NCBI GenBank assembly: GCA_016869215.1
Contig: VGEP01000001.1
Coordinates: 124,001-188,000 of the forward strand
Origin: Alphaproteobacteria bacterium
GTDB lineage: Bacteria > Pseudomonadota > Alphaproteobacteria > Rhizobiales > Xanthobacteraceae
Length of the DNA stretch: 64,000 bases
Reading direction: 5' to 3'
Shown: in pieces, positions 1 through 64,000 of the stretch
How the letters are laid out: each line of letters begins with the position of its first letter
How positions within the stretch are numbered: the first letter of the stretch is position 1
Translations under genes and position numbers: made by a program
Notes under the pieces: generated by a model
Seen by the model: the letters and a program-made list of their open reading frames with translations, nothing else
Told to the model about the DNA's origin: nothing
Databases searched by the model: none

Positions 1-1042
1 CCGCGCGGCTCAGGTCGGCCAACTGCTGAGCGATCTGGTCGGGATCGCCGACCATCAACAGGCCGCCGAGGCCGTGCGCATAGTGGTGACGCTGACGCTG
101 GAACTCCTCATTGCCGACGGACGCAACCGTGATGCCCTTCTTGCCGAGAATGCCGTCGACGGCCGACCAGTCCGCCTTCTCGATGGTGGCGTAGTGGTAA
201 TAGTCTTCGGCCTCTTTCTGGGTCGGACGGCAGGTGATGACGCCGACGGCGTAGACGTCGAGTTCCTTGCCATGGGACTTGGCCTCGTCCTTGGCCGCCT
301 GAACGATCTTCGCAGTCTCCGCCATCGACGTGCGTGAGGCCTGCGTGAAAAAGGCGTCGCAGTTGCGGATTGCAAACGCCCGGCCGGTCGGCGATGCGCC
401 CGCGTTCATGATCAGCGGGCGCGTCCCGCCGAAGGGCTTCGGCTTGGCGCGCACCTTGGTGAGCTTGATGTAGCGGCCATCGAACGCGAGATCGTCGCCG
501 GGACCCCACGCTATTTTCACCGCGTCGATCCATTCCTGGGCGTATTCGTAGCGCTGCTCGTGCTCGCGCTGGCTGACGCCGAACATCTGGAACTCGTCCT
601 CGTTCCAGCCGACCACGATGTTAAGGCCGAAACGCCCGTGCCCGACCTGGTCGGCGGTGACGAACTGCTTGGCTGCGATAATCGGATGGAACAGCGGGGC
701 GTGGACGGTTCCGAACGCGATCAGGCGTTTGGTGTGCGCGAGCAGGCCGGTCGCCCAGGTGATCGTCTCCAGCGTCGTGCCCATGTAGTCGGTGTCGCCG
801 CCGTAGCCCTTCCAGCGCCCGACCGGCAGCATGAACTCGATGCCCGCCTCGTCGGCCAGGCGGGCGAGCGCGAGGCAATCGTCCCAGCTTCCGGTCCAGC
901 GCTCCGGCACCGTGGTCACGCAGCGGCCGGACGAGCAATTCGCGCCGAACAGGCCGATTTTCAGCGTGTTTTCCGTGTACATGGCCATGCGCTCACGCAT
1001 CGCCGGGCCGCTGTTCGCAACATTGACCGCCATGTCGTTCAT
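1..1042 (-). CDS. LLM-class flavin-dependent monooxygenase, C-terminus cut by window edge
   Basis: Luciferase-like FMN/FADH2-dependent monooxygenase of the SsuD/RutA type; such enzymes oxidise organic substrates with O2 and reduced flavin supplied by a separate reductase. About 347 residues are readable from the ATG at 1042; the last part lies left of the window. Seen: GRFGLNIVVGWN near residues 137-147 and the segment HAPLFHPIIAAKQ just before it, both typical of the family. It resembles the LLM gene at 43494-44627 but is not identical. No neighbour shares its direction closely, so substrate is unknown. It is divergent from the H-NS-like gene. Family call is firm, substrate is not. Confidence 0.9.
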   Translation of the reverse strand, partial: MNDMAVNVANSGPAMRERMAMYTENTLKIGLFGANCSSGRCVTTVPERWTGSWDDCLALARLADEAGIEFMLPVGRWKGYGGDTDYMGTTLETITWATGLLAHTKRLIAFGTVHAPLFHPIIAAKQFVTADQVGHGRFGLNIVVGWNEDEFQMFGVSQREHEQRYEYAQEWIDAVKIAWGPGDDLAFDGRYIKLTKVRAKPKPFGGTRPLIMNAGASPTGRAFAIRNCDAFFTQASRTSMAETAKIVQAAKDEAKSHGKELDVYAVGVITCRPTQKEAEDYYHYATIEKADWSAVDGILGKKGITVASVGNEEFQRQRHHYAHGLGGLLMVGDPDQIAQQLADLSRA

Positions 1043-1389
1043 GCGCACTCCCGAATTGCCGCCGCACTATAGTCCGAACCGGGAGAGCCTCGTAAGCGGG
1101 CGGGATCGCGCCTTGAGCTAGATCAAGATGAGCCCGCCATCGGCATTGCAGACGGCTCGCCGCGGCTTCGATCTACGGACAAAAAATGAGGAACATCCCA
1201 CCGGGTGAAATCGATATCCGTAATCGCAAGTTGTGTTTATGGACGTTTACTGGAGATTATCCACCTGAAACCGCTGCAAATCGCAATATTGACAAATTAT
1301 TATTCAACCAAAGGTGTTCTTGTGATTTTCAGGCAGGCGTGAATAGAGATAACCGCGATTGAAGTGAGTTTCCCAAACAGGAGAAAATT
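1043..1389. promoter_or_regulatory. AT-richer intergenic region upstream of the H-NS-like gene
   Basis: This 347-base gap separates two divergent genes. From about 1180 to 1389 it is clearly AT-richer than the surroundings, with A/T runs near 1290-1310. A TTGACA at 1289-1294 could be a -35 box, but no convincing -10 lies 16-18 bases downstream. AT-rich upstream DNA would suit autoregulation by an H-NS-like protein (inference). No ORF or RNA gene was recognised here. Confidence 0.4.
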
Positions 1390-1731
1390 GTGCGAGCGAT
1401 CAATCTCAAGAAATTTTCCGTGGACGATCTTTTGAATTTGCGCGACCGCGTCAACGCCGCGCTGGAGAATCTGGTCAAGCGCGAACGCAGCGAATTGGAA
1501 AACCGCCTGCGCCGGCTGCAGGGCTTCGGCGGCGATGCGCCGCGGCGCGGCCGCCCGCCGGGCTCCAAGAACAAGGGCGCGCGCAAGTCGCTGCGCGGCC
1601 GCAAGGTGGCGCCGAAGTACCGCAATCCTGCCAACCGCAGCGAAACCTGGGCGGGCCGCGGCCTGCAGCCGAAGTGGCTGAAGGCAGCGCTGAAGTCCGG
1701 CAAGAAGCTCGACGATTTCAAGATCAAGTAA
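1390..1731 (+). CDS. H-NS family nucleoid-associated protein
   Basis: 113-residue DNA-binding protein of the H-NS/MvaT-like alphaproteobacterial family, expected to bind AT-rich DNA and silence genes. The N-terminal half (about residues 8-45) is a charged helical, probably coiled-coil oligomerisation segment. A basic GRPPGSKNK stretch near residue 55 resembles an AT-hook. The C-terminal domain carries the family signature around TWAGRGLQPKW (about residues 86-96). The start is GTG at 1390, chosen because an AGGAGA ribosome site lies six bases upstream. A hairpin terminator follows, so it is probably monocistronic. It sits at the edge of a surface-sugar locus, a class of genes often silenced by H-NS proteins (inference). 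Confidence 0.88.
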   Translation: MRAINLKKFSVDDLLNLRDRVNAALENLVKRERSELENRLRRLQGFGGDAPRRGRPPGSKNKGARKSLRGRKVAPKYRNPANRSETWAGRGLQPKWLKAALKSGKKLDDFKIK

Positions 1732-1756
1732 GCGCGGGACACGCTCGCGCCTTGCA

Positions 1757-1788
1757 TCGGCCGCCGGTCCCGACGGATCGGCGGCCGA
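1757..1788 (+). terminator. Hairpin terminator after the H-NS-like gene
   Basis: A perfect 10-base inverted repeat (1757-1766 with 1779-1788, GC-rich arms, 12-base loop) lies 25 bases after the stop codon and is followed by AAACTTTTCC. The T-run is short and displaced, so termination efficiency is uncertain. It also lies between convergent genes. Confidence 0.55.
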
Positions 1789-1807
1789 AAACTTTTCCAG
1801 CGCCGAA

Positions 1808-3076
1808 TTAAAGCGCCTTCGGCACCGGCAGCGGCGTCACCAGCATGCCGCGGTAGCCCTTCTGGCGCAGCTTGGGCGCAAGCTCGTCGGCGATGTGCCA
1901 GGAGAAGATGATCGCGCAGTCCGGCTGGTCGGAAAACATCCGGCTTTCCTCGACCACCGGGATCGCGGTGCCAGGCATGCACTTGCCGATTTTCAACGAG
2001 CCTTCGATCTCGCAGACGTAGTCGATAATCACCTCGTCGAGTCCGACGTAGTTGAACAGCGTCGAAGCGCGCGACGGCGCGCTGATGCCGACGATGCGTC
2101 CGCCCTTCTCCTTGATGTCGCGGATCAGCGCATGCAGGCGCAGCTTCGACAGCATCACCTCGTCTCGGAATTTCGCAAGACGCTGCATCATGGCCGCACC
2201 GCGCGGCTCGGCGTCGAGCATGGCCTTGACGCTCGCCTGCACCGGCCGCGCGCCCTTGCGCGCCGCATAGACGCGGATCGAGCCGCCGTGGGTCGGGATC
2301 GGCCGGGCGTGGAACACTTCGAGCCCGTGCATCTCCAGCAGATACTTCAGGCTGCCGACCGAGTAATAGCGCAGATGCTCGTGATAGATCGTGTCGTACT
2401 GAAGTTTGTCGAGCAGGCCGATGAGATAGTGCGACTCGGAAATGAAAACGCCGTCGGGCGCGAGGATTTCCAGAATGCCCTCGACGATGGCGTGCACGTC
2501 CTCGATATGGGCGAAGCAATTGGCCGCGGTGACGACCTTGGCCGCACCGTGCTGGGCCTTGACCTCGCGCGCGACGTCCTTGCCGAAATATCGCTGCAAG
2601 GTCGGGATGCCGCGCGAATTGGCGATCTTCGCCACATCGGTCGGCTCGATGCCGAGGATGCGGTGGCCGCCCTTCTGGAAATTCGAAATCAGCGTGCCGT
2701 CGTTGGAGCCGATGTCGACCGCGAGATCGTCCTTGGCCAGCCCAAGCAGTTTCGAGCTTTCGGCGTAAAGCTCGGCGAAGTTGTCGCGCAGGATGCGCGT
2801 CATGCCGCTGGTGTAGGGATATTCCGGCGGGAAGATGATGACCGGATCGACGGCCAGGCCAAGCTGCACCAGTTCGCAGCGCTCGCAATGCAGGAGATCG
2901 GTCGGAAACCACGGCTGCTGCCGCGGCACCTGGCCGATCGGGACCATCTGGTTCACCGGCGGCATGTAGCCGAGCGACAGCACGGTCTTGAGCGGCACGT
3001 GGCCACACACCTGGCAGCATTCGACGGGAACGCTGGCTCCGGTGCCGGCAGCGCGGGCAATTTTGGCGGGGAACAC
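1808..3076 (-). CDS. SAM-dependent C-methyltransferase-like protein (TylCIII/NovU family architecture)
   Basis: 422-residue cytosolic enzyme with the three-part layout of sugar C-methyltransferases: an N-terminal zinc-binding module with cysteine pairs at C21/C24 and C64/C67, a Rossmann SAM-binding domain with DIGSNDGTL at about 121-129, and a C-terminal domain of the same family. Family members methylate a carbon of NDP-activated ketosugars, making branched deoxysugars; others have unknown substrates. It lies near epimerase, aminotransferase and acyltransferase genes, consistent with a modified surface sugar, although the 3.2-4.7 kb pair separates them. Start ATG at 3076 precedes the first zinc cysteine by about 20 residues, which fits the family. 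Confidence 0.85.
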   Translation of the reverse strand: MFPAKIARAAGTGASVPVECCQVCGHVPLKTVLSLGYMPPVNQMVPIGQVPRQQPWFPTDLLHCERCELVQLGLAVDPVIIFPPEYPYTSGMTRILRDNFAELYAESSKLLGLAKDDLAVDIGSNDGTLISNFQKGGHRILGIEPTDVAKIANSRGIPTLQRYFGKDVAREVKAQHGAAKVVTAANCFAHIEDVHAIVEGILEILAPDGVFISESHYLIGLLDKLQYDTIYHEHLRYYSVGSLKYLLEMHGLEVFHARPIPTHGGSIRVYAARKGARPVQASVKAMLDAEPRGAAMMQRLAKFRDEVMLSKLRLHALIRDIKEKGGRIVGISAPSRASTLFNYVGLDEVIIDYVCEIEGSLKIGKCMPGTAIPVVEESRMFSDQPDCAIIFSWHIADELAPKLRQKGYRGMLVTPLPVPKAL

Positions 3077-3186
3077 TGAGAGCGGTTTCCTTCCGGCAGC
3101 GGACCTAGCGTCATGCGGTGGACCACCATTTGATGCTATGGATCGCCACTCTCAAGCAACGCCGAAGTAGCCTACTACTTCACCAG

Positions 3187-3215
3187 TTGTCCAAACTATT
3201 AATTCACTCTATAGT
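3187..3215 (+). promoter_or_regulatory. Sigma70-like promoter candidate for the HExxH protein gene
   Basis: TTGTCC at 3187-3192 and TATAGT at 3210-3215 are separated by 17 bases, close to the sigma70 consensus, in a locally AT-rich stretch. The downstream ATG with a GGGAGG ribosome site begins at 3266. Found by eye only. Confidence 0.45.
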
Positions 3216-3265
3216 TGCGGCTATTGCAGAATTTTAAGTGTTGCTATTTCGAGGGAGGATTGAGC

Positions 3266-3748
3266 ATGAGATTCTATGCCATCGTTGCCACATTCATATC
3301 GCTTTTGCTGACCGGTACACTTGTAAACGCCCAGCACATGGTCGGCGGCATGCCGGTCTACTGCAACGACTTCCGCGGAATCCCGGTCGTCCTCGTTCCT
3401 AACGCGGGTCTGAACGACGTGGGCATGGCGACCCTCGGCCCGGGGGGCCAGCCGGTCATGATCCTCAATCCAATGGTCATGAACTCGTTGCCACCAGTCA
3501 TGCAATTGTTCTGGTACGGTCACGAGTGCGCGCATCACGTACTCGGACATATCGCACGGCGAAGCCCAACCAACGAAGCAGAAGCGGATTGCTGGTCTGT
3601 GAGGACCGGGCGCCAGCAGGGCTGGTTCCCGCCACAGGCGTTCCAGCTGTTGATCACTACTCTCGGCAACAGCCCCGGCTCGCCGTGGGGTCACCTGCCA
3701 GGCCCAGCGCGCATCCGCAACATGATGAATTGTTACCAAATGCCGTAG
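3266..3748 (+). CDS. Small secreted HExxH metallopeptidase-like protein
   Basis: 160-residue protein with an N-terminal signal peptide (hydrophobic core about residues 4-20, cleavage probably near residue 23). HECAH at 86-90 matches the zinc-peptidase HExxH motif, continuing as HVLGH, and an EAEAD segment at 104-108 could supply the third zinc ligand, as in gluzincin M48-like peptidases. At 160 residues it is much shorter than M48 enzymes and may be a minimal domain or an inactive relative. A longer reading frame begins at 3215, but ATG 3266 has a GAGGGAGGATTGAGC ribosome site and yields a proper signal peptide. Codon usage is less GC-biased than in neighbours, hinting at transfer. Confidence 0.75.
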   Translation: MRFYAIVATFISLLLTGTLVNAQHMVGGMPVYCNDFRGIPVVLVPNAGLNDVGMATLGPGGQPVMILNPMVMNSLPPVMQLFWYGHECAHHVLGHIARRSPTNEAEADCWSVRTGRQQGWFPPQAFQLLITTLGNSPGSPWGHLPGPARIRNMMNCYQMP

Positions 3749-3897
3749 GTGCGCTCGCGTGCCATTTGGCAATGCACCCGCGCGCCTCTGTGCAAATCGG
3801 GCTGAACCAATTGATGCCACACAGCACGGCAAGTGCAGTGTCATACCGGCCGCGGTGAACGACAGCTCAAACCCTGTTTTTTTGCAGGAGCATCGCA

Positions 3898-4725
3898 ATG
3901 CCCAATTCAGCCGACGAGTCCGCAATTTCGACGGAACTTGCCGTCCTTCGTCAGCGCATTGACGATATCGTCGCCGGACAGCAGAGGTCGACGGCATGGT
4001 ATCGCAATCCGAGCTTCATCACATCGTGCGCGGCAATCTTCATTTCGGTGACGACTACAGTCGTATCTTGGTACCGGACGTACCAGCAGGAGATTGCAAG
4101 TTTGCGCGGGCAGCTGGCGTCGACATTGCATCAGACTGCAGGCATTCACTTGCAGAACGTTGAGCTGATGGCGAAATATAGGAACGACCAGCCCAGCATG
4201 TTGCGACTATCGACGACCCTCAATGCGCAGAATCTCCTGTTGGCGAAGCAGGCCTATTCCCTCGCCCGCGAGCTTGGCAGCGCAGCGTCGGCGGCCAGCC
4301 TGACCACGGTCGCCAACTCTCTCATGCAATCCAATGAAGTTACGCTCGCTGAGGATCTGCTGCAGAAGGCTATCGCACGGGCGGAAAACTCGGTGGAGTA
4401 TATCGCTGCCTTGCGCGTTCTTGGCGCGCTCCAGTACTACAATGGAAATCTCAAGGTCGCTGCAGACACATTCGACAAGGCCGTAAAGGCCTTCACCACC
4501 TATCCCAACGAAGCAAAGAGCGCAGACTACGTCAATTTCACTCACGCATTTACGTACATGCATTGGACTCAGTCGGCCCGACAGTCCGACTGCCCGACTG
4601 CCAAAGCGAAAATTGAATTGGCAGAGCAACACTGGCAAAAGCTTACCGAGCCTGCAAAGACACAGATGGCACCGATGGGCGCTGAGCTGTTCCAGATGAA
4701 GGAATTTCTGAAAGGCTGCAGTTAG
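3898..4725 (+). CDS. Membrane-anchored helical-repeat (TPR-like) protein of unknown function
   Basis: 275 residues. A short soluble N-terminus is followed by one transmembrane helix (about 38-58), a coiled-coil-prone stretch (60-100) and an alpha-helical repeat region (about 110-260) with TPR-like alternation, for example LAEDLLQKAIARAE and LKVAADTFDKAVKAF. TPR arrays usually scaffold protein contacts. A GCAGGAG ribosome site lies just upstream of ATG 3898. It follows the HExxH gene after 149 bases in the same direction and shares its lower GC content, so the two may have arrived together. No specific family was recognised. Confidence 0.7.
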   Translation: MPNSADESAISTELAVLRQRIDDIVAGQQRSTAWYRNPSFITSCAAIFISVTTTVVSWYRTYQQEIASLRGQLASTLHQTAGIHLQNVELMAKYRNDQPSMLRLSTTLNAQNLLLAKQAYSLARELGSAASAASLTTVANSLMQSNEVTLAEDLLQKAIARAENSVEYIAALRVLGALQYYNGNLKVAADTFDKAVKAFTTYPNEAKSADYVNFTHAFTYMHWTQSARQSDCPTAKAKIELAEQHWQKLTEPAKTQMAPMGAELFQMKEFLKGCS

Positions 4726-5693
4726 TTCTGAAGCGCCTCGTTGGCCCAATACCACTCCACAGTCGGGCGCAGACCCGCGTCGAGCGGCACCTGCGGCGCA
4801 TAGCCGAGTGCGGCGAGCCTGGAAATGTCGGGACATCGCCGCGCCGTGCCGCCCGCGGGCGCAGGGCTCGGCACAAGCTCGATCTCACGGTCCGCAGCCG
4901 CAGCCACGCGCCGGGCCAGGCCGGCGATGGTCACCTCTTCCAGGGTGCCGACGTGATAGATGCCGAGGTGCTCGCCCTTCTCGCGCATGACCAGGACGCC
5001 GCGCACCAGATCGTCGACATGGCAGAAGCTGCGCGTCTGGCTGCCGTCGCCCTGAATATCGAACGGCACCGGGCCGCTGCCGTGCTTCGCTGCGGCGCGC
5101 TTCATGCGCAGCGCGAACTGCGGAATCACGTGCTCCCATCCCATGTCCGGGCCGTAGACGTTGTGCGGGCGGAAGATCAGCACGCTGTCGAAGTGCTTGC
5201 GGCCGTAGTTGATGGCCATCAACTCGCTGATGATCTTGCCTCCGCCGTAGGAATAGCGCGGGTTCGTCGGATCGGGCACCACCAGCGGCGCGTCCTCGGC
5301 GGTCGGCACGTGCGGCGGCGTCTGATAGACCTCCGACGACGACGCCAGGATCAGCCGGCCGACATTCGCCGCGCGGCAGGCATCGATCACGTTGACCATG
5401 CCCTTGACGCCGACGTCGAGCACCAGATCGGGCGCTCTGTAGAAGAACTCGGTGCCGTTGACGTAAGCGAGATGATGGACCTCATCCATGCCCTGCACCG
5501 CGCCGCGCACCAGTGCGGAATCGCGGATGTCGCCCGCGATGAATTCGATGTCCTTCGCCACGTCCGCGAGCCGTCGTGGCGCGCCGCGCGAATTGTCGTC
5601 GAGCACGCGTACGGCATGCCCGGCCCGCACCAGCGCCTTGACCAACGCCGCGCCGATGAAGCCCGAACCGCCGGTGACCAGGATGCGGGCCAT
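4722..5693 (-). CDS. NAD-dependent epimerase/dehydratase (extended SDR)
   Basis: 323-residue extended short-chain dehydrogenase of the nucleotide-sugar epimerase/dehydratase group. Seen: GGSGFIG nucleotide-binding motif at 8-14, SSSEVY at 118-123 and the catalytic YxxxK at Y149/K153. Such enzymes convert NDP-sugars through 4-keto intermediates. The start chosen is ATG 5693, immediately before MARILVTGG; the upstream extension to 5822 lacks family features and would overlap the divergent gene. It diverges from a DegT aminotransferase gene 134 bases away, a common pairing in amino-sugar synthesis. Exact substrate unknown. Confidence 0.9.
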   Translation of the reverse strand: MARILVTGGSGFIGAALVKALVRAGHAVRVLDDNSRGAPRRLADVAKDIEFIAGDIRDSALVRGAVQGMDEVHHLAYVNGTEFFYRAPDLVLDVGVKGMVNVIDACRAANVGRLILASSSEVYQTPPHVPTAEDAPLVVPDPTNPRYSYGGGKIISELMAINYGRKHFDSVLIFRPHNVYGPDMGWEHVIPQFALRMKRAAAKHGSGPVPFDIQGDGSQTRSFCHVDDLVRGVLVMREKGEHLGIYHVGTLEEVTIAGLARRVAAAADREIELVPSPAPAGGTARRCPDISRLAALGYAPQVPLDAGLRPTVEWYWANEALQN

Positions 5694-5827
5694 CAGGCGC
5701 GCTCCTGCCGCGATTGCGACTTGTTGCGAAGGTGCAGGCCCATGGCGGGATCGGCGTTTGGCCAGTATAAGTGCGTCCGGCCGGCACAAGCCGGCCGCGC
5801 CCAAGCCATAGCCTCTCGCCAAGCACC

Positions 5828-6937
5828 ATGTCCAATCCCGATCAATCGCGGCCGATCGCCTGGTTCGGACCGCATTTGACCGGCCGGGAGCTGGAGCACC
5901 TGCGCGGCGTGCTGGAGCGGGACTATGTCAACGACGGCCCGCTGGCGCGCGAATTCGAGCGCCGGATCGCGGCGCTGGTCGGCACCCGCCACGCAGTCGC
6001 GGTGACCAGCGGCACGGCGGCCATTTCGCTGGCGCTGATGGCCGCCGGCATCGGGCCCGGCGACGAGGTGCTGGTCCCGGATCTGACCTTCGCCGCCACC
6101 GCCAACGCCGTCCGGCTGGCGGGCGCGGACGTGAGGCTCGTGGACGTGGAGCCGGTGCGCTTCGGCATCGATCCGGACGCGGCGGCGGCGGCCATCGGCC
6201 CGCGCACGCGGGCGATGGTCACGGTCGACGTCAACGGCCGCGGTGCGGACTATGGACGCCTCGAACCGCTGTGCCGCGAGCGCAGCCTTGTGCTGGTCTG
6301 CGACGCCGCCGAGGGTCTCGGCTCGCGCCACGGCGGGCGGATGCTCGGCTCGTTCGGCGCGGCCGGATGCTTCTCGTTTTCGGCGAACAAGACCATCACC
6401 GCGGGCCAGGGCGGCATCGTCACCACCAACGACGACGCGATTCACGACCGGCTGCGCGAATTGAAGGACCAGGGCCGCCGCCACGGCGGCACCGGCGGCG
6501 ACGATCAGCACCCTGTCATGGGCTTCAACTTCAAGTTCACCGACCTGCAGGCCGCGGTCGCCCTGCCCCAACTCGACGAGATCGAGCGCAGGCTCGACGC
6601 CGCGCGAAAGCGCGACGCCTACTATTGCGAACGGCTCGCCAACCAGCCGGGCCTGAGGCTGCCGCCGTTCGACGAGCCCGGCGAAGTGCGGCAATGGACC
6701 GATGTGCTGATCGAGGACCGCGCGAAGGTCGGCGCCGCGCTCGATGCGGCCAAGATCGGACATCGCGCGTTCTGGCTGCCGGTGCACCGTCAGGCGCCTT
6801 ATGCCGCGCCGGACGCGCAATTTTCCAACAGCATCGACATCTCCCGGCGCGGGATGTGGCTCGCCTCCCGTCTCGACATGACCGAGGCCGAGATGGAGCG
6901 GGTCTGCGAGACGGTGATTGCGGCACTGCGGCGGTAG
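5828..6937 (+). CDS. DegT/DnrJ/EryC1/StrS sugar aminotransferase
   Basis: 369-residue PLP enzyme expected to transfer an amino group onto a keto-sugar nucleotide. The PLP lysine is K188 in SFSANKTITAGQGG; TSGTAA at about 60-65 is the cofactor phosphate-binding turn, and D159 in VLVCDAAEG is the expected PLP-ring aspartate. Length and motif order fit the family. Start ATG 5828 is preferred over an in-frame site at 5771 because homology begins just after it. Its product would be a plausible substrate for the acyltransferase encoded convergently six bases beyond its stop. Function class firm, sugar unknown. Confidence 0.93.
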   Translation: MSNPDQSRPIAWFGPHLTGRELEHLRGVLERDYVNDGPLAREFERRIAALVGTRHAVAVTSGTAAISLALMAAGIGPGDEVLVPDLTFAATANAVRLAGADVRLVDVEPVRFGIDPDAAAAAIGPRTRAMVTVDVNGRGADYGRLEPLCRERSLVLVCDAAEGLGSRHGGRMLGSFGAAGCFSFSANKTITAGQGGIVTTNDDAIHDRLRELKDQGRRHGGTGGDDQHPVMGFNFKFTDLQAAVALPQLDEIERRLDAARKRDAYYCERLANQPGLRLPPFDEPGEVRQWTDVLIEDRAKVGAALDAAKIGHRAFWLPVHRQAPYAAPDAQFSNSIDISRRGMWLASRLDMTEAEMERVCETVIAALRR

Positions 6938-6943
6938 CCCAGA

Positions 6944-7543
6944 TCAAATGCGCCTGACGCTCGCCAGAAACCGCCGCGCCATGTCCATGATCTTGCCGAC
7001 GTCGCGGCGGCGGCTACCGAGGGTCGCCACCGCGCCCGGCGCACGCGCCATGCCGCCGGGCGGCACCGAGTCCACGACCACCGCCATGGCGCCGACGCTG
7101 CCGCCGTCGCCGATCGTCACCCCCGGCAGGATCACCGAATGCGCGCCGACCAACACCGCCTGTCCGATTGTGACCGGCCCCTTGCGGACCGTGGTGTATT
7201 CCTCCGGCACCTGCGAATTGTTCAGCGTGTCGGCCGCGTAATCGTCGGAGCCGGAGAAAATGCTGACGCGGTTGGACAGCGTGCAGAAGTCCTTCAGCTC
7301 CACCTTGGCGAAAGCGCCGCTCACCGAGCAAAACGCCGCCACGTGCACGTAGGAGCCGATCTCGACGTGCCCCTTGAGGATGCAGAAATCGTCAATCCGC
7401 ACCTGCGAGCCGATACTGCCGGAGATGGCATAGAACGAGCATTTGCGGCTGATGCGACAGTCGTCCCCAACCGAGGCGAAACCGAAGGCCCGCAATTCGT
7501 CCGCGCTGAAATAGGGAGACTCGGACAAGCTCGCATCCCGCAT
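6944..7543 (-). CDS. Left-handed beta-helix (hexapeptide repeat) acyltransferase
   Basis: 199-residue protein with imperfect hexapeptide repeats across about residues 25-165, including IGSQVRIDDFCILKG and VLVGAHSVILPGVTIGDGG, typical of trimeric acyltransferases; H in GAHSVILPG is the likely catalytic or acceptor-site histidine. Members acetylate, formylate or otherwise acylate amino sugars. The chosen start is ATG 7543; a much longer frame through 8881 is a read-through antisense to the GT2 gene. Convergent with the aminotransferase gene, so probably part of the same sugar-modification pathway (inference). Confidence 0.85.
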   Translation of the reverse strand: MRDASLSESPYFSADELRAFGFASVGDDCRISRKCSFYAISGSIGSQVRIDDFCILKGHVEIGSYVHVAAFCSVSGAFAKVELKDFCTLSNRVSIFSGSDDYAADTLNNSQVPEEYTTVRKGPVTIGQAVLVGAHSVILPGVTIGDGGSVGAMAVVVDSVPPGGMARAPGAVATLGSRRRDVGKIMDMARRFLASVRRI

Positions 7544-7681
7544 CCGCCGCCCGCGCGGCCGTCGCGTCCTTATAGCGGAAGGTTCCAGGAATGTCGCTTG
7601 AAGGCGGCCGGACTCGCGCTTACTGAATAGCCCCCAGCGTCCCTCCGCCCTGCCACCGACCGACTTCGGCACGAACCCCGC

Positions 7682-8440
7682 ATGAACGACCGCATAATTC
7701 TGACCGTCCTGCTGCCGGTGCGCAACGAGACTATGAATTTGCGCATCATGCTGCGCATCCTGCGTGCCGTGCTCACCATGCCGCACGAGATCATCGTCGT
7801 GTTCGACTCGGCAAGCGACACCAGCATTCCGGTCGTCGAGGAGGCGCGCACGGACTATCCGCAGGTGCGGCCGCTGCTCAACACGCTCGGCCGGGGGGTC
7901 GCGGGCGCGATCACCGCCGGCGTCGAGGCGGCGCGCGGCGAGCGCATCCTGATCTTCGCTGCCGACGAGGTGGGCCCGGTGCTCGCCATCGAGGACATGA
8001 TGGCGCTGATGGATGCGGGCGTGGAGTTCGTCAGCGTCACGCGCTACGCCCACGGCGGCCGCCGCCTCGGCGGCTCGACCATCGGCCGCATCCTGTCGCA
8101 GACCGCCAACGGCATCCTCGGCATCGTGTCGGGCATGGGCCTGTCCGACGCCACGACCGGTATCAAGATGTTCCGGCGCGGCGATTTTCCCCGCCTCACC
8201 CAAGGCACCAGCACGATCGGCTGGTCGATCGCGTTCGAAATGGCGATCAATGCCCAACTGCTCGGGCTGAAACTCGGCGAGGTGCCGACCATTTCGATCG
8301 ACCGGCTGTTCGGCGGCAAGTCGTCGTTCCAACTGGTCCCATGGGTCATCGGCTATCTTGGCCATTTCACGCTTGCGCTGCGCAGGCTCAAGCGTTCCGG
8401 AAGGCCGCAGGTCAGCGTGCGGATACCGCCGGGGATGTGA
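7682..8440 (+). CDS. Family 2 glycosyltransferase
   Basis: 252-residue GT-A fold glycosyltransferase related to dolichol-phosphate mannosyltransferase-like enzymes. Seen: start strand TVLLPVRNE at 8-16, nucleotide-binding region VVFDSASDTS near 39-48, FAADEVGP near 97-104 as the probable metal-binding acidic site, and the ATTGIKMFRR segment near 158-167. The C-terminal hydrophobic stretch may contact the membrane. It would transfer a sugar from an NDP or lipid donor during surface-glycan assembly. Divergent from the acyltransferase, and followed after 39 bases by a large membrane protein in the same direction, so the two are probably co-transcribed. Confidence 0.88.
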   Translation: MNDRIILTVLLPVRNETMNLRIMLRILRAVLTMPHEIIVVFDSASDTSIPVVEEARTDYPQVRPLLNTLGRGVAGAITAGVEAARGERILIFAADEVGPVLAIEDMMALMDAGVEFVSVTRYAHGGRRLGGSTIGRILSQTANGILGIVSGMGLSDATTGIKMFRRGDFPRLTQGTSTIGWSIAFEMAINAQLLGLKLGEVPTISIDRLFGGKSSFQLVPWVIGYLGHFTLALRRLKRSGRPQVSVRIPPGM

Positions 8441-8479
8441 TCGTTGCTGGCGGGCGCCCGCCGGTGCTAAGAGCCGCCG

Positions 8480-10627
8480 ATGCCGCCCGAACTCAGCGAC
8501 GCGCCGCAGCGTTTCCAGCTCGTGCTGAAGCTCGCGGCATTCGCGCTGATGGTCGCGGCCGTTGGGCTCCCGATCAACACGCTGTATCTCACCCTGCTGC
8601 TGGTGCTGGCCGCGATCGTGCTGGCCGCCGGCCGCATAACGCGGCGAGGCGCACGCTGGGCCGTCGCAGCCGCGGTCGTCGCCGCAGTCGTTGCCGGAAA
8701 GTTCGTGGCCGACGTTTCCCGCATCGAGGAGGGACACAACATCTTCCTCCCCGGCGGCGAGAACAACGCGCTGGTCACGGGGCTCCCGCCGGATGTCTAC
8801 CGCGCGATGGCGGAAGACTTCGAAAAGGCTTCGCCGCCCGCGGCACGCTGCAAGCCATCTGACGGCGGCTGCTGGGTGCAATCTGCGCGGCCCGGCCGTA
8901 CCTACGCATTCTCCTACGACGGGCTCTACGACACGCCGGCCTACTCCCGCCGCGTCACCGGCATCGACTTTTCCGATCCGCTATGGCTCAGGCTCGGCTT
9001 TATCAACGAGCACGCCTACAATTACCACGCACATCCAGGCGACATCGGCCGCGGCGAGCGCCCGCGCGGCCTGCGCCGGCTGGTGCAGCCCTGGCGCATC
9101 ACGATGCCGTTCTTCGTGATGTACAGCTTCCCGCAGCCGTTTGCAGGGAGCGAGCTGTGCTGGACCGGAAAGGTGCTGTGGGAAGACGCCTCCGGCCGCT
9201 TCGCGACGCTGCACCACACCGACATGGCATGCCGGACCATCGCGCCGGGCGACGCCGGAAAACGCATCTATGGATTGTCCGTCGCGCCCGGCGCACCGCT
9301 TGCGATGACGCTCAAGCCGACCGCCAAACTCCGCATTCTGCAAGCATTCGAGCCTGCGCTGGCGTCGATCGCGGTGCTGGCTCTGCTCGGCCTCCTCGTA
9401 CGCTGGCAACCGCGCACTCTGGTCCTTCCGGTGACGTTTGTGGGCCTTTCGGCGATCGTGCTCGCGCTCAACGACGCAAGCTTCCTCGGCGGCGTGCGCC
9501 CGTTCGATGCCGGAAACGACGGCCTGGTGTACGACGGCTGGTCGCGCACGATGGTGCAATTGCTGCTCGCGGGCGACGTCCTGGGCGCGCTCAAGGGCAT
9601 GGAGCCGGTATTCCATTTTACGCCCGGCTCGCGGTACCTGCGCGCGGTGGAGCATCTCGTGTTCGGCGAGAGCTACCTTGGCTACGTGTCGCTCCTCCTG
9701 GTGTTGCCGTTTATCGTCTATGCGCTGTTCCGCCGTTTTCAGTCCGGCCGTACGGCGCTGGCGTTTGCGCTGGCGTTTATCGCAGTACCGCTCGGCGCCG
9801 TGTTCGGATCGACCTACTACAACTACGTCCAGTACGCATCGCAGGGCTTCGGCGACGCCGCGGCTGCGGTGTTGTTCCTCGCAGGCCTTATCGTACTGAT
9901 CGGATGTACGCCGCGCGGCCCCGACGCACGCTTCCCGCCCGCGCTCAGCGCAGGCTTGCTGTTCGCGCTCGCGCTGTTCGTGCGGCCGAACTTTGCCGTG
10001 GGCGCGGCGGTGTTGCTCGGCGGCGCGGGCCTCGCCGCACTGTGGCAGGGCCAGTTCTTCCGCGTCGCCGGACTGTGTCTCGGCTTTCTTCCGGTGTTCG
10101 GCATGACGCTGCACAACTGGTACTATGGCGGCGTGTTCGTTCTGTTCAGCGGTCATTTCACGCTGGCCGAAGCGATGCCGGCGCCGCCGCGCGCCTATGT
10201 CGCCGCGCTGTGGGAACTGCTGCGTCTCGATTTCGGCGGCGCGGAGCTGCGGCGGACCGCGTTCCAGGTGGCGCGCATGCTCACCGGTCCCTCGGAAAGC
10301 TTCCTGGCAGTGCCGTTCCATGCCATCGGCATCGCGGTTCTCGTGCGCGTGGCCGTGGCACGGTCGTACGACGGCTGGCTGCGCCTGATCGCGGCAAGCG
10401 CGCTCGCGCTGCACGCGCCCGCGCTGTTTTTCATCTACTCCGGGCGCTACCACCACATGGCGTGGCTGCTCACGCTCCTGGTCTGCGCGGTTTGGGTGCG
10501 CGACGAAGCCTGGCCGTGGGTTGCACGGCGGAGCCCGGGGTTTGCGCGTTCGGTCGCGACGCATCCGGCCTGGGCACGCCTGGCGCGCCCGGTCGACGCA
10601 CTCGAACGCACTATCGCGGCAAGGTGA
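8480..10627 (+). CDS. Large polytopic membrane protein, possible GT-C glycosyltransferase
   Basis: 715 residues. Two hydrophobic segments near the N-terminus (about 15-75) lead to a soluble extracytoplasmic domain (about 75-275) and then eight or more transmembrane helices (about 285-690). The loop after the third helix contains acidic DAGND and a PGSRYLR segment, resembling the catalytic first loop of GT-C transferases that use polyprenyl-phosphate sugars. Position directly behind a GT2 gene, which could make such a lipid-linked donor, supports that reading, but no strict family signature was recognised. Its last 17 bases overlap the convergent Nudix gene. Confidence 0.75.
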   Translation: MPPELSDAPQRFQLVLKLAAFALMVAAVGLPINTLYLTLLLVLAAIVLAAGRITRRGARWAVAAAVVAAVVAGKFVADVSRIEEGHNIFLPGGENNALVTGLPPDVYRAMAEDFEKASPPAARCKPSDGGCWVQSARPGRTYAFSYDGLYDTPAYSRRVTGIDFSDPLWLRLGFINEHAYNYHAHPGDIGRGERPRGLRRLVQPWRITMPFFVMYSFPQPFAGSELCWTGKVLWEDASGRFATLHHTDMACRTIAPGDAGKRIYGLSVAPGAPLAMTLKPTAKLRILQAFEPALASIAVLALLGLLVRWQPRTLVLPVTFVGLSAIVLALNDASFLGGVRPFDAGNDGLVYDGWSRTMVQLLLAGDVLGALKGMEPVFHFTPGSRYLRAVEHLVFGESYLGYVSLLLVLPFIVYALFRRFQSGRTALAFALAFIAVPLGAVFGSTYYNYVQYASQGFGDAAAAVLFLAGLIVLIGCTPRGPDARFPPALSAGLLFALALFVRPNFAVGAAVLLGGAGLAALWQGQFFRVAGLCLGFLPVFGMTLHNWYYGGVFVLFSGHFTLAEAMPAPPRAYVAALWELLRLDFGGAELRRTAFQVARMLTGPSESFLAVPFHAIGIAVLVRVAVARSYDGWLRLIAASALALHAPALFFIYSGRYHHMAWLLTLLVCAVWVRDEAWPWVARRSPGFARSVATHPAWARLARPVDALERTIAAR

Positions 10628-11162
10628 GGAAGCCGCGCAATTCGGCGAGCATCAGCGCGCCGAGGTGAAGCTGCTGCACGAAGTCGCCGGCCTTGATCAT
10701 GGCTGCGATCTCGGCGGGCGTCCTGAGCGCAACCGTCAGGCCGGCTTCCGGCTTGAACCCAGCGGCCACCGGGCCGGCCTCGACGAAGAACGAATGCACG
10801 CGGTTGCTGAGCCGCCCAGTGCAGGCGGCGGCCGAACCGAGCGGATGGATCGCCCGGACGGTAAGCCCCGTTTCCTCCTGCAACTCCCGGCGGCAGGTTT
10901 CGGCGGCGTCCTCGCCGCGCTCGATCAGTCCCGCCGGCAACTCCCAGGTAAACGCCTCGACCGCCGGACGGTACTGGCGCACAAGCGGAATACGCCCGTC
11001 GGCGGTGAGCGCCACGATGGCGAGATAATCCCGCTGGCCGACCGCGTGATAGATCTGCGGCTCCGCTCCAGGCTCGAATTCGACCTCGCGCGCGATCACG
11101 TCCATCCACGGCGAGATGGTCGTCGTTCGGCGCGCGCGGATTTTCGGCCATTCGTCGGCCAT
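10611..11162 (-). CDS. Nudix hydrolase (ADP-ribose/NDP-sugar pyrophosphatase-like)
   Basis: 183-residue cytosolic hydrolase of nucleoside diphosphates linked to another moiety. The complete Nudix box is present at about 78-100, G-x5-E-x7-REL-x-EETGL. The preceding beta-rich N-terminus, with WELPAGLI leading into the box, resembles ADP-sugar pyrophosphatases. Ten bases separate it from the upstream nucleotide-sugar dehydrogenase gene, so it probably acts in the same unit, possibly controlling NDP-sugar levels (inference). The 3-prime end overlaps the convergent membrane-protein gene by 17 bases. Confidence 0.9.
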   Translation of the reverse strand: MADEWPKIRARRTTTISPWMDVIAREVEFEPGAEPQIYHAVGQRDYLAIVALTADGRIPLVRQYRPAVEAFTWELPAGLIERGEDAAETCRRELQEETGLTVRAIHPLGSAAACTGRLSNRVHSFFVEAGPVAAGFKPEAGLTVALRTPAEIAAMIKAGDFVQQLHLGALMLAELRGFLTLPR

Positions 11163-11172
11163 GCCGGCCCCT

Positions 11173-12411
11173 TCAGCGCTTGACGTTGGCGCTGTCCAGC
11201 AATCCCCAGACGTCCACCACGGGCTTGCCCTTGAGATCGGCTGTGCGATAGGCGGCGTGCGGCGTGCAGAGGATCAGAATGTCGCTGCGCGCGACCACCT
11301 CGTCGAGCGGCAGCAGCGCCGGATCGTCGGTGACGAACGGGTCGGTGGTGAGCACCGCGCGCGCGTAGCCCGTCAGAACCTTCTTGAACTTGTAGCTCAG
11401 CGAGGCGCGCGGATCGTCGCTCTCGGCCTTGAACGCCATGCCGAGGAGCCCGATCGTCATCTTGCTCAGGTCATGTTCGCGCCGAAGTTCGCCGACGATC
11501 TGCAGCGGCAAGCCCTCGTTGACCATGATCGCGGCGTTGCCGAGCGCGAACTCGTTTCGCGCGAAGGCCAGAAGCTGCATCGTGTCCTTCACCAGACACG
11601 GCCCCGCGGCATAGCCCGGCGTCGGGATGTACCGCGCGCGCGGGTAGTCGTGCTTCATCGCGTCGAGGATGTGGTTGTAGTCCAGGCCCGCCGACTTGGC
11701 GATCAGGTAGAACTGGTTGGTGATGGCGAAACCGATGTAGCGATAAGCGTTGGTGAACAGCTTGGCGAACTCGGCCTCGATCGGCTTGAGCGTGACAATC
11801 TCCGGAGCCACGAGCCTGAACAACTTTGCCGCCTCGGCTTCGGCCTCCGGCGTCGTGCCGCTGACGATCTGCGGCATGCGGGCCAGCTCCTCGATCCCCT
11901 GCCCCTGGACGATGCGCTCGGGGCAGAACGCGATCTTGAGATTGCGGCCATGCTGCCTGATGTGCGCGTCGATCCAGTCGGTGGTGCCGGGATAGATCGT
12001 CGAGCGCAGGATCAGAAGCTGGCCGTCGTGCAGGTGCGGCAACAGCGCGTCGATGCAGGACTGGATCACGCCGCGCGTCGGATTGAGGAATTCGTCGACC
12101 GGCGTGCCGATGGTGACGATCACCGGGCCCGCGGTCGAAATCTCGGCCGGACGGGACGTGAAGAACAGCCGCTTGTCGGCCAGCGCCTTGGCCAAGAGCG
12201 GCTGCGCGCCGCTCTCGATAAAGGGCAGCCGGCCGGCCTTGAGCGTGGCCAGCGTCTCCTCGTTGACGTCATGGACGTTGACCGTCAGCCCCTTGGCCGC
12301 AAACGACAGCACCAGCGGCACGCCGACGTGGCCGGCGCCGCCGACCACGGTGAGGTCGGCGGTCCTCGCATTGGCTTCGCGGACGGCGGACGGACGCTCG
12401 GCAATGTTCAC
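11173..12411 (-). CDS. Nucleotide-sugar dehydrogenase (UDP-Glc/GDP-Man/UDP-ManNAc dehydrogenase family)
   Basis: 412-residue NAD-dependent enzyme that oxidises the C6 alcohol of an NDP-sugar to the uronic acid in two steps. Seen: GGAGHVG at about 24-30 for NAD binding, CPERIVQGQGIEEL in the central region, the substrate-binding lysine region around FTNAYRYIGF, and the catalytic cysteine at about residue 272 in AAGPCLVKD. GTG at 12411 is chosen as start because GGGAGA lies five bases upstream; the alternative TTG at 12447 has no such site. The product would give an acidic surface polymer. Which NDP-sugar is used cannot be decided by eye. Confidence 0.92.
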   Translation of the reverse strand: MNIAERPSAVREANARTADLTVVGGAGHVGVPLVLSFAAKGLTVNVHDVNEETLATLKAGRLPFIESGAQPLLAKALADKRLFFTSRPAEISTAGPVIVTIGTPVDEFLNPTRGVIQSCIDALLPHLHDGQLLILRSTIYPGTTDWIDAHIRQHGRNLKIAFCPERIVQGQGIEELARMPQIVSGTTPEAEAEAAKLFRLVAPEIVTLKPIEAEFAKLFTNAYRYIGFAITNQFYLIAKSAGLDYNHILDAMKHDYPRARYIPTPGYAAGPCLVKDTMQLLAFARNEFALGNAAIMVNEGLPLQIVGELRREHDLSKMTIGLLGMAFKAESDDPRASLSYKFKKVLTGYARAVLTTDPFVTDDPALLPLDEVVARSDILILCTPHAAYRTADLKGKPVVDVWGLLDSANVKR

Positions 12412-12512
12412 GGGGCTCTCCCGCGCGCCGCAATTGCGGCGCCCCAAGGCCCAATGGCCCGATAGCCGCTTGCTACCACGAAGGTTTCACCCCCGGCAAC
12501 GCCGGGTCGCGG

Positions 12513-13487
12513 TCACAGCCGGAACAGCTTAACGGCCGTCCCGCCGTTGATGGCCGCCACCTGGTCGGGCTTCAGCCCGGCTGCGGCGACGATTTTCGTC
12601 GGCTCATGGTCGCCGATCGGGAACGGCATGTCGGAGCCGAGCATGATGCGCTCGTGGCCCATCATCTCGATCACGAATTTCAGCACCCGCGGATCGTGCT
12701 CGATGGTGTCGGTATAAACGAGGCTCAACGCCTCGACAGGGTCCGACGTGCCTGGCGTGATCGCCTGGGTGCGCTTGAGCCGGCCAACCGCGAACGGCAG
12801 ACCCGCCGCGCCGATGGGCGCGAAAATGCGGGCGTTGCGGTACTTCACGATGTGCCCGCTGAGCGCCAGCCGCGACATCGCGACGATGGCGTCGGCGACT
12901 CGGCCGATGCCGTTCGCAAGTCCATAGTCGTGGACGCGGCTTTCGCCTGCGTCGAACGCCGGATGGATGTGGATCACCGCGCCGGTGTCGTCGGCGGCCT
13001 TCCAGAACGGATCGAGGTCGGGCGCGTCCAGCACCGATCCGATGCCGCGCGGCAGCGTCGAGATCATGGCGCCGCGGAAGCCCGCGGCCATCGCGGCCTT
13101 GAGCACGGCCGCGGCCCGCGCGCCGTCCTGCAGCGGCAGCGCCGCCAGCGGCACGAAACGCGGATTTGATTTTGCCGCCGAAAGGAGCGCGTCGTTGACG
13201 AGGCGGCACCAGGCCTCGCCGTCGGCGGGCGTGAGATCGTTGCCGAACCAGTCCGGCCAGCCGCCGACGATCTGCTTGTCGATCTTCTCCCGGTCCATCC
13301 AGGCGATGCGGCCGGCAACGTCGCTCAAGCCCTTCATCGCGGGACGCGTCGGCTTGGCGCTGCCGAATTGCAGCGCGAGGCCGGCGGCATCCTCGATGAT
13401 CTTCAGCGAGGGAATGCGCGGGCCGTCCTTGCGGATCGCGGCAAGGAGATCGGGCGGGACCATGTGTCCGTGGGTGTCGACGATCAT
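12513..13487 (-). CDS. Amidohydrolase-2 family hydrolase/decarboxylase
   Basis: 324-residue TIM-barrel metal enzyme of the ACMSD / LigI-like amidohydrolase-2 group. Metal-binding motifs seen: VDTHGHM at 3-9, HIHPAF in the middle and GSDMPFPIG near residue 290. Family members hydrolyse or decarboxylate carboxylated ring-cleavage products and lactones. It is the last gene of a leftward operon that carries a TRAP transporter and a molybdenum hydroxylase; 50 bases separate it from the DctM gene. Likely converts the oxidised imported substrate (inference). Start ATG 13487; the longer frame upstream overlaps DctM out of frame and is not real. Confidence 0.88.
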   Translation of the reverse strand: MIVDTHGHMVPPDLLAAIRKDGPRIPSLKIIEDAAGLALQFGSAKPTRPAMKGLSDVAGRIAWMDREKIDKQIVGGWPDWFGNDLTPADGEAWCRLVNDALLSAAKSNPRFVPLAALPLQDGARAAAVLKAAMAAGFRGAMISTLPRGIGSVLDAPDLDPFWKAADDTGAVIHIHPAFDAGESRVHDYGLANGIGRVADAIVAMSRLALSGHIVKYRNARIFAPIGAAGLPFAVGRLKRTQAITPGTSDPVEALSLVYTDTIEHDPRVLKFVIEMMGHERIMLGSDMPFPIGDHEPTKIVAAAGLKPDQVAAINGGTAVKLFRL

Positions 13488-13537
13488 AGTGTTCCTGGCG
13501 GGTTGGAATTGACGCGCCGGTTGTACGCGGTCGGCGG

Positions 13538-14812
13538 TCAGCCGATCAAGCGCACCAGCCAGAGCGACAATTCCGGCACGTAGGTGATGATCATCAGCCC
13601 CACAACCGTGACGGCAATGAACGGCGCGACCCCGGCATAGATGCTTCCCAGCGGCACCTTGAAGATCGACTGCGCCACGAAGATGTTGACGCCGAATGGC
13701 GGGGTGAAGGTGCCGATGCTGAGATTGACCACGGCGATGATCCCGAAATGGATCGGGTCGACGCCGACGGACTGCGCGATCGGAAGCAGCAGCGGTGTCA
13801 GCACAAGGATCGACGACGCCGTGTCGATGAAGCAGCCGACCACAAGCAGGAATACGTTGATGACCAGCAGGACCAGCCATGGCTGCAAGTTGAGGTTGGC
13901 GATGGCGTCGACCGCGACGCGCGCGACGCCGTTGGTGATGAGTATCCAGGAGAAGATGCCCGCCACCGCCACAATCAGGAAAATCTGCGCGGTGAGATAC
14001 ATCGAATTGACGGCAACCTGCCAGAACTCGCGCCAGCCGATCTCGCGGTGAACGAACATCGTGACCACGATCACGTAGACGCAGGCTGCGCCCGCGGCTT
14101 CCGTCGGCGAGAACACGCCGCCGTAGATGCCGCCGAAAATCACCAGCGGCGCCCCGATCGACCATCCGCCCTCGCGCAGCGCCGTCGCCAGCGCCTGCCA
14201 GCGGAACGTCTGGCGATCCTGAATGTCCTTCCAACGCGCGTAGATGTAGAGATACACCGACATCAGCAAGGCGAGGACGATGCCCGGCACGATGCCTGCC
14301 GCGAACAGCTTGACCACCGACTGCTCCGCAGCCGCGCAGTACAGAATCATGGCGATGGACGGCGGGATGATGTTGTCGATGAATCCGGTGCAGGTAATGA
14401 TGCCCGCGGAAAACTTCTCGCTGTAACCCGACTTGCGAAGCTGCGGATAGAACAACGGCCCGAGCGCCGCGACCGTCGCCGCCGTCGACCCGGAAATCGC
14501 ACCGTAGAACGTCGCCGCGCCGACCGTCGTGATCGGCGTCGAGCCGCGGAACCCGCCGAACATCGCCATGATCACGGCGACGAGGCGGCGCGCCATGCCG
14601 CCGCGCGCCATCAATTCGCCGGCGAAAATGAAGAACGGCACGGCAAGCAGGGCGAAGTTGCCGATGGCGCCGAACATGATCTGCAGCACCGCCACCGGCG
14701 GCACGCTGGTGAACAGCACGATGGCAAGCGTCGCGGTGGCGAGCAGCACCAGGAAGAACGGCAGGCCGAGCACCAGGAGCGCGACCGGCAGGATCAGCAT
14801 CATCCAAAGCAT
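13538..14812 (-). CDS. dctM: TRAP transporter large permease (DctM)
   Basis: 424-residue inner-membrane protein with about 11-12 hydrophobic helices and the conserved DctM segments PFFIFAGELMARGG near 58-71 and GSTAATVAALGPLFYP near 128-143. It forms the Na+-driven membrane channel of a TRAP importer with DctQ and the periplasmic DctP encoded just upstream. TRAP systems import carboxylates, including aromatic and keto acids. The DctQ stop and this start are nine bases apart. Substrate not predictable from the permease. Confidence 0.95.
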   Translation of the reverse strand: MLWMMLILPVALLVLGLPFFLVLLATATLAIVLFTSVPPVAVLQIMFGAIGNFALLAVPFFIFAGELMARGGMARRLVAVIMAMFGGFRGSTPITTVGAATFYGAISGSTAATVAALGPLFYPQLRKSGYSEKFSAGIITCTGFIDNIIPPSIAMILYCAAAEQSVVKLFAAGIVPGIVLALLMSVYLYIYARWKDIQDRQTFRWQALATALREGGWSIGAPLVIFGGIYGGVFSPTEAAGAACVYVIVVTMFVHREIGWREFWQVAVNSMYLTAQIFLIVAVAGIFSWILITNGVARVAVDAIANLNLQPWLVLLVINVFLLVVGCFIDTASSILVLTPLLLPIAQSVGVDPIHFGIIAVVNLSIGTFTPPFGVNIFVAQSIFKVPLGSIYAGVAPFIAVTVVGLMIITYVPELSLWLVRLIG

Positions 14813-14821
14813 GAGCGATCC

Positions 14822-15331
14822 TCAGCCCGCGGCGTCGTTCGGCAGACCCGAAGGATCGTCGCCCCGGCCCCAGAACGCCGCGGCGAGCGCTGCGACAACC
14901 ATCATCCCGAAGCCCACGACAAAGGCGAGGTAAGGCACCGTCATCGGGATTTCCGCGGTGATGCTGACCTGGCCGTTACCGGCCATGATCCGGACGATGG
15001 TCCAGGCCTGCAGGCAGGCGAAGCCGCAGAAGCCGACCATCGCAACCAGCGTCACGGCTTGGATTGCGCGTTGCATCGCCGGCGGAAATGCGTCGGCGAA
15101 CAGTCCCATGGCCAGGTGCCTGCGGTCGTAGGTCACGGCGGACGCGCCGAGGCACACGGCCCAGATCACCATGAAGCTCAACACCTCCTCGGCCCATGGC
15201 AATGGCGCGAGGAACACGTAGCGGCCGACGATGTTGGCGAAGTTGATGACGATGATCAGAACGAGGATCAGCCCGATCGCCGCGCGCGGAATATCGCGGA
15301 GGACAAGTCGGGCCACCGCCTCAAGCGTCAT
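14822..15331 (-). CDS. dctQ: TRAP transporter small permease (DctQ)
   Basis: 169-residue membrane protein with four hydrophobic helices, the normal DctQ size. The motif PLPWAEEVLSFMVIWAV near residues 43-59 is characteristic. It anchors and couples to DctM. Lies between dctP and dctM in the expected P-Q-M order; an 84-base gap with a strong hairpin separates it from dctP, which may lower membrane-subunit expression relative to the binding protein. Confidence 0.93.
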   Translation of the reverse strand: MTLEAVARLVLRDIPRAAIGLILVLIIVINFANIVGRYVFLAPLPWAEEVLSFMVIWAVCLGASAVTYDRRHLAMGLFADAFPPAMQRAIQAVTLVAMVGFCGFACLQAWTIVRIMAGNGQVSITAEIPMTVPYLAFVVGFGMMVVAALAAAFWGRGDDPSGLPNDAAG

Positions 15332-15378
15332 CGCTGAAACTCTCGGAACGGCCGCACGCGGCGGAGTGAGGAATCGAG

Positions 15379-15407
15379 GCGGCGGGCCCGGCTAGCGGGC
15401 CCGCCGC
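15379..15407 (-). promoter_or_regulatory. GC-rich hairpin between dctP and dctQ
   Basis: Perfect 11-base inverted repeat (15379-15389 with 15397-15407) with loop GGCTAGC, lying nine bases after the dctP stop on the minus strand. It lacks a T-run, so rather than a full terminator it may stabilise dctP mRNA or attenuate the permease genes, a common arrangement in binding-protein transporters. Confidence 0.6.
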
Positions 15408-15415
15408 GCGCACTA

Positions 15416-16429
15416 TCAGTGCTTCGCCGCAACGCCACGCAGCTGCTTGAGCAACTGGTTGACCGCGGGCTGGTCCTTGGTCACATCGTCGCCCACGGTG
15501 CTAAGCAGCGATGCCATCTTCGCAAGCTCGGCCGGCGGCAGGCGGTGAATCGTCCCACCCTGGTCGGCCCAGGCCTTGTCGAGCCCCTGGCTGAAACCGA
15601 CCTCCCACGTCCGAGTCTGGACCTGGGTGGCGCGGCCGACGTCGACCACGATCTTGCGCAGGTCGGCCGGCAGCTTGTCGAGCCAGACCTTGCTGACCAC
15701 GGCGAGCGCCACCAGCATGGTGTCGTTGGTCACGGTGATGGTCTTGACCACGTCGCTCATCTTGAAGGCGACGAAGATCGCGGTGCCGCTCATGGTGCCG
15801 TCGATGACGCCGCGCTGCAGCGAGGGCATCACCTCGTTGAGCGGCATGGGAACGGCGGTGGCGCCGAACCGGCGCATCTTCTCGCGTTCGAGCGCGGTGG
15901 CGTTGACGCGCAGCTTCTTGCCTTTGAAGTCGTCGAGCGTCAGCAGCGGGGTCTTCGCCGCGTAGTTCGACGGTCCGCTGGTGTAGAGGCCGAGCCCGAC
16001 CACGCCCTTGGGAATTCCCATTTCCAGCAGCTGCTGGTTGATCGAGGCATCCTGCACCACGGCGGTCGCGTGGTCCTTGTTCTTGAACAGCATCGGCGTC
16101 GAGAACACGCCGAAGCGCGGATCGAGGCCGACGTAGAAGTCCGCGGGCCCGATGTAGGCTTCGATGGTGCCGAGCTGCAGCCCGTCGATCATGCGCGGGA
16201 TCGGCCCAAGCTCGCTGCGCGGATGGATGCTGACCGTGATCCGGCCTTTGGACGCCTTCTCCAGCGCCTCCTTGTAGAACTTGATGTACTGGTGCTGGGT
16301 GTCGTTGAAGGTCGCGGTGCCGAACTTCATGGTGAATTCTGCGGCGAACGCCGCCTGCGACAGCCCGGCCAGCGCGAGCGCCGCGGCGCACGACAGCAGC
16401 CGGGACGCAATGCGATGCGTCTTGGTCAT
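15416..16429 (-). CDS. dctP: TRAP transporter periplasmic substrate-binding protein (DctP)
   Basis: 337-residue periplasmic solute receptor. A signal peptide spans about residues 1-29, ending near AAFAAEF. The mature part has DctP features: FGTATFNDTQHQYIKFYKE, an SELGPIPRMIDGLQLG segment, and LRVNATALEREKMRRFGATAVPM containing the arginine that binds the substrate carboxylate. Start ATG 16429 is chosen because GGGAGGATCAA precedes it and the signal peptide follows directly; an upstream in-frame extension to 16516 is unnecessary. It follows the molybdenum-hydroxylase genes by 88 bases, same direction. Confidence 0.94.
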   Translation of the reverse strand: MTKTHRIASRLLSCAAALALAGLSQAAFAAEFTMKFGTATFNDTQHQYIKFYKEALEKASKGRITVSIHPRSELGPIPRMIDGLQLGTIEAYIGPADFYVGLDPRFGVFSTPMLFKNKDHATAVVQDASINQQLLEMGIPKGVVGLGLYTSGPSNYAAKTPLLTLDDFKGKKLRVNATALEREKMRRFGATAVPMPLNEVMPSLQRGVIDGTMSGTAIFVAFKMSDVVKTITVTNDTMLVALAVVSKVWLDKLPADLRKIVVDVGRATQVQTRTWEVGFSQGLDKAWADQGGTIHRLPPAELAKMASLLSTVGDDVTKDQPAVNQLLKQLRGVAAKH

Positions 16430-16517
16430 TTGATCCTCCCCGATGATTGCGCCGTTTGCGCGCCGGATTCTCAAGGTCCGTGGGGAGAGCGTAGCAAGCG
16501 GAAACTCGCCTGCCAAC

Positions 16518-18920
16518 CTAAGTGGCGGCCTTGCCTTCGCGCGCAGCAGCGATCGCGTCGCCGAGGCGCGTGACCTTCATCGGCAGCGAATTCACCACGA
16601 TGCCGAGCGGACGCAGCGCGTCGTTGACGGCGCTCGCGACCGCCGCCGGCGCGCCGAGATAGCCGGACTCGCCGGAGCCCTTCTGGCCGAACACGGTGAG
16701 CGGCGACGGCGTCTCGTGATGTACGATCTCGACCGGCGGCACCTCGTGCGCCGACGGCAGAAGATAGTCCATGAAGTTCTGCGCCATCAGCAGGCCGTCC
16801 TGCGAATAGGCGAACTCCTCGTAGAGCGCAGCCCCGATGCCGTGGGCAATGCCGCCCATCGTCATGCCGCGCACGATCTTGGGATTGATCACGGTGCCGC
16901 AGTCGTGGCCGATCACGTAGCGGCGGATTTCCGGCTTGCCCAGATCGGGATCGATCGCGACCAGCATCAGGTGGAATTCAAACGAGTAGCAGGGATACAT
17001 CTGCACGCGCCCGTCCGCGGTCGGCAGGCCGCCGCCGCCCGGCACCGGCATGATGTGGCTCACCGACAGGCCCGGCTCCATGCCGGGCGGCAGACGGTGG
17101 ATGTAGCGGTGTGCGACGGTGACAAGCTCCGTCCAAGTGCGCTTCTTGTCGGGCGCGGAGGGATCGAACACCCCGCCGTCCTTGTAGGTCAGGCGCTCGG
17201 CCGGAACGCCGAGGTCGTGCGCAGCGATCGCGATCAGCTTGTCCTTGATCTTTTGCGCGGCATGGAACGCAGCCCCGCCGAGCATGATCGCCATGCGGCT
17301 GCCGACCGGGCTGTTGCTCGGCAGCGAGTTGAGCGAGTCCGCGCGCACGACGCGCACGGCCTCGGGATCGACCTCAAGCACTTCGCCGACCACCGTGCCG
17401 ACCAAAGTCTCGTGGCCCTGCCCCGCCGACGTGGTGTGCATGGTCGCGGTGATGGAGCCGACGAGATCGACGCTGATGCGGCATGAGTCCATCCAGGTCG
17501 TGGTGCCGACCTTGGGGTTCAGCAGCGGCTCGAACGACGAGTTGCCGCCGGACGGCTCCAGGCACGCAGCGATGCCGATTCCGGCGAGCATGCCCTGCGC
17601 GCGCAGGCGGCCGCGCTCGGCCAGCATGTCCTCGTAGCCGGCGTGCGCCAGCACCTTGTCGATGACGGTGTGGTAGTCGCCGGAGTCGTAGGTCGAGCCG
17701 CTCGGAATGAGATACGGGAATTCCTCGCGCCGGATCATGTTGCGTCGGCGCACCTCGAGCCGGTCGAGGCCCAGGCGATTGGCGACTTCGTCGACGGTGC
17801 GCTCGATGGCGTAGTTGGTCGGCGACTGGCCGAACGCGCGCACCGCCTCCTGCACCGTCTTGTTGGTAAGGACCGCGATGGCCTGGTACTGCACCGACTT
17901 GATCCTGTAGGGCCCGACGATGGCGCCGACCGGCTTGCCCAACTGAAACGGCGAGCGGCCCGCATAGGCGCCGACGTTGTCGAGCGCGCGCATCCGCATC
18001 GAGCGGATGATGCCCTGGTCGTCGAACCCCACCTCGACGTCGAAGTTGCGCTCCGGCCCGTGCATGTCGCCGCCGCGCATATTCTCAAGGCGATCCTCGA
18101 CCAGCCGCACCGGCATGCCGAGCCGCCGCGCCAGATAACCGACCAGCACGGTGTGCTTGATGCCGCGCTTGACGCCGTAGGAGCCGCCGACGTCCACGTC
18201 GTAGTGCACGCGCACCGACGACATGGGGAGCTTGAGCGCCATCGCGGCCTGGTCGGGATATTTCGGCATCTGGATCGAGGCCCAGATGTCGAGCATCTCG
18301 CGCCAGGGGTCCCACTGCGCCGTAACGACAAAGGTCTCGATGGGAACCGTCGCGCTGCGGCCCCATTTCACCTGGTGCCTGAGCGTGTGCGGGCTTGCGG
18401 CGAAGTCCTTGTCCACCTCGCCCCACACGAAAGTGCGGTCGAGCAGCACATTCGTGCCGTGCGCTTCATGCACCAGCACGCCGCCCCTGTAGGCCGCCTC
18501 GCCGTCGAGCACGAACGGCAGCGGATCGTAGTCGACGGCGACCGCCTCGGCCGCGTCCTCGGCGAGCGCGCGAGTGTCTGCGACCACGGCCGCGACCCAT
18601 TCGCCGGCGTAGCGCGCCACGTCCACCGCCAGCGGCCGCCGCGGCACGTTCGGCGTGTCGAGGCCCGCGGCGAGCGGGTTTGTCGCTTGCGCGAGTTCCG
18701 CGCCGTCGAGGACGTAATGCACGCCCGGCATCGCCAGCGCCGCGGACTTGTCGATGGACACGATCTGCGCCGCCGGATGTGGGCATGTCACCAGCGCGAC
18801 GTGCTTCAGCCCCGCCGGCACGATGTCGGCGGCGAAGCGGCCCTTGCCGACGACGAAGCGCCGGTCCTCGCGCACCCGGCGGTCGGAGGAGACGAAGCGG
18901 AATTTCGACGGCGCGCTCAT
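16518..18920 (-). CDS. Xanthine dehydrogenase-family molybdopterin-binding (large) subunit
   Basis: 800-residue catalytic subunit of a molybdenum hydroxylase (XdhA/CoxL-like superfamily), which inserts water-derived oxygen into an aromatic heterocycle or aldehyde. The C-terminal GSGESGYLGAP segment contains the expected catalytic glutamate, and VRAFGQSPTNYAIER occupies the position of the family cofactor-binding segment. The form I CO-dehydrogenase AYRCSFR loop is absent, so CO oxidation is unlikely. The start at 18920 overlaps the 2Fe-2S gene by four bases, fixing translational coupling. With the FAD and 2Fe-2S subunits it should form a complete enzyme. No XdhC-like cofactor insertase is seen in the operon. 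Confidence 0.92.
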   Translation of the reverse strand: MSAPSKFRFVSSDRRVREDRRFVVGKGRFAADIVPAGLKHVALVTCPHPAAQIVSIDKSAALAMPGVHYVLDGAELAQATNPLAAGLDTPNVPRRPLAVDVARYAGEWVAAVVADTRALAEDAAEAVAVDYDPLPFVLDGEAAYRGGVLVHEAHGTNVLLDRTFVWGEVDKDFAASPHTLRHQVKWGRSATVPIETFVVTAQWDPWREMLDIWASIQMPKYPDQAAMALKLPMSSVRVHYDVDVGGSYGVKRGIKHTVLVGYLARRLGMPVRLVEDRLENMRGGDMHGPERNFDVEVGFDDQGIIRSMRMRALDNVGAYAGRSPFQLGKPVGAIVGPYRIKSVQYQAIAVLTNKTVQEAVRAFGQSPTNYAIERTVDEVANRLGLDRLEVRRRNMIRREEFPYLIPSGSTYDSGDYHTVIDKVLAHAGYEDMLAERGRLRAQGMLAGIGIAACLEPSGGNSSFEPLLNPKVGTTTWMDSCRISVDLVGSITATMHTTSAGQGHETLVGTVVGEVLEVDPEAVRVVRADSLNSLPSNSPVGSRMAIMLGGAAFHAAQKIKDKLIAIAAHDLGVPAERLTYKDGGVFDPSAPDKKRTWTELVTVAHRYIHRLPPGMEPGLSVSHIMPVPGGGGLPTADGRVQMYPCYSFEFHLMLVAIDPDLGKPEIRRYVIGHDCGTVINPKIVRGMTMGGIAHGIGAALYEEFAYSQDGLLMAQNFMDYLLPSAHEVPPVEIVHHETPSPLTVFGQKGSGESGYLGAPAAVASAVNDALRPLGIVVNSLPMKVTRLGDAIAAAREGKAAT

Positions 18921-19408
18921 GGCTGCTCCGGGGGCAGGTTCTGCCCGCGCATGCGCTCGGCCGCGAGCGCGACGGCTTCGACGATCTGCGCGTATCCGGT
19001 GCAGCGGCAGATGTTGCCGGAAATGGCGTCCACGATCTCCTCGCGGGTCGGCTGTGTGTTCTTCGACAGCAGCGCATGGGCGGCGAGGATCATCGCCGGC
19101 GTGCAGTAGCCGCATTGCATACCGTGGGTCTCGCAGAACGCGTCCTGGAGCACCGACAGTTCACCCGGGCCGGGAGACAGGCCCTCCACGGTTGTGACGG
19201 CATAACCATCCGCCTGCACCGCGAACATCAGGCAGGAACGCACCGCCGTGCCGTCGACCAGCACCGTGCATGCGCCGCAGACGCCATGCTCGCAGCCGGC
19301 GTGCGCGCCGGTGAGCAGGAGATTGTCGCGCAGACAATCGAGCAGGCTGGTGCGCGGCTCGACCTCGGCCACATGCGTTGCGCCGTTGACGTTTAGCTCG
19401 ACCTTCAT
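18917..19408 (-). CDS. 2Fe-2S subunit of the molybdenum hydroxylase
   Basis: 163-residue electron-transfer subunit with both iron-sulfur domains. The N-terminal plant-ferredoxin-type cluster has C39, C44, C47 and C59; the C-terminal four-helix domain carries C99/C102 and C134/C136 (CGYC and ICRC). It relays electrons from the molybdenum site to the FAD subunit. Four-base overlaps (ATGA) with both neighbouring genes show a tightly coupled operon. Length and cysteine pattern are standard. Confidence 0.96.
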   Translation of the reverse strand: MKVELNVNGATHVAEVEPRTSLLDCLRDNLLLTGAHAGCEHGVCGACTVLVDGTAVRSCLMFAVQADGYAVTTVEGLSPGPGELSVLQDAFCETHGMQCGYCTPAMILAAHALLSKNTQPTREEIVDAISGNICRCTGYAQIVEAVALAAERMRGQNLPPEQP

Positions 19409-20280
19409 ACGCGCCTCGCAGCGTCCTGGAATGCATCGGCGATTGCGCGAACGGCGAGCGTCAGCGCGACGCGCCGGCGATAGTCAGCGGATGCGTGCAG
19501 GTCGGCCATGAATTCGATATCGGCCAGCGCGGCCATCGCCGACGCGCGGACCTTGGCCTCCTCGAACGGCATGCCCAGCATCGCCTCCGCCACCGCATCG
19601 AGTCGCAGCGGAATAGCCGCGGCAGCGCCGATGCCGATGGCGGCACGGGTGCAGCGGCCGTCGGTATCGAGCGCGATCTGCGCCGCCGCCGACACGAAGG
19701 CAAAATCGCTCTGCCGCGCATTGACCTCGTGAAAGCCCGTGCCGACGCGCCGCTCGGGCCACACCGGAAAGCGCACCGACGTGAGGCACGCCGGCAGCGG
19801 CAGCGCCGTCACCATCGGGCCGAGGAAAAATTCAGACGCGGGCATCTCGAAATCGTTGCCGCCTTCGCGCCAGGTCAGCGTCGCGCCGAGCGTGGCAGCC
19901 ACCAGCACGATCTCGGCCGCGGCGTCGCCGTTGGCGATCGAGCCGCCGACCGTGCCGCGCGCGCGCGTCGCACCGTGGCCGACGTAAGGCAACACCCTGG
20001 CGAGCAGCGGAAGCTTAGAGCGCACGAGCGGATCGTGTTCGGCTACATATTGTCTCGTGGTGGCGCCGATAGCGATGCGACCGCCCTCGTCGCGAACGAA
20101 GGCCAGCTCCGGAATCCGCGCGATGTCCACGAGCCGCGTCGGGCGCGCCAGCCGCATCGCCATCAGCGGCACCAGCGTCTGACCGCCCGCGATCAGCCGC
20201 GCGCCATCGTCGGCAGCGAGCAACGCGCAGGCCTCATCGACGCTCGACGGACGCGAATACTCGAACGGGGCGGGCTTCAT
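19405..20280 (-). CDS. FAD-binding subunit of the molybdenum hydroxylase
   Basis: 291-residue medium subunit of the XdhB/CoxM type that passes electrons from the iron-sulfur subunit to an acceptor. FAD-binding motifs AGGQTLVPLMAMR near 31-43 and TVGGSIANGDAAAE near 110-124 are clear. ATG 20280 is taken as start, with a GTG directly before it at 20283. Follows the class II aldolase gene after 27 bases. Together with the next two genes it makes an FAD / 2Fe-2S / Mo order often seen in aromatic-acid or aldehyde hydroxylases. Confidence 0.93.
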   Translation of the reverse strand: MKPAPFEYSRPSSVDEACALLAADDGARLIAGGQTLVPLMAMRLARPTRLVDIARIPELAFVRDEGGRIAIGATTRQYVAEHDPLVRSKLPLLARVLPYVGHGATRARGTVGGSIANGDAAAEIVLVAATLGATLTWREGGNDFEMPASEFFLGPMVTALPLPACLTSVRFPVWPERRVGTGFHEVNARQSDFAFVSAAAQIALDTDGRCTRAAIGIGAAAAIPLRLDAVAEAMLGMPFEEAKVRASAMAALADIEFMADLHASADYRRRVALTLAVRAIADAFQDAARRV

Positions 20281-20307
20281 CACCCGACGATTGGCACAAA
20301 CCGCCGC

Positions 20308-21117
20308 TCAGTGCCAGTACGGCGGATAGTCCGACTGCTTCTGCTCGGACTCCAGAAGCCGCACCATCGCCGGCCATTCCAGCACGCCGTAGGGCCTTCG
20401 CGTGCCCGGCCGGTACATATGCGCGGTGTGCGAGAGCACATTCTCTCCGGGCATGGTGAGATCGGTGCGCGCAGCCATGGCGTCGACCTGCGAACGGCAG
20501 GACAGTTCGAGCTGGTACATGGTGTTGAACGCCTGCTGGACGGTCGCGCCGCAGGTCAGCAGGCCGTGGTTGCGCATGATCAGCGCGTCGTGCGGCCCGA
20601 GGTCGGCGACGATACGCTCGCGCTCGTCGAGGTCGACCGCGGGCCCCTCGTAGTCGTGATAGCCGATGTTGCCGTGGAAGCGGATCGAGGTCTGCGACAG
20701 CGGCAGCAACCCGCATTTCATCGCCGAGACCGCGATGCCCGCGCGGGTGTGGGTGTGCAGCACGCACTGCACCTCCGGCCGCGCCTTGTGGATTGCGCCG
20801 TGGATCACGTAGCCGGACTTGTTGATGTCGTAGTCGGTGTCGGGCTTCCACAAGATGTTGCCCTCGACGTCGATCTTCACCAGGCTCGACGCGGTGATCT
20901 CTTTGTAGAGCAGCCCGTAGAGATTGATCAGCAGGTGATCTTGCGTGCCCGGAATGCGTGCGGTGATGTGGTTGTAGATCAGGTCGGTCATGCCGTATTT
21001 GTCGACCAGCCGATAGCAAGCCGCGAGTTCGCAGCGCGCCTCCCACTCCTCGGATGAAACCCGGTCCTTGATCGACTTCCAGCCGGTCGAATAGTTTTTG
21101 CCTGCATTGATGGACAT
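20308..21117 (-). CDS. Class II aldolase/adducin-family protein
   Basis: 269-residue zinc enzyme of the fuculose-phosphate aldolase/adducin fold. Zinc-ligand motif HTHTRAG at about 121-127, YNHITARIPG near 48-57 and the later RNHGLLTCG are visible. Members perform retro-aldol cleavage or decarboxylation of small hydroxy-acids; many in catabolic clusters are uncharacterised. It is the first gene of the leftward operon, and its start (ATG 21117, followed by SINAGKN) lies 92 bases from the divergent HpcH aldolase gene. The longer frame to 21645 overlaps that gene in antisense and is not real. Confidence 0.88.
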   Translation of the reverse strand: MSINAGKNYSTGWKSIKDRVSSEEWEARCELAACYRLVDKYGMTDLIYNHITARIPGTQDHLLINLYGLLYKEITASSLVKIDVEGNILWKPDTDYDINKSGYVIHGAIHKARPEVQCVLHTHTRAGIAVSAMKCGLLPLSQTSIRFHGNIGYHDYEGPAVDLDERERIVADLGPHDALIMRNHGLLTCGATVQQAFNTMYQLELSCRSQVDAMAARTDLTMPGENVLSHTAHMYRPGTRRPYGVLEWPAMVRLLESEQKQSDYPPYWH

Positions 21118-21209
21118 GGTCGTCTTGATCCTTTCCAGGGCGCCGGAGCATACCTCTGGCCAAGACCGCAGGCCAAGCACATGATGTGCGCGGCTAATTC
21201 GGGGGGACC
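21118..21209. promoter_or_regulatory. Divergent promoter region between two catabolic operons
   Basis: A 92-base gap between the starts of two long divergent operons (leftward Mo-hydroxylase/TRAP, rightward aldolase/TctCBA). It must hold both promoters. A GGGGGG-containing ribosome site precedes the rightward ATG. A short near-palindrome occurs around CACATGATGTGCG near 21178-21190. No clear -35/-10 pair was identified by eye. Confidence 0.5.
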
Positions 21210-22007
21210 ATGACGGCCGGCGAAATCTTGAGCAATCCGCTGAAGGACAAGCTCGCCCGCGGCGAGGTGGTGTCGTCGATGACCGTACGCCTCGCTCGCA
21301 CGCCGGAGATCGCGCGCATCGCCAGGACCGCGGGCTTCGACATGCTCTATATCGACCTGGAACATTCGCCGCTGACGCTCGACGCCACCGCGCAAATCTG
21401 TCTCGCCTGCCTCGATCTCGGCGTGATGCCCGCGGTGCGGGTTCCCGCCAACACGCCGGAGTACGTTTCGCGCGTGCTGGACGCGGGCGCGCTCGGGGTG
21501 ATCGCGCCGCACGTGCGCTCGGCCGACGAGGCGCGCGCCGTGGTGCGGGCAGCGAAGCTCCCGCCGCAGGGCGAGCGCTCCAACACCGGCGCCTTCCCTC
21601 ACCTGCATTACCGGTCGTTTCCAGCGCCGGAAGTCGCCGAGACAATCAACGCCGCCACCATGGTGATCGTGCAGTTCGAGTCGGCCAATGCCCTCGCACG
21701 CGCCGACGAGATTGCCTCGGTCGACGGCGTCGACATCGTCCTGGTCGGATTGAACGACATGCTGGGCGACATGGGCCTTGCCGGCCAGTACGACCATCCG
21801 AAGGTGCGCGAAATTTACGGCACGGTGATCGAGGTTTGCCGCAAGCACGGCAAGCATTGCGGCGTCGGCGGACTCGCGAGCCGTCCCGACCTGATGGCGG
21901 AGTACGTGAGGATGGGCGCGCGCTATGTGTCGTCGGGCACCGATCTGTCGTTCCTGCTCGGGGCCGCGACGGCGCGGGCGAAAGAGATCGGGGGCTTCGG
22001 CACCTGA
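21210..22007 (+). CDS. HpcH/HpaI-family aldolase
   Basis: 265-residue class II pyruvate aldolase-fold protein. Expected catalytic and metal residues are visible: the LEHSPL histidine near residue 51, the metal glutamate in QFESANAL near 154 and the aspartate in GLNDMLGDMG near 180. HpaI-type enzymes cleave 4-hydroxy-2-oxo acids to pyruvate plus an aldehyde, the last step of several meta-cleavage pathways. First gene of a six-gene rightward operon; its TGA overlaps the next ATG by one base. A second, related aldolase is at 38975-39835. Confidence 0.9.
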   Translation: MTAGEILSNPLKDKLARGEVVSSMTVRLARTPEIARIARTAGFDMLYIDLEHSPLTLDATAQICLACLDLGVMPAVRVPANTPEYVSRVLDAGALGVIAPHVRSADEARAVVRAAKLPPQGERSNTGAFPHLHYRSFPAPEVAETINAATMVIVQFESANALARADEIASVDGVDIVLVGLNDMLGDMGLAGQYDHPKVREIYGTVIEVCRKHGKHCGVGGLASRPDLMAEYVRMGARYVSSGTDLSFLLGAATARAKEIGGFGT

Positions 22008-23101
22008 TGGCGGAACGGCAATCCGGAACCGACAGGGTCTATGCCAGCGCCGTGGCGGCGGACGCGTTCGCGCGCTCGCTGCTGCAGGCGCATGGCGTGC
22101 CGCCGGAGGATGCGGCGACGATCGCGGGTTGCCTGGTCAGCGCCGACCTGCGCGGCGTCGACACCCACGGCCTGTGCCGCCTGCCGATCTATCTCGAACG
22201 CGTGCGCAAGGGGCTGATCAATCCGAAGCCCGACCTCAAACCGGAACGCACCACCCCGGTCGCGGCCGCACTCGACGGCCAGAACGGCTTCGGCTTCGTG
22301 ATCGGCATGCGCGCCATGGCCGAGGCGATTTCCATGGCCAGGGAGTTCGGCATTGGCGTGGTGGCCGCGCGCCGCTCGACGCACTTCGGAATGGCTGCGT
22401 CCTACGCCCTGCCCGCAATCGAGGCCGGCCTGATGGCGATGGTGTTCTCCAACGCTTCGCGCGCCATGCCGCCGTGGGGAAGCAAGCGTGAATTGCTCGG
22501 CACCAACCCGTTCTGCATGGCAGCGCCTGCGGGCAGGCACCGCCCCGTCATTCTCGACATGTCGCCCGCGGTCGCGGCGCGCGGCAAGATCCGCAAGGCC
22601 GAGCGGCGCGGTGAGAAAATTCCGCTCGGTTACGCGCTCGATGCCGAAGGCCGGCCGACCACCGATCCGAAGGCCGCGCTCGCGGGCGGCGTGGTGCTGC
22701 CGATCGGCGAGCACAAGGGCTCCGGGCTCGCGATGTTCATGGACATCTTCGGCGGCGTGATTTCGGGCGCCAATTTCGGCGGCGACGTCGCCGACCAGTA
22801 CAAGGCCTTCGATCGGCCGCAGGACGTCGGCCACTTCTTCCTGGCGATGAAGCCGAACCTGTTCGTCACCGAGGAACAGTACCGCGCGCGGATCGACACG
22901 CTGATCGAGCGCATGAAGGCCTCGCCGCTTGCAGAGGGCGTGAGCGAAGTGCTGGTTCCAGGAGAGCCGGAGGACCGCGTCGAGGCCGAGCGTCGGCGCA
23001 AGGGCATTCCCTATGCGTCGGCCGAAGTTTCGTCGCTGCTGGACGAGGCCGGCCGAGCCGGCGTCCAGCCGCTGGTCTTTTCCGACCGGCCGATGGCGTG
23101 A
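22007..23101 (+). CDS. Ldh-family (malate/L-lactate/sulfolactate dehydrogenase type) oxidoreductase
   Basis: 364-residue NAD(P)-dependent 2-hydroxyacid dehydrogenase of the Ldh2/YlbC/ComC family, a fold distinct from Rossmann dehydrogenases. Seen: DLRGVDTHGL near 42-51, RSTHFGMAASYA near 123-134 with the catalytic histidine, PWGSKRELLGTNPF near 156-169, and EHKGSGLAMFMDIF near 237-250. Probably reduces or oxidises the 2-oxo/2-hydroxy acid made by the preceding aldolase (inference). Start ATG 22007 is fixed by the one-base TGATG overlap; a longer in-frame extension to 21836 lies inside the aldolase gene. Confidence 0.92.
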   Translation: MAERQSGTDRVYASAVAADAFARSLLQAHGVPPEDAATIAGCLVSADLRGVDTHGLCRLPIYLERVRKGLINPKPDLKPERTTPVAAALDGQNGFGFVIGMRAMAEAISMAREFGIGVVAARRSTHFGMAASYALPAIEAGLMAMVFSNASRAMPPWGSKRELLGTNPFCMAAPAGRHRPVILDMSPAVAARGKIRKAERRGEKIPLGYALDAEGRPTTDPKAALAGGVVLPIGEHKGSGLAMFMDIFGGVISGANFGGDVADQYKAFDRPQDVGHFFLAMKPNLFVTEEQYRARIDTLIERMKASPLAEGVSEVLVPGEPEDRVEAERRRKGIPYASAEVSSLLDEAGRAGVQPLVFSDRPMA

Positions 23102-23111
23102 AGGAACGGGA

Positions 23112-23882
23112 ATGAAGATCGAAAGTCCCATCAACGGCTACGACATCGACGTGATGGTCGTGGGCTTCCCCGGCAAGACCGTCTGCCACGGCGGGCTCGG
23201 CTGGAGCACCATCGTGCTGCTGCGCGGCCACGGCCGGGTCGCAATGATCGACACCGGCGGCATGGGCGTCCGGCGGCTCCTGATCGAGCGGCTGCGGGAG
23301 CGCGGACTCAAACCCGCGGACGTGACGGATCTTCTTCTGTCCCACGCCCACTACGACCACATGCTGAACTGGACCATGCTGGGACATGCCCGGATCGTGA
23401 TCGGGGCGCAGGAGATGGCCTGGGCGCTGAAGGAACCGTGGGGTACGACCCCGGTTCCGGAACTCTACGTCCGCGAATTGCAGGGCTGGAAGACCGCGCA
23501 TCAGGCCGCCGACGGCGAGGAGGTCATCCCGGGAATATTCGCCCGCGTCACGCCGGGGCACACGCCGGGACACCTCTGCTACATCATCAAGGGCCGGGAT
23601 TTCGACGTGATTTTTACCGGCGACGCGGTCAAAAACCGGGCCGAATTCCTGTGCGGGCGGACCGACATGACCTACGATCCGGCGGTCAGTTCGGCCTCCG
23701 TTGCGGCAATTTGGTCGCTGTGGAGAGAGCGCCCTGGCAATATCGTGATCCCTGGGCATGATATACCCATGGTTCTGCGGGAGGGGATGCCGCATTATCT
23801 CGCCGAGCGCCAGGATGCGATCGCGGCCTGGTTCGGAAACGACATCGACACGATGACGACAATACAGCTATCTGTCCGGTAG
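23112..23882 (+). CDS. Metallo-beta-lactamase-fold hydrolase (lactonase-like)
   Basis: 256-residue MBL-fold enzyme. The dinuclear zinc signature SHAHYDH places H78, H80, D82 and H83; later ligands are expected in PGHTPGHLCY, the aspartate of FTGDAVKN, and VIPGHD. The relation to AHL lactonase-like enzymes suggests ester or lactone hydrolysis, but glyoxalase II-type thioester hydrolysis cannot be excluded. Ten bases after the dehydrogenase stop, with a ribosome site GGAACGGG before ATG 23112, so in the same operon. A lactone intermediate in the pathway would explain it. Confidence 0.88.
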   Translation: MKIESPINGYDIDVMVVGFPGKTVCHGGLGWSTIVLLRGHGRVAMIDTGGMGVRRLLIERLRERGLKPADVTDLLLSHAHYDHMLNWTMLGHARIVIGAQEMAWALKEPWGTTPVPELYVRELQGWKTAHQAADGEEVIPGIFARVTPGHTPGHLCYIIKGRDFDVIFTGDAVKNRAEFLCGRTDMTYDPAVSSASVAAIWSLWRERPGNIVIPGHDIPMVLREGMPHYLAERQDAIAAWFGNDIDTMTTIQLSVR

Positions 23883-23899
23883 CTCTGGGGAGGAACGCA

Positions 23900-24865
23900 A
23901 TGCCGAAACTTCGTTCGCTGCTGCTTGCAGCCGTCGCGCTGATGGCGCTGACGGCGCCGGGCGCGGCGCAATCCGACTACCCGAACCGGGCCATCCGCAT
24001 GGTCATTCCGTTCCCGCCCGGCGGCAGCAACGACGTGGTCGGGCGCATGGTGTCCACTGCCCTCGGCGAGAAGCTCGGCCGGCAGATTATCGTCGACAAC
24101 CGCGCGGGAGCCGGCGGATCGATCGGCACCGCCATGGTCGCAACCGCACCTCCGGACGGCTACACGCTGGGCGTGGTGTCGATCGCCCACGCGGTCAATC
24201 CGTGGATGTACAAGCTGCCGTACGATCCCAAGGCTTTCGCGCCGGTCGGCCTGATGGCGACCGGCACCAACGTGCTCGTGATCCATCCCAGCCTGCCGGT
24301 GCGTTCGGTGAAGGAGCTGGTCGCGCTGGCCAAGCAGAAGCCGGGTGAACTGCAGTACGCCTCCGCCGGTGTCGGCAGCTTCCAGCATCTGGGCACCGAA
24401 CTGTTCAAGCTCGAGGCCGGTATCGACCTGCTGCACGTGCCGTTCAAGGGCGGCGGTCCGTCGATGAACGACGTGCTCGGCGGCCACACCAAGATCATGA
24501 TGTCGTCGCTGGTGCAGACCACGCCGCACATCAAGTCCGGCCGCCTGCTCGCGCTGGCCACGGGCGGCAAGAAGCGCAATCCCGTGCTGCCGGACGTGCC
24601 GACGGTCGCGGAAGCCGGCGTGCCGACCTACGAGGCGCTCAACTGGTGGGGTATCGTGGCTCCGGCCGGAACGCCGCAGGCCATCATCGACAAGCTGAAC
24701 GCCGCATTGTCGCAGGTTCAGGACATGCCCGACGTGCAAAAGCAGTTCGATCTGCAGGGTGCGGCGGTCCAGAAAATGTCTCCCGCCGATTTCGGCAAGT
24801 TCGTCCTGACCGAAATGGCCCGGTGGGAGCGCGTCGTGAAGCAGGCCAACATCAAGGCGCAGTGA
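23900..24865 (+). CDS. tctC: Tripartite tricarboxylate transporter receptor (Bug/TctC family)
   Basis: 321-residue periplasmic solute-binding protein. Signal peptide about 1-23 ending APGAAQ; mature protein begins with the Bug signature IRMVIPFPPGGSND, followed by a DNRAGAGGSIG segment near 72-82 and ASAGVGSFQHLG near 154-165. Bug receptors bind carboxylates such as citrate, nicotinate, phthalates or other aromatics. A GGGGAGGAACGCA ribosome site precedes the start. Directly upstream of TctB and TctA, so a complete system, unlike the many orphan Bug genes in such genomes. Confidence 0.95.
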   Translation: MPKLRSLLLAAVALMALTAPGAAQSDYPNRAIRMVIPFPPGGSNDVVGRMVSTALGEKLGRQIIVDNRAGAGGSIGTAMVATAPPDGYTLGVVSIAHAVNPWMYKLPYDPKAFAPVGLMATGTNVLVIHPSLPVRSVKELVALAKQKPGELQYASAGVGSFQHLGTELFKLEAGIDLLHVPFKGGGPSMNDVLGGHTKIMMSSLVQTTPHIKSGRLLALATGGKKRNPVLPDVPTVAEAGVPTYEALNWWGIVAPAGTPQAIIDKLNAALSQVQDMPDVQKQFDLQGAAVQKMSPADFGKFVLTEMARWERVVKQANIKAQ

Positions 24866-24885
24866 CACGCGCCTAGACGCTTGCA

Positions 24886-24920
24886 CGCCGAGGCTCCCGC
24901 TGGGGAGGGACGCCTCGGCG
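24886..24920 (+). promoter_or_regulatory. Hairpin between tctC and tctB
   Basis: Nine-base perfect inverted repeat (24886-24894 with 24912-24920, core GCCGAGGC) about 20 bases after the tctC stop. No T-run follows. Likely an mRNA-stabilising or attenuating element giving more receptor than permease, as at dctP/dctQ. Confidence 0.55.
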
Positions 24921-24995
24921 AGCCGGCCCGTCCGGCTCAGCCTTCCAGAAGCTGCGGCTGCCCCAGCGGCGATTGCAGGACACGGCTGAACCGCC

Positions 24996-25451
24996 ATGCA
25001 GAAGCTTGAATTTCGAGATAACAAGGATTTCTGGTCCGGCGTCATGCTGGTGATCGTCGGCGCTGCGTCGGTGATCGTCGCGCGCAACTATGCGTTCGGC
25101 ACCTCGCTGCGCATGGGCCCGGGCTACTTCCCGACGGTGCTCGGCAGCGTGCTGGTGCTGTTCGGCCTCTACCTGATGGTGGCCGGGCTGCGCCGCGGCG
25201 AGAAGATCGATCCGGACTGGTCGCTGCGCGGCCTGATCCTGCTTCCCACATCGCTCGTGCTGTTCGGAATCCTGATGAGCTACACCGGATTCATCCCGGC
25301 CATGATGGTGCTGGTGTTCGGATCGGCGGCTGCCGGCACCGACTTCCGCCCTGTCGAGGCGCTGATCCTCGCGATCGGGTTGACGGTCTTTACTGCGGTC
25401 ATCTTCATCTGGGGCATCGGCCTGCCCTATCCGCTGCTTATGAACTGGTGA
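24996..25451 (+). CDS. tctB: Tripartite tricarboxylate transporter small permease (TctB)
   Basis: 151-residue membrane protein with four hydrophobic helices (about 14-32, 45-62, 80-115, 122-148). The GTSLRMGPGYFPTVLG segment near 33-48 is the TctB signature. Small membrane partner of TctA; four bases separate it from tctA. A 130-base gap containing a hairpin separates it from tctC. Confidence 0.93.
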   Translation: MQKLEFRDNKDFWSGVMLVIVGAASVIVARNYAFGTSLRMGPGYFPTVLGSVLVLFGLYLMVAGLRRGEKIDPDWSLRGLILLPTSLVLFGILMSYTGFIPAMMVLVFGSAAAGTDFRPVEALILAIGLTVFTAVIFIWGIGLPYPLLMNW

Positions 25452-25455
25452 CGCG

Positions 25456-26952
25456 ATGGACCTGTTTAACAACCTGATCTTCGGCTTCGGCGTCGCCTTC
25501 TCGCTGCAGAACCTGCTCTATTGCGCGATCGGCGTGACCGTCGGCACGCTGATCGGCGTGCTGCCCGGTATCGGCCCGCTCGCCACCATCGCGATGCTGT
25601 TGCCGCTGACCTTCAACGTGCCGCCGGTCGCGGCGCTGATCATGCTGGCCGGCATCTATTACGGCGCGCAGTACGGCGGCTCGACCACCGCGATCCTGGT
25701 CAACCTGCCGGGCGAAACATCCGCCGTGGTCACATGTATCGACGGCCATCAGATGGCGCGGCAGGGCCGCGCCGGACCCGCGCTCGCCATCGCCGCGATC
25801 GGATCGTTCGTGGCGGGTACGTTCGGCACGTTGCTGATCGCGATCGCGGGCCCGCCGCTCGCCGAAGTCGCTCTGAAGTTCGGCGCGCCGGAGTATTTCG
25901 CGCTGATGCTGATGGGCCTGGTCGCCGCTGCCGTGCTTTCGACCGGCGACATGGCCAAATCGCTTGCGATGGTCGCGATGGGCCTCCTGCTCGGTATCGT
26001 CGGCACCGACGTCAATACCGGCGTGCAGCGGTTCTCGTTCGGTGTCGCCGAACTGAGCGACGGCATCGGCTTCATCGTCATCGCGGTCGGCGTGTTCGCG
26101 ATCGGAGAGATTGTCATCAATCTCGGCAATCCCGAGGAGCGGCGCTTCTTCACCGACAAGATCGGAAGGTTGATGCCGTCGGCCGAGGACCTGAAAAAGT
26201 CGCTGGCACCGATTCTGCGCGGCACGGCGCTCGGCTCATTCTTCGGCGTGCTGCCCGGCACCGGTCCCGCGATCGCGTCGTTCTCGTCCTACATGCTGGA
26301 GAAGAAGGTCGCCAAGGACCCGTCGCGTTTCGGGCATGGCGCGATCGAGGGCGTGGCCGGTCCGGAATCGGCCAACAACGCCGACGCGCAATGCAAGTTC
26401 ATCCCGATGCTCACGCTCGGACTGCCGGCCTCCGGCGTGATGGCGCTGATGCTCGGCGCGCTGACCATCCAGGGCATTCAGCCCGGCCCCGAGGTCATGA
26501 CCACGCGGCCGGAGCTGTTCTGGGGTCTGATCGCCTCGATGTGGATCGGAAACGCACTGCTGGTCATCCTCAACCTGCCGATGATCGGGCTGTGGGTGAA
26601 GCTGCTGAAGGTCCCGTACCGGCTGTTGTTCCCGGCGATCATGGCGTTCTCGGCGGTCGGCATCTACAGCGTCAACAACTCGTCGTTCGACATCTACCTG
26701 ACGGCGCTGTTCGGGATCGTCGGTTTCATCTGGCTCAAGCTCGGCTGCAACCCGGCGCCGATGCTGCTCGGCTACGTGCTCGGCCCGATGATGGAGGAGC
26801 ACCTGCGCCGCGCCATGCTGATGTCGAAGGGCGATCCTTCGGTGTTCGTCACGCGGCCGCTGGCGCTCGCGTTCGTACTCGCGACCGTCGCCATCCTCGT
26901 CATCATGGTGCTGCCGGCAGTGAAGGCGCGGCGCGAGGTCATTCAGGGGTGA
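25456..26952 (+). CDS. tctA: Tripartite tricarboxylate transporter large permease (TctA)
   Basis: 498-residue permease with about 12 transmembrane helices. Conserved TctA glycine-rich motifs include GVLPGIGPLATIAMLLP near 34-50 and GVLPGTGPAIASF near 263-275, the internal repeat of this family, plus YGGSTTAIL near 74-82. Uses the proton or sodium gradient to import the carboxylate delivered by TctC. Last gene of the rightward operon starting at 21210. Confidence 0.96.
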   Translation: MDLFNNLIFGFGVAFSLQNLLYCAIGVTVGTLIGVLPGIGPLATIAMLLPLTFNVPPVAALIMLAGIYYGAQYGGSTTAILVNLPGETSAVVTCIDGHQMARQGRAGPALAIAAIGSFVAGTFGTLLIAIAGPPLAEVALKFGAPEYFALMLMGLVAAAVLSTGDMAKSLAMVAMGLLLGIVGTDVNTGVQRFSFGVAELSDGIGFIVIAVGVFAIGEIVINLGNPEERRFFTDKIGRLMPSAEDLKKSLAPILRGTALGSFFGVLPGTGPAIASFSSYMLEKKVAKDPSRFGHGAIEGVAGPESANNADAQCKFIPMLTLGLPASGVMALMLGALTIQGIQPGPEVMTTRPELFWGLIASMWIGNALLVILNLPMIGLWVKLLKVPYRLLFPAIMAFSAVGIYSVNNSSFDIYLTALFGIVGFIWLKLGCNPAPMLLGYVLGPMMEEHLRRAMLMSKGDPSVFVTRPLALAFVLATVAILVIMVLPAVKARREVIQG

Positions 26953-26980
26953 GCGCAACGGCTAAGTCATGCCGCCAGCT

Positions 26981-27019
26981 TGACATATTGACATATCATT
27001 GATATGTCATGACATATGA
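26981..27019 (+). promoter_or_regulatory. Operator/promoter of the VapBC pair with TGACATAT repeats
   Basis: A perfect 9-base inverted repeat TGACATATC / ATT / GATATGTCA occupies 26989-27009. Extra TGACATAT half-sites lie at 26981-26988 and 27010-27017, giving four half-sites in 39 bases. TTGACA occurs at 26980-26985 and 26988-26993 as possible -35 boxes overlapping the repeats. Type II antitoxins with ribbon-helix-helix domains typically bind such palindromes to repress their own operon, so this is the probable VapB site. Confidence 0.75.
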
Positions 27020-27306
27020 CTGAGCGAACCACCGTCCGCTTGCCCGACGATCTGCTCCGCCTCGCGAAGCGCAAGGCGGCGTCGGAAGGCCGCACGCTCA
27101 CGTCGCTGATCGAGGAAGGGCTGCGGACTGTGGTCGCCGATCGTCGTGCACCGGCCAAGGCCAAACACATTATGCCACGCGTGAGCTCGGCGACCGGCGG
27201 CCTGATGCCCGAATTCGCCGGCATGAGCTACTCCGAATTGGAAGAGTTGGATGATTTGGAATATGCCGAGCGGATGAAACACTTCAATGATCCTGCCCGA
27301 CGTTAA
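27016..27306 (+). CDS. vapB: Ribbon-helix-helix antitoxin (VapB-like)
   Basis: 96-residue antitoxin. The N-terminal part, TERTTVRLPDDLLRLAKRKA at residues 2-21 and the following helix, is a CopG/Arc-type ribbon-helix-helix DNA-binding domain. The acidic, probably flexible C-terminus (about 65-96) should wrap and inhibit the toxin. Expected to repress its own promoter through the TGACATAT repeats directly upstream; the start codon abuts them, leaving a very short leader. Its last 20 bases overlap the toxin gene, so translation is coupled. Confidence 0.88.
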   Translation: MTERTTVRLPDDLLRLAKRKAASEGRTLTSLIEEGLRTVVADRRAPAKAKHIMPRVSSATGGLMPEFAGMSYSELEELDDLEYAERMKHFNDPARR

Positions 27307-27724
27307 TGTCCTGATTTACGCTTTCCGCCAGGACGTTCCTGAACACGCGATCTGCCGTCCATGGCTTGAGGATGTTGTGCGGAGCGAAGCTCGTTTCGGA
27401 ATCTCCCCGCTGACCTTGGCAGCCGTTGTGCGTGTCACGACAAACACGCGTCCCTTTCGCTTGCCGAGCCCAATCGCCGAAGCATTTGGATTTTGCCAAG
27501 ATCTCCTCGCCCAACCGCAATGCCAAGTCGTGGAACCCGGCGAGCGGCATTGGAACATATTTCAACGTCTCTGCATCGAAACGAACACCCGCGGACGGCG
27601 CGTCACCGACGCGTGGTACGCGGCCCTCGCCATCGAATGGGGCTGCGAGTGGATTACGTTCGACCGCGACTTCGCACGCTTTCCCGGATTGAAATGGCAG
27701 ACGCCGAAGATACCGGCGGCATAA
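27287..27724 (+). CDS. vapC: PIN-domain ribonuclease toxin (VapC-like)
   Basis: 145-residue PIN-domain endoribonuclease. Acidic residues for Mg2+ are seen at D5 (LPDVNVLIYAF), in VTDAWYAALA near residue 107 and in TFDRDFARFPGL near residue 125. The usual glutamate of the second motif reads alanine (SPLTLAAVVRVTT); as I recall, this subfamily commonly has a non-acidic residue there, so activity is not excluded. VapC toxins cleave tRNA or rRNA. Stops two bases before the convergent dehydrogenase gene. Confidence 0.9.
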   Translation: MILPDVNVLIYAFRQDVPEHAICRPWLEDVVRSEARFGISPLTLAAVVRVTTNTRPFRLPSPIAEAFGFCQDLLAQPQCQVVEPGERHWNIFQRLCIETNTRGRRVTDAWYAALAIEWGCEWITFDRDFARFPGLKWQTPKIPAA

Positions 27725-27725
27725 C

Positions 27726-28679
27726 TCATCCCTTCTTCCCTTGCGTCGCGGGGAACGGCATCGCCAGCGCCTCCTTGAGCCGCTCCGGATCGACCTTGAC
27801 CGAAATGCCGGCGCGCTCCTGTTCCAGCAGCATCACGGAGCGCGAGTCGCGCCCGGCCCAGCCGCGCGCCATCGCTTCGCTCATTTCCGCGTAGACCATC
27901 TCGCATATCCGCATCGGCAGGCCCATTTCACGGCCGAGCGCGGTGGCGAGCCCCACGTCCTTGTGCGCGAGCTTGAGCGCGAAGTCCGGCGGGTCGTAGG
28001 TCCCCGGCAGCCACTGGTTGATCAGCGCATCGAACGTAAAGCGCCGCCCGGCGGCGCCCTGACGCACCGCGTCCCAGAGCGCCAGCGGCTCGACACCCGC
28101 CTTCACGCCCATCGCGAAGGTCTCGGCGAGCGCGCAGACCACGGCGTAGCTCGACATGTTGTGCACCAGCTTGGCAATCGTCGCCGACCCGATCGGTCCG
28201 ATGTAGCGCGGCTGGTCGCCCATGGCGTCGAGCGCAGCCTTGTGCGCGTCGAAGGCGGATTTCTCGCCGCCCACCCAGATCGCGAGCTTGCGGCTCGCCG
28301 CGCCCTGCGGTCCGCCGGACACCGGCGCGTCGAGCATGTGCGCGCCCTTTTCGGCAAACGCCGCGTGCAGCATTTTCACCACGCCCGGCGAATTGGTCGA
28401 GAGATCGAACCAAGCCGCGCCGCGCTTGATGCCGGCAAGCAGGCCGTCGGGCGCAAGACCGACCTTCTCCACATCCGGCGGTTCCGGCAGCGAGGTGAAG
28501 ATTGCGTCGCATTGCTCGGCAACCGCACGCGGGCTCCCGGCCCAGACCGCGCCGGCGGCGAGATGCGAGGCGGCCGCCTCTTTGCGCAGATCGTGAACGA
28601 CGAGCGCAATTCCCGCCCTCTGCAAATTGCCCGCCATGCGGGCGCCCATGGTGCCGAGCCCGATGAAACCAATTGGCAT
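27726..28679 (-). CDS. NAD(P)-dependent beta-hydroxyacid dehydrogenase (3-hydroxyisobutyrate dehydrogenase family)
   Basis: 317-residue two-domain dehydrogenase. Seen: GFIGLGTMGARMAGNL at 4-19 for NAD(P) binding, the substrate loop DAPVSGGPQGA near 118-128, and the catalytic lysine in AKLVHNMSSY near residue 168. Family members include 3-hydroxyisobutyrate, tartronate-semialdehyde and glyoxylate-type reductases. ATG 28679 is chosen, with GGAAGGAG upstream; the in-frame extension to 28742 runs into the palindromic repeat. Follows an amidohydrolase in the same direction. A related enzyme lies at 39849-40730. Confidence 0.92.
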   Translation of the reverse strand: MPIGFIGLGTMGARMAGNLQRAGIALVVHDLRKEAAASHLAAGAVWAGSPRAVAEQCDAIFTSLPEPPDVEKVGLAPDGLLAGIKRGAAWFDLSTNSPGVVKMLHAAFAEKGAHMLDAPVSGGPQGAASRKLAIWVGGEKSAFDAHKAALDAMGDQPRYIGPIGSATIAKLVHNMSSYAVVCALAETFAMGVKAGVEPLALWDAVRQGAAGRRFTFDALINQWLPGTYDPPDFALKLAHKDVGLATALGREMGLPMRICEMVYAEMSEAMARGWAGRDSRSVMLLEQERAGISVKVDPERLKEALAMPFPATQGKKG

Positions 28680-28710
28680 GGATGAACTCCTTCCCGACGT
28701 TCGGTATCTC

Positions 28711-28852
28711 TCCCGCACGCGGTGCAGCGTGTAACGCTGCACCGCAGATGCGGGACCCCGGTTGCATTTCCCCGATGCACAAAACCGGGGTCGCGGGTCT
28801 GCAGCGCACCACTGCGCGCTACGCGCTTCGTGCTGCGCTACGCCCGGGACAA
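28711..28852. repeat. Nested palindromic intergenic repeat element
   Basis: Two adjoining stem-loops: GGTGCAGCGT (28721-28730) pairs perfectly with 28734-28743 inside an outer TCCCGCA/TGCGGGA pair (28711-28717 with 28749-28755); GACCCCGGTT (28754-28763) pairs with 28783-28792, with an inner TGCAT/ATGCA pair. A tail to about 28852 repeats GCGC-rich words. From memory, similar nested palindromes recur between genes in Bradyrhizobium and Rhodopseudomonas, but copy number cannot be checked here. It separates two co-directional genes and may act on mRNA. Confidence 0.7.
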
Positions 28853-28856
28853 GACT

Positions 28857-29702
28857 CTACTTCCAGCCCAGCCGCGCCAGGATCGCCTTGCCCATCACCC
28901 AGTCCTTGTCGGACTCCGACAGAAACGGCAGTTCCTCGGTGAAGTGCGTGACGCGCTGGCGGTAGGTCGACTTCGCGAACGCGTTGGTCAGGTCGGTGCC
29001 CCAGTAGCAGCGCTGCGGGCCGTAGGCGTCGAAGCAGCGCTTGATGTGTTCGGCCATGTCGCGCCACGGATAGGGCTCGAACGAATAGGTCGGCGCCGAC
29101 GACAGCTTCACCGAAACGTTCGGGAACCGCGCGAGCTTGACCACCTCGTCGATGGCCTCCCTGATTTTTCCTTCCTTGGCGATCTCCAGCATCAGGCTCA
29201 TGTGGTCGATGATGAGCGGCAAGCCCGGATGGCGCTCCGCGATCGGCGCAAACTTCGGAATGTTGCCCGGCGCGAGGAACATCACCGGCAGGCCGGCCTT
29301 CTCGGCGGCGGGCCAGAGCCAGTCTGCCGCGCCGCTCGTCAGCAGTTCGCTTTGCTCGCGCATGAACGTGACGCGGACGCCGAGCATGCCCGGCTGCTGC
29401 TTCCAGTTCGCCAGAAGCTTCGCGGAATTTGCATCCTGCAACGGAATGCGGCCCATCACCGCGAAGCGATTGGGGTATTGCCGCGCCGCCTCCAGGCCAT
29501 AGTCGTTGCGGTCGCCGGGCCAGGACGGCGGCACGATCACGCAGCGGTCCACGCCCGCCTCGTCCATCAGCGCCACGAGCTTCTCGATCAGGAACGGCTC
29601 CGGCAGTTGCGGCTTGCGGCCCGGCACCCAGGGCCAGTCCGGCGATTCGGCCTTCCAGAGATGGACCTGCGCGTCGACGATTGTGCGGCCGGCAACATCC
29701 AT
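28857..29702 (-). CDS. Amidohydrolase-2 family protein (LigI-like fold)
   Basis: 281-residue TIM-barrel hydrolase of the PDC hydrolase/amidohydrolase-2 family. Seen: VDAQVHLW at 9-16 (the usual HxH is here QxH, as in several lactonase-type members), IDHMSLM near 165, and YWGTDLTNAF near 235 with the catalytic aspartate. Relatives include 2-pyrone-4,6-dicarboxylate lactonase and other lactonases. With LigA-, LigB- and LigJ-like genes elsewhere in the window, a ring-cleavage lactone is a possible substrate, but this is inference. Start ATG 29702. Confidence 0.85.
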   Translation of the reverse strand: MDVAGRTIVDAQVHLWKAESPDWPWVPGRKPQLPEPFLIEKLVALMDEAGVDRCVIVPPSWPGDRNDYGLEAARQYPNRFAVMGRIPLQDANSAKLLANWKQQPGMLGVRVTFMREQSELLTSGAADWLWPAAEKAGLPVMFLAPGNIPKFAPIAERHPGLPLIIDHMSLMLEIAKEGKIREAIDEVVKLARFPNVSVKLSSAPTYSFEPYPWRDMAEHIKRCFDAYGPQRCYWGTDLTNAFAKSTYRQRVTHFTEELPFLSESDKDWVMGKAILARLGWK

Positions 29703-29966
29703 GCGCTTTTCCTCATCCGTCCCGACGGGCGCGAGTTTGCGACGATTTTTAAGTCCTCACAATGGCGGTGAAGCCGCCCGTTACCGCCGGACCGGGCCGA
29801 GACCGCCGGCGCGGCGTCGCGCCATCCTAAATCTTGCGCACCTTTTGAATCGCTTGCAGCGAAGATTTTCCAAACTGCCTACGCGCATTCTTAAAGGGCT
29901 GCTCGCATTAATAGGCCGTTGTACGCACGGCAAATCCACACGACGCAAACAACGGGAGGATCGCAC

Positions 29967-30302
29967 ATGGGTGCGGAAGTGAAAGCGAAAGTGGACTTGA
30001 ACAAGTTCTACGACCAGGCGAGCAAGGACATCGGAGGCCTGATCCAGGGCGCCGCCGTCAACGGCGCGGTGATCTACAACAACACCGACAAGAACGTGAC
30101 GTTCGACGTCTACAACTACATCGACTCGGTGAACTGGATTCCGGCGCAGAAGACTCTGGTCGCGCCGGGCTTCTACGGCACGGTCGTGGCATCGGGCAAG
30201 TTTTTCAAGGTCCACCCGAACAACAACAAGAACGAGGAATTCCTGGTGGCGCCTCACAAGGCCTACGTCTACGACGGACCCGGCAAACTGCAGACCGTCT
30301 GA
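29967..30302 (+). CDS. Small protein of unknown function, beta-rich
   Basis: 111 residues, no signal peptide or membrane segment. After a short helical N-terminus (10-28), the rest alternates short strands and turns rich in aromatic, Asn and Gly residues, for example VIYNNTDKNVTFDVYNY and KFFKVHPNNNKNEEFLV, suggesting a compact beta-sandwich. I do not recognise the family. Start ATG 29967 is chosen because GGGAGGATCGCAC lies directly upstream; an extension to 29919 lacks a ribosome site. The 264 bases upstream contain AT-rich DNA and no other gene. A second small gene follows 109 bases downstream in the same direction. Confidence 0.75.
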   Translation: MGAEVKAKVDLNKFYDQASKDIGGLIQGAAVNGAVIYNNTDKNVTFDVYNYIDSVNWIPAQKTLVAPGFYGTVVASGKFFKVHPNNNKNEEFLVAPHKAYVYDGPGKLQTV

Positions 30303-30411
30303 GCCGGCGAGATCGCCAATCAAACCGAAGCAGCGCGAGCGTCGTTCTGGCGATTACCGGCGCTCGCGACACGTCCGGTGCTTTAACGGAACCACTGAAC
30401 GGGAGGCAAGA

Positions 30412-30672
30412 ATGGCGGAGTTCTATACGGCGCTTCTGAGAGGCAACATGCTCCAGATCGGCACCCGGAAGATCGACAAGAAAAAAGCCATGCAGCGAAT
30501 CAGGAAGGGCGATGACGTCTACGCCGCGCGGAAAAGCAACGCCAAGAAGCTCTCTGAGGCGCTTAGCGACGGGCAATGCAACTGGCGGGACGCCCCGCAC
30601 GTTGCCGGCGGCTATCATCACTACCACGACGGCGGCCACGTCTTTCGCGGACATATCTTCTACGGCAACTGA
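30412..30672 (+). CDS. Small His-rich protein of unknown function
   Basis: 86 residues. The N-terminal 55 residues are basic and helical (RKIDKKKAMQRIRKG and KSNAKKLSEALSDG). The C-terminus has a dense histidine cluster: H63, H69, H70, H72, H76 and H81 in the segment APHVAGGYHHYHDGG and following HIFYG. This resembles, from memory, the tails of some polymorphic-toxin or metal-dependent nuclease domains; that link is weak. A good GGGAGGCAAGA ribosome site precedes ATG 30412. It follows the unknown 111-residue gene, and the two may form a pair. Confidence 0.7.
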   Translation: MAEFYTALLRGNMLQIGTRKIDKKKAMQRIRKGDDVYAARKSNAKKLSEALSDGQCNWRDAPHVAGGYHHYHDGGHVFRGHIFYGN

Positions 30673-30735
30673 AACCGCAGGCTGCCGCGGAAGCGCACGC
30701 GCCCGTCGCCGCGACGCGGCGGCGGGGCCGGTTCG

Positions 30736-31701
30736 CTACGGGATCAGCAGAATTTTCCCGAAGTGCTTGTTCGCGCGCATGTGCTCGTGGCCGGCGCGCG
30801 CCTCGGCCAGCGGATAGGTCTTGTCGACCGGCACCCTGACGCGGCCGGCCTTGACGTCGTCCCACAGGTCGGTGCGCATCTTCACGAGAATGTCGCGCAC
30901 CTCCTCGACGGTGCGGGTGCGGAACGTGACGCCGATGTAATCGATGCGCTTTCGCGCGTGCATGTCGAAGTCGAACTCGGCTTTCATGCCCGCGAGCCGG
31001 CCGATGTTGACGATGCGGCCGAGCAGCGCGGTGCACTGCATGGTCTGGCTGACCACCGGCCCCGACAGCATGTCCACGGTCAGATTGACGCCGTTGCCGC
31101 CGGTCGCTTTCAGAACCTGCTCGGGCCAGGCGGGATCCTTCGTGCTGACCGCAAGATCGGCGCCGAACTCCTTGAGCCGCTCGCGGCGCGCGGGATCGGT
31201 CGAGGTCCCGACCACGAACTTCGCACCCAGGAGCTTTGCGAGTTGCAAGCCGATAATGCCGACGCCGGAGCTTGCGCCCTGCACCATCACGCTCTCGCCG
31301 GCCTTCATGCGGCCGGCCGTGATCAGCGCGTTGTGCAGCGTGTTCAGCCCGATGGGGAGCGTCGCTGCGGTCTCGTAGGTCATGCCGTCCGGGACGAGCA
31401 TGGCGCGGCCGTAATCGCTCACCGCGTATTCGGCGTGGCTGCCCGGCGAATGGCACATCACGCGGTCGCCCGGCTTGAATCCCTTGGCCTCGGGACCGGC
31501 CTCGACCACCTCGCCGGAGAACTCGCTGCCGACCGGGCGGCCAGCGGTGGAGCCGTGGCTGGTGTCGCCCCGCGCGGAGCCGAGGTCGGCGCGGTTGAGC
31601 GCAATCGCCTTCACCTTGACCAGGATGTCCGTCGGCCTGGGCTTGGGCTGCTCGACGTCCTTGATGACGACGCCATCGGGCGATGCAACACCGGCTTTCA
31701 T
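30736..31701 (-). CDS. Quinone oxidoreductase-like MDR (zinc-independent) dehydrogenase
   Basis: 321-residue NADPH-dependent medium-chain reductase. Seen: GHES-equivalent segment VGSEFSGEVVEAG near 57-69, Rossmann loop MVQGASSGVGIIGLQLAK near 138-155, and absence of the structural-zinc cysteine cluster, pointing to the quinone oxidoreductase/enoyl reductase branch. Expected to reduce quinones or alkenals. Third gene of a leftward unit MarR / VOC dioxygenase / this gene; the gap to the dioxygenase is 121 bases. Confidence 0.92.
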   Translation of the reverse strand: MKAGVASPDGVVIKDVEQPKPRPTDILVKVKAIALNRADLGSARGDTSHGSTAGRPVGSEFSGEVVEAGPEAKGFKPGDRVMCHSPGSHAEYAVSDYGRAMLVPDGMTYETAATLPIGLNTLHNALITAGRMKAGESVMVQGASSGVGIIGLQLAKLLGAKFVVGTSTDPARRERLKEFGADLAVSTKDPAWPEQVLKATGGNGVNLTVDMLSGPVVSQTMQCTALLGRIVNIGRLAGMKAEFDFDMHARKRIDYIGVTFRTRTVEEVRDILVKMRTDLWDDVKAGRVRVPVDKTYPLAEARAGHEHMRANKHFGKILLIP

Positions 31702-31822
31702 GTCGAATATCCTCCCTCAACGGCATGCCCGGCTATAAGCCGGGCATCCACGTCGTTTTGGCATTTCCGGAATATTGAAAGACACCGCCCGCCGGGACAA
31801 GCCCGGCGCCGCAGATTGGGGC

Positions 31823-32833
31823 TCAGCCCGCCTTCTGCTGGGCCTTCATGCTGTCCCACCAGGGGCAGACACCCGGCATGCGGTTGTAGTTGCCGTCGAT
31901 CACCTGGACCGGCTGGCGCAACCCGGCCTCCGCCGACTCGATGCAGAGCAGGCGCGACTCCTCGCGCTTCTCGGGCGTCATCCAGCGCCGGTCGTGGCCC
32001 CACAGGCTCGGCCCGTGCTTGCGCTCGAACGGCGTCCAGGTGCTGTCGTCGATCAGCTGCCCGCCCCAGCCGTACTCCACCAGGAAGCCGGACGGATTGT
32101 AGGTGTAGAACGACGTCACATAGTCGCCGGAGTGGCGGCCGAGCGTGACCGCGATCTTCTCGTCGTCGGCGAGCGCGAGATCGTAGCCCTGTCCCACGTC
32201 GTCGAACGAGTACAGCTCCAGCATCATGTGGTGGACCATGTTCTTGCCGCTCTCCATCACCGCGATGCTGTGATGGCGCGGGTTGCAGTGGAAGAAGAAG
32301 CCGTGGAACGGCCGGGTCCAATAGTCGCTGAGCTTGAATTCGAGGACGTCCTGATAGAACGGCATCACCTCGGCGAGCCGCTCGAAGTGCATCACCACGT
32401 GACCCATGCCGAGCGTGCCGGTGCGGAAACCGGAAATGTTGCGGCCGGGCTTGAACGGATCGCTCGCGACCGCGGCGCCGTGGAAGAATTCCAGCCGGTT
32501 GCCCGCGGGATCGGCGGCCACGATCAGGTCCTTCACATGCCGCTCGTCGGCGAGCGCGCGCGAGCCTCGCGCAACCTTGGTGCCGCGGGCTTCGAGCCTT
32601 GCGGCGATCGCGTCGAGCGCGGCTGCGTCCGCCATCTCCCAACCGAAGAATCCGATACCCTGCCCGCCGTCGGCGTCGACCACGATCCGCTGCTTGCGGT
32701 CGTCCATGCGGAACGCCATGGTCGCGCGGCTCTTGTCGATGCGCTGCAGGCCCAGCATGTTCGAGCCGTAGCTGGCCCAGTCCTCCAGGTTCTTGGCGCG
32801 GACCCCGACGTATCCCAAGGCTTGTATGGTCAT
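31823..32833 (-). CDS. Type I extradiol dioxygenase (VOC fold, BphC-like)
   Basis: 336 residues with two vicinal-oxygen-chelate domains, the layout of two-domain catechol extradiol dioxygenases. The C-terminal domain keeps the iron ligands H145 (GMGHVVMH), H201 or H202 (MVHHMM) and E253 (FLVEYGWGG), and the second-sphere residues in NPRHHS (about 187-188), GRHSGD (H234) and SFYTYNPSG (Y243). Such enzymes cleave 2,3-dihydroxybiphenyl-type or other substituted catechols next to the hydroxyls using Fe(II). C-terminal extension of about 70 residues is longer than in BphC. Preceded by a MarR gene, the likely regulator. Confidence 0.92.
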   Translation of the reverse strand: MTIQALGYVGVRAKNLEDWASYGSNMLGLQRIDKSRATMAFRMDDRKQRIVVDADGGQGIGFFGWEMADAAALDAIAARLEARGTKVARGSRALADERHVKDLIVAADPAGNRLEFFHGAAVASDPFKPGRNISGFRTGTLGMGHVVMHFERLAEVMPFYQDVLEFKLSDYWTRPFHGFFFHCNPRHHSIAVMESGKNMVHHMMLELYSFDDVGQGYDLALADDEKIAVTLGRHSGDYVTSFYTYNPSGFLVEYGWGGQLIDDSTWTPFERKHGPSLWGHDRRWMTPEKREESRLLCIESAEAGLRQPVQVIDGNYNRMPGVCPWWDSMKAQQKAG

Positions 32834-32897
32834 GGCTTAAGTTCCCATCTCGATCGTTCGTTCAATCTAGCACGCCGCGGCACGCGGCGCATTTCGT

Positions 32898-33428
32898 TCA
32901 CCGGGAGCCTCCGGGCGCGGTGCGGGCGCGTGGGCGCCGCACCGCCCCCTCCTCGGCCAGCATGGCCTGTGTCTCCTCGTGGAGAGCTGAAAGCGCCTTC
33001 CACAGCACGCGCAATTCGGCGGCGCTCAGGGTTCGCTCCATCCGTTTCTGGCGCTCGATCGCGAACGGCACGCTGCGCGCATGCAGCGCCTGGCCCGCGG
33101 GCGTCAGCTTGACGACACGCAGCCTGCGGTCCCGTCCGTCCACGGTATGGATGGCGTAGCCGCGGCGGGTCAGGCTCGCGACCGCGCGCGTGATCTGCGC
33201 CTTGTCGAACTGCGCTCCGACCGCAAGCTCGCGGATCGAGGCCGTGCGATGCTCGCCCAGCACCGACAGCACCCGGTATTCGGCGAGGTTCAGGCCAAGC
33301 TCGCGCCGCGCGTAGATCAGCATCTGCTGGGACAGCGCGCGGCTGACCAGCGAGAACCACATCGCAAAGCGCCCGGCGCGGGTTGCGCCCGGGGCATCCG
33401 GCTTCGCGGCGAGGCGGTTCGCGGGCAT
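32898..33428 (-). CDS. MarR-family transcriptional regulator
   Basis: 176-residue winged-helix regulator. The recognition region [20 protein letters not shown] lies near 68-87, followed by the wing ([14 protein letters not shown] near 108-121). MarR proteins usually repress divergent or downstream genes and release DNA on binding phenolic ligands. A 28-base imperfect palindrome immediately upstream, between this gene and a divergent ABC exporter, is its probable operator. It heads the unit containing an extradiol dioxygenase and quinone reductase, so it may sense the aromatic substrate. It is the only conventional transcription factor recognised in the window. Confidence 0.92.
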
Positions 33429-33437
33429 CCCTGACTC

Positions 33438-33465
33438 GTTGCAAAATCAACGTTGTATTTTCAAC
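33438..33465. promoter_or_regulatory. Imperfect palindrome, candidate MarR operator
   Basis: Arms 33438-33451 (GTTGCAAAATCAAC) and 33452-33465 (GTTGTATTTTCAAC) match as an inverted repeat at 11 of 14 positions, in a locally AT-rich stretch ten bases from the marR start codon. Size, TTG/CAA half-site character and position between divergent genes fit MarR-family operators. Confidence 0.65.
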
Positions 33466-33595
33466 AATTGCGGCACCCTGTCAACGCCGGCGCGCGCCCT
33501 TTCCGGGCCTGCGCCGTCCACAAGTTCGACCGTACCAGGGGTGGCAATCGCCGCCCGCAGTCGTCATATCCCCGCAGTCCCACAGGTTTTCTTTC

Positions 33596-34516
33596 GTGCA
33601 GCCCATCGTTTCCATCGCCGGCCTGACCAAGACCTACACCTCCGGGTTCCAGGCGCTCAAGCGCATCGACCTCGACATCCGCCGCGGCGAGATTTTCGCG
33701 CTGCTGGGACCCAACGGCGCGGGCAAGACGACGCTGATCAACATCGTCTGCGGCATCGTCAACGCGACCTCGGGCACCGTGACGGTCGACGGCCACGACC
33801 ACGTCCGCGGCTACCGCGCCGCGCGTGCCGCGATCGGGCTCGTGCCGCAGGAGCTCTACACCGACGCCTTCGAAACCGTCTGGGCCACGGTCGGCTTCAG
33901 CCGCGGCCTGTTCGGCAAGCCGCAGGCCCCCGCGATCGTCGAGCAGGTTCTGAAAGACCTGTCGTTGTGGGACAAGAAGGACTCCAAGATCATGACGCTG
34001 TCCGGCGGCATGAAGCGCCGCGTGCTGATCGCGAAGGCGCTCGCGCACGAGCCGCGCATCCTGTTCCTCGACGAACCGACCGCGGGCGTCGACGTCGAGC
34101 TGCGCAAGGACATGTGGGAGGTGGTGCGGCGGCTGCGCGAGGGCGGCACCACCATCATCCTGACCACGCATTACATCGAGGAAGCCGAGCTGATGGCCGA
34201 CCGCGTCGGCGTCATCAACAAGGGCGAATTGATCCTGGTCGAGGACAAGGCCGAGCTGATGCGAAAGCTCGGAAAGAAACAGATCAGGCTTGAACTGCAG
34301 GCCAGGCTCGACGCGATCCCCGCCGAACTTGCGGACTACCATCTCGCCCTGTCCACCGACGGCCGTGAATTGACCTACACCTACGACTCGCAGGCCGCGC
34401 GGCCCGGCATCACGCGCCTGCTGGAGGACTTGTCGCGCCTCAACATCCGCCTTCAGGACGTCGACACCACCCAGAGCACGCTTGAGGACATTTTCGTCGA
34501 TCTGGTGAAGCGATGA
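33596..34516 (+). CDS. ABC-2 type exporter ATP-binding protein
   Basis: 306-residue ATPase. Walker [10 protein letters not shown] at 38-46, signature LSGGMKRRV near 138, Walker [13 protein letters not shown] near 158-169, and switch histidine in TTHYIEEAE. The C-terminal 80 residues are the accessory domain seen in YadG/NodI-like ATPases. Start is GTG 33596 (no earlier family homology; ATG alternatives upstream would give unrelated sequence). The stop overlaps the permease start by four bases. Divergent from marR, so possibly an exporter of the toxic compound or catabolite sensed by MarR (inference). Confidence 0.93.
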
Positions 34517-35280
34517 CGGTCAATTTCCGCGCGGTCTGGGCGATCTACCGGTTCGAAATGGCGCGCACGGGTCGCACGCTGTTCCAGAGCGTCGTGTCGC
34601 CGGTGATTTCGACCGCGCTGTATTTCGTGGTGTTCGGCTCGGCCATCGGCTCGCGCATTCCCGAGATCGGCGGCGTCCCCTACGGCTCGTTCATCGTGCC
34701 CGGGCTTATCATGATGCTGGTGCTGACGCAGGGCGTGATGAACGCCTCGTTCGGAATCTATTTCCCGAAATTCGTCGGCACCATTTTCGAGATTCTGTCC
34801 GCGCCGGTGTCGGCCTTCGAGATCGTGCTGGGCTACGTCGGCGCGGCCGCGACCAAGTCGATCGTCCTGGGGCTGATCGTGCTTGCGACGGCCGAACTGT
34901 TCGTGCCCATTAAGATCGCGCACCCGGTCTGGATGATGGCGTTCCTGGTATTGACCGCCGCGACCTTCGCCATGCTGGGCTTCATCATCGGCATCTGGGC
35001 CGACGGATTCGAGAAGCTCCAGATCATCCCGCTGCTGATCGTCATGCCGCTGACGTTCCTCGGCGGCACGTTCTACGCCATCGAGTCGCTGCCGCCGTTC
35101 TGGCAGACGGTGAGCCTGTTCAATCCGATGGTCTATCTGGTCTCGGGCTTCCGCTGGAGCTTCTTCGAGATCACCGACGTCAGCGTCGGGGCAAGCGTGA
35201 CGGCGACGATCCTGTTCCTGGCCGCCTCTCTCGCCATCGTCTGGTGGATGTTCCGCACCGGCTACAAGATCAAGAAATAG
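34513..35280 (+). CDS. ABC-2 type exporter permease (YadH/NodJ-like)
   Basis: 255-residue integral membrane protein with six predicted helices (around 28-48, 60-85, 105-132, 140-165, 170-192, 228-246). The [20 protein letters not shown] segment near 179-198 is characteristic of ABC-2 permeases. Works as a dimer with the ATPase encoded upstream (four-base overlap). Relatives export polysaccharides, lipo-oligosaccharides or drugs. Confidence 0.93.
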
Positions 35281-35299
35281 CCAGCTTCGGGCGACCGCT

Positions 35300-36349
35300 C
35301 TATTTCGCCGGTGCCAGTTCCGCACGCGCAGGCCGTGCCGCAGGCTGCCCGGCAAACGCAGGCATCACCTGCCTGGCGAAGGCCTGCAGGTTTTCGAGCG
35401 AGCCGGTTGGGCCGTTGAGCAGGAGGTGCTCGACGCCCGCCGCGCGCAGGCCTTCGATCTTCGCGGCGATCTCGTCCGGCGTGCCGAACAGCGCGCTTTC
35501 GCCCGCGGCTTCGAGCGTCTGGTCGAACGACAGCAGGCTCGCCGTGCTTTTTTCGCCCGGCGCCGTCCCGGCCTTGACCAGCCGCTGCTGGTTGGCAAAA
35601 CGCGTCTCGACGGCCTTGGCCTTTTCCTCGGCCGTGCGCGCCACGAAGAACGCCCGGCTCACGCCCACGTCCATCGGGTCGAACCGGCGGCCCGCGGCCT
35701 CGACCTCTTTCCGGTAGATGTTGAACCGCTCGATCGTCACTGCGTTCGAGGCGTGCTGGTCGAGCAGCAGCTTGCAGCCGCGGCGCGCGACCTTGCGGAT
35801 CGAATCCGGGCTGCCCGCCGCCATCCAGATCGGCGGATGCGGCTTCTGCGCCGTCGGCGGCTCGACGATGATGTTGTCGAAACGCCAGTACTTGCCGCGA
35901 TGCGAGAACCGCTCCTCGCTGGTCCAGGACTTCAGGATGATCTCAAGGCCCTCTTCGAAGCGCTCGTCGGCCTCCGCCATCGGGATGCTGAAGCCGGAAA
36001 ACTCGGGCTGGCGGTAGCCCTTGCCGACGCCGAAATCGAGCCGGCCGCCCGACAGAAGATCGAGCGTTGCAGCCTGTTCGGCGAGCAGCACCGGATTGTG
36101 CCAGGGCAGCACCGTCACGGCTGTGCCGAGCCGCAGCGCCGAGGTGCGCGCCGCGACCCAGGTCAGCAGATTGAGCGTCGCCGAGACCTGGCCGAATCCG
36201 GTGAAATGATGCTCGACCGTGAAGATGCTGGTGTAGCCCAGCGCCTCGGCCTCGATGCAATAGTCGACGTATTCCTTGAAGCCCTGGCTGCTGTCTAGGT
36301 CGGGACCGCCGCGCTTGGCCAGCGCGCTGCCGAACAGTCCGAATTTCAT
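35300..36349 (-). CDS. LLM-class flavin-dependent monooxygenase (bacterial luciferase-like)
   Basis: 349 residues. Typical landmarks: N-terminal strand MKFGLFGSAL, TVEHHFTGFGQ near 45-55 with the catalytic-site histidine pair, TAVTVLPWHNPVLLAEQ near 77-93, and SGGRLDFGVGKGYRQPEF near 101-118. This subgroup is closer to luciferase-like oxygenases than to the SsuD/RutA-like genes at the left edge and at 43494. Needs reduced flavin from elsewhere; no reductase is seen nearby. Convergent with the ABC permease gene. Confidence 0.9.
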   Translation of the reverse strand: MKFGLFGSALAKRGGPDLDSSQGFKEYVDYCIEAEALGYTSIFTVEHHFTGFGQVSATLNLLTWVAARTSALRLGTAVTVLPWHNPVLLAEQAATLDLLSGGRLDFGVGKGYRQPEFSGFSIPMAEADERFEEGLEIILKSWTSEERFSHRGKYWRFDNIIVEPPTAQKPHPPIWMAAGSPDSIRKVARRGCKLLLDQHASNAVTIERFNIYRKEVEAAGRRFDPMDVGVSRAFFVARTAEEKAKAVETRFANQQRLVKAGTAPGEKSTASLLSFDQTLEAAGESALFGTPDEIAAKIEGLRAAGVEHLLLNGPTGSLENLQAFARQVMPAFAGQPAARPARAELAPAK

Positions 36350-36432
36350 CTGTGGATTCCTGGGGTCCGGTTCACGGCCCGACTATAGCGGAATTCCCGG
36401 CAATGGGCGCGAGTGCACCACGAGTACGGTCA

Positions 36433-36453
36433 CCCTCCCCTAGAGGGGGAGGG
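36433..36453. repeat. CCCTCCCC/GGGGAGGG intergenic hairpin
   Basis: Perfect 8-base inverted repeat with loop TAGAG, in the 132-base gap between two leftward genes. From memory, CCCTCCCC...GGGGAGGG palindromes are dispersed in Bradyrhizobium-like genomes. It may be a repetitive element and/or weak terminator for the upstream amidohydrolase gene. Confidence 0.5.
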
Positions 36454-36481
36454 CGCAAGCGGCAACATCGCAACTCAACGA

Positions 36482-37705
36482 TCACTGCACCGGCTTGGAG
36501 CGGTCCACCGCCTGACCGCGCAGCACCACCGACGAAATCCGCCGGGTGTTGGCGATGTCGTCGAGCGGATTGGCGTCGAGCACGATGAAGTCAGCGTTCT
36601 TGCCGGCGGCTAGCGTTCCGGTGTCGGCGAGGCGAAGGAACTCCGCCGAATTGCGGGTCGCCGCCACGATCACCTGCATCGGCGTCATGCCGGCGATCAC
36701 CATGTCCTGCATTTCATCGTGCGCTCCCCACGGCCGGTTGCCGTCGGTTGCAAGCGCGATGCGCATGCCCGCGGCGTTGAGCTTGGCGAGGTTGCGCGCC
36801 TGGATGCCGAAGAACGCCTGCGCCGCGGGCCGGTCGGTGTTGGTCTTTTCGAGATTGTCCACGACGTCCGCCGGCATGCCGGCGCGCAACCAGCCGAGAT
36901 CCACCTTCACGCCGCGGTCCGGCAGGTTCGGAGTGAGGACCAGATTCGGCCTGGCCTTGACCAACGCAACGAACTCGTCGTCGATGTCCTTGTCGCGGAC
37001 GCCATGCGCGAGCGCGTCGATACCGGCGCGGATCAGTCCCTTGGCGTCTTCGAGATCGAAAATATGCGCGGCGACGCGGAGGCCGTTCTTGTGCGCCTCG
37101 TCGATGATCGCGGCGTAGAACTCCGGCGTGAGCTTCTTGTACTTGCCGCTGCGCGTGTCGACCCAGATTTTGACGATGTCGACCTTCCTCTGCGCATTCT
37201 CCTGCACCGCCTTGCGGCCCTCGGCCTCGGTCGTGATCCAGTACGGCACGGTGATGCGGCCGGGCTCCGGCATGGTGATGCCGCGGCCGGCGCTCAGAAA
37301 GCGCGCCGCGCCCGGGATGGTCTCTCCGCGCATCGGCAACAGCTCGATGTTGTCGGTGCCCATGCTGAGCGCCGCACTGACGCCGTAATAGGCGCGGCGC
37401 TTGAGATCGAGGGTCAGCCGCTCACGCGTCGGGCTCAAGTGCACGTGGGTGTCGACCATCATCGGCATCACGGTCTTGCCGCTGAGGTCGACCCGAAGCG
37501 CACCTTCGGGCGCCTTGACGCCCGCGCCGGCCTGGACGATGCGCCCGCCCTGCACGACCAGCGTGCCGCGGTCTACGACGCTGCCGTCGCCGACAATCAG
37601 GCGGGCGTTTTCGTAGGCGGTGACGGACTGCGCCTGCGACGCGCTCGAAAACCCGAGCAGACCACAGACGGCAACCAGCGCGGCGGCGACGCGATGACGG
37701 CGCAT
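36482..37705 (-). CDS. Exported metal-dependent amidohydrolase (imidazolonepropionase/prolidase-like)
   Basis: 407-residue periplasmic enzyme. Signal peptide at about 1-26 ends SASQAQ. Mature sequence has the composite amidohydrolase layout: N-terminal beta-sandwich (ARLIVGDGSVVDRG), metal motif MVDTHVHLS near 81-89, further ligands in AAHIFDLED and DALAHGV, catalytic aspartate in LATDGNRPWGA, and return to the sandwich at the C-terminus. Hydrolyses amide or related C-N bonds; substrate unknown. It does not form part of the LigJ-like gene upstream; a 1132-residue frame through both is a chance read-through. Confidence 0.9.
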   Translation of the reverse strand: MRRHRVAAALVAVCGLLGFSSASQAQSVTAYENARLIVGDGSVVDRGTLVVQGGRIVQAGAGVKAPEGALRVDLSGKTVMPMMVDTHVHLSPTRERLTLDLKRRAYYGVSAALSMGTDNIELLPMRGETIPGAARFLSAGRGITMPEPGRITVPYWITTEAEGRKAVQENAQRKVDIVKIWVDTRSGKYKKLTPEFYAAIIDEAHKNGLRVAAHIFDLEDAKGLIRAGIDALAHGVRDKDIDDEFVALVKARPNLVLTPNLPDRGVKVDLGWLRAGMPADVVDNLEKTNTDRPAAQAFFGIQARNLAKLNAAGMRIALATDGNRPWGAHDEMQDMVIAGMTPMQVIVAATRNSAEFLRLADTGTLAAGKNADFIVLDANPLDDIANTRRISSVVLRGQAVDRSKPVQ

Positions 37706-37830
37706 GAAATCCTCCCCAGATGGCGCGGCGGACCGAACGCAGCGAAGCCCGTGACGCTCAATATGCTTTATGCATTTGGGCGGGCCTGCTGCGCCCGGCC
37801 CGCCTCTCACAAACACCGCGTGCCGCCTTC

Positions 37831-38859
37831 TTATGCCGCCTGCTTGGCGATCTGGGCCTTCAGCCGCGGATAGACCTTGTACGCGTTGTCCTCGAAAATC
37901 TTCTTCTTGTCGGCGTCCGAGAGTTTCGCTTTGTCGATGTAGCGCTTGGTATCGTCGAAGCCGAAGCCGGTCCGGGGATCGTTGCCCTTGACCGCGCCGA
38001 CCATCTCGGACGCAAACAGGATGTTGTCCACCGGCACCACGCTGGTCAGCAGATCGATACCCGGCTGGTGATAGACGCAGGTGTCGAAGAAGATGTTCTG
38101 GCCCATGATCTCGGCCAGTTCGGGCTTGCCGTTGTTCAGCGCAATGCCGCGGAAGCGGCCCCAGTGGAACGGCACCGCGCCGCCGCCGTGCGGGATGATG
38201 AACTTCAGCTTCGGGAAGTTCTTGAACAGGTCGGACAGGATGACCTGCATGAACACCATGGTGTCGGCATTGAGATAGTAGGAGCCGGTGGTGTGCTGCG
38301 CCGGGTTGCAGCAGCCCGAGACGTGGATCATGCACGGGCAATCCAGCTCGATCATCTTCTCGTAAACCGGCCACCACGACTTGTCGGTCATCGGCGGCGA
38401 ATTGAAATAGCCGCCGGACGGGTCCGGGTTCAGATTGCAGCCGACGAAGCCCATCTTGACGCAGCGTTCGAGCTCCTTCGCCGAGTTCTTCGGGTCGACA
38501 CCCGGCGACTGCGGCAGCTGGCAGACGCCGATGAAATTCTTCGGATAGAGCGAGACAACGCGCGCGATCAGGTCGTTGCAGATTTCCGACCATTCCTGCG
38601 ACACGCTCTCGTCGCCGATGTGATGGCCCATGCCGGAGGCGCGCGGCGAAAAGATCGTGAGGTCGGTGCCGCGGTCGCGCTGCAGCTTGAGCTGGTTGTT
38701 CTCGATCGATTCCCTGATCTCGTCGTCGGACATCTTGAGCGCGGCCCGCGGCGGCATCCTGCTCTTGTCCTTGGCGTTGGCCGCCTCGGTCTGTTCCTTG
38801 CGGAAGCGGTGCAGGTCTTTCGGCTCGGTGGTGTAGTGGCCGTGGCAGTCGATAATCAT
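37831..38859 (-). CDS. ligJ: 4-oxalomesaconate hydratase-like amidohydrolase (LigJ family)
   Basis: 342-residue amidohydrolase-fold enzyme. LigJ adds water to 4-oxalomesaconate in the protocatechuate 4,5-cleavage and gallate pathways. Matches that I recognise: N-terminus MIIDCHGHYTTEPK, LTIFSPRASGMGHHIGD, QLPQSPGVDPK, NLNPDPSGGY, FIIPHGGGAVPFHWGRFRG and FFDTCVYHQPGIDLL, ending in an NAYKVYPRL segment. The LigJ cysteine region of FDTCVYH is present. LigA-like and LigB-like genes are 6-8 kb away, and a divergent HpcH-like aldolase lies 115 bases upstream. Close relatives with other substrates exist, so exact function is likely but unproven. Confidence 0.85.
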   Translation of the reverse strand: MIIDCHGHYTTEPKDLHRFRKEQTEAANAKDKSRMPPRAALKMSDDEIRESIENNQLKLQRDRGTDLTIFSPRASGMGHHIGDESVSQEWSEICNDLIARVVSLYPKNFIGVCQLPQSPGVDPKNSAKELERCVKMGFVGCNLNPDPSGGYFNSPPMTDKSWWPVYEKMIELDCPCMIHVSGCCNPAQHTTGSYYLNADTMVFMQVILSDLFKNFPKLKFIIPHGGGAVPFHWGRFRGIALNNGKPELAEIMGQNIFFDTCVYHQPGIDLLTSVVPVDNILFASEMVGAVKGNDPRTGFGFDDTKRYIDKAKLSDADKKKIFEDNAYKVYPRLKAQIAKQAA

Positions 38860-38974
38860 GGGATCTCGCCGGTTGTTGGTCTTGTCGGCGGGATGCTACG
38901 GCCCGGCGCGGCATTGTCAAACCCGCACGCCGATCTGTTAGGATGCCTGCCGTTTCTTTGGGAGACCTCACGAC

Positions 38975-39835
38975 ATGGCCGAACTGCCGCGCCTCAACAA
39001 CATCATCCGCGCCCTCGAAGCGGGCCAGCATGCGCTCACCTGCTTTGCGCCCGCCCACGTCGATTCCGCAGTCGGCATGAGCGCGTCGAAGTACGATGGC
39101 TGCGTGTTCGAGATGGAACACAATCCGTGGGACTCCGGGCGGCTGCGCGACTGCCTGCAATACATGCTCAACCGCGCCCAGATCGCCAAGGCCGGCCTCG
39201 TGCCGCCGGTGACGCCGCTGGTGCGCGTGCCGGTCAACGGCATCGAGATGGCGCAGTGGCAGGCCAAGCAGGCGCTGGACGTCGGCTGCTTCGGCATCGT
39301 GTTCCCGCACATCTCGACCGTGGAGGAAGCCGCCAATGCGGTCGGCGCCTGCCGCTATCCGCGGCTGAAAAGCGCGAAATACTACGAGCCGGTCGGCATC
39401 CGCGGCGACGGCCCGACGGCCGCGGCGCGCTACTGGGGCATCGGCCAGCAGGAGTACTACCAGAAGGCCGACGTGTGGCCGCTCAATCCGCAGGGCGAGA
39501 TTTTCGTGATCCTGCAGATCGAGGACACGCGCGGGGTCGAGAACCTGGACGCAATGCTCACCAAGGTGCCGGGCATCGGCGCGATCCTCATCGGCGAAGG
39601 CGATCTCGGCCAGGAGCTGGGTATCCCGCGCCAGTACGAGCACCCTGAACTGCTCAAGTGGATGGCGCGCGTGGTCGAGACCTGCAAGAAGCACAACGTC
39701 GTGGTCGGCCATCCGCACGTCGAGAGCGGCAACGTCGAGCGCATCGTCAAGGAGGGCTACCGCTTCCTGATGATGGCGCCGGTGCAGAGCTTCGGGCACT
39801 TCACGGCTGCGCAGAAGACCGTCGGTCGGTCGTAA
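38975..39835 (+). CDS. HpcH/HpaI-family aldolase
   Basis: 286 residues with the class II pyruvate aldolase fold: EMEHNPWD near 46-53 containing the catalytic-histidine position, QIEDTRGVENLD near 176-187 with the metal glutamate, and LIGEGDLGQELG near 203-214 with the metal aspartate. Longer than HpaI, with an insertion around 125-165. It diverges from the LigJ-like hydratase gene, and the retro-aldol step after hydration would be a logical role, although the classical LigK aldolase belongs to another family. Ribosome site GGGAGACC upstream. Thirteen bases from the next gene. Confidence 0.88.
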   Translation: MAELPRLNNIIRALEAGQHALTCFAPAHVDSAVGMSASKYDGCVFEMEHNPWDSGRLRDCLQYMLNRAQIAKAGLVPPVTPLVRVPVNGIEMAQWQAKQALDVGCFGIVFPHISTVEEAANAVGACRYPRLKSAKYYEPVGIRGDGPTAAARYWGIGQQEYYQKADVWPLNPQGEIFVILQIEDTRGVENLDAMLTKVPGIGAILIGEGDLGQELGIPRQYEHPELLKWMARVVETCKKHNVVVGHPHVESGNVERIVKEGYRFLMMAPVQSFGHFTAAQKTVGRS

Positions 39836-39848
39836 CCGGGATCGAGCC

Positions 39849-40730
39849 ATGAAAGTCGGACTGGTCGGACTGGGCCGCATGGGCCGCGCGATCTACGCGC
39901 GGCTCACCGAGCAGGGCTGCGAGGTCGTCGCGTGGGACAAGAGCCCGGAGGCGATGAAGGCCGCGCAGGAGCGCCAAATGCGCACGGTGTCCAGTCCGCG
40001 CGAGGCCGCCGCCTTCGGCGAGGTGGTGATCTCGTCGATCACCGAGGACGACGGCGTGCGCACAACGTATCGCGGCAAGGACGGATTCCTCGCAGGCGAC
40101 GTCAAAGGCAAGCTGTTCGTCGAGATGAGCACGCTCCAGCCGATGACAGGCCGCGAGCTTGCGCCCGAGGTCGCGGCCAAGGGCGCGGCGCTGATCGACT
40201 CGCCGGTGTTCGGCACCATCCCGCACGTGCTGCAGGGCAAGCTCTACGCCATGGTCGGCGGCAGGGCCGAAGACCTGGAGCGCGCGCGGCCAGTGTTAAG
40301 CAAGCTCGCCGGCAAGATCGCGCACATGGGCCCGAACGGCGCGGGCTACGCCATGAAACTCGCGGTCAATCTCGGGCTCGCGGCCTTCATCCAGGCGACC
40401 GCGGAGTCGCTCGCGCTCGGAACGCGCGAGGGTCTCAAGCTCGACCAGATGCTCGACATCCTCGCCGAGGCGCCGACCGCGAACGGCTGGTTCGCCGCCA
40501 AGAAGGGCGCGCTGAAGGGCGAGCCCGCCGACGTCACGCTCGATCTGAAGACGCTGCGCAAGGACGTGATGTCGATGGTGGCGACCGGCGCGCTCGACGG
40601 CACGTCGATGCCGCTGTCGACCGCGGTGCTGACCTCGATCTCGGCCGCGGTCGCGGGCGGCTGGGGCGACCGCGACATCGGCGATCTCGCCCTGTTCTTC
40701 CGCGAGCACATGGGCCAGCGGTTCAGTTAG
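39849..40730 (+). CDS. NAD(P)-dependent beta-hydroxyacid dehydrogenase (HIBADH/GarR family)
   Basis: 293-residue dehydrogenase. GLVGLGRMGRAIYARL at 3-18 binds NAD(P); the substrate loop is DSPVFGTIPHVLQG near 117-130, and the catalytic lysine lies in YAMKLAVNLG near residue 171. Probably co-transcribed with the preceding aldolase, reducing or oxidising its product, for example a semialdehyde (inference). Differs from the paralogue at 27726 in the substrate loop. Its last eight bases overlap the convergent DUF2336 gene. Confidence 0.92.
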   Translation: MKVGLVGLGRMGRAIYARLTEQGCEVVAWDKSPEAMKAAQERQMRTVSSPREAAAFGEVVISSITEDDGVRTTYRGKDGFLAGDVKGKLFVEMSTLQPMTGRELAPEVAAKGAALIDSPVFGTIPHVLQGKLYAMVGGRAEDLERARPVLSKLAGKIAHMGPNGAGYAMKLAVNLGLAAFIQATAESLALGTREGLKLDQMLDILAEAPTANGWFAAKKGALKGEPADVTLDLKTLRKDVMSMVATGALDGTSMPLSTAVLTSISAAVAGGWGDRDIGDLALFFREHMGQRFS

Positions 40731-41856
40731 GGCGCTTGGGTCCGCCCTGCGATTGGGGCTTGCCCGCCGCGGCCTGTGCGCGCTTGCGGTAGAAGCCAAC
40801 GATTTCGTTGGCGGTCGCCGACTTGAGGCGCCCGAAATGCGCCAGATTGTGCGAGACCTCGTCGGGCGTCATGCCTTGCGGCCCGTTGCGCAGGTTGAGG
40901 ACCGCGCGGACGGTGCCCCAAGACAGTCCGATCACCTTGCTGACGATCAGGACCGTTTCCGACTTCTTCTCCAGCATCGCCTGTTCGACAAACGACACCG
41001 GCAGATCGCTCATCAGCGCCAGTGCGACCACGGTCTCCTCGTACTTCCGCGCCTTGGCGAATTCCCCGACCTTCGCGTCGTCGAGCTGACCCGCGTGCGC
41101 CAGGGGTTCGACCGCAACCCGTGCGGCCGAATAGTCCCGTGACGGTTTTTGAGGCTGCGTCCGCTCGCGCACGCGGTCCGTTGCGGCCGCGACTGCGTCG
41201 CGCACCTCGCGGATGCGATCCGGATAGGCGGCCTCAAGCCGCGTGCGCGCCGCGCCCGAGGCCTGCTGCAGCAGCTTCAGGAACAGGGTCGGCGGGATTT
41301 CGGCCCGCGAGCCGATGCACCACGTCAGGCCTTCGTGGCCTTCGGCGCGGCGAACCAGAACGGAAAATCCAGATTCGGAGAAGCGCGCCCCGTGGTTTTC
41401 GACTGTGCTGAGCAAGACCTGGCGGTCGCCGCGCTCCACCAGCACGTCGGTGACGGCTTCGCTGAGCGTCCGCCGCCGTGAAATCGCCAGCAGATGCTCC
41501 TGGCTTTTGATCCGGGCGTTCTCCACCAGGGTGGGCTCGTCCAGGCGCTCGGACCGGGTCAGGATCGGAGCGGCCACATCGATCTCGTCATCGAACGCCA
41601 ATTGGCGGACGACCCTGCGGGGCGCGTTGGGAATCGGCGCCAGTTGCACCGCAAGCAACGCCCGCGCCGACGCTTCGATTTCCTCGGAGAGGCGGCAGAT
41701 GACGTCGTCAAACAGCGCCACCTCCTCCTCGCCGTATCTGGAAGCGCTGACGACAAAGAGATCGGTGACGCGCCGGAGCATTTCCTGGCGCCTGGCCGGC
41801 GTGCTGCTGTCGATCGCGGAAGCAATTTCGTTGAGGAACGACATGTCGGCGTTCAT
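40723..41856 (-). CDS. DUF2336 domain-containing protein
   Basis: 377-residue, alpha-helical, charged cytosolic protein. The whole length fits DUF2336, a family largely confined to alphaproteobacteria and rich in helical repeat segments; molecular role unknown, although some members sit near signalling genes. No membrane segment. The basic C-terminal tail (about 355-377) is low in complexity. Start ATG 41856; an internal ATG four codons later is equally possible. Neighbours give no functional hint. Confidence 0.85.
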   Translation of the reverse strand: MNADMSFLNEIASAIDSSTPARRQEMLRRVTDLFVVSASRYGEEEVALFDDVICRLSEEIEASARALLAVQLAPIPNAPRRVVRQLAFDDEIDVAAPILTRSERLDEPTLVENARIKSQEHLLAISRRRTLSEAVTDVLVERGDRQVLLSTVENHGARFSESGFSVLVRRAEGHEGLTWCIGSRAEIPPTLFLKLLQQASGAARTRLEAAYPDRIREVRDAVAAATDRVRERTQPQKPSRDYSAARVAVEPLAHAGQLDDAKVGEFAKARKYEETVVALALMSDLPVSFVEQAMLEKKSETVLIVSKVIGLSWGTVRAVLNLRNGPQGMTPDEVSHNLAHFGRLKSATANEIVGFYRKRAQAAAGKPQSQGGPKRPN

Positions 41857-42196
41857 CGGCCGTTCCGGATCGCGACGGGCCGAAGCCTTATGGAGACCCG
41901 GCCGTCAAAACGGAAAACGCCCCCGCCGGGCAATCCGGGACGCATGCCCCGGACCGCCATGATTGTAGCGACGAAGCCCCTGAAGCAGCTCCGGCCGATT
42001 CCGACAAACGTCATTCCCACGCCACCCCGTTCCTCCGGAGGGGATCATCACTTGGGGGTGTAAATTTCGGGTTCAAATCCGGTTAACGGATTGTAGCCAG
42101 GCCCTCGCCCGGACCGGTCCGGACACGCGGCCCTTTGCGGCCGGCTTGCGTCCATGGCCTATGGGTATCGCCGGGTTTGGGCGTAAGCTCGCGGCC
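41857..42196. other. Intergenic region with hairpins, no gene seen
   Basis: A 340-base gap between divergent genes. It contains a CCTCCGGAGG palindrome near 42031-42040 and a hairpin AATCCG/GTTAA/CGGATT at 42076-42092 next to the word GGTTCAAATCC. The surrounding bases do not fold into a tRNA. The promoters of the DUF2336 and MFS genes should lie here, but none is clear by eye. Confidence 0.4.
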
Positions 42197-43477
42197 ATGC
42201 CGATATCGGACATTCTGGGCTCCAGGCTGCTTGCGCTTCCGCTCCGGAACCCAAATTTCGGCATCTATTCGGCGGGATCGGCCGTCTCGCTCACCGGCAT
42301 GTGGATGGAGCGGATCGCGGTCGGCTGGCTGACCTGGCAGCTCACCGAGTCCGGCTTCTGGCTTGGCGTCGTGGCCTTTGCGGACTTCTTTCCGGTGGTC
42401 CTGATCGGGCCGATCGCAGGCGCCGCCGCCGACCGTTGGGACCGGCTGAAGGTGGTCAAGGCCAGCCAATCGATCCTGCTGGTGCAGGCGACGGTGCTCT
42501 GGGCTTTGACCGCAACCGGGCACATCAACATCGGGCTGATCGTGGCGCTCACCGCCGTCCACGGCATCGTCGTCGCCTTCAATCAGCCGGCGCGGCTCGC
42601 CCTCGTGCCGTCGCTCGTGCCGCAACAGGACTTCGGCTCCGCGGTCGCTCTGAACTCGGTCGTGTTCAACACCGCGCGCTTCATCGGGCCGATCTTTGCC
42701 GGCTTCGCCATTGTCGGCTCTGGCGTCGCCGCGGCGTTTCTCATCAATGCGCTCACCTATGTGGTGTTCCTGGTCGCGCTCGCGCGCATCCGGATCGTAG
42801 AGCCGGACGCCGAGCCGGAAGTCACCGCGCGGCGCCGTAGCTTCGTTACCGACCTGCGCGACGGCATCCGCTATACCGCGACCCATCCGGGCATCGCCGC
42901 GCTGTTCGTCCTGCTCACAGCCCTCGGTATAGGTGGACGGCCGATCACCGAACTGCTTCCCGGCTTTGCCGACGAAATCTACAAGGCGGGTGCGGGAGGC
43001 CTGTCGATTCTCGCCTCCGCCATCGGTGGCGGCGCGATCGTCGGCGGCCTGTGGCTCGGCCATCGCGCGCACGACTCCAACATGCTGGCCGTGACGCTCG
43101 CCACCACGGTGGTGTCCGTCTTCGCAATATTCGCCGCCATCGCGACCGAAAGCATGTGGATCGCGGTGCCGGCGATGATCGTCTTCGGGTTTTGCAACTC
43201 CACGTCCGGCATTGCGAGCCAGACGCTGGTGCAACTGGCCAGCGACCGGGCCATGCGCGGGCGCGTGATGGGTCTGTACGGCCTGATCTTCCGCGGCGGC
43301 CCGTCGATCGGCGCGCTCGCTGCAGGTGCGGCCACGACCTATTTCGGCTTGCGCTGGCCGGTGTTTGTGGGCGCGTTGCTCGTGCTCGTCGCTGCGTTAT
43401 GGACGCTGCTTCGCAGGGCGCGCATCGAAACCGCTCTGGGCGACGCGCGCCCGGTCGCAAAGCCAGGCGACGGCTGA
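42197..43477 (+). CDS. MFS transporter (EntS/MFS-3 type exporter)
   Basis: 426-residue major facilitator with 12 predicted helices. The N-terminal NPNFGIYSAGSAVSLTGMWM segment and the loop 2-3 motif GAAADRWDRLKVV near 75-87 are typical of the EntS-like MFS_3 group, mostly exporters of siderophores, drugs or metabolites. ATG 42197 is preferred; ATGs at 42146 and 42161 are in frame but add no family-like sequence. Ends with a short hydrophilic tail. No linked biosynthetic genes indicate a substrate. Confidence 0.9.
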   Translation: MPISDILGSRLLALPLRNPNFGIYSAGSAVSLTGMWMERIAVGWLTWQLTESGFWLGVVAFADFFPVVLIGPIAGAAADRWDRLKVVKASQSILLVQATVLWALTATGHINIGLIVALTAVHGIVVAFNQPARLALVPSLVPQQDFGSAVALNSVVFNTARFIGPIFAGFAIVGSGVAAAFLINALTYVVFLVALARIRIVEPDAEPEVTARRRSFVTDLRDGIRYTATHPGIAALFVLLTALGIGGRPITELLPGFADEIYKAGAGGLSILASAIGGGAIVGGLWLGHRAHDSNMLAVTLATTVVSVFAIFAAIATESMWIAVPAMIVFGFCNSTSGIASQTLVQLASDRAMRGRVMGLYGLIFRGGPSIGALAAGAATTYFGLRWPVFVGALLVLVAALWTLLRRARIETALGDARPVAKPGDG

Positions 43478-43493
43478 TGCCTTGGCGCGGCCG

Positions 43494-44627
43494 TCAGCGC
43501 AGCCCCGCCTGCACCACCAGCGGATAGACATTCTTCTGGAACCAGCGCTGGTCGGAGACGTAACGCGGCCAGTTCAGCAGCGTGCCGTCGAGGCCCATCT
43601 TCGACATCTTGATCAGTTCGTCGACGATCATCTCCGGCGTGCCGATGATCGGATAGCCGCCCCAGCCGGCGATGAAGTGCCGCTTCATCTCGGCCAGCAC
43701 CTCCTTCGGCAGCGTCTTGGCGTTGGCGATCATCGTCGTCACCAGATTATCGACCGCTTCCCAGTCGCCGAGTTCGTTGACGTAGCGCTCATACAGCGCC
43801 CGCGCCTCCTTCTCGGTCTCGCCCTGCACGACATAGGCATAGCTCCAGACCTGGATGTCGCGGCCGTACTCGTTGCGGGCGAGGTTGCGGTAAGCGTCCA
43901 CCTTGGCCTTGCAGTCGTCGAAGTTGTGCGAGCCGAATACGACATAGACCATGTCGCAGTATTTCGCTGCGAAGTGCTGGCCCTTATCGGAGCCGCCGGC
44001 GTTCATCACCGCCGGGAACGGCCGCTGCACCGGCTTCGGCGCAAGAAATCCCTTCTTGATCTTGTAGAACCGGCCCTCGAAGTCGACAGGCTCGTCCTGC
44101 ATCCACAATCGCTTCATCACGTCGAGCCACTCGACCGCGCATTCGTAGCGGTCGTCATGCTCCATCAAGGGCGAGCCGAACATCTCGATCTCCGGCCGGT
44201 TCCAGCCGGTGACGATGTTGAGCGCGAAACGCCCGCCGGTGACGTGGTCGATGGTGGTGGCCTGCTTCGCCGCCATCACGGGATGAATGGTCGGAACGTG
44301 CGAAGTAGCGAAAACGCCGGAGTATCTGGTCGAGGCGCCGATCGCCGAAGCCCAGGAAAAGCACTCGAAGCCCGGGCCGTTGAAGTTGGTCTTGCCGCCG
44401 AAGCCGTGCCAGCGGCCGATCGGCACCAGCGCCTCGAACTCCATTTCCTCGGAGCAGCGCGCCAGCTCCAGCGTGTTCGGCCAGTTGATCTCCAGCACGC
44501 CGTCGATGGTCGAGATGGCACAGCCCCGGTCGAGGTTGGTGCCGAAGGTACCGAGCTTGAGCTTGCGGTTGTTGAAGACCGGATTGGTCTTGAGGCGGTC
44601 CGCCTGCAACGCTGCCGTGCTCGCCAT
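43494..44627 (-). CDS. LLM-class flavin-dependent monooxygenase (RutA/SsuD-like)
   Basis: 377-residue flavin monooxygenase. Landmarks: LVPIGRWHGFGG near 68-79, SHVPTIHPVMAAKQ near 109-122, and GGRFALNIVTGWNRPEIEMFG near 131-151. The layout is like the left-edge gene and the pyrimidine oxygenase RutA group, which attack carbonyl-adjacent or ring carbons. ATG 44627 is the start because GGGAGGAAAGCG immediately precedes it. Divergent from the LigA-like gene by 109 bases. Convergent with MFS gene. Reductase partner not seen. Confidence 0.92.
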   Translation of the reverse strand: MASTAALQADRLKTNPVFNNRKLKLGTFGTNLDRGCAISTIDGVLEINWPNTLELARCSEEMEFEALVPIGRWHGFGGKTNFNGPGFECFSWASAIGASTRYSGVFATSHVPTIHPVMAAKQATTIDHVTGGRFALNIVTGWNRPEIEMFGSPLMEHDDRYECAVEWLDVMKRLWMQDEPVDFEGRFYKIKKGFLAPKPVQRPFPAVMNAGGSDKGQHFAAKYCDMVYVVFGSHNFDDCKAKVDAYRNLARNEYGRDIQVWSYAYVVQGETEKEARALYERYVNELGDWEAVDNLVTTMIANAKTLPKEVLAEMKRHFIAGWGGYPIIGTPEMIVDELIKMSKMGLDGTLLNWPRYVSDQRWFQKNVYPLVVQAGLR

Positions 44628-44736
44628 CGCTTTCCTCCCGGACAATGTTAAGGAAGCTTACGAACGCGGCCGGGCTCTGGCAATTCGGCGTGAGCCATGC
44701 AACTAATCGCGCTGTACCGCATCGCGGGAGGGACGA

Positions 44737-45024
44737 ATGTCGATCTTCGCCGTGAACCACCTGTGCCGGGAGCTCCTGCGCGATCATGCCTTCCGCGCCG
44801 CGATGAAGGCGGACCCAGCCAAGGCGCTCGCCCCGCTCGATCTCACCGACGAGGAGCGCAAGGCGCTACTCGCGGGAGACGTGGGCGCGCTCTACCGGAT
44901 GGGCGTCAATGCCTTCCTGATGAACTACCTGCCGCGCTTCGAGGTCTGCGGGCTGAACCAGCAGAACTACAACGAGCGCATGCGCGCGGTGAAGGTCAAC
45001 GAGGTCGGCGATCCGGTCGCGTAG
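44737..45024 (+). CDS. LigA-like small subunit of class III extradiol dioxygenase
   Basis: 95-residue helical protein of the LigA (protocatechuate 4,5-dioxygenase alpha chain) family. The core, LCRELLRDHAFRAAMKADP at about 9-27 and ALLAGDVGALYRMGVN at about 43-58, is the LigA-domain signature. LigA closes the active site of the catalytic LigB chain. Strong ribosome site GGGAGGGACGA precedes ATG 44737. The LigB-like gene lies 1.5 kb downstream (46573), separated by a PNPOx-like gene and a deacetylase gene of opposite strand, an unusual split. Confidence 0.87.
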   Translation: MSIFAVNHLCRELLRDHAFRAAMKADPAKALAPLDLTDEERKALLAGDVGALYRMGVNAFLMNYLPRFEVCGLNQQNYNERMRAVKVNEVGDPVA

Positions 45025-45064
45025 CGAACGCGGTCGCGACACAATCATTCGGAGCCATGACGCC

Positions 45065-45490
45065 ATGCCGCTGAGCGACAAGATCGTCAAACTCATCAAC
45101 GACGCCTGGGACGACGGCTATCCCTGCATGCTCGCCACCACTGGCAAGGACGGACCGAACATCAGCCCCAAGGGCAGCATGGTGGTCTTCGACGACAACC
45201 ACCTCGCCTACTGGGAGCGCTCCAAGAAGCAGGCGCTGGCGAACGTCGGCCAGGACCGCCGTGTGGTGGTGATGTATTCGAATTTCAAAGCGCAGCGCGA
45301 CGGCGTGCTGGAGTCCGGCTTCCTGCGGTTCTACGGCACGGTCGAGCCGCACGAGTCGGGACCGATCCACGATGCGATCTTCGCCAAGCTGAAGAAACGC
45401 GAGCAGGAACACGTCGGCGCCGACACCGGCATCGGCATGCTGGTGAAGATCGAGCGGGCGGCGGACGTGCGCGGCAAGCCGATCATGTAA
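45065..45490 (+). CDS. Pyridoxamine 5-phosphate oxidase-family flavin-binding protein
   Basis: 141-residue split-barrel protein. CMLATTGKDGPNISPKGSM near 22-40 is the usual first-strand and flavin-binding segment; AYWERSKKQALANVGQDRR near 49-67 follows family order. Small PNPOx-fold proteins bind FMN, F420 or heme and include reductases, so it might supply reduced flavin to the nearby LLM oxygenase (speculative). It lies 40 bases after the LigA-like gene, same direction. Convergent with the deacetylase gene. Confidence 0.87.
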   Translation: MPLSDKIVKLINDAWDDGYPCMLATTGKDGPNISPKGSMVVFDDNHLAYWERSKKQALANVGQDRRVVVMYSNFKAQRDGVLESGFLRFYGTVEPHESGPIHDAIFAKLKKREQEHVGADTGIGMLVKIERAADVRGKPIM

Positions 45491-45503
45491 GGCAGGAGCT
45501 GCC

Positions 45504-46487
45504 TTACCCCTTCCAGTAATTCTTCTTGTACCAGTCGATAATCTCGCTTCCCGTCGCGAGCCAGACTTCCTGGCGCGAGGCGATGTGCGCCAGCGCCTTG
45601 GCGAGATACTTCGAGCGGTGCGGCACGCCGACCAAGAACGGGTGCAGGCAGATCGACATGACCCGGCCGGTCGTGCGCCCGTCCTCATAGAGCACGTCGA
45701 ACTGGTCGCAGATCATCTGGCCGAAGCGCTCGGGGCTCTGCTTGAGTCCCAGCAGCGCGGGGATGTCGTTAATCTCCGCGGAATAGGGCATCGAGAACAT
45801 CCGGCCTTTTTTGACCTTCATCGGATAGGGCTGCTCGTCGTTGACCCAGTTGCCGACGTACTCGATGCCGTTCTCGGCGAGGATATCGAGCGTGTGCATC
45901 GTTTCGCTCAGCGCCGGCGACAGCCAGCCGCGCGGCGCCTTGCCGACGGCCCTGGCGATGGTCGTCACCGTCTCCCTGATCAAGGGCCGCTCCTCCGCCT
46001 CCGAAAGGCGGGTCAGCGGGATCGAATTGGTGGTGCCGTGGCCCATCCATTCCCAATCGAGCTTCTTGCCCTCCTCGATGATGCGCGGGTACTCGTTACA
46101 AACATCGGAGTTAAGCGCGACGGTGCCGCGCACGCCGTAACGCTCCATGATCTCCATCATGCGCCAGATGCCGACGCGGACCCCGTAGTCGCGCCAGGAG
46201 TAGTTGTAGGCGTCCGGGCGATGCGTCACAGCGAACTCGGAAATCGACGTCGCCGGCCGGTCGAACAGGAAGTGCTCGATGTTGGGGATCACCCAGACCG
46301 CGACGCGCGCGCCATTCGGCCAGCGCAGCACCGGCCGGTCGACGATCGCCGAATAGCCGAACCGGCCGTGCTTGAGCGGGATCGACGGCGGGGCCGAGGT
46401 CGTGGTCTTTGGCGCGGCGCTGCGCGCCGGCGTGGGTTTTCGGGCGGATCGGCTTTTGCTTGCTTTCTTGCGTGGCATGCGGAGCAC
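45504..46487 (-). CDS. Polysaccharide deacetylase-family (NodB-homology, PuuE-like) protein
   Basis: 327 residues. A basic, low-complexity N-terminus (1-37) precedes a NodB-homology barrel like that of allantoinase PuuE. Seen: VALNSDVCNEYP near 121-132 with the metal aspartate, WEWMGHGTTNS near 145-155 with a metal histidine, APRGWLSPALSET near 183-195, and CLHPFLVG near 280. The class hydrolyses C-N bonds of glycans, ureides or other amides. Its insertion between LigA- and LigB-like genes on the opposite strand is notable. ATG 46478 is an alternative start. Confidence 0.85.
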   Translation of the reverse strand: MLRMPRKKASKSRSARKPTPARSAAPKTTTSAPPSIPLKHGRFGYSAIVDRPVLRWPNGARVAVWVIPNIEHFLFDRPATSISEFAVTHRPDAYNYSWRDYGVRVGIWRMMEIMERYGVRGTVALNSDVCNEYPRIIEEGKKLDWEWMGHGTTNSIPLTRLSEAEERPLIRETVTTIARAVGKAPRGWLSPALSETMHTLDILAENGIEYVGNWVNDEQPYPMKVKKGRMFSMPYSAEINDIPALLGLKQSPERFGQMICDQFDVLYEDGRTTGRVMSICLHPFLVGVPHRSKYLAKALAHIASRQEVWLATGSEIIDWYKKNYWKG

Positions 46488-46572
46488 TCCCGATTTGTTT
46501 TGCCGAGGGCCTTCGGGATAATATTGCCACGAACGCGGCCCGAGCGCGAATGCTCAAGAGGAGTTGCAATCC

Positions 46573-47397
46573 ATGGCGCAGATCGTTGCCGGCTTCGGCG
46601 TCCCGCACACGCCGATCTTTCCGCATTTCGTCAAGCGCGACGGCCCGGACTGCGAGATCGCCAAACTGTTCGGCGCGCAGAAGAACGACCTCGCCGCGGT
46701 GCGCCCCGACCTGATCGTGATGTTCGACACCGACCATCTCAACACGTTCTTCCTCGACACCATGCCGATCTTCGCGATGGGCATCGACAAGACCTTCAGG
46801 GCACCGAACGACGAGCCGCGGGACGTTCCGAATTACGTCGTGCAATCGATGCCGGACCTCGCGACCCATATCCGCAATGCGGCGGTGGCGGCGGGCTACG
46901 ACGTCGGCATGACGACGCACTATTCCGTCGATCATTCCGTCACGGTGCCCCTGCATTTCCTGACGCCGGACATGAAGGTACCGGTGATCCCGTTCTTCAT
47001 CAGCGGGCACGTGCCGCCGCTGCCGTCCGCCAAGCGCTGCTTCGCGCTCGGCCAGGCGGTGGCGAAGGCGATCGAGTCGTGGCCGGCTCCGCTGCGCGTC
47101 GTCGTCATGGGCTCGGGCAGTTTCTCCCTCGAAGTCGGCGGACCCCGCATGGCGCCCGGGCGCTCCGATGGCGTGCCGGACCCCGATTGGGCATGGCGCA
47201 TCATCAAGCTGATGGAGGAGCAGAAGGTCGACACGCTGCTTGCCGAGGCGACCGAGCATCAGATGCTGAAGGCCGGCAACGTCGGCGGCGAATTGCTGAA
47301 CTGGATCGCGATGCTCGGCGCCATCGGCACCCGCAAGCCGAATTACATCGCCCCGCAGATGCAGAACGGCCACGCCTACGGCGTATGGCGGTGGTAA
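46573..47397 (+). CDS. LigB-like class III extradiol dioxygenase catalytic subunit, catalytic-His position altered
   Basis: 274-residue protein of the LigB/DODA family. Expected Fe(II) ligands are visible: H12 (GVPHTP), H55 (DTDHLNTF) and E240 (NVGGELLNW). In LigB the general-base histidine sits in a GTGGLSHQ-type motif; here the equivalent MGSGSFSLEVGG (about 179-190) has Leu at that position. This may mark a subfamily or a different reaction. ATG 46573 has an AGAGGAGTTG ribosome site; a TTG at 46564 is less likely. Probably partners with the LigA-like protein. Gap of 16 bases to the next gene, so in an operon with the isochorismatase-like gene. Confidence 0.9.
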   Translation: MAQIVAGFGVPHTPIFPHFVKRDGPDCEIAKLFGAQKNDLAAVRPDLIVMFDTDHLNTFFLDTMPIFAMGIDKTFRAPNDEPRDVPNYVVQSMPDLATHIRNAAVAAGYDVGMTTHYSVDHSVTVPLHFLTPDMKVPVIPFFISGHVPPLPSAKRCFALGQAVAKAIESWPAPLRVVVMGSGSFSLEVGGPRMAPGRSDGVPDPDWAWRIIKLMEEQKVDTLLAEATEHQMLKAGNVGGELLNWIAMLGAIGTRKPNYIAPQMQNGHAYGVWRW

Positions 47398-47413
47398 AAT
47401 CGGAGCAGGCTCA

Positions 47414-48070
47414 GTGACCAGCGGCAAGGACGACGAGGACTTCTTCAAGGCCCGCGGCTTCGGGATCAAGATCGGCTTTGGCGAACGCCCCGCCCTTCTT
47501 GTGATCGACATGCTCAAGGGCTTCACCGATCCGTCGATGCCGCTCGGCGCCAACCTCGACAACCAGATCGCAGCGCAGCAGCCGATGCTCAAGGTCGCGC
47601 ACGAGCGCGGCATCCCGGTGATCTTCTCGACCGTGATCTACAGCGACGCCGACTTGAAGGACGCCGGCCTCTGGGCCATCAAGATGAAGGGCTCGCTGAC
47701 GTTGAAGGCCGGCACGCCCGCAGTCGAGATCGACCCGCGGCTCGACATGGCAAAGACCGACAGCCTGCTGGTGAAAAAATACGCCTCGTGCTTCTTCGGC
47801 ACCGACCTGGTGTCGCGCCTGATGAACCAGCACGCCGACACGCTGATCATCGTGGGCTGCACCACGTCCGGCTGCGTGCGCGCGACCGCGGTCGACGCCG
47901 TGCAGCACGGCTTCCGCCCGATGGTGGTGCGCGAGGCGGTCGGCGACCGTTCGCAGGCGGCGCACGACCAGAGCCTGTTCGACCTCAACGCCAAATACGC
48001 CGACGTGGTCGGGCTCGACGAGACGCTGCAATACATGCGGACGGTCGGGCATAACCGCCCGGCGTCGTAG
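47414..48070 (+). CDS. Isochorismatase-family cysteine hydrolase
   Basis: 218-residue hydrolase of the N-carbamoylsarcosine amidase/isochorismatase fold. Catalytic aspartate in LLVIDMLKGF near residue 31 and nucleophilic cysteine in VGCTTSGCVRATA near 155; the intermediate lysine is expected in the VKKYASCFFGTDL region near 118. These enzymes cleave C-N bonds, for example in maleamate-, carbamate- or amide-type intermediates. GTG 47414 is the start, with GGAGCAGG upstream. Coupling to a LigB-like gene suggests an N-containing ring-cleavage product such as in pyridine-type catabolism (inference). Confidence 0.9.
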   Translation: MTSGKDDEDFFKARGFGIKIGFGERPALLVIDMLKGFTDPSMPLGANLDNQIAAQQPMLKVAHERGIPVIFSTVIYSDADLKDAGLWAIKMKGSLTLKAGTPAVEIDPRLDMAKTDSLLVKKYASCFFGTDLVSRLMNQHADTLIIVGCTTSGCVRATAVDAVQHGFRPMVVREAVGDRSQAAHDQSLFDLNAKYADVVGLDETLQYMRTVGHNRPAS

Positions 48071-49282
48071 TCAAAACGCCGGATAGGCCGGATTGAGCCC
48101 GAGCCCCAGCTCCATCCGACCGAAATTCTCCGCCGGCACGTCCCAGTTCATCACCACGTGCGAGGCGATGGCGGTGGCGTCGCGCCAACAGCGCTGCACC
48201 GGGTTGCCGTCCATCAGGCCGCTCGAACCGCTGAGCTTCATCAGCTCGTCCAGCGCCTCGCGCAGGCTGCGGATCGCATAGGCGAAATCGCGCCGCAGCA
48301 GCACCCGCGTTTCCAGCGTCATGCCGGAATAGTCCTTGCGCGCGGTCGCAAGCGCCCTGCGCGCCAGCAGTTCGGCGGCGTCGATCTGCGCCGAAATCTC
48401 CGCGAGCTTCTGCTGCAGCGGCACGTACTCGCCGAGCGAGAGCTGCGTATAGGTGCGCTTGCGGCCCTTGGTCCATTCGACGAAATAAGAATAGCCACCG
48501 CGCGCCAACCCCAGCACCGGCCCGAGCAGCGCGTAGGAATGCACCGCGATGAACGGCGTGCGATAGATCGGATTGGTGTTGACCTGCGATCCCGGCGAGT
48601 GCGCGTCGCGCAGAGTCGAGAACGACACGCTGCGGTGCTCGGGCACGAACACGTTGTCGATCACGACGGTGTTGGAGCCGGTGCCGCGCAGGCCCGCGCT
48701 GTACCAGGTGTCTTCCTGCTTGCACTCGGACACCGGCACGAGATGCAACCGCATGTCGGGATGATCGTGCCCGTCGCGGAACACCAGCCCTCCGATCATG
48801 ATCCACTGCGAATGCCGCAGCCCGCTGCACCACGACCAGCGGCCGTTCAGCCGGTAGCCGCCGGGCGCGACTTCGGACTTGCCGGTCGGGGCCGCGGAAG
48901 TCGCGACGCAGGCCGCATTGTTGCGGCTCCAGACGTCGTGCTGCGCCTCGTCCGGGAAATGCGCCAGGATGCAAGCGTGGTCGCCGAGGTAATTCAGGCA
49001 CCACGCCGACGAGCCGCAGGTCGACTTGCCGAGTTCGATGGCGATGTCGAACATCGTCTCGTGATCGTGCTCGTAGCCGCCCCAGCGCTTGGGCTGCAGC
49101 GTGTGGATCAGGCCGGCTGCGATGTATTCGTCGACCGACTCCTGTGGAATATTGCGCTCGCGCTCGGCGCGCACCGCCCGCTCGCGCAGCCGCACTGCAA
49201 GCGCCTTGGCGCGGGAGACCAATTCGGTTGCGGCCGGAATCTTAACTGGTGCCGCAGGCGCGCGCGTGTCTACCACGGTCAT
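48071..49282 (-). CDS. HsaA/HpaB-like flavin-dependent monooxygenase (acyl-CoA dehydrogenase fold)
   Basis: 403 residues with the acyl-CoA dehydrogenase fold but features of FADH2-dependent class D monooxygenases such as HsaA: LQPKRWGGYEHD near 59-70, CGSSAWCLNYLGDHA near 88-102, GRWSWCSGLRHSQWIM near 149-164 and VFVPEHRSV near 211-219. Expected to hydroxylate an aromatic ring using reduced flavin from a separate reductase. A hairpin overlaps its ribosome site (49283-49310). Directly abuts the convergent isochorismatase gene. A paralogue is at 62270. Confidence 0.88.
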   Translation of the reverse strand: MTVVDTRAPAAPVKIPAATELVSRAKALAVRLRERAVRAERERNIPQESVDEYIAAGLIHTLQPKRWGGYEHDHETMFDIAIELGKSTCGSSAWCLNYLGDHACILAHFPDEAQHDVWSRNNAACVATSAAPTGKSEVAPGGYRLNGRWSWCSGLRHSQWIMIGGLVFRDGHDHPDMRLHLVPVSECKQEDTWYSAGLRGTGSNTVVIDNVFVPEHRSVSFSTLRDAHSPGSQVNTNPIYRTPFIAVHSYALLGPVLGLARGGYSYFVEWTKGRKRTYTQLSLGEYVPLQQKLAEISAQIDAAELLARRALATARKDYSGMTLETRVLLRRDFAYAIRSLREALDELMKLSGSSGLMDGNPVQRCWRDATAIASHVVMNWDVPAENFGRMELGLGLNPAYPAF

Positions 49283-49310
49283 AAGGTTCCTCCCGAATTC
49301 CGGGAACCTT
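49283..49310 (-). promoter_or_regulatory. Leader hairpin masking the ribosome site of the HsaA-like gene
   Basis: On the minus strand AAGGTTCC (49310-49303) and GGAACCTT (49290-49283) form a perfect 8-base stem with a 12-base loop, and the 3-prime arm ends at the ATG. The Shine-Dalgarno GGGAGG lies at the loop/3-prime-arm junction, so folding would hide part of it. An alternative TCCCG/CGGGA stem in the same segment could compete. Looks like translational control; ligand or trigger unknown. Confidence 0.6.
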
Positions 49311-49545
49311 GCGCCAGCCGCGCACGGCGTTCAAGCGCGTGAATTCTCCGCAATCCCGCAACGCCGCATGAACGAAAATTGCGCTACTGAAGCGTGAATC
49401 CGGCCGCGCCGCCGACGAATTGCGGCGTGCGCCATGTTCGTCCGGTCCTTGACTTAAGGGGAAGCCGGGACCAACCATTGGTGTTCATACAATTGCCCGC
49501 GTGACGTTCGCCATTTCCCGCCATTTCGGCACCCTGGAGACTCCA

Positions 49546-50804
49546 ATGAGAAACCGATCCGCTGCCTGGGTTGCGGCCGCCGCACTCGTTTCGATCGCTC
49601 CATTCGCCGCCTATGCGCAAGGCCAGCCGGGCGCCCTGCCCGAAGGCGAGGCCAAGCCCCTGGTCGAAGGGCTCTGCGTCTCCTGCCATCGGACCAACCT
49701 GATCACCGCCAGCCTGGGCTACACCCGCGACGGCTGGAAGGAACTGATCGGCACGATGATCGACCGTCCGCCAACGCCGACATGCAGGACAAGCTGACGG
49801 GCTATCTGGCGGCGAATTTCCCCCCGAACACCCGGCGCGCTCCCAAGCTCGTGTCCGGACCGATCCAGATCACCTGGAAGGAATGGGTGAACCCGCAGCT
49901 CGGCCAGCGCTCGCGCGATCCGGTCGAAGCGCAGGACGGGAGCATCTGGTGGGTCGGCCAGTTCGGCAATCTGATGGGCCGTCTCGATCCAAAGTCCGGC
50001 GAGATGAAGGAATACCAGCTTCCGCCGAACGCCATGCCGCATACGGTCGAGATCGATCCGAAGGGCAATGCCTGGTTCACCGGCAACAAGAACGGCAGCG
50101 TCGGCTATCTCGATCCGAAGACCGGCAAGACCATCGTCTACAAGATGCCCGACCCGAATGCGAAGGACCCGCATACGCTGGTGTTCGACAAGCAGGGCAT
50201 CGCCTGGTTCACGCTCCAGAACAGCAACATGATCGGCCGGCTCAATCCGGAGAACGGCGACATCAAGCTCGTGACGCTGAACACGCCTGGGTCCAAGCCC
50301 TACGGCATCAAGATCGACGCCGAAGGCAATCCCTGGTTCTCGTGCAACGGACGGCCGTGCCTCTACAAGGTCGACGCGGCGACCATGGCGCTGACCGAAA
50401 TCAAGCTGCCGCTGCAAGGCACGACGGTGCGCCGCCTCGACATCGCGGAAGACGGCAAGATCTGGTACGTCAATTCGGGGATGGGGCGGCTCGGCATGCA
50501 CGACCCCAAGACCGGCGAAACCAAGGAATGGCCGTCGCCGAGCGGCCCGCGCTCGCACCCCTATGCCATCGTCGTGGTCGACGGCATCGTCTGGTACAAC
50601 GAATCCGGCATGCGTCCGGACCCGCTGGTTCGCTTCGACCCCAAGACCGAAACGTTCCAGAGCTGGGCGATTCCCTCGGGCAACATCTACGCCGGCATCA
50701 TCCGTCACATGCGGGCGACGCGCGACGGCACGCTGCTCATTCACCAGAGCAGCACCAACCGCATCATGCAGGTGACGGTACACAAGCGCGCGGCGGCGCG
50801 GTAG
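49546..50804 (+). pseudogene. Cytochrome c / Vgb-like beta-propeller protein, disrupted by a one-base frameshift
   Basis: The 5-prime part (ATG 49546) gives a signal peptide (about 1-25) and a c-type haem motif CVSCH, ending out of frame at about 49797. The 3-prime part, readable in the +1-shifted frame from about 49767 and open to 50804, is a beta-propeller related to virginiamycin B lyase/SMP-30-like proteins, with repeats such as GNAWFTGNKNGSVGYLDPKTG near its start and SNMIGRLNPENG. Loss of one base between 49765 and 49766 explains the break: restoring it links MID to NADMQDKL. The intact protein would have about 419 residues. Could be a true mutation or a sequencing/assembly error. Function: periplasmic, unknown substrate. 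Confidence 0.85.
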
Positions 50805-50864
50805 GCCGCACGACCGAGACACGACAAGCGGGCGCAGCGCCGGGCGGCACTGCGCCCGTTGCGT

Positions 50865-52541
50865 TCAGACCATTCCAGCCGCGATCTTCTCGGCAATCAT
50901 GATCGTCGGGATGTTGGTGTTGGCGCGCGGCACGGTCGGCATGATCGAGGCGTCGACCACGCGCAGCCCGTCGATGCCGCGAACCCGGCCCATGCGATCC
51001 ACCACCGCATCGCGGTCGGTGGACGCCCCCATCCGGCAGGTGCCGGCGACATGGAACATGCCCGCGACGTTCTGGCGGACGTGTTCGGCGAGCGCCTCTT
51101 CGTCCTTCACCAGCAGCGCGAGGTCAACCTTACGGTCGGCGAGCGTCGCGAACACCGGGCCGGCGGCGGCAGGCACGACGTCGGTCAGCCAGGCCACAGC
51201 GAGGCTCTTCGCGGCGTTGGACGCGCTCTTGCGATTCAGCTCTCGCAGGCGGTCGGTGAACTTGACCGGGAAATTCACTCCGGCAAGGCCCCGCGCCGCC
51301 GCATAGGCCAGCATCTCGACCGACAGCTGAAAGCCTTTCATCAGGCGCCGGAGGTCGAGTTCATGGCCGGCGAAGTTCATTTCGACCAGCGGTTCCTGCC
51401 GCGGGTCCAAGGACCGCAGCGCGACGCGGCCGCGGCCCGCAGGCTTCCACAGCGACGGCGCGAGATTGGCGATGCGCTGGCCGAGCGCGCTCCATGACGT
51501 CTTGCTCTGGACGTTGATGTACATGTCGGTGCGCGGCGCGCCGGCGAGGCCCGAGGAAAAGCGCAGCACCGTGGTCGGATGCGGCCGCAGCGATCGCGCC
51601 TGACGCGCGTGCCGCGGCAGGTGAAAGCCGATGAACAGCAATGAATGATTCGACAAGTTGGCGCCGACGCCCGGCATGTCGGCACGCACCGCAATCCCAT
51701 GGTCGCGCAGGTGCGCGGACGGGCCGATGCCCGAGCGCATCAACATCGCCGGCGAATGGATGCCGCCGAGACAGAGGATGACTTCGCGGCCCTGAAATTC
51801 GCGCCGCTCACCGGCGATGTCGGCCACCGCTCCCGTGGCGCGGCGGCCGTTGAATTTGATCTCGGTCAGCATCGCCTGCGTGACGATGCTCAGGTTTGGC
51901 CGCGCGCGTACGTCGGAGGTGAGATAGCAGATCGCGGACGAACCGCGCTTGTCCGGCCAGCTGCTGATCGGCACCGAGGCGTAGCCGTCGCGGAAGTCGG
52001 CGTTCATGTCGGCGACGTAGGGTAGTTGCCGCTCGGAGGCGAATTCGTAGAACGCCTTCGACAGCGGCGGCCAATCGCCTTGCGGCGTGCGCCGCACGGG
52101 GACGGGACCGTCCGCGCCATGCACGCCGCCGCCGAAATCGAAGTCGTGTTCGAGCTTGCGAAAATACGGCAGCACGTCGTTCCAGCCCCAGCCGGATGCG
52201 CCGAGCTGCTCCCACTCGGCATAGTCGTCCGGCGTGCCGCGCAGAGCGACCATGCCCATGACGGAGGAACCGCCGCCCATGATTCGGCCCTGCGAATAGC
52301 CGACCGGCGGCGAATTGCTCGCAAGCCGCCAGTGCACCTTCAACTCGGGCCAGAAATAGGCAGGGTTGTAGTAGGAGCCGGGATAAGTATCGAGCACGTC
52401 GCGCGGCTCGCGGCCGGGCGGCGTGTCCTGCCCCGCCTCGAGCAGCAGCACCGAATGGCCGGAGCGCGCCGACAGCCGGTTGGCCAGCACGCAGCCTGCC
52501 GCCCCCGCGCCGACGATGATGGTGTCGAAACTCTGGTTCAT
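50865..52541 (-). CDS. GMC-family FAD oxidoreductase (choline dehydrogenase-like)
   Basis: 558-residue flavoprotein. FAD dinucleotide motif IVGAGAAGCVLANRLS at 10-25; GMC signatures GGSSVMGM near 90-97 and a CLGGIHSPAMLMRSGIGP segment near 256-273; catalytic His region GTCRMGAS near 501 and the C-terminal NTNIPTIMIAEKIA. Oxidises primary alcohols or related groups, passing electrons to quinones or other acceptors. Convergent with the cytochrome/beta-propeller pseudogene; a haem protein next to a GMC enzyme can be its electron acceptor, but no functional link is proven. Confidence 0.94.
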   Translation of the reverse strand: MNQSFDTIIVGAGAAGCVLANRLSARSGHSVLLLEAGQDTPPGREPRDVLDTYPGSYYNPAYFWPELKVHWRLASNSPPVGYSQGRIMGGGSSVMGMVALRGTPDDYAEWEQLGASGWGWNDVLPYFRKLEHDFDFGGGVHGADGPVPVRRTPQGDWPPLSKAFYEFASERQLPYVADMNADFRDGYASVPISSWPDKRGSSAICYLTSDVRARPNLSIVTQAMLTEIKFNGRRATGAVADIAGERREFQGREVILCLGGIHSPAMLMRSGIGPSAHLRDHGIAVRADMPGVGANLSNHSLLFIGFHLPRHARQARSLRPHPTTVLRFSSGLAGAPRTDMYINVQSKTSWSALGQRIANLAPSLWKPAGRGRVALRSLDPRQEPLVEMNFAGHELDLRRLMKGFQLSVEMLAYAAARGLAGVNFPVKFTDRLRELNRKSASNAAKSLAVAWLTDVVPAAAGPVFATLADRKVDLALLVKDEEALAEHVRQNVAGMFHVAGTCRMGASTDRDAVVDRMGRVRGIDGLRVVDASIMPTVPRANTNIPTIMIAEKIAAGMV

Positions 52542-52730
52542 GCGACAACGATACGCGGCGGGCTACAAATGTGGACGGCAATTGAAGCACGCCCGGCGGA
52601 AGGCGTCCAAGGGCGAAGCGCGCTGCGCCGCGGCATCGGCGATGGAACCGGCTTTGCGCTGCGGTAACACCGGTGGGATACTGCCGCGACCGCCGTGGCG
52701 GTCGTGTGGAATTCGGGATCGGGATTGGAA

Positions 52731-53957
52731 ATGTCCAAACCGCTTGCGGGAATTCGGGTCGTCGAACTGGCGAATTTCATCGCCGGACCGCTGGCGGGCA
52801 CGCTGCTTGCCGATATGGGCGCCGACGTCATCAAGATCGAGCCGCCGAACGGCGATATGGCGCGGCACACGCCGCCGATCCGCAACGGCGAGAGCACAAG
52901 CTTCGCGGCGCTCAACCGGAACAAGCGCAGCCTCGTGCTCGATCTGCGCAAACCGCAGGCCTGCGATATCGTCCGCAAGCTGGCGGCACAATCGGACGTC
53001 CTGCTCGAAGCTTACCGGCCCGGTGCGCTGGACAAGCTCGGGCTCGGGCCGGAGCAGATCAAGGCCGCCAATCCGAAGATCGTCTACACATCTGTGTCCG
53101 GATTCGGCCAGACCGGACCGGAGCGCCGGCGCGCGGGCGTGAACCTGATCATCGAGGCCTTCTCCGGCGCGCTGTCGGTCACCGGCGAGCCCGGCAAGAT
53201 GCCGATGCGGCCGGGCGTGCAGACCGCCGACGTGTTCGGCGCATTGTTTGCCACCTACGCAACGCTGGCGAGCCTGGTCGGCACCGGCCGCACCGGCGAG
53301 GGCCGCATCGCCGACGTATCGCTGGTCGAAGCTTCGATTGCGGCCGCGGCCTGGGAAGCGGCGGAATATCTCGAAACCGGCAACGTGCCCCAGCCGCTCG
53401 GCCACCGGCACCGCCTGAACGCGCCCTATCAACTGTTCGAGACGCGCGACCGCCGCCATATCGCCATCGGCGCGCCGAACGACATGTTGTTCGGAAAGCT
53501 CATGCAGACGCTCCGGCTTGAGCAGCACCTGAGCGATCCGCGCTTCGCAACCTATTCCAAGCGCAAGACCAACGAGGACGCGATCGTTGCGGTCGTCGAG
53601 GCCGCAATCCGCGAACGCGAATCCGGCGAACTGGAAGCCGCGCTGATGGAGGCCGGCGTGCCGTGCGCGCGCGTGAACAACTTCAAGGAGGTGTTCGAGC
53701 ACCCTCAAATCGTGGCGCGCGAGATGCTCAAGACCGTCGAGCATCCCAAGCTCGGACCGATGAAAGTCGCTCGCAATCCGGTCCTGCTCGATCACGATGG
53801 ACCGGAGATCGAGCGGCCCTCGCCCACACTCGGCGAGCATTCCGAAGTCATTCTGCGCGAGCTGGGCTACGGCGTCGCAGAGATTAGCGATCTTGCCGCG
53901 GCCGGCGTGACGCGGCTTGCGGCGCCGAAACCGCCCAACGCGACCGCCGCGGAATAG
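52731..53957 (+). CDS. CaiB/BaiF family CoA-transferase
   Basis: 408-residue class III CoA transferase. LAGIRVVELANFIAGPLAG near residues 5-23 is the N-terminal signature; the catalytic aspartate is the D in VQTADVFGALFATY near residue 165; later GHRHRLNAPYQLFET and HPQIVAREM segments fit. Moves CoA between carboxylic acids, activating a substrate for later CoA-dependent steps. ATG 52731 is preferred over the upstream 52695 because family homology starts there. Seven bases separate it from the CoA-lyase gene, so the pair is probably an activation-cleavage unit. Confidence 0.93.
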   Translation: MSKPLAGIRVVELANFIAGPLAGTLLADMGADVIKIEPPNGDMARHTPPIRNGESTSFAALNRNKRSLVLDLRKPQACDIVRKLAAQSDVLLEAYRPGALDKLGLGPEQIKAANPKIVYTSVSGFGQTGPERRRAGVNLIIEAFSGALSVTGEPGKMPMRPGVQTADVFGALFATYATLASLVGTGRTGEGRIADVSLVEASIAAAAWEAAEYLETGNVPQPLGHRHRLNAPYQLFETRDRRHIAIGAPNDMLFGKLMQTLRLEQHLSDPRFATYSKRKTNEDAIVAVVEAAIRERESGELEAALMEAGVPCARVNNFKEVFEHPQIVAREMLKTVEHPKLGPMKVARNPVLLDHDGPEIERPSPTLGEHSEVILRELGYGVAEISDLAAAGVTRLAAPKPPNATAAE

Positions 53958-53964
53958 CCTCGCC

Positions 53965-54846
53965 ATGCCCCTGCCCCGCAGCTTTCTTTACGTCCCCGCC
54001 AACCGCGACAAATTTCTCGAAAAGGCGCTCGGCCTGCCGGCGGATGCCTTCATCCTCGACTTGGAGGACTCGGTGCCGCTCGCGGAGAAGGCCAATGCGC
54101 GCCAAGGCGTGCGCGAGTACGCGCCCAAGATTTCCGGCGACCGCGCCTGGGTGCGCGTCAACGGCCTGGAGACCGGATTGGCCGAAGCCGATCTCGACGC
54201 CACGATCGGCGTCGGCGGCATGGCGGGCATCTTCCTGCCGAAGGTCGAGACGCGCGAAGAGGTGGTCCGCTGGGATAGCCTCATTGCCGGCGTGGAGAAG
54301 GCGCGTGGGCTCGCCTACGGCGCAACCAAGCTCGTGCTCGGCATCGAAAGCGCCAAGGGCGTGCTCAACGGCTACGACATGGCGCAGGGCGCCTCGCGCG
54401 TTGCCACTTTGGCTTTCGGCGGCGCGCAGGATGGCGACCTCAACACCGACCTCGGCTGCGCCTGGTCGTTCGACGGGCCGGAGATGATGCACGCGCGCTG
54501 CCACACGCTGCTGTGCGCGCGCGCGGCGGGCTTCGACACACCGCTCGACGGCGTCTATGCCAACGTGCGCGATCCCGAGGGCTTCGAAAAGGACACCGCG
54601 CTGTCGCGCCGGCTCGGCTACCGCGGGCGAAAGCTCATTCATCCGTCGCAGGTCGAGCCGTGCAACCGGCTCTACGCGCCGGGCAAGGCCGAACTCGACT
54701 ACTACTCGCGCGTCATCGAAGCGTTCGAGAAGGCCGTGGCCGCAGGCAGCGCATCGACCACGGTCGACGGCAAGATGATCGACGAAGCGATGGCCAAGGC
54801 CGCGCGGCGGGTCCTGGACGAAGCCAAGGTGCAGATCGCACGTTGA
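53965..54846 (+). CDS. CoA ester lyase (HpcH/CitE-like)
   Basis: 293-residue TIM-barrel lyase of the citrate-lyase beta/malyl-CoA lyase family. Seen: RSFLYVPANRDKFLEKAL near 5-22, metal-binding FILDLEDSVPL near 29-39, LPKVETREEV near 92-101, and LVLGIESAKGVLNGYD near 124-139 with the metal glutamate. Cleaves or condenses beta-hydroxyacyl-CoA (for example malyl- or citramalyl-CoA). Located seven bases after the CoA transferase, an arrangement also used for itaconate/citramalate-type or malyl-CoA pathways, so it may act on the CoA ester made there. Confidence 0.92.
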   Translation: MPLPRSFLYVPANRDKFLEKALGLPADAFILDLEDSVPLAEKANARQGVREYAPKISGDRAWVRVNGLETGLAEADLDATIGVGGMAGIFLPKVETREEVVRWDSLIAGVEKARGLAYGATKLVLGIESAKGVLNGYDMAQGASRVATLAFGGAQDGDLNTDLGCAWSFDGPEMMHARCHTLLCARAAGFDTPLDGVYANVRDPEGFEKDTALSRRLGYRGRKLIHPSQVEPCNRLYAPGKAELDYYSRVIEAFEKAVAAGSASTTVDGKMIDEAMAKAARRVLDEAKVQIAR

Positions 54847-54852
54847 TCTGCC

Positions 54853-55779
54853 TTACTTCGCCCGCCCCATCCGGTACGGCTTGAGGATCGCGTAAACCGT
54901 CTCCTGCGTCGGCGTCGGCACGCCAAACTTCTTGCCCAGCGCGACCACCCTTCCCGCGAGCCAGTCGAGCTCCAGGCGATTGCCGGAATCGAGATCGTTC
55001 GCCATCGACGCCTTCATGGTCGGCGGGAACGCCGCGACCGAGCGCTCCAGCTCGACGGGGAAATCCGCCGGGAAACCGACGCCGGCGGCGCGTCCGACCG
55101 CCATGGTCTCATTCATCAGCCGCCAGAAGAACGCGCACATGTCCGGATCGTCGCGAATCGCGCCGAGCGTCTGGCGCGTGCCCGCGGTCGCGCCCGACGT
55201 GCCCGAAAGCATCACAAATTTCTTCCAGATTTCGAGCAGCATGTTCTCCGCAACCGATATGTCGAGGCCTTCGGCCCTGTTCATGTCTTCGACATAGCGG
55301 AGCAGCAGCGCGTCGGACCTGCCGTCGACGCGGCCGCAGCGGATGCGCGCCATGGTGCCGGTGTGGCGGATGACGCCGGGCGCGGCGATCTTCGACACAA
55401 CCACGGTAATGCCGCCGACAATCGCATCCACGCCGAGGATTGGCGAAAGCCGCTCGACGCTGTCGACGCCGTTCTGCACCGTGATGACGCGGGTGTTCGG
55501 TCCGACCAGCGGCCGCGCCTGCTCGCCGGCGCTCTCGGTGTCCCACAGCTTGACCGCGAACAGCACCACGTCGACCGGGCCGATAGTCCTTGGGTCGTCG
55601 GTGACATTGACGTCCTTCAGGTGCAGGTCTCCGAGCGGGCTTTCAACCTTCAGCCCGTCGCGGCGGATGGCGTCGCGGTGCGCGCCGCGCGCGATGAAGA
55701 CGACATCGTGACCCGCGGCGGCCAGCCGCGCGCCGAAGTAGCCGCCGACCGCGCCCGCCGCCATCACCGCAATCCGCAT
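54853..55779 (-). CDS. 2-dehydropantoate 2-reductase-like (PanE/ApbA family)
   Basis: 308-residue NADPH-dependent ketopantoate reductase-family protein. MAAGAVGGYFGARLAAAG near 6-23 binds NADPH; ENMLLEIWKKFVMLSG near 175-190 contains the catalytic lysine; NDLDSGNRLELDWLAG near 255-270 holds the expected substrate residues. Paralogues like this in catabolic operons often reduce other 2-oxo acids, so pantothenate synthesis is not implied. Last gene of the leftward operon thiolase-fold / DUF35 / this, 12 bases after DUF35. Confidence 0.9.
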   Translation of the reverse strand: MRIAVMAAGAVGGYFGARLAAAGHDVVFIARGAHRDAIRRDGLKVESPLGDLHLKDVNVTDDPRTIGPVDVVLFAVKLWDTESAGEQARPLVGPNTRVITVQNGVDSVERLSPILGVDAIVGGITVVVSKIAAPGVIRHTGTMARIRCGRVDGRSDALLLRYVEDMNRAEGLDISVAENMLLEIWKKFVMLSGTSGATAGTRQTLGAIRDDPDMCAFFWRLMNETMAVGRAAGVGFPADFPVELERSVAAFPPTMKASMANDLDSGNRLELDWLAGRVVALGKKFGVPTPTQETVYAILKPYRMGRAK

Positions 55780-55791
55780 CGCCCCTTCCTC

Positions 55792-56097
55792 TTACTTCGC
55801 GCGCCCATACGGCGCCTCGCCTTCCTGGAACAACACAATCCGCGCTCCCGGCCCGGACTCGTCGAGCAGACCGACCGTCATACAGAGATCGTCCGTCACC
55901 CGCACGTTGGCGATCCGGCGCGGCTGCCAGTTCTCCTGGCCGAGCATGTGACGGATGACGGAGATTTCTTCCACCGTCGCCTCGTGCACGCGCTCATTCT
56001 CGAAGCGGGCGCCATGGCAATGCGGACAGAGAAGCCGTTCGGGAAACAGCGCCGCATTGCAGCCCGTGCAGCGCCAGATGGTCACGCCCGGCATCAT
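55792..56097 (-). CDS. DUF35/OB-fold zinc-ribbon protein (thiolase-partner type)
   Basis: 101 residues. A rubredoxin-like zinc ribbon with CxxC pairs in WRCTGC (near 8-13) and LLCPHCHG (near 22-29) precedes an OB-fold. DUF35 proteins bind thiolase-fold partners in acetyl-CoA acetyltransferase-like or aldolase complexes, such as the ChsH2-DUF35 / Ltp2 steroid side-chain aldolase. It overlaps the upstream thiolase-fold gene by four bases, strongly suggesting they form one complex. Confidence 0.9.
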   Translation of the reverse strand: MMPGVTIWRCTGCNAALFPERLLCPHCHGARFENERVHEATVEEISVIRHMLGQENWQPRRIANVRVTDDLCMTVGLLDESGPGARIVLFQEGEAPYGRAK

Positions 56098-57248
56098 TCG
56101 GCGCGCTCCAGAATCGCCGCCGCCGCCGTGCCGCCGTAACGGTACATGGTCATGCCGTAGCCGGTGACGGCCGCAAGCCGTGCATTCGCGACCTGCCGTT
56201 CGCCGGCGCGGTGCTGCAATTGCAGCACGGCTTCCGAAATCCCGTTCAGCCCGCCCGCCGGCCCGCCGGGCTGGCCCGCAGAAAGCATTCCGCCCCAGGT
56301 GTTCAGCGGGAGCTTTCGTTCGGCAACGGTCACGCGACAGAATCGCGCAAGGTCGTTGCCGGGTACCAGGCCAAGGTCGTTCGCCTGCGCCAGCACCATG
56401 GTCGGATAGTCGTCGTAAATGCTGGCCACGTTAATGTCGTCCGGGCCGACGCCCGCCTCGCGCCACAACTCGGCTGCGAACGTCGCAATGCCGGTCTGCA
56501 ATCCGTCGCCCGCCTGATTGTCGTAATTGAAGCTCGCGCGATGGGCGCGCACGCGCACACCGGGCCGTCCCTTCGGCGCGCGGTCGGGCCGCGCCACGAT
56601 CACGGCCTGCGCACCCGCCACCACCGGCACGCAGTCGTAGCGCGACAACGGGTCGGCGACGAGCGGAGCCGCAAGATATTCCTCCATGGTCAGCGGCGCG
56701 CGATAGACTGCGAAAGGATTCTTCGCGGCCCACGCGCGCTGCGCGATGGCGATGTGGCCGTAGTCGAACTTCTCCAGTCCGTACCTTTTCATCTGGCGGC
56801 TTGCGACCAGCGCATAGACGCCGTTCGGTCCGCCATGGCCGAGCGGGGCCAGATGCTTCTGCGTGACGGTGTTGAAGTTCGCCGCGACCTTGGCGTAGCC
56901 GGCGAGCCCGGTGGCGTCGCCGCCCAGCACCAGCACCGTCTCCGCCGCGCTCGCCTCGACCGCGCGCAGCGCGTGGCCGAGCATGTTCATCGCCGAGGAG
57001 CCGCCGTTGCTGTCCTGCATCAGCCAGCGCAGCGACAGGCCGAGCTTCCACGCAAGGTCGACGGCAGTGTCCGGCGCGAGCGACAATGAAGCCACCGCGA
57101 GGCCCTGAATGTCGCACGCATCCATCGTGGCGTCGGCAAGTGCCGCCGCAACCGCGTCGCGCATGAAGGTCTGCGTCGACTGGCCTGGCTCGGGCCGCCG
57201 CACGTAGGCCGATTGTCCGACTCCGACGATGGCGGCGTTTTGGAACAT
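56094..57248 (-). CDS. Thiolase-fold protein lacking thiolase catalytic residues (Ltp2/SCP2-like)
   Basis: 384-residue protein with the thiolase/SCP2-thiolase architecture. The nucleophilic Cys position (MQDSNGGSSAM, about 78-87) has no cysteine, the GHP-type histidine is Q326 in GGMLSAGQPGG, and the C-terminal Cys-containing loop reads TGYGMTMYRYGG (362-373). It therefore should not perform Claisen chemistry. Ltp2-type relatives with DUF35 partners are retro-aldolases that use tyrosines; here several tyrosines lie in the C-terminal loop. Starts ATG 57248, 70 bases from the divergent CocE operon. Predicted role: carbon-carbon cleavage of a CoA ester (inference). Confidence 0.88.
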   Translation of the reverse strand: MFQNAAIVGVGQSAYVRRPEPGQSTQTFMRDAVAAALADATMDACDIQGLAVASLSLAPDTAVDLAWKLGLSLRWLMQDSNGGSSAMNMLGHALRAVEASAAETVLVLGGDATGLAGYAKVAANFNTVTQKHLAPLGHGGPNGVYALVASRQMKRYGLEKFDYGHIAIAQRAWAAKNPFAVYRAPLTMEEYLAAPLVADPLSRYDCVPVVAGAQAVIVARPDRAPKGRPGVRVRAHRASFNYDNQAGDGLQTGIATFAAELWREAGVGPDDINVASIYDDYPTMVLAQANDLGLVPGNDLARFCRVTVAERKLPLNTWGGMLSAGQPGGPAGGLNGISEAVLQLQHRAGERQVANARLAAVTGYGMTMYRYGGTAAAAILERAE

Positions 57249-57318
57249 GGTCTTTCGCGTCTCCCGCCATCAATGTTAGCGTCAATAAGGCCCGCCGACA
57301 GCAACAGACACATCAAAG

Positions 57319-59052
57319 ATGAAGTCCGAAGTCCGCGACGGCATGAAGATCGATTGGGACGCGCCGGTCGAAATGGACGACGGCGTCATCCTGCGCGCCG
57401 ATGTGTTCCGCCCGGTCGCGGACGGCCGATATCCGGTGATCCTGAGCTACGGCCCCTACGCCAAGGGCCTGTCCATGCAGGAGGGCTACAAGAGCGCCTG
57501 GATGCGGATTACCAAGGCCGCGCCGGAGGTGCTGGAAGGCTCGTCGAACAAGTACCAGAACTGGGAACTGTTCGACCCTGAGAAATGGGTGCCGGACGGC
57601 TACGTGCTGGTGCGCGTGGATTCGCGCGGCGCGGGCCGCTCGCCGGGCTTTCTCGAAACCTGGTCGCCGCGCGAAGCGAAGGACATCGCGCTCTGCGTCG
57701 ACTGGGCCGGCGTGCAGCCCTGGTCGAACGGCAAGGTCGGGCTGCACGGCATTTCGTACTACTCAATGAACCAGTGGCAGGCGGCGCCGTTCAAGCCAAA
57801 ACACCTGGCGGCGCTGTGCATCTGGGAAGGCTCGTCGGACTATTACCGCGAGCTTTGCCGCCACGGCGGCATTTTGAGCGACTTTTATTCAAGCTGGTAT
57901 CCGCGCCAGGTGACCGCCGTGCAGCACGGCGTCGGCGACCGCGGCCCGAAGAGCGTCGTCACCGGCGAGCCGGTGGCGGGGCCTGCGACACTGTCCGAAG
58001 CCGAATTGAAAGCCAACCGCGCCGACTGCGACGGCGACGCGCTGCGCCACGTCCTGATAGACGACTACCATAGAGCGCGGCTGCCGAAGTTCGATGACAT
58101 CGACACTCCGCTGTTCTCGTCGGCCAACTGGGGCGGCATGGGCCTGCACACGCGCGGCAATTTCGAAGGCTTCATGCGCGCGGGCTCGAAGCGGAAATGG
58201 CTCGAAGTCCACGGCGACACGCATTTCACATTGTTCTACGCAAAATACGGCCAGGATCTGCAGCGCAAGTTCCTCGACCATTTCCTGAAGGGCGCCGACA
58301 ACGGCTGGGACAATCAGCCAAGGGTGCTGGTGAACGTGCGCCATCCCGGCGAAAAATTCGTGCCGCGCGCGGAGAACGAATGGCCGCTCGCGCGCACGCA
58401 ATGGACCAAATTTTACCTGCATCCGAACCGCGAACTCGATCTCACGCCCGCCGTCGACGGAGCCACGCTGATCTACGAGACCCAGAGCGACGGCGTGACG
58501 TTTTCGACCGAGCCGCTTGCGCAGGAGATGGAAATCACCGGACCGGTCGCAGCCAAACTGTTCGTGTCGTCGGACACCGCCGACGCCGACCTGTTCCTCG
58601 TGCTGCGGGTGTTCGATCCGCTCGGAAAGGAAGTGGTGTTCGTCGGATCGAACGATCCGCGCGTGCCGGTGGGCCTCGGCTGGCTTCGCGCCTCGCATCG
58701 CAAGCTCGATCCGAAGGAGAGCAAGCCGTGGCGGCCCTGGCACACTCACGACGAGTTGTGGCCACTGAAGCCCGGCGAGCCTGTGGAACTCGACGTCGAA
58801 ATATGGCCGACCTCCATCGTGGTGCCGAAGGGTTATCGCCTCGCGCTGAGCGTTCGCGGCAAGGACTACGAATACGACGGCTCGGACGCGGCGCTGCCGC
58901 ACGCGCCCTATCCGATGAAGGGCGTCGGGCCGTTCACCCACACCAATCCGAAGGATCGCCCGCCGGAGATTTTCGGCGGCAAAAACACGCTGCACTTCGG
59001 CGGGCACTTTGCGCCTTATCTGCTTCTCCCCGTCATTCCAGGACAGATTTGA
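57319..59052 (+). CDS. CocE/NonD-family alpha/beta hydrolase
   Basis: 577-residue esterase/acylase. Hydrolase core about 20-330 with nucleophile Ser in GLHGISYYSMNQW near residue 150, probable Asp in the DTPLFSSANWGG region near 260 and His in VHGDTHFTLFY near 302; C-terminal jelly-roll about 370-575. CocE cleaves cocaine and other esters; most relatives have unknown substrates. First gene of a tightly packed operon (next gene one base away). Close paralogue at 63526, with shared N-terminal pattern IRDGM/VRDGM-IDWD-EMDDGV. Start ATG 57319. Confidence 0.92.
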   Translation: MKSEVRDGMKIDWDAPVEMDDGVILRADVFRPVADGRYPVILSYGPYAKGLSMQEGYKSAWMRITKAAPEVLEGSSNKYQNWELFDPEKWVPDGYVLVRVDSRGAGRSPGFLETWSPREAKDIALCVDWAGVQPWSNGKVGLHGISYYSMNQWQAAPFKPKHLAALCIWEGSSDYYRELCRHGGILSDFYSSWYPRQVTAVQHGVGDRGPKSVVTGEPVAGPATLSEAELKANRADCDGDALRHVLIDDYHRARLPKFDDIDTPLFSSANWGGMGLHTRGNFEGFMRAGSKRKWLEVHGDTHFTLFYAKYGQDLQRKFLDHFLKGADNGWDNQPRVLVNVRHPGEKFVPRAENEWPLARTQWTKFYLHPNRELDLTPAVDGATLIYETQSDGVTFSTEPLAQEMEITGPVAAKLFVSSDTADADLFLVLRVFDPLGKEVVFVGSNDPRVPVGLGWLRASHRKLDPKESKPWRPWHTHDELWPLKPGEPVELDVEIWPTSIVVPKGYRLALSVRGKDYEYDGSDAALPHAPYPMKGVGPFTHTNPKDRPPEIFGGKNTLHFGGHFAPYLLLPVIPGQI

Positions 59053-59053
59053 A

Positions 59054-60064
59054 ATGGTACGCGCCGCCATCGTCGGACTGGGCCGCTGGGGCCGGTCGCT
59101 GGTCAATGCCGTGCACGGTAAGACCGACGCAATCCGTTTCACCGCCGCCTACACGCGCACCCGCGCCAGCGCCGAGGACTTCTGCCGCGAGAAGGGCATT
59201 CCAATGCTGGCGCGGTTCGAGGACGTGCTGGCGAGCCGCGACATCGACGCCGTGGTGCTGGCGACGCCACACTCCAGGCACGCAGAACAGGTGATGGCCG
59301 CAGCCGCGGCGGGCAAGCACATCCACGTCGAGAAGCCGCTCACCCTCGACCGGCCGAGCGCGGAGGCGGCGGTCGCGGCGGCCAGGCGCGCCGGCATCGT
59401 GCTCGCCGTCGGCTTCAATCGGCGTTTTCACCCCTGCGTCGTCGAGGTCCGCAACCGATTGCACGATGGGCGGCTCGGCGAGGTCATGTCGATCGTCGGC
59501 CAGCACACCACCTCGACGGCGCAGTTCGTGCCGTTCGACAACTGGCGCGCCCAGCCCGACGAGGCGCCGGGCGGCGCCATCACCGCGGTCGGCGTGCATT
59601 CCATCGACCACATGATCGAGTTCGCAGGCAAAGTCCGCGACGTGCTGGTGAGCACCGGCCGCTACATCAAGGGCGGACCTTCGGACGACACCACCAACAT
59701 CATGCTGCGGTTCGAGAGCGGCGCGACGGGATTGCTGTTCTGCTCGGTCGCGACCGCGACCACCTTCAGCCTGAGCGTGTTCGGCACCAAGGGGCTTGCG
59801 GAAATTTCGCGGCCGAACCTGCAGCACTTCCGCTTCGTGCCGGTCTCGACCGTCGCGCCGACCGGTCCGGTGACCGCGCCGCCGGACGAGATCGTCGAAC
59901 ATCCGACCTTCGACATGCTCAACGCCGAGCTGATCGAATTCGCCCGCTGCATCGAGGCGAAGCGGCCCTACCCGGTCGCCATCGACGAGGTGCTGCACGG
60001 CATGGCGGTGTTCGATGCGGTCGTGAAATCGGCCAAGAGCGGACAAGTCGAGCGCGTCGATTGA
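59054..60064 (+). CDS. Gfo/Idh/MocA-family oxidoreductase
   Basis: 336-residue NAD(P)-dependent dehydrogenase. Rossmann motif AIVGLGRWGRSLV near 5-17, HVEKPLTLDRPSAE near 95-108 with the signature lysine of the EKP motif, and VGVHSIDHMIEF near 184-195 with the catalytic His/Asp region. Substrates are sugars, inositols or, in LigC, 4-carboxy-2-hydroxymuconate semialdehyde; LigC belongs to this superfamily, so a link with the LigA/LigB-like proteins is possible but unproven. TGA/ATG spacing with neighbours is one base on the left and an overlap of one on the right. Confidence 0.93.
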   Translation: MVRAAIVGLGRWGRSLVNAVHGKTDAIRFTAAYTRTRASAEDFCREKGIPMLARFEDVLASRDIDAVVLATPHSRHAEQVMAAAAAGKHIHVEKPLTLDRPSAEAAVAAARRAGIVLAVGFNRRFHPCVVEVRNRLHDGRLGEVMSIVGQHTTSTAQFVPFDNWRAQPDEAPGGAITAVGVHSIDHMIEFAGKVRDVLVSTGRYIKGGPSDDTTNIMLRFESGATGLLFCSVATATTFSLSVFGTKGLAEISRPNLQHFRFVPVSTVAPTGPVTAPPDEIVEHPTFDMLNAELIEFARCIEAKRPYPVAIDEVLHGMAVFDAVVKSAKSGQVERVD

Positions 60065-61002
60065 TGCAGACCCGCAAGCTCGGCAAAACAGGGATCGAAG
60101 TTTCCGCCGTCGGTGTCGGCTGCAACAACTTCGGCGGCCGGATGCCCGACATCGCTGCGGTGCGCGCCGTGGTTCACAAGGCGCTCGATCTTGGCGTGAC
60201 GCTGTTCGACACCGCCGACGCTTACGGTAACAAGGGCGGCTCCGAGACAATGCTGGGCGAAATCCTAGGCCCCCGGCGCAAGGACGTGGTGCTCGCGACC
60301 AAGTTCGGCATGGCGATGAAGGAGCCGGGCTCCGGCGGAGCATCGGCGCGCTACATCGCGCAGGCGGTCGAGGCGAGTCTCAAGCGCCTGAAGACCGACT
60401 GGATCGACCTCTACCAGATGCACTATCCGGACCCCCGCACGCCCATCGACGAAACAATCGTCGCGCTCGACCAGCTTGTCTGGCAGGGCAAGGTGCGCGC
60501 CATCGGCTGCTCCAACTGCTCGGCCAAGGAGGTCGAGGTGGCGCAGGTCGCGGCGGCGCAGGCGAAGCGGACGGCGTTTGCAACCAGCCAGGACGAGTAC
60601 AGCCTTCTGGTGCGCGACATTGAGCCCGATCGGCTGCGGATCATGCAGCGCCACGGTATGACGCTCCTCCCCTATGCACCGCTCGCAAGCGGCTTCCTGA
60701 CCGGCAAATACCGCCGCAATGTGCCCTTGCCGAAAGGCGCCCGGCTGTCCTACAGCCGTCACCACGCCGACGATGTGGTGAACGAGCGAAACTGGCAAAT
60801 GGTAGAGAGACTGAACGGTGTCGCTCAACGAACCGGCCGCTCCATGCTGGAACTGGCCTTCGGCTGGCTGCTCGCCAAGCCCGTCGTCGCGAGCGTGATC
60901 GCCGGTGCAAGCACGCCCGGGCAGATCGAGAGCAACGTCGCGGCCGGAAGGAACGCGCTTCCACCCGTGATTGTCGCGGAACTCGATCGCATTACCGGGT
61001 AA
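60064..61002 (+). CDS. Aldo-keto reductase
   Basis: 312-residue (alpha/beta)8 NADPH-dependent reductase. The AKR tetrad is visible: D and Y in LFDTADAYGN near 49-58, K in LATKFGM near 78-84 and H in YQMHYPDP near 118-125. Reduces aldehydes or ketones. The start ATG 60064 overlaps the Gfo/Idh stop by one base (TGATG), showing translational coupling; an upstream TTG at 60061 is less likely. Three bases separate its stop from the FAD monooxygenase start. Confidence 0.94.
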   Translation: MQTRKLGKTGIEVSAVGVGCNNFGGRMPDIAAVRAVVHKALDLGVTLFDTADAYGNKGGSETMLGEILGPRRKDVVLATKFGMAMKEPGSGGASARYIAQAVEASLKRLKTDWIDLYQMHYPDPRTPIDETIVALDQLVWQGKVRAIGCSNCSAKEVEVAQVAAAQAKRTAFATSQDEYSLLVRDIEPDRLRIMQRHGMTLLPYAPLASGFLTGKYRRNVPLPKGARLSYSRHHADDVVNERNWQMVERLNGVAQRTGRSMLELAFGWLLAKPVVASVIAGASTPGQIESNVAAGRNALPPVIVAELDRITG

Positions 61003-61005
61003 GTC

Positions 61006-62253
61006 ATGGCACAGCATCGCGCGCTCATCGTCGGTGGATCGGTCGGCGGATTATTCGCGGCGAACCTGCTGCGCGCCAGCGGTTGGGACGCGGTCGTGTT
61101 CGAGCGCAACCCGGAAGAGCTGACCGGCCGAGGCGCCGGCATCAGCACGCATCCGCAGTTGCACGACATCATGCGGCGGCTTGGCATCGCATTCGACGAT
61201 TCCATGGGCATCACCGTGCGGGACGTGGTGTTCCTCGACCGCGACGGCCGCGCCTATGTCGAACGCGACACGCACCGGGTGATGAGCTCGTGGGGCCGCA
61301 TCTTCCGCTCGCTACGCGATATGGTGCCGGAGGGAAGCTACCGGCTCGGCATGTCGCTCACGCGCGTCGAGCAGGATGCAGGCGGCGTCACTGCAATCTT
61401 CGCCGACGGCACGCGCGAGCGCGGCGATCTTCTCGTGGGCGCCGACGGCAGCCGCTCGACGGTGCGCGAGCAGTTCCTGCCCGGACATCAACCGGAGTAC
61501 GCGGGCTATGTCGCCTGGCGCGCCATGCTCGACGAGCGCGACATTCCGCCCGCGATCCACGCCGAGCTGTTCCACCGCTACACTTATTGCTTGCCGCCGG
61601 GCGAATTGTTCCTCGCCTACCCGGTCCCGGGCCGCAACAACGAAACGCAAGCCGGCCAGCGCGCCTATAACATCGTCTGGTACCGGCCGACGACGCCCGA
61701 GCGACTCGCCGACTTCTGCACCGATGCGGCGGGCAAATGCCACGGCACCGCCATCGCGCCCCCGCTGCTGCGCCCCGACGTCATCGCCTGGGCCAAGGCG
61801 CAGGCGCGCGCGCTGGTCGCGCCGCAGGTCGCGGAGATTTTCGAGCGCGATCCGCGGCCGTTCTTCCAGGCCATTTTCGATCTGGACGCGCCGCAGATCG
61901 CGTTCGGTCGCGTGGCGCTGCTCGGCGACGCAGCCTTCGTCGCGCGGCCGCATCCGGGCGCGGGCACGACCAAGGCCGCGCTCGACGCCGCCAAGCTTGC
62001 GGACTCGATCGCGGCCCACGGCCTGGAGCGTGGGCTTACCGCCTATCAGCGCGAGCAGAAGGCATTCGGCAGCGGCATCGTCGCGCTGGGCCGCCGCGAG
62101 GGCGCGTTCCTGACCGACTGGCTGAAACCGCCGACGGAACGCACATATCCCTGGCAGACCTGGGACATCGAGGAACTGATGCACTCGCACAATTCCCGCA
62201 GCGCCGAGGTCCGCAAGGTCCTCGACGCGAGCCGTAACCTGGGTGCAGCATGA
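61006..62253 (+). CDS. FAD-dependent monooxygenase (PHBH-like, class A)
   Basis: 415-residue aromatic hydroxylase-type flavoprotein. FAD motif VGGSVGGLFAANLLRASG near 9-26, a VGADGSRSTVREQ segment near 145-157 for NAD(P)H/FAD contact, and LLGDAAFVARPHPGAG near 305-320 for ribityl binding. Uses NAD(P)H and O2 to hydroxylate activated rings without a separate reductase. In the middle of the CocE operon; substrate likely the hydrolysis product of an ester or amide (inference). Confidence 0.93.
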   Translation: MAQHRALIVGGSVGGLFAANLLRASGWDAVVFERNPEELTGRGAGISTHPQLHDIMRRLGIAFDDSMGITVRDVVFLDRDGRAYVERDTHRVMSSWGRIFRSLRDMVPEGSYRLGMSLTRVEQDAGGVTAIFADGTRERGDLLVGADGSRSTVREQFLPGHQPEYAGYVAWRAMLDERDIPPAIHAELFHRYTYCLPPGELFLAYPVPGRNNETQAGQRAYNIVWYRPTTPERLADFCTDAAGKCHGTAIAPPLLRPDVIAWAKAQARALVAPQVAEIFERDPRPFFQAIFDLDAPQIAFGRVALLGDAAFVARPHPGAGTTKAALDAAKLADSIAAHGLERGLTAYQREQKAFGSGIVALGRREGAFLTDWLKPPTERTYPWQTWDIEELMHSHNSRSAEVRKVLDASRNLGAA

Positions 62254-62269
62254 GCGCGGAGGTGCCCCT

Positions 62270-63469
62270 ATGAGCCCGAGCCGACTGGCCGTCGTCAGCG
62301 ACGATGCCGCAACCGCCGTCCTCGAACGCGCCCGTGCGCTGGTTCCCGTTCTGGCGCAGCGCTCCCCCGACACCGAACGCAATCGCCGCGTTCCGGACGA
62401 AACCATCGCGGACTTCCACCGCGCGGGACTGTTCCGCGTGCTGCAGCCCAAACGCTTTGGCGGGCTTGAACTCGATTTCAAGGTCTTCGCCTCGATCACG
62501 CGCGAACTGGCGCGCGGCTGCGGCTCCAGCGCCTGGGTCTATGCCGTCGTCGAGGAGCTGTTCTGGACGCTCGCGACCTTCCCCGAGGAAGCGCAGAAGG
62601 AGGTCTGGAACGAGGACGACACCGCGCTGGCCTGCGCCGCACTCATGCCGTCCGGCTCCGGCGTGCGCGACGGCGACGGCTGGCGGCTCAACGGCGACTG
62701 GCATTTCTTGAGCGGATCCGACCACGCCTCCTGGGTGTTCCTGACCGCGAACTGCGACAACGGAAGCGGCGGCCGGGAAATCCGGAACTTCTTCGTCCGC
62801 GCCCGCGAGCTGCAATTCGTCGACGACTGGAACGTGATGGGCCTCGTCGGCACCGGCTCGAAGAGCGTCAAGGTCGACAACGTGTTCGTACCCGCACACC
62901 GCTCGGTGCGCTACGATGACATCATCGCGGGCACCGCACCGGGCAGCCGCGTCCATCCGCAATATCCGATGTGCCGCGCGCCGCGCCGCTACGTGACCGC
63001 GTTCTCGATCTCACCCGTTCTGGTGGGCCTCGCCAACCGCGCACTCGACATCACCACCGGCATGGTGCGCAGCAAGCTCAATTCCGGCTCGGTCCCCGAA
63101 GACTTCGAGATCGTGCAGCAGAAGATTGCCGAGAGCGCGGCCGATATCGCGACCGCCAACATGATTCTCGATACGTCGCTGCAGCGATGCGTCGACACGC
63201 TGAACGAGAACATGCCGATCGGCGCAGACGCTGTCGCCGAAAACCGCCTGATGGCATCCTACATGATGCGGCTGTCGAAGCAGGCGGTGGAGCGGCTGTG
63301 CTCGCTCAGCGGCTCGCGCTGGGCGTTCAACAGCCACCCGATGCAGATCGTATTGCGCGACATGCTGGTCGGCGCGACCCACCGCAGTTACAACTGGGAG
63401 GCGATGGCGCGCGAATACAGCCAGAGCATCGGCATCGCCCGCGGGGGAGCAGCGCCGGTCGGGCCTTGA
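62270..63469 (+). CDS. HsaA/HpaB-like flavin-dependent monooxygenase (acyl-CoA dehydrogenase fold)
   Basis: 399-residue paralogue of the gene at 48071-49282. Shared landmarks: LQPKRFGGLELDFKV near 59-73, RGCGSSAWVYAVVEE near 82-96, DWHFLSGSDHASWVF near 143-157 and DNVFVPAHRSVRYDD near 202-216. Expected two-component monooxygenase using FADH2/FMNH2 from a partner reductase not found here. ATG 62270 has GGAGG seven bases upstream; the upstream 62243 extension overlaps the monooxygenase stop. Coupled to that gene, so the operon carries two mechanistically different flavin hydroxylases. Confidence 0.9.
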   Translation: MSPSRLAVVSDDAATAVLERARALVPVLAQRSPDTERNRRVPDETIADFHRAGLFRVLQPKRFGGLELDFKVFASITRELARGCGSSAWVYAVVEELFWTLATFPEEAQKEVWNEDDTALACAALMPSGSGVRDGDGWRLNGDWHFLSGSDHASWVFLTANCDNGSGGREIRNFFVRARELQFVDDWNVMGLVGTGSKSVKVDNVFVPAHRSVRYDDIIAGTAPGSRVHPQYPMCRAPRRYVTAFSISPVLVGLANRALDITTGMVRSKLNSGSVPEDFEIVQQKIAESAADIATANMILDTSLQRCVDTLNENMPIGADAVAENRLMASYMMRLSKQAVERLCSLSGSRWAFNSHPMQIVLRDMLVGATHRSYNWEAMAREYSQSIGIARGGAAPVGP

Positions 63470-63525
63470 GGCGGCGCTTGAGCCAATAGCGGCCACGACA
63501 CAAAGAGGGCCGAGGGGAGGACGGA

Positions 63526-64000
63526 ATGAGCTACCGCGAAGTCAGCGAAATCCGCGACGGCATGCGGATCGACTGGGACCTGCCGATCGAGATGGACGAC
63601 GGCGTGGTACTGCGCTGCGACGTCTATCGGCCGGTCAAGCCCGGCCGCTATCCGGTTCTCATCACGTACGGGCCCTACGGCAAGTGGCTGCATTTCGCCG
63701 ACCTCTACAAGGAGCAGTGGGAGCGGATGTGCGAAATCCATCCCGACGTTCCGACCGGCTCCACCAACAAGTATCAGCAGTGGGAGGTCGTCGACCCCGA
63801 GAAGTGGGTGCCGGACGGCTATGCCTGCGTGCGCGTCGACAGCCGCGGCGCGGGCCGCTCGCCAGGCGTCATCGACATCTGGTCGCTGCGCGAGGCGCAG
63901 GACTTCGCGATCTGCGTCGACTGGGCGGGCGTCCAGCCGTGGTCGAACGGCAAGGTCGGCATCAACGGCATTTCCTACTACGCCGAGAACGCCTGGAAGT
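63526..64000 (+). CDS. CocE/NonD-family alpha/beta hydrolase, truncated by window edge
   Basis: N-terminal 158 residues only; the frame is open at the right edge. ATG 63526 follows GGGGAGGACGGA. The sequence closely follows the paralogue at 57319: IRDGMRIDWD, EMDDGVVLR, EKWVPDGYACVRVDSRGAGRSPG, and the nucleophile segment INGISYYAENAW. It is 56 bases downstream of the HsaA-like gene and thus closes the visible part of the same operon. Confidence 0.92.
   Translation, partial: MSYREVSEIRDGMRIDWDLPIEMDDGVVLRCDVYRPVKPGRYPVLITYGPYGKWLHFADLYKEQWERMCEIHPDVPTGSTNKYQQWEVVDPEKWVPDGYACVRVDSRGAGRSPGVIDIWSLREAQDFAICVDWAGVQPWSNGKVGINGISYYAENAWK

Follow-up and report, generated by a model that had tools for sequence, protein, structure and literature searches.

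Two overlapping genes on the minus strand of the window, the whole 64,000-nt stretch of DNA that was analysed (Alphaproteobacteria bacterium, Xanthobacteraceae; GCA_016869215.1, contig VGEP01000001.1, positions 124,001-188,000), probably encode a DUF35-dependent, thiolase-fold retro-aldolase that acts on a beta-hydroxyacyl-CoA ester and belongs to a group with its own signature, Y-D-D-Y plus Gln. We put the probability of this reading at roughly 0.7. It draws on the sequence, the fold class, the partner gene, the clade and the conservation of residues, from which we infer the reaction, the residue roles and the complex. An earlier description based on the letters of the DNA (the sequence-only reading) had proposed a CoA-ester aldolase for a non-steroid substrate. 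That proposal appears right in kind: the protein is DUF35-coupled and without thiolase residues, is neither Ltp2 nor Sal and, judged from its sequence, is most likely a retro-aldolase.

The thiolase-like gene (56094..57248, minus strand) encodes a protein of 384 aa, which we propose to be a CoA-ester retro-aldolase with Tyr278/Asp280 and Gln326 on the basis of its translation, the Pfam Thiolase_C_1 domain, PDB sequence matches (9myr, 4u4e, 6ok1), the motif table, the trees and the fold search. The coordinates given earlier were correct, and the strand was corrected to minus because the plus-strand frame contains a stop. The protein scored 88 bits against Thiolase_C_1 (cut-off 28), and its 18 NCBIfam matches, which carry thiolase, acetyltransferase, lipid-transfer and, in one case, beta-oxidation names, all fell below their cut-offs, the best at 192 bits against a cut-off of 421. 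The partner gene (55792..56097, minus strand) encodes a standalone DUF35/zf-ChsH2 protein of 101 aa, identified from its translation and a Pfam zf-ChsH2 match of 28.7 bits; this was the only domain found, with a C4 zinc ribbon (C-x2-C-x10-C-x2-C) and no MaoC fusion. Its ATG overlaps the stop of the thiolase-like gene by four bases, as had been read from the sequence. Ten aligned orthologues of the thiolase-like protein are 66-85% identical to it, with Y278, D280 and Q326 invariant, the dN/dS of the gene is 0.13-0.24 (versus five orthologues), and the DUF35 partner is conserved too, which together indicate that the gene pattern is more than chance. The window genome (5.15 Mb) has five Thiolase_C_1 matches at E 1e-10, of which two carry HDCF, one YDAF, one YDDF and one, the window protein, YDDY; neither the Ltp2-type YDHF nor the Sal-type YDCY occurs among these five.

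Alignment with solved relatives placed Gly83 at the position of the thiolase nucleophile, Gln326 at that of the GHP histidine, and Y278-D279-D280-Y281 at the HDCF motif of SCP2-type thiolases. The segment DSNGGSSAM, reported as the counterpart of the nucleophilic Cys segment, was found at residues 79-87, and the Gln reported in place of the GHP histidine is Q326 within SAGQPGG. The claim of a C-terminal Cys loop stood only in part: the string TGYGMTMYRYGG is present at residues 362-373, but according to PMC12329534 SCP2-type thiolases carry their second cysteine within the HDCF motif, at the position that is Asp280 here, and not in the loop. The columns of residues 362-366 hold no Cys in the 16 HDCF rows of a 96-row alignment either. 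The nucleophilic Cys (present in 16/16 HDCF rows), the HDCF motif and the GHP histidine are all absent from the window protein, having been lost jointly, with Gly83, YDDY and Gln326 in their respective places. A Cys/His pair at shifted positions was considered and rejected: alignment against Ltp2, Sal and classical thiolases revealed none, and the sole cysteines of the protein (P0001) are residues 45, 206 and 304. Cys206, found in 31/31 rows of the window clade, also occurs in 13/16 thiolase rows and is therefore no substitute nucleophile. The window protein is a real, conserved, DUF35-coupled thiolase-fold protein that is free of the thiolase cysteines.

The same alignments showed what the protein has retained. 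Tyr278 stands at the position of the catalytic bases Tyr302 of Sal and Tyr294 of Ltp2, and Q326 at that of Gln352 of Sal; the catalytic Tyr base of Y-D-x-[YF], a broad feature of DUF35-dependent CoA-ester aldolases, is therefore present as Tyr278. The pocket differs from that of Sal, since the position of Gln347 is occupied by Met321 in 25/31 window-clade rows (Gln in 6) and that of the oxyanion residue Gln161 by Pro141 in 31/31. The position of Arg216 is Pro195 in the window protein; these equivalences were derived from the PDB sequence-match alignment, and one of the three YDCY rows departs from Sal at Gln161 and Arg216 too.

The predicted model of the window protein had a mean pLDDT of 60.2 and a pTM of 0.66, with residues 278-281 and Gln326 in segments below 50, and its weakness is explained by an alignment with only 11 similar sequences. 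The first Foldseek match was the Sal-Shy(DUF35) complex 9myr (E 2.6e-20, TM 0.66, rmsd 6.5), and the Ltp2-ChsH2 complex 6ok1 ranked 7. The model is sufficient for the assignment of a predicted thiolase fold. In VIA-align, an archaeal thiolase came first (Z 29.1), followed by TbSLP (27.9), 6ok1 (26.8) and 9myr (25.9). As thiolases and TbSLP score level with or above the aldolases there, the fold alone does not separate an aldolase from a thiolase.

For the classification of the active sites, 137 full-length matches were reduced to 97 non-identical sequences, four partial or odd ones (L043, L045, L081, L100) were left out, and three PDB rows, which are alignment fragments and not whole chains, were added, giving 96 rows. 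As most rows entered the set through their similarity to the window protein, and many are near-copies (14 from one family), the counts are patterns and not a census: by residues 278/280/326/83, 61 rows are Tyr/Asp/Gln/Gly, plus one with Ser at 83, 16 are His/Cys/His/Cys, 11 Tyr/Ala-or-Ser/His/Gly, 3 Tyr/His/Tyr/Gly, 3 Tyr/Cys/Gln/Gly, and one, IpfD, Tyr/Ala/Tyr/Gly. Asp280 occurs in 62/62 YDD rows and in 0/34 others, and Asn241 has the identical distribution. In the maximum-likelihood tree of the 96 sequences, YDDY with Gln formed one group (58/58 rows, support 100/99), adjoined by a YDDF group of 4 rows (joint support 100/98), and in a quicker tree made without the motif columns YDDY was still a single group (99% SH-aLRT). 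YDDY is divided into subclade a (20 rows, including Ruegeria pomeroyi), subclade b (7 rows) and subclade c, in which the window protein sits in its own 31 rows (100/100), outside the IadG subclade, with its genus, Rhodococcus, Nonomuraea, Caballeronia, Burkholderia, L129 and a small-genome family (f4). The joins of Sal as sister (89/54) and of subclades b and c (90/47) are weak, and IpfD, L128, L109, L105 and L104 are long branches. One YDDF relative, in Sphingobium baderi (L092:2789-8831), lies in a run of acyl-CoA dehydrogenase, enoyl-CoA hydratase, thiolase-like, Zn-ribbon/OB protein and CaiB genes, an order that fits oxidation, hydration and aldol cleavage. In the literature searched, we found neither a description of a YDD-type thiolase-fold aldolase nor an activity assay of any YDD-type protein.

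Matches to the window protein were found in 9/11 genomes of its genus (E 1e-60), 33/397 of the order (1e-60), 5/385 of the class (1e-70), 6/398 of the phylum (1e-60) and 1/300 (1e-80) of an order to which another genome of the phylum belongs. Among the weaker matches, many belong to the IadG subclade and are not orthologues. The DUF35 gene follows the thiolase-like gene in every window-clade neighbourhood read that extends past the gene end (L134 ends inside the gene). An adjacent DUF35 frame with C-x2-C-x10-C-x2-C, starting -30 to +80 bases from the thiolase-like stop, was present at 35/36 window-clade loci; at the remaining locus (L038) tblastn located DUF35 further downstream. Three of the 36 are apparently duplicates of contigs already in the set. 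The exact 4-base overlap is shared by 20/36.

Around the window pair, recurrent neighbours were scored in ten close-relative neighbourhoods (L035, L037-L039, L041-L044, L137, L138), some of whose contigs end early. A CaiB-type family III CoA-transferase (52695..53957, plus strand; Pfam CoA_transf_3, 400.9 bits), likely the CoA-activating step, is a neighbour in 10/10, and an HpcH/HpaI (CitE-like) lyase (53917..54846, plus strand; Pfam HpcH_HpaI, 149.9 bits; NCBIfam citE, 205.5 bits, below cut-off) in 6/10. A divergently transcribed CocE/NonD-type hydrolase (57319..59052, plus strand; TIGR00976, 243.8 bits, above cut-off) and a Gfo/Idh/MocA dehydrogenase (59009..60064, plus strand; Pfam) each occur in 8/10. 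A second CocE/NonD-like frame at 63526-64000 is cut by the window end, and two copies were also seen in L035, L037 and L039. In the window genus, the substrate is likely an acid activated by CoA-transferase. The Pfam scan of the neighbours revealed no MaoC hydratase next to the window pair. The ketopantoate-reductase-like gene noted after DUF35 is indeed there and co-directional (54853..55779, minus strand; Pfam ApbA and ApbA_C above cut-off), but not as a conserved member of the unit: it was found in 0/48 related neighbourhoods (60-bit threshold, some stretches short) and 0/10 close relatives, and was rejected as part of the system. The statement that the operon is not linked to steroid genes needs a qualification. 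The window contains two flavin monooxygenases of the HsaA/HpaB type (48071-49282, minus strand, and 62243-63469, plus strand), for both of which the best NCBIfam model is HsaA, of steroid ring degradation, but both are below its curated cut-off (321 and 238 bits versus 450).

The wider clade shows other arrangements. In family f4, whose genomes are 0.9-1.6 Mb (GC 0.33-0.37 in the stretches read), the thiolase-like orthologue is present in 14/14 genomes, and the order Gfo/Idh, Usp-like, thiolase-like, DUF35, TPP enzyme, CMD was found in 10/10 stretches (L046-L055), with extra genes inserted in L046, L047, L051 and L053. No CoA-activating gene was recognised near the f4 thiolase-like gene in L052, the most fully scanned stretch. 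The f4 cluster adjoins an amidohydrolase and a polyamine-type ABC transporter. In subclade b, AtuA, DUF4387 and CaiB stand beside the pair in four of the seven neighbourhoods (L057, L089 (bait), L131, L132), L056 has AtuA and DUF4387 but not CaiB, and none of the three is seen in L133 or on the 6-kb contig L130.

The enzyme that removes the side chain in bacterial auxin breakdown seems to be another member of the window protein's clade. The gene order iadC-D-E-F-G-H-I-J has been described in Variovorax paradoxus (PMC12633357, a 2025 bioRxiv preprint). According to the preprint, deletion of iadF, G, H or I led to accumulation of C10H9NO4, proposed to be dioxindole-3-acetic acid; iadF, G and H together effected reductive loss of the acetyl side chain, giving C8H7NO2; and IadG was assigned as 'acetyl-CoA acetyltransferase (ketothiolase)' from annotation. 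The order reductase, Rieske alpha, Rieske beta, AMP ligase, thiolase-like, DUF35-SDR, cyclase, SDR was complete in L062, L142, L143 and the R. pomeroyi bait L090, and since it matches the described order these four are taken as iad loci. Their thiolase-like rows fall in the YDDY group, including that of the intact order L142 from a genome outside the window's class (G1079). In the 15 subclade a neighbourhoods read, including the bait, a DUF35-SDR gene lay downstream in 15/15, a cyclase was present in 13/15 and Rieske alpha in 7/15 within the stretch read. What links IadG to the YDDY group is synteny, seen in R. pomeroyi and at three further loci. L141, a relative on a V. paradoxus plasmid, was rejected as IadG, as it carries YDAF and is not in an iad-type locus.

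By our chemical reasoning, dioxindole-3-acetic acid is a tertiary beta-hydroxy acid, so its CoA ester is no ketothiolase substrate, and retro-aldol cleavage of it can give isatin and acetyl-CoA. Reduction of isatin gives dioxindole, C8H7NO2. IadG would accordingly turn dioxindole-acetyl-CoA into isatin and acetyl-CoA, a reading in keeping with its lack of the Cys and the His and with the presence of a DUF35 domain in the IadH homologue. No aldolase reading of IadG was found in our literature search, for which most subscription journals were beyond reach.

The window protein might itself be a functional relative of IadG, a YDDY aldolase acting on an indole- or aryl-acetic-type CoA ester. We consider this unlikely as a specific assignment; it is a special case of the preferred reading, so the odds of the two overlap. 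Six relatives at about 50% identity bear on it: Rhodococcus erythropolis R138, Nonomuraea, Caballeronia Sq4a and Burkholderia sit with anthranilate-type or indole-type pathway parts, namely an IadI-like cyclase in three (R138, Nonomuraea, Burkholderia), a 3-hydroxyanthranilate dioxygenase in three (R138, Caballeronia Sq4a, Nonomuraea) and a DUF6537/POR protein in one (Burkholderia), whereas Caballeronia SBC2 (L087) and L129 show no such parts. In Burkholderia multivorans, the DUF6537/POR protein (pyruvate-ferredoxin-oxidoreductase-like; L085:15943-17433) lies downstream of the pair, with the IadI-like cyclase near +9.3 kb. In window positions 40001-64000, however, the baits for IadH-type DUF35-SDR, IadI, Rieske and CoA ligase gave no match, nor did the window neighbourhood show any of the anthranilate-type or indole-type parts found with these relatives, and the best IadI match of the window genome is 34% identical with a stop inside. 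Moreover, in two genomes of the window genus the window orthologue coexists with a gene of the IadG subclade, and this speaks for a different substrate.

Another reading, to which we give still lower odds, is a retro-Claisen or acyl-transfer enzyme like PhlC or BbsB, DUF35-dependent, that would need no Cys nucleophile, would use water or some other acceptor, and would act on a beta-keto or beta-diketone CoA ester. PhlC, BbsB and the archaeal acetoacetyl-CoA thiolase likewise pair with DUF35, according to PMC12329534, and are structural neighbours of the window protein. The nearby CoA-transferase and CitE-like lyase would also allow a beta-keto substrate. To our knowledge, however, PhlC- and BbsB-like DUF35-dependent enzymes keep the nucleophilic Cys, where the window protein has Gly83, and Tyr278 replaces the His of HDCF. 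The metabolite C10H9NO4 of the IadG locus likewise fits a tertiary alcohol and not a beta-keto acid (PMC12633357). A catalytically dead lipid carrier or scaffold is very improbable: all thiolase residues are gone and several matching NCBIfam models are named 'lipid-transfer protein', but the substituted residues are invariant and not drifting, dN/dS is low (0.13-0.24 versus five orthologues), and the gene is kept in 14/14 genomes of only 0.9-1.6 Mb.

The retro-aldolase reading can be phrased as a mechanism by analogy with Sal of Comamonas testosteroni, for which Rolfe et al. 2025 (PMC12329534) describe Tyr302 and Cys304 of YDCY as the catalytic residues. In Sal, Gln352 takes the place of the second catalytic Tyr344 of Ltp2, an enzyme that also uses Tyr294 of YDHF. 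In the window protein, Tyr278, assisted by Asp280, would take the proton of the beta-hydroxyl, the C-alpha/C-beta bond would break to yield a ketone or aldehyde and an acyl-CoA enolate, and Asp280, now proton-bearing, would protonate the enolate. Gln326 and the backbone amides near Gly83 and Gly363 may position and stabilise the reactants, and the DUF35 protein would complete the substrate pocket. The role of Asp280 as an acid is conjecture, as the reported Sal Cys304 variants (Ala, Ser and His) had no detectable activity and Asp was not among them.

By our reading, the YDD group may consist of retro-aldolases with a Tyr/Asp pair. Taken together, the data could describe a third catalytic design (Tyr/Asp, Y-D-D-[YF] plus Gln) beside the Tyr/Tyr of Ltp2 and the Tyr/Cys of Sal, a joint proposal on which we regard the odds as even. 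It would include IadG as a dioxindole-3-acetyl-CoA aldolase yielding isatin and acetyl-CoA, with the DUF35-SDR protein IadH reducing isatin to dioxindole, and the window subclade as a further branch, kept in every f4 genome examined and lying beside a TPP enzyme. In the same proposal, DUF35 would serve as an exchangeable link between the aldolase and the preceding or following step: a hydratase (steroids), an SDR (IadH) or a CoA ligase (Nonomuraea). The last was seen in Nonomuraea gerenzanensis (L088:10131-12029), where the frame immediately following the thiolase-like gene is an in-frame fusion of a DUF35 zinc ribbon with an AMP-binding acyl-CoA ligase. In databases, members of the group go under the names of thiolase or lipid-transfer protein, a label on which at least one pathway paper relies. 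Should Y-D-D-[YF]/Gln prove to be a signature of aldolases, the whole clade could be re-annotated from sequence, side-chain removal in auxin breakdown by root bacteria would gain an enzyme that makes chemical sense, and a pathway that a small-genome lineage has kept would become testable. One motif position and its partner are where Sal, Ltp2 and the YDD group differ, which is a pointer for enzymologists.

Among known systems, Ltp2-ChsH2(DUF35), the steroid C3 side-chain aldolase (PDB 6ok1), shares with the window pair the thiolase fold, the DUF35 partner, the Tyr of Y-D-x-F and Gly in place of Cys. It was the known system named in the sequence-only reading and is rejected here as the closest model: its motif is YDHF and not YDDY, its second catalytic Tyr344 corresponds to Gln326, a Sal-type feature at the histidine position, YDDY forms a group of its own, and identity is about 27%. 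ChsH2 is also a fusion of DUF35 to a MaoC-type hydratase domain, in contrast to the 101-aa standalone partner in the window. The ibuprofen genes ipfDE, a known non-steroid DUF35 aldolase (pIBU218; PMC9195938), likewise encode a thiolase-fold and OB-fold/DUF35 pair acting on a non-steroid CoA ester. The putative IpfD (L097:13639-14826, minus strand), identified from gene position, carries YDAF with Tyr at the Gln326 position, which is that of the second Tyr of Ltp2; it is nearer to Ltp2 than the window protein is and therefore represents a different aldolase type. Sal-Shy(DUF35), the bile-acid side-chain aldolase of C. testosteroni (PDB 9myr; PMC12329534), shares the thiolase fold, the DUF35 partner, the Tyr base in Y-D-x-Y, Gln for the GHP His and Gly for the nucleophilic Cys. 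It differs in its YDCY motif, with Cys304 at the position of Asp280, in a C3H1 (Cys3His1) zinc finger and MaoC fusion as opposed to the C4 ribbon and standalone DUF35 of the window, and in its separate tree group; within the aligned fragment, identity is about 31%. IadG of the iad indole-3-acetate locus (PMC12633357), as judged by synteny, has YDDY and GQ, falls in the same supported group and has DUF35 encoded downstream; it belongs to another subclade than the window protein (34-43% identity), and its DUF35 is fused to an SDR (IadH) in R. pomeroyi, whereas that of the window stands alone.
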